Positions 1 to 11,784 of a DNA stretch of 11,784 bases are shown one piece after another. The notes beneath the pieces were generated by a model. It saw nothing but the letters and a program-made list of their open reading frames with translations, had not been told where the DNA came from and did not search any database. Where the stretch lies: NCBI GenBank assembly GCA_027322565.1, contig DAHVRG010000201.1:1-11784 (forward strand), read 5' to 3'. Position 1 is the stretch's first letter; each line of letters opens with the position of its first letter. Origin of the DNA: Georgenia sp. Lineage in GTDB: Bacteria > Actinomycetota > Actinomycetes > Actinomycetales > Actinomycetaceae. A program made the position numbers and the translations under genes.

Positions 1-1
1 C

Positions 2-385
2 GTCGCCCACCTCGAGGGCGCGCTCACCGACCCCGATGACGTCGTCCGCGGTCGCGCTGCACTGGCCCTCGGTGCGCGCGGACGCTGGTCGGCTGTGCCG
101 GAGCTGGCCCGGATGGTCGCCGACGGACGTCACGACGTCGAGGCGGGCGAGCTCCTCGGAGCACTGGCGACGGGCGAGGACGCGGCTGGACAGGTCGCCA
201 CCGCTCTCGTCGAGCACGCAGGACCCACCGCCGGGACGGAGGTCCGCCGCCGGCTCGCCCAGGCGCTCGCGGAGGTCCCGGGCCCGGCGGCGCGCCACGC
301 GCTCACCGACCTGGCCGCCGACCCGGACCCTGCCGTCGCCCTCACCGCCCGTACGGTGCTCGAGCGCGCAGGCGACGGGGTCTGA
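2..385 (+). CDS. HEAT-repeat protein, C-terminal fragment
   Basis: The frame is open from the window edge to a TGA at 383-385, so only the last 127 residues are present and the start lies upstream. The visible protein is a series of amphipathic helices with the HEAT/PBS-lyase-like pattern: segments such as ALTDPDDVVRGRAALALG and, near the end, ALTDLAADPDPAVALTAR recur at roughly 30-residue spacing, each with a D-P-D turn before the second helix. HEAT repeats make curved solenoids for protein-protein contact, so neither a reaction nor a partner can be named. Alanine, arginine and leucine dominate, as usual for this family in high-GC bacteria. The gene converges on the DUF2087 gene with only 27 bp between the two stops. 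I am confident of the repeat class and not of the role. Confidence 0.75.
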   Translation, partial: VAHLEGALTDPDDVVRGRAALALGARGRWSAVPELARMVADGRHDVEAGELLGALATGEDAAGQVATALVEHAGPTAGTEVRRRLAQALAEVPGPAARHALTDLAADPDPAVALTARTVLERAGDGV

Positions 386-388
386 GGA

Positions 389-412
389 ACGGCCCGTGGC
401 GCAGCCGGACCG

Positions 413-413
<1 letters not shown>
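389..413 (-). terminator. Hairpin between convergent genes, possible terminator
   Basis: ACGGCCCG (389-396) and CGGACCGT (406-413) form an 8-bp stem with a 9-nt loop. Read as minus-strand RNA, the one imperfect position is a G-U pair, so the whole stem pairs; as plus-strand RNA it is a C-A mismatch. It begins at the last base of the DUF2087 stop codon and fills most of the 27-bp gap between two convergent stops. No T-tract follows on either strand, so an intrinsic terminator is only a suggestion; actinobacteria often use hairpins lacking a U-tract. Confidence 0.35.
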
Positions 414-3922
<3,509 letters not shown>

Positions 3923-3926
<4 letters not shown>

Positions 3927-4993
3927 GCACTCCGATATTCGGCCTGTCCGCCTACTTCCGGCACCTCGACGTCGCCGAGCAGGTGTGTGCCACCGCTCGG
4001 GAGGACGGCTTCAGCATGCTCTTCGGCTCGTTGCACGTGCCGGAGGAGCCGGAGGGCGACTTCCGGGCCCGGATGCAGCGGGTCGGTGCACTGGCGCGGG
4101 AGGCCGGGCTCGGGCTTGTCGTCGACATCTCCGGTGCCTCCCTCGCTGCCGTCGGCCTGGACGTCACCACGGCCGGGACCATGCGGGACTGGGGTGTCAC
4201 CGCCCTGCGGGTCGACTACGGGCTGAGCGACGAGGAGATCGTCGCGCTCTCCCGGTCGATCCCGATCTGGTTCAACGCCTCGACCGCCACCCCGGGCGAC
4301 TTCGAGCGCCTCGTGGGGATGGGGATGCGGACGGAGGGCGTGGGAATCTCGCACAACTTCTACCCCAAGCCGTTCACCGGGCTGTCGGACGAGTTCCTCC
4401 TCGCCCAGACCCGGATGTTCCACGAGCTCGGCCTCACCGTGCAGGCCTGGGTGCCGGGCGACGGCGTGCGCCGCATCCCGCTCGGCTTCGGGCTGCCGAC
4501 CCTGGAGCGCCACCGCGACACCCACCCGGTCGCCGCGGCCATCGACCTGCGCACGCTCGGTGTGGACGACGTCTTCGTCGGCGACCCATCGCTGTCCGAG
4601 CGTACCCGCCGGGCCTGGCGAGCATGGGCGCAGGAGGACGTCGTCGAGCTGGAGGTCGAGCTCACCGCCCCCGTGCCCGAGGAGGTGGCGGCCCGGCTCG
4701 CCGTCGTCGACCGCAACCGTACCGACGACGCCGCGGCGATGGTGCGGCTGGAGGGGGCCCGTTCCGCCCTCGCCGACGTCCCGGTCCCGCCCGCCGCGAC
4801 GGTCGGGCGCGCGTTCGGCTCGGTGACCGTCGACAACGACGCCGCCGGGCGCTACAAGGGTGAGATCGCGGTCCAGCGCCGCGACCTGCCCGCGGATGCG
4901 ACGGTCAACGTCGTCGGCCACGTCGTCGCCGCCGACCGTGACCTCGTCACGCGCATCGGCCCCGGCCGGCACGTCCGCCTCCGCCTCCGCTGA
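3923..4993 (+). CDS. mupG: MupG/DUF871 family 6-phospho-N-acetylmuramidase-like protein
   Basis: A 356-residue protein covering the whole DUF871 family. The N-terminal TIM-barrel part (about 4-235) has GLSAYF, a GFSMLFGSLHVPEE strand-loop at 29-42, IWFNASTATPGDF at 115-127, GISHNFYPKPFTGL at 141-154 and VPGD followed by LGFGLPTLERHR at 177-198. The C-terminal beta domain (about 240-356) has VDNDAAGRYKGEI and a VNVVGHV strand. MupG of Staphylococcus aureus, of this family, splits MurNAc-6-phosphate-GlcNAc imported by the MurP phosphotransferase system, feeding cell-wall recycling in the cytosol. There is no signal peptide here, which agrees with a cytosolic enzyme. GGAG at 3911-3914 is a good ribosome site for ATG 3923. 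Family members usually sit with PTS, murQ or murR genes; none are in this window. The family call is firm, the exact substrate less so. Confidence 0.88.
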
Positions 4994-5008
4994 CCCCGCC
5001 AGGCCGCA

Positions 5009-5117
5009 CCGACAGCCCACGTCCTCGGCGACAGCGCACGTTCCAGCGACAGCGCACTTTCCAGCGACAGCTCACTTCCTGGCGACAGTTCAGTTCCCGG
5101 CGAGAGCTGAGTTCTCA
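5009..5117 (+). repeat. Tandem array of an 18-bp repeat (array A)
   Basis: Five adjoining 18-bp units occupy 5028-5045, 5046-5063, 5064-5081, 5082-5099 and 5100-5117, preceded by one degenerate unit at 5009-5027 that is one base out of phase. The core is GCGACAGCTCACTTCC followed by two variable bases (mostly CA, TG or CG). Units 1-3 differ from one another at a few positions, and units 4 and 5 decay further (GCGACAGTTCAGTTCCCG, GCGAGAGCTGAGTTCTCA). The array starts 16 bp after the mupG stop and ends 22 bp before the convergent membrane-protein stop. Decay toward the far end suggests growth by slippage and then drift. The same unit recurs inverted at 5650-5703. I do not recognise it as a named repeat family. 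Confidence 0.9.
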
Positions 5118-5139
5118 CCCGCACGAAGCGCGAGCGCGG

Positions 5140-5550
5140 CTATGTACGGTCGGCGGTCTCCGCCTGCTCCGGCCGGAGGCGGGCGTTCGTCGTGAGCAAG
5201 GCCAGCACGACGGCGACCACGAGCAGCAGGCTGACGTCGCCCCAGAGGTGACCGCGATGATGAGGACTGGCAACGGACTGCACCGCCATGGTCGCCGCGT
5301 GCACAAGGCTGGACCACACAGTGAACCAGACGAGGGAGCGGTGTGCGCGCGGGTTCCTCGCTGCGACCAGCAGGAAGATCCCGAGCGTCGCGTACAGGCC
5401 GACGATCATCATGAAGTACTCCGACGCATACGGAGGCCCGGTGTGCCACTGCCACCCACCCGGCCAGACGACCGAGACCGGGTAGAGCAGGAGGAACAGG
5501 CCGCCGACCACGGCGAGGGCCGCCTGGAGGAGTCGGTACGCGGAAGGCAC
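5140..5550 (-). CDS. Small four-helix membrane protein (DUF6632-like)
   Basis: A 136-residue integral membrane protein with four predicted helices at about 8-29, 44-64, 71-92 and 103-121, with no signal-peptide cleavage site and a short charged tail. Conserved-looking features are YPVSVVWPGGWQW (23-35), GLYATLGIFLLVAARNPRAHRSL (51-73), WSSLVHAATMAVQSV (79-93) and HLWGDV (101-106). Together they resemble the uncharacterised DUF6632 family; I am recalling that match, not computing it. The frame stays open far upstream, but GTG at 5550-5548 is chosen because GGGAG (5561-5557) precedes it by 6 nt and a CATAAT box lies upstream; the extension would run through the repeats and antisense to the transporter. 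The function is unknown. The gene sits between two inverted repeat arrays. Confidence 0.72.
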   Translation of the reverse strand: MPSAYRLLQAALAVVGGLFLLLYPVSVVWPGGWQWHTGPPYASEYFMMIVGLYATLGIFLLVAARNPRAHRSLVWFTVWSSLVHAATMAVQSVASPHHRGHLWGDVSLLLVVAVVLALLTTNARLRPEQAETADRT

Positions 5551-5580
5551 GGGGAGCTCCCATCGCCGATGAGTGCGAGC

Positions 5581-5586
5581 ATTATG
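5581..5586 (-). promoter_or_regulatory. Probable -10 box for the small membrane protein gene
   Basis: On the minus strand CATAAT (5586-5581) is a rare AT-rich hexamer in this GC-rich window. Initiation about 7 nt downstream, near 5574, would give a 5' leader of about 24 nt holding the GGGAG ribosome site at 5561-5557 before GTG 5550. I see no clear -35 box. The position, just upstream of this gene and beyond the repeats, suggests it has its own promoter separate from the transporter upstream. Confidence 0.45.
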
Positions 5587-5649
5587 CGCCTGGCATCGAG
5601 TTTCCCGGGAGTGTCCCCATCGGGCATCGGGCAGAGACCGCGCTTCCGG

Positions 5650-5703
5650 TGGAGGTCGGGCTGTAGCCGGGAAGTGGGCTGTCGCCAGAAAGTGAGCTGT
5701 CGC
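5650..5703 (-). repeat. Three-unit array of the same 18-bp repeat, inverted (array B)
   Basis: Read on the minus strand, the units are GCGACAGCTCACTTTCTG (5703-5686), GCGACAGCCCACTTCCCG (5685-5668) and a degenerate GCTACAGCCCGACCTCCA (5667-5650). The first unit matches unit 3 of array A at 17 of 18 positions. The array begins 49 bp after the transporter stop and runs in the direction of that gene, just as array A follows mupG. It lies between the transporter and the promoter of the small membrane-protein gene. Confidence 0.85.
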
Positions 5704-5733
5704 GGTGACGCGGTTACGCGGTGACGCGGGCCG
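5702..5733. repeat. 8-bp-period short tandem repeat abutting array B
   Basis: Units GCGGTGAC (5702-5709), GCGGTTAC (5710-5717), GCGGTGAC (5718-5725) and a partial GCGGGCCG (5726-5733) follow directly on array B, sharing two bases with it. The 13-bp block CGCGGTGACGCGG therefore occurs twice with a 16-bp period. The repeat lies 19 bp past the transporter stop, in the 202-bp gap between the two minus-strand genes. No hairpin or T-tract is obvious. Confidence 0.7.
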
Positions 5734-5752
5734 GGCGAGGGTGCCGGGCGGG

Positions 5753-7321
5753 TCACGTGGTGACGACGAGCTGGACGAGAAGGATCTTGGCGATGATCCC
5801 GAGCGCGAACAGTGAGGCGTACCCGGACTCCACGCGGTCGTCGGGCAGCCGGTCGGTGGCGTAGGCGAGGATCGCCGGCTGCCCGATGAACCCTGCGACG
5901 GCCCCTGCCGTCCGAGCGGTGCTCTGCCCGAGCAGCCGGGCCGCCACGACGAGGCCGGCAGCGGCGATGAGGACGACGACGGCACCGACGAGCACCACGC
6001 GCAGACCCAGTGCGGTGAACGCCTGGGCGGCGAACGCCTGACCCGAGGCCAGCCCCGTCGCTCCGAGGAAGAGAAGCAGCCCGAGCTGACGCAGGGTGAG
6101 GTTCGCCGAGACCGGGAGCGTCCAGACGATCGGCCCTGTCCGGTCCACCCGCCCGAGAACCATCCCGACGACGAGCGGCCCGGCGGCCGAGCCCAGCGCG
6201 AACGCCACCCCGCCGGGCAGCGGCACCGTGAGCAGCCCGAGGAGGAGCCCGACGGCGATGCCGGTGCCCATCGACAGGGGGTCGACCTCGCTGACCTTGC
6301 GCTCGGAGTCGCCGAAGAGCTCGGACAGCTCGTTGAGGCGCCCGCGGGGGAAGACGACGCGGACGCGGTCGCCGAGCTGGAGGACGAGATCCTCGTGAGC
6401 CAGCATGTCCGTGTCGCCGCGGCGCACGCGGGTGACGATCCCGCCGAACCGGCCCGGGATGTCCAGGTCCCGTACCGTGCGCCCGGCGATCCGCGGGGCC
6501 GAGACGACGAAGCGGCGGAAGTGGACCACCGAGCGGTCGTGGGCGAGGTGCTCGTGCACCCGTCGCCCGAGGTGCTCGACGGCCCGCTCCACCGCAGGGC
6601 GGGTCCCGACGACGACCACCCGATCGCCCTCCCGCAGCTCCTCGTCCTCGCCGACGACCCGCGTGCGCCCGTCCCGCTCGAGGTAGGACAGCCGGATGCT
6701 GCCGTCGGCGTACCCCGGGATGTCGTGCATCGGACCAGGCCGCTCGACCTCCGCGCTGACGTCGATGAGCCCGATCCCCGCAGCCGGCTCCGGGTCGCGT
6801 GGCGAGGACCACGGCCGAGCGAGGACGAGCGAGACGACGACGATCGTCACGACGACGCCGACCGGGTAGGCCAGCGAGTAGCCCACGGCCGGCTCCCCGC
6901 TGTCGGCCGCCGTCGTCGCGGCCGCGAGAGCCGGCGTCGACGTCAGCGCGCCCGCGTACGAGCCACCGGCCAGCGTCGCCGGGACTGCGGCCCACCGCGC
7001 GACGAGCACGGCGGCGCCGGCGCCAACGGCGAGCACGACGACCGAAGCCGCCATGAGCGGCAGCTGGCTGCGCAGGTCACGGAAGAAGCTGTGCCCCGCC
7101 GCCAGCCCCACGGTGTAGACGAAGAGCGCCAGCCCCAGGCTCTGCACCAGCCCGAGCCCCTCGCCCAGCCGGGCGTCCAGCGCCCCGACGGCCAGCCCCA
7201 CGAACAGGGCACCGGCGGCGCCGAACCGCACTGGTCCGAAGGGCACCGCCCCGAGCAGCGTGCCCACCGCCACGACGAGCATGAGGGTGAGCAACGGGGA
7301 GGCGGCAAGCAGGTCGAGCAC
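5753..7321 (-). CDS. AspT/YidE-type (AAEx family) transporter with two RCK_C domains
   Basis: A 522-residue inner-membrane protein of the aspartate:alanine exchanger family layout. An N-terminal block of membrane helices (about 1-168) and a C-terminal block (about 348-522) are duplicated halves, separated by two cytosolic TrkA-C/RCK_C domains at about 178-258 (VVGEDEELREGDRVVVVGT) and 262-340 (LAHEDLVLQLGDRVRVVFP). Each half carries the family's glycine/proline re-entrant motif: GGSYAGALTSTPA (119-131) and AGAVAGFIGQPA (472-483). The family includes AspT; most YidE/YbjL-like members have no known substrate, so none is assigned. The GTG at 7321-7319 is preferred over an ATG 48 bp upstream because AGGGAG (7332-7327) lies 5 nt before it and the conserved protein begins there. 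That ribosome site touches the stop of the upstream phospholipase-like gene, so the two are probably co-transcribed. Confidence 0.87.
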   Translation of the reverse strand: MLDLLAASPLLTLMLVVAVGTLLGAVPFGPVRFGAAGALFVGLAVGALDARLGEGLGLVQSLGLALFVYTVGLAAGHSFFRDLRSQLPLMAASVVVLAVGAGAAVLVARWAAVPATLAGGSYAGALTSTPALAAATTAADSGEPAVGYSLAYPVGVVVTIVVVSLVLARPWSSPRDPEPAAGIGLIDVSAEVERPGPMHDIPGYADGSIRLSYLERDGRTRVVGEDEELREGDRVVVVGTRPAVERAVEHLGRRVHEHLAHDRSVVHFRRFVVSAPRIAGRTVRDLDIPGRFGGIVTRVRRGDTDMLAHEDLVLQLGDRVRVVFPRGRLNELSELFGDSERKVSEVDPLSMGTGIAVGLLLGLLTVPLPGGVAFALGSAAGPLVVGMVLGRVDRTGPIVWTLPVSANLTLRQLGLLLFLGATGLASGQAFAAQAFTALGLRVVLVGAVVVLIAAAGLVVAARLLGQSTARTAGAVAGFIGQPAILAYATDRLPDDRVESGYASLFALGIIAKILLVQLVVTT

Positions 7322-7331
7322 GGTCGCTCCC

Positions 7332-8591
7332 TCAGAACAGCCAGCGCAGCGGGTGGAGCAGCGTCTCACCGACCCGCTCGAGCAGCGGGCGTCGCTCCCA
7401 CTCGGCGAGCGTCAGCGGGCGGGCGTTGGTGAGGTCGGTCGCGAAGATCTCCTCCATCCGCGCGGCGAGGTCCCCGTCGTAGATCTCGAGGTTGATCTCG
7501 TAGTTCCCGATCATCGACATGCGGTCGATGTTCGTCGTGCCGATCGTGGTCCAGCGGCCGTCGACGGTGGCGGTCTTCGCGTGCACCATCGCGCCCTGGT
7601 ACAGCCAGATGGTCACCCCGCCGCGGAGCAGGCGCGTGTAGAAGGAGCGGGCTACCCAGTCGGCGAGGACGTGGTTGGAGACCTCCGGGATGAGCACGCG
7701 GACGTCGACGCCGCGGCGCGCCGCCCCGAGCATCGCGTCGAGGAACTCGGCGTCGGGGATGAAGTAGCCCTGGGTGATGTAGACGTGGTCGCGCGCCCTG
7801 TCCATGGCGTTGATGTAGGCGCCCCGCACGGGGAACAGCAGCGACGACGGCGAGTTCCGCGCCGCCTGGATCCGGGAGTCCCACGACCGGGCGCCGCGGT
7901 CCTCGAGCTCGGGGTGGTGGGCGTGGCGGTGGACGTTCCAGAAGTCGACGAAGGCGTTGTCCAGCTCCCACACCGCGGGTCCCCGCAGCCGCAGGTGGGT
8001 GTCCCGCCAGGCCGTGGCGTAGAGGTCACCGATGTTGTACCCGCCGACGAAGCCCTCCTCGCCGTCGACGACGAGGATCTTGCGGTGGTCCCGGCCCACC
8101 TTGCGCATGTTGAGGGTGAGCAGCCCTGGGCGCCACAGCGGGAAGCGCAGCGTGTGGACCGAGTCGGGGAAGCGCTTGAACGTCCACGGGACCACGAGGT
8201 TGCCGAAGGAGTCGAAGATGACGTAGACCTGCACGCCGCGCTCGGCGGCGGCGATGAGCTCGCGCTTGAACTCCCGCCCGACGTCGTCGTCCTTCCAGAT
8301 GTACGTCTCGAAGAAGATGTACCGCTGCGCCCCGCGGATCGCCTCGAGCATCGCGGAGTAGAGGTCCTCGCCGTAGGTGTAGACGGTGAGCTCGGAGCCG
8401 GCGACGTCGACCGCCACCGGGTCGGTCCGCGGGAACGCCCCCGCTGCGGGCTCCCGCCGTTTGCGGACCGAGTCCACGCCCCAGACCGTCGCTGCCGCGA
8501 CGAGCTGCGCGCCGGCCAGGCCCAGGGCGCCCCACTTCACCGCGCGGCGGAGTCGCGGGCGGACCCAGTGCCTCACCGTGCTCAGCCTCAT
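7332..8591 (-). CDS. Phospholipase D superfamily protein, cardiolipin-synthase-like
   Basis: A 419-residue protein with two HKD motifs: H169-R-K171-ILVV-D176 followed by GFVGGYNIGD, and H337-A-K339-TATV-D344 followed by TTIGTTNID. Two complete motifs give one active site using a phosphohistidine intermediate, as in cardiolipin synthases that move a phosphatidyl group between phosphatidylglycerol and another lipid. The YIFFETYIWKDDDVGREF segment (91-108) and GYFIPDAEFLDAM (275-287) also fit the cardiolipin-synthase branch. A single N-terminal hydrophobic helix (about 21-38) after an arginine-rich start would anchor it with that segment spanning the membrane. Family cardiolipin synthases often have two N-terminal helices and about 480 residues, so the shorter form leaves substrate open. 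It opens a minus-strand unit with the transporter 10 bp downstream. The start appears leaderless. Confidence 0.88.
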   Translation of the reverse strand: MRLSTVRHWVRPRLRRAVKWGALGLAGAQLVAAATVWGVDSVRKRREPAAGAFPRTDPVAVDVAGSELTVYTYGEDLYSAMLEAIRGAQRYIFFETYIWKDDDVGREFKRELIAAAERGVQVYVIFDSFGNLVVPWTFKRFPDSVHTLRFPLWRPGLLTLNMRKVGRDHRKILVVDGEEGFVGGYNIGDLYATAWRDTHLRLRGPAVWELDNAFVDFWNVHRHAHHPELEDRGARSWDSRIQAARNSPSSLLFPVRGAYINAMDRARDHVYITQGYFIPDAEFLDAMLGAARRGVDVRVLIPEVSNHVLADWVARSFYTRLLRGGVTIWLYQGAMVHAKTATVDGRWTTIGTTNIDRMSMIGNYEINLEIYDGDLAARMEEIFATDLTNARPLTLAEWERRPLLERVGETLLHPLRWLF

Positions 8592-8597
8592 GGGCCC

Positions 8598-8603
8598 AAC
8601 CTA
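8598..8603 (-). promoter_or_regulatory. Probable -10 box of a leaderless pld-like transcript
   Basis: TAGGTT on the minus strand (8603-8598) fits the actinobacterial TAnnnT -10 pattern and ends 6 nt before the ATG at 8591. Initiation 7 nt after the box would fall on the A of the ATG. There is no purine-rich ribosome site in between (GGGCCC only). The -35 region would lie near the left arm of the inverted repeat at 8610-8651; no clear hexamer is visible there. Confidence 0.45.
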
Positions 8604-8609
8604 GAGCAG

Positions 8610-8651
8610 CGCTCCGTGGAGCTCCCACGCGTTTGCGCGGACCACGGAGCG
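8610..8651. promoter_or_regulatory. Perfect 10-bp inverted repeat between divergent pld and gatC promoters
   Basis: CGCTCCGTGG (8610-8619) and CCACGGAGCG (8642-8651) are perfect inverted copies separated by 22 bp, so the arms are about three helical turns apart. The element lies between the two divergent -10 boxes (8598-8603 on minus, 8653-8658 on plus) and would cover both -35 regions; its right arm ends one base before the gatC box. Because both messages seem to start at their first codons, the repeat is outside both transcripts, which favours an operator over an RNA hairpin. No T-tract is present. Confidence 0.5.
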
Positions 8652-8652
8652 T

Positions 8653-8658
8653 TAGACT
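8653..8658 (+). promoter_or_regulatory. Probable -10 box of a leaderless gatCAB transcript
   Basis: TAGACT (8653-8658) fits TAnnnT and ends 8 nt before the gatC ATG at 8667. The intervening bases (CGACCCCC) hold no Shine-Dalgarno, so transcription beginning at or a base or two before the ATG would give a leaderless message. A weak -35 candidate, TTTGCG (8632-8637), has a short 15-bp spacer. The box follows immediately on the right arm of the inverted repeat. Confidence 0.55.
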
Positions 8659-8666
8659 CGACCCCC

Positions 8667-8966
8667 ATGTCCACCATCTCTGCAGCCGAGGTCGCGCGTG
8701 TGGCCGCCCTGGCCCGCATCGAGCTCACCGAGGACGAGGTTGAGCGTCTCGCCGGGGAGCTCGACGTGATCGCCGACGCCGCCGCCCAGGTCAGCGAGGT
8801 CGTCGGGCCGGACGTCCCGGCCACGAGCCACCCGATCCCCCTGGCCAACGTCATGCGCGACGACGTCGTCGAGGAGCCCCTGCCCGTCGAGGACGCCCTC
8901 GCCGGCGCGCCCGCGAGCGAGGGCGGCCAGTTCCTCGTGCCGCAGATCCTGGGGGAGGACGCATGA
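8667..8966 (+). CDS. gatC: Asp-tRNA(Asn)/Glu-tRNA(Gln) amidotransferase subunit C
   Basis: A 99-residue protein of normal GatC length. The N-terminal helices [32 protein letters not shown] are the family signature, the middle holds the conserved P-x-(S/T)HP stretch ([17 protein letters not shown]), and the end [11 protein letters not shown] matches the GatC tail that wraps around GatA. GatC stabilises the GatA-GatB complex, which converts mischarged Glu-tRNA(Gln), and Asp-tRNA(Asn) where that route is used, to the amidated forms. It is the first gene of a gatC-gatA-gatB operon; its TGA overlaps the gatA ATG by 4 bp. A longer in-frame opening extends upstream, but it runs antisense through the phospholipase-like gene and is rejected. 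Confidence 0.97.
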
Positions 8967-10486
8967 GCGAGCTCGTCACCGCCACCGCCGCGCAGCTGTC
9001 GCAGCGCCTGCGGGCCAAGGAGGTCAGCGCCGTCGAGGTGACCCAGGCGCACCTCGACCGCATCGCGCAGGTCGACGGCGACGTCCACGCCTTCCTCCAC
9101 GTGAACGCAGACGAGGCGCTGACCACCGCCCGTGACGTCGACGAGCGCCGTGCCCGCGGCGAGGAGCTCCATCCGCTGGCCGGCGTGCCGATCGCCGTCA
9201 AGGACGTGGTCGTCACCAAGGGGCAGCCGACGACGGCCGCCTCGAAGATGCTCGAGGGATGGCTGCCGCCGTACGACGCCACGATCGTCGAGCGGCTGCG
9301 CGCCGCGGGCCTGCCGATCCTCGGCAAGACCAACCTCGACGAGTTCGCGATGGGCTCCTCCACCGAGCACTCCGCGTTCGGTCCCACGCGCAACCCGTGG
9401 GACCTGGGCCGCATCCCGGGTGGCTCCGGCGGCGGGTCCGCCGCAGCCGTCGCGGCCTACGAGGCACCGCTCGCGATCGGCACCGACACCGGTGGCTCCA
9501 TCCGGCAGCCCGCCGCGGTCACCGGCTCGGTGGGTGTCAAGCCCACGTACGGCGCGGTCTCCCGCTACGGACTCATCGCGCTGGCCTCCAGCCTCGACCA
9601 GGCCGGCCCGGTCTCCCGGACGGTGCTCGACTCCGCGCTCCTGCACGAGCTCATCGGGGGCCACGACCCCCGCGACTCGACCTCGCTGCCCGACCCGGTC
9701 GGCGACCTCGTCGCCGCCACCGAGTCCCTCGACCTGCGCGGGGTGCGCGTCGGTGTGGTGCGCGAGCTCGGGGACGAGGGCTACCAGACGGGCGTCCGGG
9801 CGAGCTTCACCGCCGCTCTCGGACTGCTCGAGGAGGCCGGCGCGGAGGTCGTCGAGGTCTCCTGCCCGAGCTTCGACTACGCGCTCGCGGCCTACTACCT
9901 CATCCTGCCCGCGGAGGCGTCCTCGAACCTCGCGAAGTTCGACGGCATGCGCTTCGGCCTGCGGGTGGAGCCGGAGGACGGGCCGCTGACCGCGGAGCGC
10001 GTCATGGCCGCCACCCGTGGGGCGGGTTTCGGCGACGAGGTCAAGCGCCGCATCATCCTCGGCACCCACGCGCTGTCGGCGGGCTACTACGACGCCTACT
10101 ACGGCAGCGCGCAGCAGGTCCGCACCCTCATCCAGCGCGACTTCGCCGCCGCCTTCGAGCAGGCCGACGTCCTCGTCTCACCGACGACCCCGACGACGGC
10201 GTTCCGCTTCGGGGAGAAGCTCGACGACCCGCTGGCGATGTACCTCAACGACGTCGCGACCATCCCCGCCAACCTCGCCGGGGTGCCGGGGATCTCCGTG
10301 CCCACCGGCCTGAGCGACGACGGCCTGCCCGTCGGCTTCCAGGCCCTCGCCCCCGTCCGTGAGGACGCCCGCCTCTACCGGATCGGCGCCGTCCTCGAGC
10401 GCCTGCTCGACGAGCGGCGCGGCCACCCGCTGCTCGCCGAGGCCCCGCAGCTGCCCACCACCGTCGCTCAGGAGGCCAACCGATGA
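8963..10486 (+). CDS. gatA: Asp-tRNA(Asn)/Glu-tRNA(Gln) amidotransferase subunit A
   Basis: The 507-residue amidase-signature subunit, which hydrolyses glutamine and supplies ammonia to GatB. The Ser-cisSer-Lys triad is intact: K80 in GVPIAVKD, the cis-Ser S155 in [15 protein letters not shown], and the nucleophile S179 in [12 protein letters not shown]. These are one residue on from the triad reported for S. aureus GatA (K79, S154, S178). The residue after the cis-Ser is Gly rather than the common Ser, which I regard as a tolerated variant. [26 protein letters not shown] (122-147) and [10 protein letters not shown] follow in the expected places, and the C-terminus covers the usual GatA end. 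A strong GGGGGAGG lies 4 nt before the ATG, inside gatC. The stop overlaps gatB by 4 bp. Confidence 0.98.
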
Positions 10487-11784
10487 CCGCGACCACCCCC
10501 GCGCTCGTCGACTTCGACGAGGCCGTCCGCCGGTACGACCCCGTCATCGGGATCGAGGTCCACGTCGAGCTCGGTACCGCGTCGAAGATGTTCGACGGCG
10601 CCCCCAACGCCTTCGGTGGGGACCCGAACTCCCACACGACGCCGGTCTCCCTCGGTCTGCCGGGGACGCTCCCGGTGCTCAACCGCACGGCCGTGGAGTA
10701 CGCCATCAGGATCGGGCTGGCGCTCGGCTGCGACATCGCCGAGACCTGCCGGTTCGCCCGGAAGAACTACTTCTACCCGGACGTCCCGAAGAACTTCCAG
10801 ACCTCCCAGTACGACGAGCCGATCGCCTTCGACGGCGCCATCGACGTCGAGCTCGAGGACGGCACGGTCGTGCCGGTCGCGATCGAGCGGGCGCACATGG
10901 AGGAGGACGCCGGGAAGAACACCCACGTCGGCGGCACCGCCGGGCGCATCCACGGCGCGGAGTACTCGCTGGTCGACTACAACCGCGCCGGGGGGCCGCT
11001 GGTGGAGATCGTCACCAAGCCGATCGCCGGGGTCGGGGCCCGCGCGCCGGAGGTGGCGCGCGCCTACGTCCACACCCTGCGCGACCTGTTCCGGGCCCTC
11101 GGGGTCTCCGAGGCCCGGATGGAGCGCGGCAACGTGCGCGCAGACATCAACGTCTCCCTGCGCCCGGGCCCGGACGCCCCGCTCGGCACCCGCACCGAGA
11201 CGAAGAACGTCAACAGCTTCCGCTCCATCGAGCGCGCCGTCCGCTACGAGATCTCTCGGCAGGCGGCGATCCTCGACGCCGGTGAGGCCGTCGTCCAGGA
11301 GACCCGGCACTGGCACGAGGACAGCGGTACCACGTCCTCCGGCCGGGTGAAGTCCGACGCCGAGGACTACCGCTACTTCCCCGAGCCCGACCTCGTGCCG
11401 CTCGCCCCGAGCCGGGAGTGGGTCGAGCAGATCCGGCAGAGCCTGCCCGAGCTGCCCAGCGTGCGGCGGCGTCGGCTCCAGGGGGAGTGGGGCTACAGCG
11501 ACGCCGAGATGCGCGACGTCGTCAACGCGGGTGCGGTGGACCTCATCGAGGCCACCGTCGCCGCCGGTGCCGACCCCGCCGCGGCGCGCAAGTGGTGGAT
11601 GGGTGAGCTCGCCCGCACCGCCCGTTCCGAGGGCGTCGAGCTCGAGGAGCTCGCCGTGACCCCGGCGCAGGTGGCCGAGCTCCAGGCGCTGGTCGACGCC
11701 GGACGGATCAACGACAAGCTCGCCCGGCAGGTGCTGGCCGGAGTCCTCGCGGGTGAGGGCAGCCCGGAGGAGGTCGTCGTCGCG
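10483..11784 (+). CDS. gatB: Asp-tRNA(Asn)/Glu-tRNA(Gln) amidotransferase subunit B, C-terminally cut by window
   Basis: The open frame runs from ATG 10483 to the window edge, giving 434 residues of a protein that is usually near 500; the missing part is most of the C-terminal tRNA-binding YqeY-like domain. GatB phosphorylates the Glu or Asp on the tRNA and then amidates it with ammonia channelled from GatA. Family motifs seen are IGIEVHVEL (22-30), [12 protein letters not shown] (56-67), [17 protein letters not shown] (93-109), the catalytic-region HMEEDAGK (138-145), [14 protein letters not shown] and ETKNVNSF. The tail domain begins around [18 protein letters not shown], with WWMGELAR and [10 protein letters not shown] further on. 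AGGAGG lies 8 nt before the ATG, within the gatA end. No frameshift is visible. Confidence 0.97.

What the first reader, a model, noticed from the sequence alone, without database searches (positions are those of the whole stretch)
5009..5117. 18-bp tandem repeat array directly after mupG
Six copies of a GCGACAGCTCACTTCC-type unit, five in exact 18-bp register, fill nearly all of the space between two convergent stops. The sequence is non-coding by position and clearly amplified, and units 4-5 are more decayed than 1-3. I do not recognise it as a known family. It could be a slippage-prone terminator substitute, a protein-binding array, or an intergenic repeat family spread across the genome.
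Basis: partly seen in the sequence, partly recalled or inferred. Interest (0 to 1): 0.72.

Follow-up and report, generated by a model that had tools for sequence, protein, structure and literature searches.

The report
Genus-wide 18-bp intergenic repeat arrays
The short DNA repeat behind one gene belongs to a large repeat family that sits at gene ends in this bacterial genus, often in pairs that face each other and with a different spelling in each species; it is probably a recognition site, but what reads it is unknown.

Summary
The array is real: six 18-bp units at 5010-5118. It is not a local accident. A second, opposite array (5670-5702) lies 558 bp on; between them is a DUF6632 gene that five congeners lack at this place. 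Dimers of the unit 18 bp apart number 120, 125, 333 and 673 in G000 (own), G001, G002 and G004, 4 and 1 in G003 and G005, and one hit in 207 other genomes of the family. The core is CGASAGCNSASTT plus a loose 5-bp linker: adjacent units differ at 4% of fixed core and 27% of linker positions (G004). Arrays lie near stop codons in either orientation and are scarce in divergent regions. Neighbouring arrays face each other (strict pattern 29 inward, 3 outward, 0 same-way; looser 19, 4, 4). Sites recur at orthologous places more than shuffled labels (7 of 67 groups, 3.2 expected, P=0.0075). No REP transposase family (PF01797) in six genomes. Best reading: a new REP/BIME-like family whose core is recognised by an unidentified strand-indifferent factor, serving as a gene-end boundary. 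Function is unproven; a selfish repeat is the main rival.

The parts
5010..5118 (+). Left array, six 18-bp units (the finding)
5670..5702 (-). Right array, two units, facing the left one, about 50 bp behind the transporter stop
5140..5550 (-). DUF6632 gene (136 aa) between the two arrays; absent at this place in G001-G005
   Evidence: PF20337, E 6e-55
3923..4993 (+). mupG, left flanking gene (MupG_N, MupG_C)
   Evidence: 86-89% identical in G001-G005
5753..7321 (-). Asp-Al_Ex / TrkA_C transporter, right flanking gene (longest frame reaches 7369)

Best explanation
The window holds one locus of a genus-specific, REP/BIME-like family of interspersed repeats. SHOWN: the unit is 18 bp, with a constrained, non-palindromic 13-bp core CGASAGCNSASTT and a loose 5-bp linker; units stand singly, as tight inverted pairs, or as head-to-tail arrays of 2-15; arrays lie near stop codons and point either way; arrays within 3-4 kb of each other mostly face inward and enclose 0-2 called genes (once 5); each species has its own consensus although some sites are at orthologous places. 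INFERRED: the core is the recognition site of one sequence-specific factor that does not care about the direction of transcription; array length is set by slippage or unequal recombination; sequences are kept alike within a genome by copying or gene conversion. The likeliest job is a gene-end boundary, comparable to the BIME-2 clusters that bind DNA gyrase in E. coli (a topological sink or roadblock between transcription units). At the window, the DUF6632 gene came to lie between the two halves of a facing pair.
For: 18-bp dimers: 120/125/333/673 in G000/G001/G002/G004 against 3/3/0/23 for the reversed pattern, 4 and 1 in G003 and G005 (controls 0), one 2-mismatch hit in 207 genomes of other genera. 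In the first 700 kb of G004, 23 intergenic lag-18 arrays; every other lag from 10 to 30 gives 0-2. Adjacent units: fixed core 4.1% vs linker 27.4% mismatch in G004 (151 unit pairs, P=5e-54), 9.6% vs 26.7% in G000 (86 pairs, P=8e-15); at the two S positions C<->G makes 52 of 55 changes in G004 and 43 of 53 in G000. In tandem regions arrays are closer to the upstream stop than to the next start in 13 of 15 (G004) and 21 of 24 (G000), whichever way they point. Of 26 intergenic arrays in G004 one is in a divergent region, although these hold 27.9 of 74.3 kb. Neighbouring arrays, strict pattern: 29 inward, 3 outward, 0 same-way over G000, G002, G003 and G004. Units at orthologous regions in two or more species: 7 of 67 groups, 3.2 expected, P=0.0075; in front of G004 gene 391 in G000, G001, G002, G004 and G005, always pointing the same way.
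Against: No binding protein was identified and no binding shown. A selfish repeat recognised by its own mobilising enzyme would give the same constrained core. The inward rule is weaker with the looser pattern: 19 inward, 4 outward, 4 same-way in G001-G004. Partner arrays are no more alike than unrelated ones. Of 13 groups of orthologous regions with any unit, 6 have it in one species only; the 7 shared groups are 6 places, because two groups are parts of the region in front of gene 391. Lone arrays did not show clear faint partners. The measures rest on 700 kb of G004, 200-400 kb of G001-G003 and 41 G000 contigs, 40 of them picked because they hold units; genes come from my own simple caller.
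Confidence: 0.4

Rival explanations
1. Selfish or neutral repeat population. The unit spreads and is homogenised by an unidentified mobilising enzyme or by ectopic gene conversion, expands in place by slippage, and survives where it does least harm (behind stop codons). It has no job for the cell.
For: Species-specific consensus, avoidance of divergent regions, units in one array more alike than units of unrelated arrays (15.4 vs 14.3 of 18 in G004, 14.4 vs 14.2 in G000), many sites not shared.
Against: Sites shared between species beyond label shuffling (P=0.0075); inward pairing rule; no REP transposase family PF01797 in six genomes, though other enzymes were not excluded.
Confidence: 0.36
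2. Transcription terminators. The repeats end transcripts, as hairpins where two units face each other closely, or as Rho-dependent sites where arrays read C-rich.
For: Position behind stop codons; three tight inverted pairs in G003 and G001 fold at -50 to -69 kcal/mol; no hairpin-plus-T-run terminator found in window 4900-5850.
Against: No strand preference in tandem regions (8/7 and 14/10); G000 arrays show no special RNA fold.
Confidence: 0.14
3. Ends of a transposon with several transposase sites per end (IS21- or Tn7-like, recalled), moving one or two passenger genes with an enzyme supplied from elsewhere.
For: Facing arrays that enclose genes; DUF6632 present between arrays in G000 and absent at this place in five congeners.
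Against: Partners no more alike than unrelated arrays; enclosed genes are mostly ordinary chromosomal genes; the G002 copy of DUF6632 has no units within 1.5 kb; no PF00665 and no PF01695 in G000 (PF00665 was not searched in the congeners); no lag-18 array in the 14 loci with PF01695 hits.
Confidence: 0.06
4. Local slippage accident behind mupG.
For: None beyond the tandem form itself.
Against: 176 matches in the own genome against 6 in the control; three congeners with 125-673 dimers.
Confidence: 0.01

Closest known systems
BIMEs / REP clusters of enterobacteria
   Same: Many intergenic copies, alternating orientation, clusters; BIME-2 binds gyrase (passages of PMC6379681 and PMC2817692).
   Different: Unit not palindromic; head-to-tail 18-bp arrays; facing arrays up to a few kb apart with genes inside; other sequence.
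REPINs with RAYT transposase
   Same: Inverted doublets that can form hairpins; within-genome sequence families; some tandem clusters, the largest of four REPINs (passages of PMC3116915).
   Different: No PF01797 in six genomes; arrays repeat the single unit, not the doublet, up to 15 times.
GTAG- and CGTC-tagged REPs
   Same: Short intergenic repeats, facing dimers common; the CGTC type lacks a known transposase (passages of PMC3733652).
   Different: [quoted passage not shown] here they are the rule in G000, G002 and G004. No stem inside the unit.
Foldback elements (Galileo of Drosophila)
   Same: Long inverted ends made of internal repeats (start of abstract of PMC3573991 in the listing).
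   Different: Bacterial; no transposase seen; partner arrays not especially alike.

Membership tests
REPIN-RAYT | A Y1 tyrosine transposase (RAYT) in the genome | tested here: not met
   PF01797: 0 of 6 genomes; 5 of 14 control genomes positive. G000 is only 57% complete, the other five 99-100%.
REPIN-RAYT | Replicating unit is an inverted doublet forming a hairpin | tested here: inconclusive
   Three tight inverted pairs of G003 and G001 fold well, one of them outward-facing; in G000, 14 of 17 inward pairs are more than 150 bp apart.
REP | Unit itself is an imperfect palindrome | tested here: not met
   Core CGASAGCNSASTT differs from its reverse complement AASTSNGCTSTCG (read from the position table, by eye).
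REP / BIME | Many extragenic copies, few in promoter regions, neighbours in opposite orientation | tested here: met
BIME-2 | Bound and cleaved by DNA gyrase | not testable with these tools
   needs an experiment
Transposon with multi-site ends | The two ends share recent ancestry | tested here: not met
   Partner similarity 13.9 vs 14.3 for unrelated arrays in G004 and 13.8 vs 14.2 in G000; random pairs reach it in 91% and 89% of draws.
Transposon with multi-site ends | Ends travel with the cargo | tested here: not met
   One case only: DUF6632 of G002 has no units within 1.5 kb.
Rfam RNA families | Match above the gathering score | tested here: not met
   Window 4900-5800: one sub-threshold match, 19.2 of 47.4 bits, outside the arrays.

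The most novel reading that the evidence does not exclude
An orientation-coded boundary system of bacteria: facing arrays of a 13-bp core, read by an unknown polar DNA-binding protein whose preferred sequence has drifted from species to species, fence single genes or small transcription units into micro-domains, much as facing CTCF sites anchor loops in animals (that comparison is recalled). With the strict pattern no two neighbouring arrays within 3-4 kb point the same way and the three outward pairs are all closer than 150 bp and enclose no gene; with the looser pattern there are exceptions, 4 outward and 4 same-way of 27.
Probability: 0.1. Interest if true: 0.88.

Novelty: new variant of a known kind. 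Interest (0 to 1): 0.58.

Why it matters
It is a large, lineage-specific intergenic repeat family with a constrained core, species-specific consensus, partly conserved positions and an inward pairing rule, in genomes where the known REP transposase family was not found. That makes it testable what keeps dispersed arrays alike within a genome and what binds them. I met no description of it in the held open-access library: searches with repeat-family words (titles and abstract starts of the listed papers seen) and with five 14-base unit words (0 papers). Most subscription papers are not held.

Tried and rejected
Rfam: no family. IS21/rve: no PF00665 or PF01695 in G000; no lag-18 array in the 14 congener loci with PF01695 hits. 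RAYT: none in six genomes. Strand-specific terminator: see rivals. Phage origin: exact dimer pattern in 0 viral contigs. Mobile DUF6632 cassette: the G002 copy has no units nearby. Faint partners of lone arrays: inconclusive (opposite and facing were 9 of 39 weak hits around 11 lone arrays in G004 and 9 of 22 around 8 in G000). One search used a pattern with a wrong 20-bp step and is not used. One search stopped on a script error after its first pattern; its table (both 20, one side only 11 and 8, none 177) counts one place several times, so I rely on the grouped shuffles.

Full report
OBSERVATION. It fills about three quarters of the 146 bp between mupG (stop 4993) and the next gene's stop (5140). 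Units 4 and 5 are the closest to the own genome's consensus, not the most decayed. On the other strand, 558 bp further on, stands a second array of two units (5670-5702), about 50 bp behind the stop of the transporter gene.

SPREAD. In the own genome (2.17 Mb, 329 contigs, 57% complete) the core matches 176 times with up to 2 mismatches and the reversed control 6 times. I read 40 further contigs, all chosen because the first listed hits lay in them, and found mostly arrays of 2-7 units and some single ones. Two units 18 bp apart, up to 2 mismatches, in 213 genomes of the family (own included): 120 in G000, 125 in G001, 333 in G002, 4 in G003, 673 in G004, 1 in G005, and one hit in one of the other 207 (reversed controls 3, 3, 0, 0, 23, 0 in the six). 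So 18-bp arrays are abundant in four of six species of one genus. G003 has a longer-spaced version with core CGCCGAGCGCTGAGTTGTTAC (steps of about 30-36 bp) and a second version with CGGATTCC.

ANATOMY. In the first 700 kb of G004, 23 intergenic arrays have lag 18; no other lag from 10 to 30 gives more than 2. Between adjacent units the nine fixed core positions differ at 4.1% (G004, 24 arrays, 151 unit pairs) and 9.6% (G000, 28 arrays, 86 pairs), the five linker positions at 27.4% and 26.7%, the two S positions at 18% and 31%, mostly C<->G. Those arrays were found by lag alone and then phased by the core; arrays with a mean fit under 10 of 13 were left out and not counted, which favours the core somewhat. 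Units within one array are more alike (15.4 of 18 in G004, 14.4 in G000) than units of unrelated arrays (14.3 and 14.2); partners of a facing pair are not (13.9 and 13.8).

PLACE. Of 28 G004 arrays 26 are intergenic, 2 inside called genes, and 1 of the 26 is in a divergent region; divergent regions hold 27.9 of 74.3 kb of intergenic DNA. Of 52 G000 arrays 9 fell inside called genes, 2 in divergent regions and 9 lacked a called neighbour on one side. In tandem regions arrays point both ways about equally (8/7 in G004, 14/10 in G000) and lie nearer the upstream stop (13 of 15, 21 of 24; also 3 of 3 in G003 and 2 of 2 in G002). Neighbouring arrays (two or more units, or one exact unit) within 3 kb, in G000 4 kb, face inward 29 times, outward 3 times and same-way 0 times with the strict pattern; with the looser one, run on G001-G004 only, 19, 4 and 4. 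The 25 inward pairs of G004 and G000 enclose 29 called genes; 21 of these were scanned and 20 have a Pfam match, mostly ordinary chromosomal functions such as LepA, TruB, endonuclease III, a Crp-type regulator, RsmI-like methylase and exonuclease VII small subunit.

CONSERVATION OF SITES. In 67 groups of orthologous intergenic regions (185 members) 7 have units in two or more species; label shuffling within species gives 3.2 on average and reaches 7 in 0.75% of 2000 runs. Two of the 7 groups are parts of one place, the region in front of G004 gene 391. The fetched blocks were chosen around known arrays. In front of gene 391 the looser pattern counts 3 units in G000, 3 in G001, 10 in G002, 5 in G004, 1 in G005 and none in G003, in the same orientation, with different sequences in different species.

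THE WINDOW LOCUS. In G001-G005 mupG and the transporter are convergent neighbours 60-136 bp apart, without DUF6632. G005 has two units behind mupG by the looser pattern. G003 has in this gap an inverted pair, GCCGACAGCTGGATCCCGC and its reverse complement, that folds into a long hairpin; it shares the first half of the unit (CCGACAGC) but does not match the core pattern, so its kinship is likely, not proven. DUF6632 was found in 2 of 59 genomes searched, own included: G000 and G002; in G002 it lies elsewhere without units within 1.5 kb. So the gene was gained, or kept, between units that belong to the place rather than to the gene; the direction of change is inferred.

MECHANISM. A constrained core with a loose linker says that something recognises the core. 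The lack of a transcription-strand preference points to DNA rather than RNA. The nearest analogue is the BIME-2 cluster as gyrase site (passages of PMC6379681, and PMC2817692). Against a plain REPIN reading stand the missing PF01797 and the head-to-tail arrays of the single unit. I commit to a gene-end boundary bound by a strand-indifferent factor (0.40), with a selfish repeat close behind (0.36).

LIMITS. Genes come from a simple codon-usage caller that I wrote.

Noticed in passing
G000 contigs C23, C120, C134, C152, C175, C199, C255 (starts) and C27, C220, C172, C303 (ends); loci L052, L053, L063, L067, L068, L072, L073, L076, L077, L080, L087: Eleven of the 41 contigs read begin or end within about 100 bp of units; the arrays may break the assembly.
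   Followed up: no
L239 (G001) and L238 (G003), behind gene 389: A related unit TAACAACTCAGCTCTCG (in G001) overlaps the stop codon of the gene, so the repeat supplies the gene's end.
   Followed up: partly
G004 450-460 kb versus L238-L241: Gene 389 (RsmI-like) is inverted and a 163-aa gene is missing beside the arrays in G004, relative to G001, G002, G003 and G005; suggests rearrangement at array sites.
   Followed up: partly
G004 240.8-241.1 kb (L153): An eight-unit array stands where the other five species have a 105-108-aa gene between genes 191 and 192.
   Followed up: partly
window 5701-5729: A separate 8-bp repeat (CGCGGTGA, 3.6 copies) adjoins the right array.
   Followed up: no
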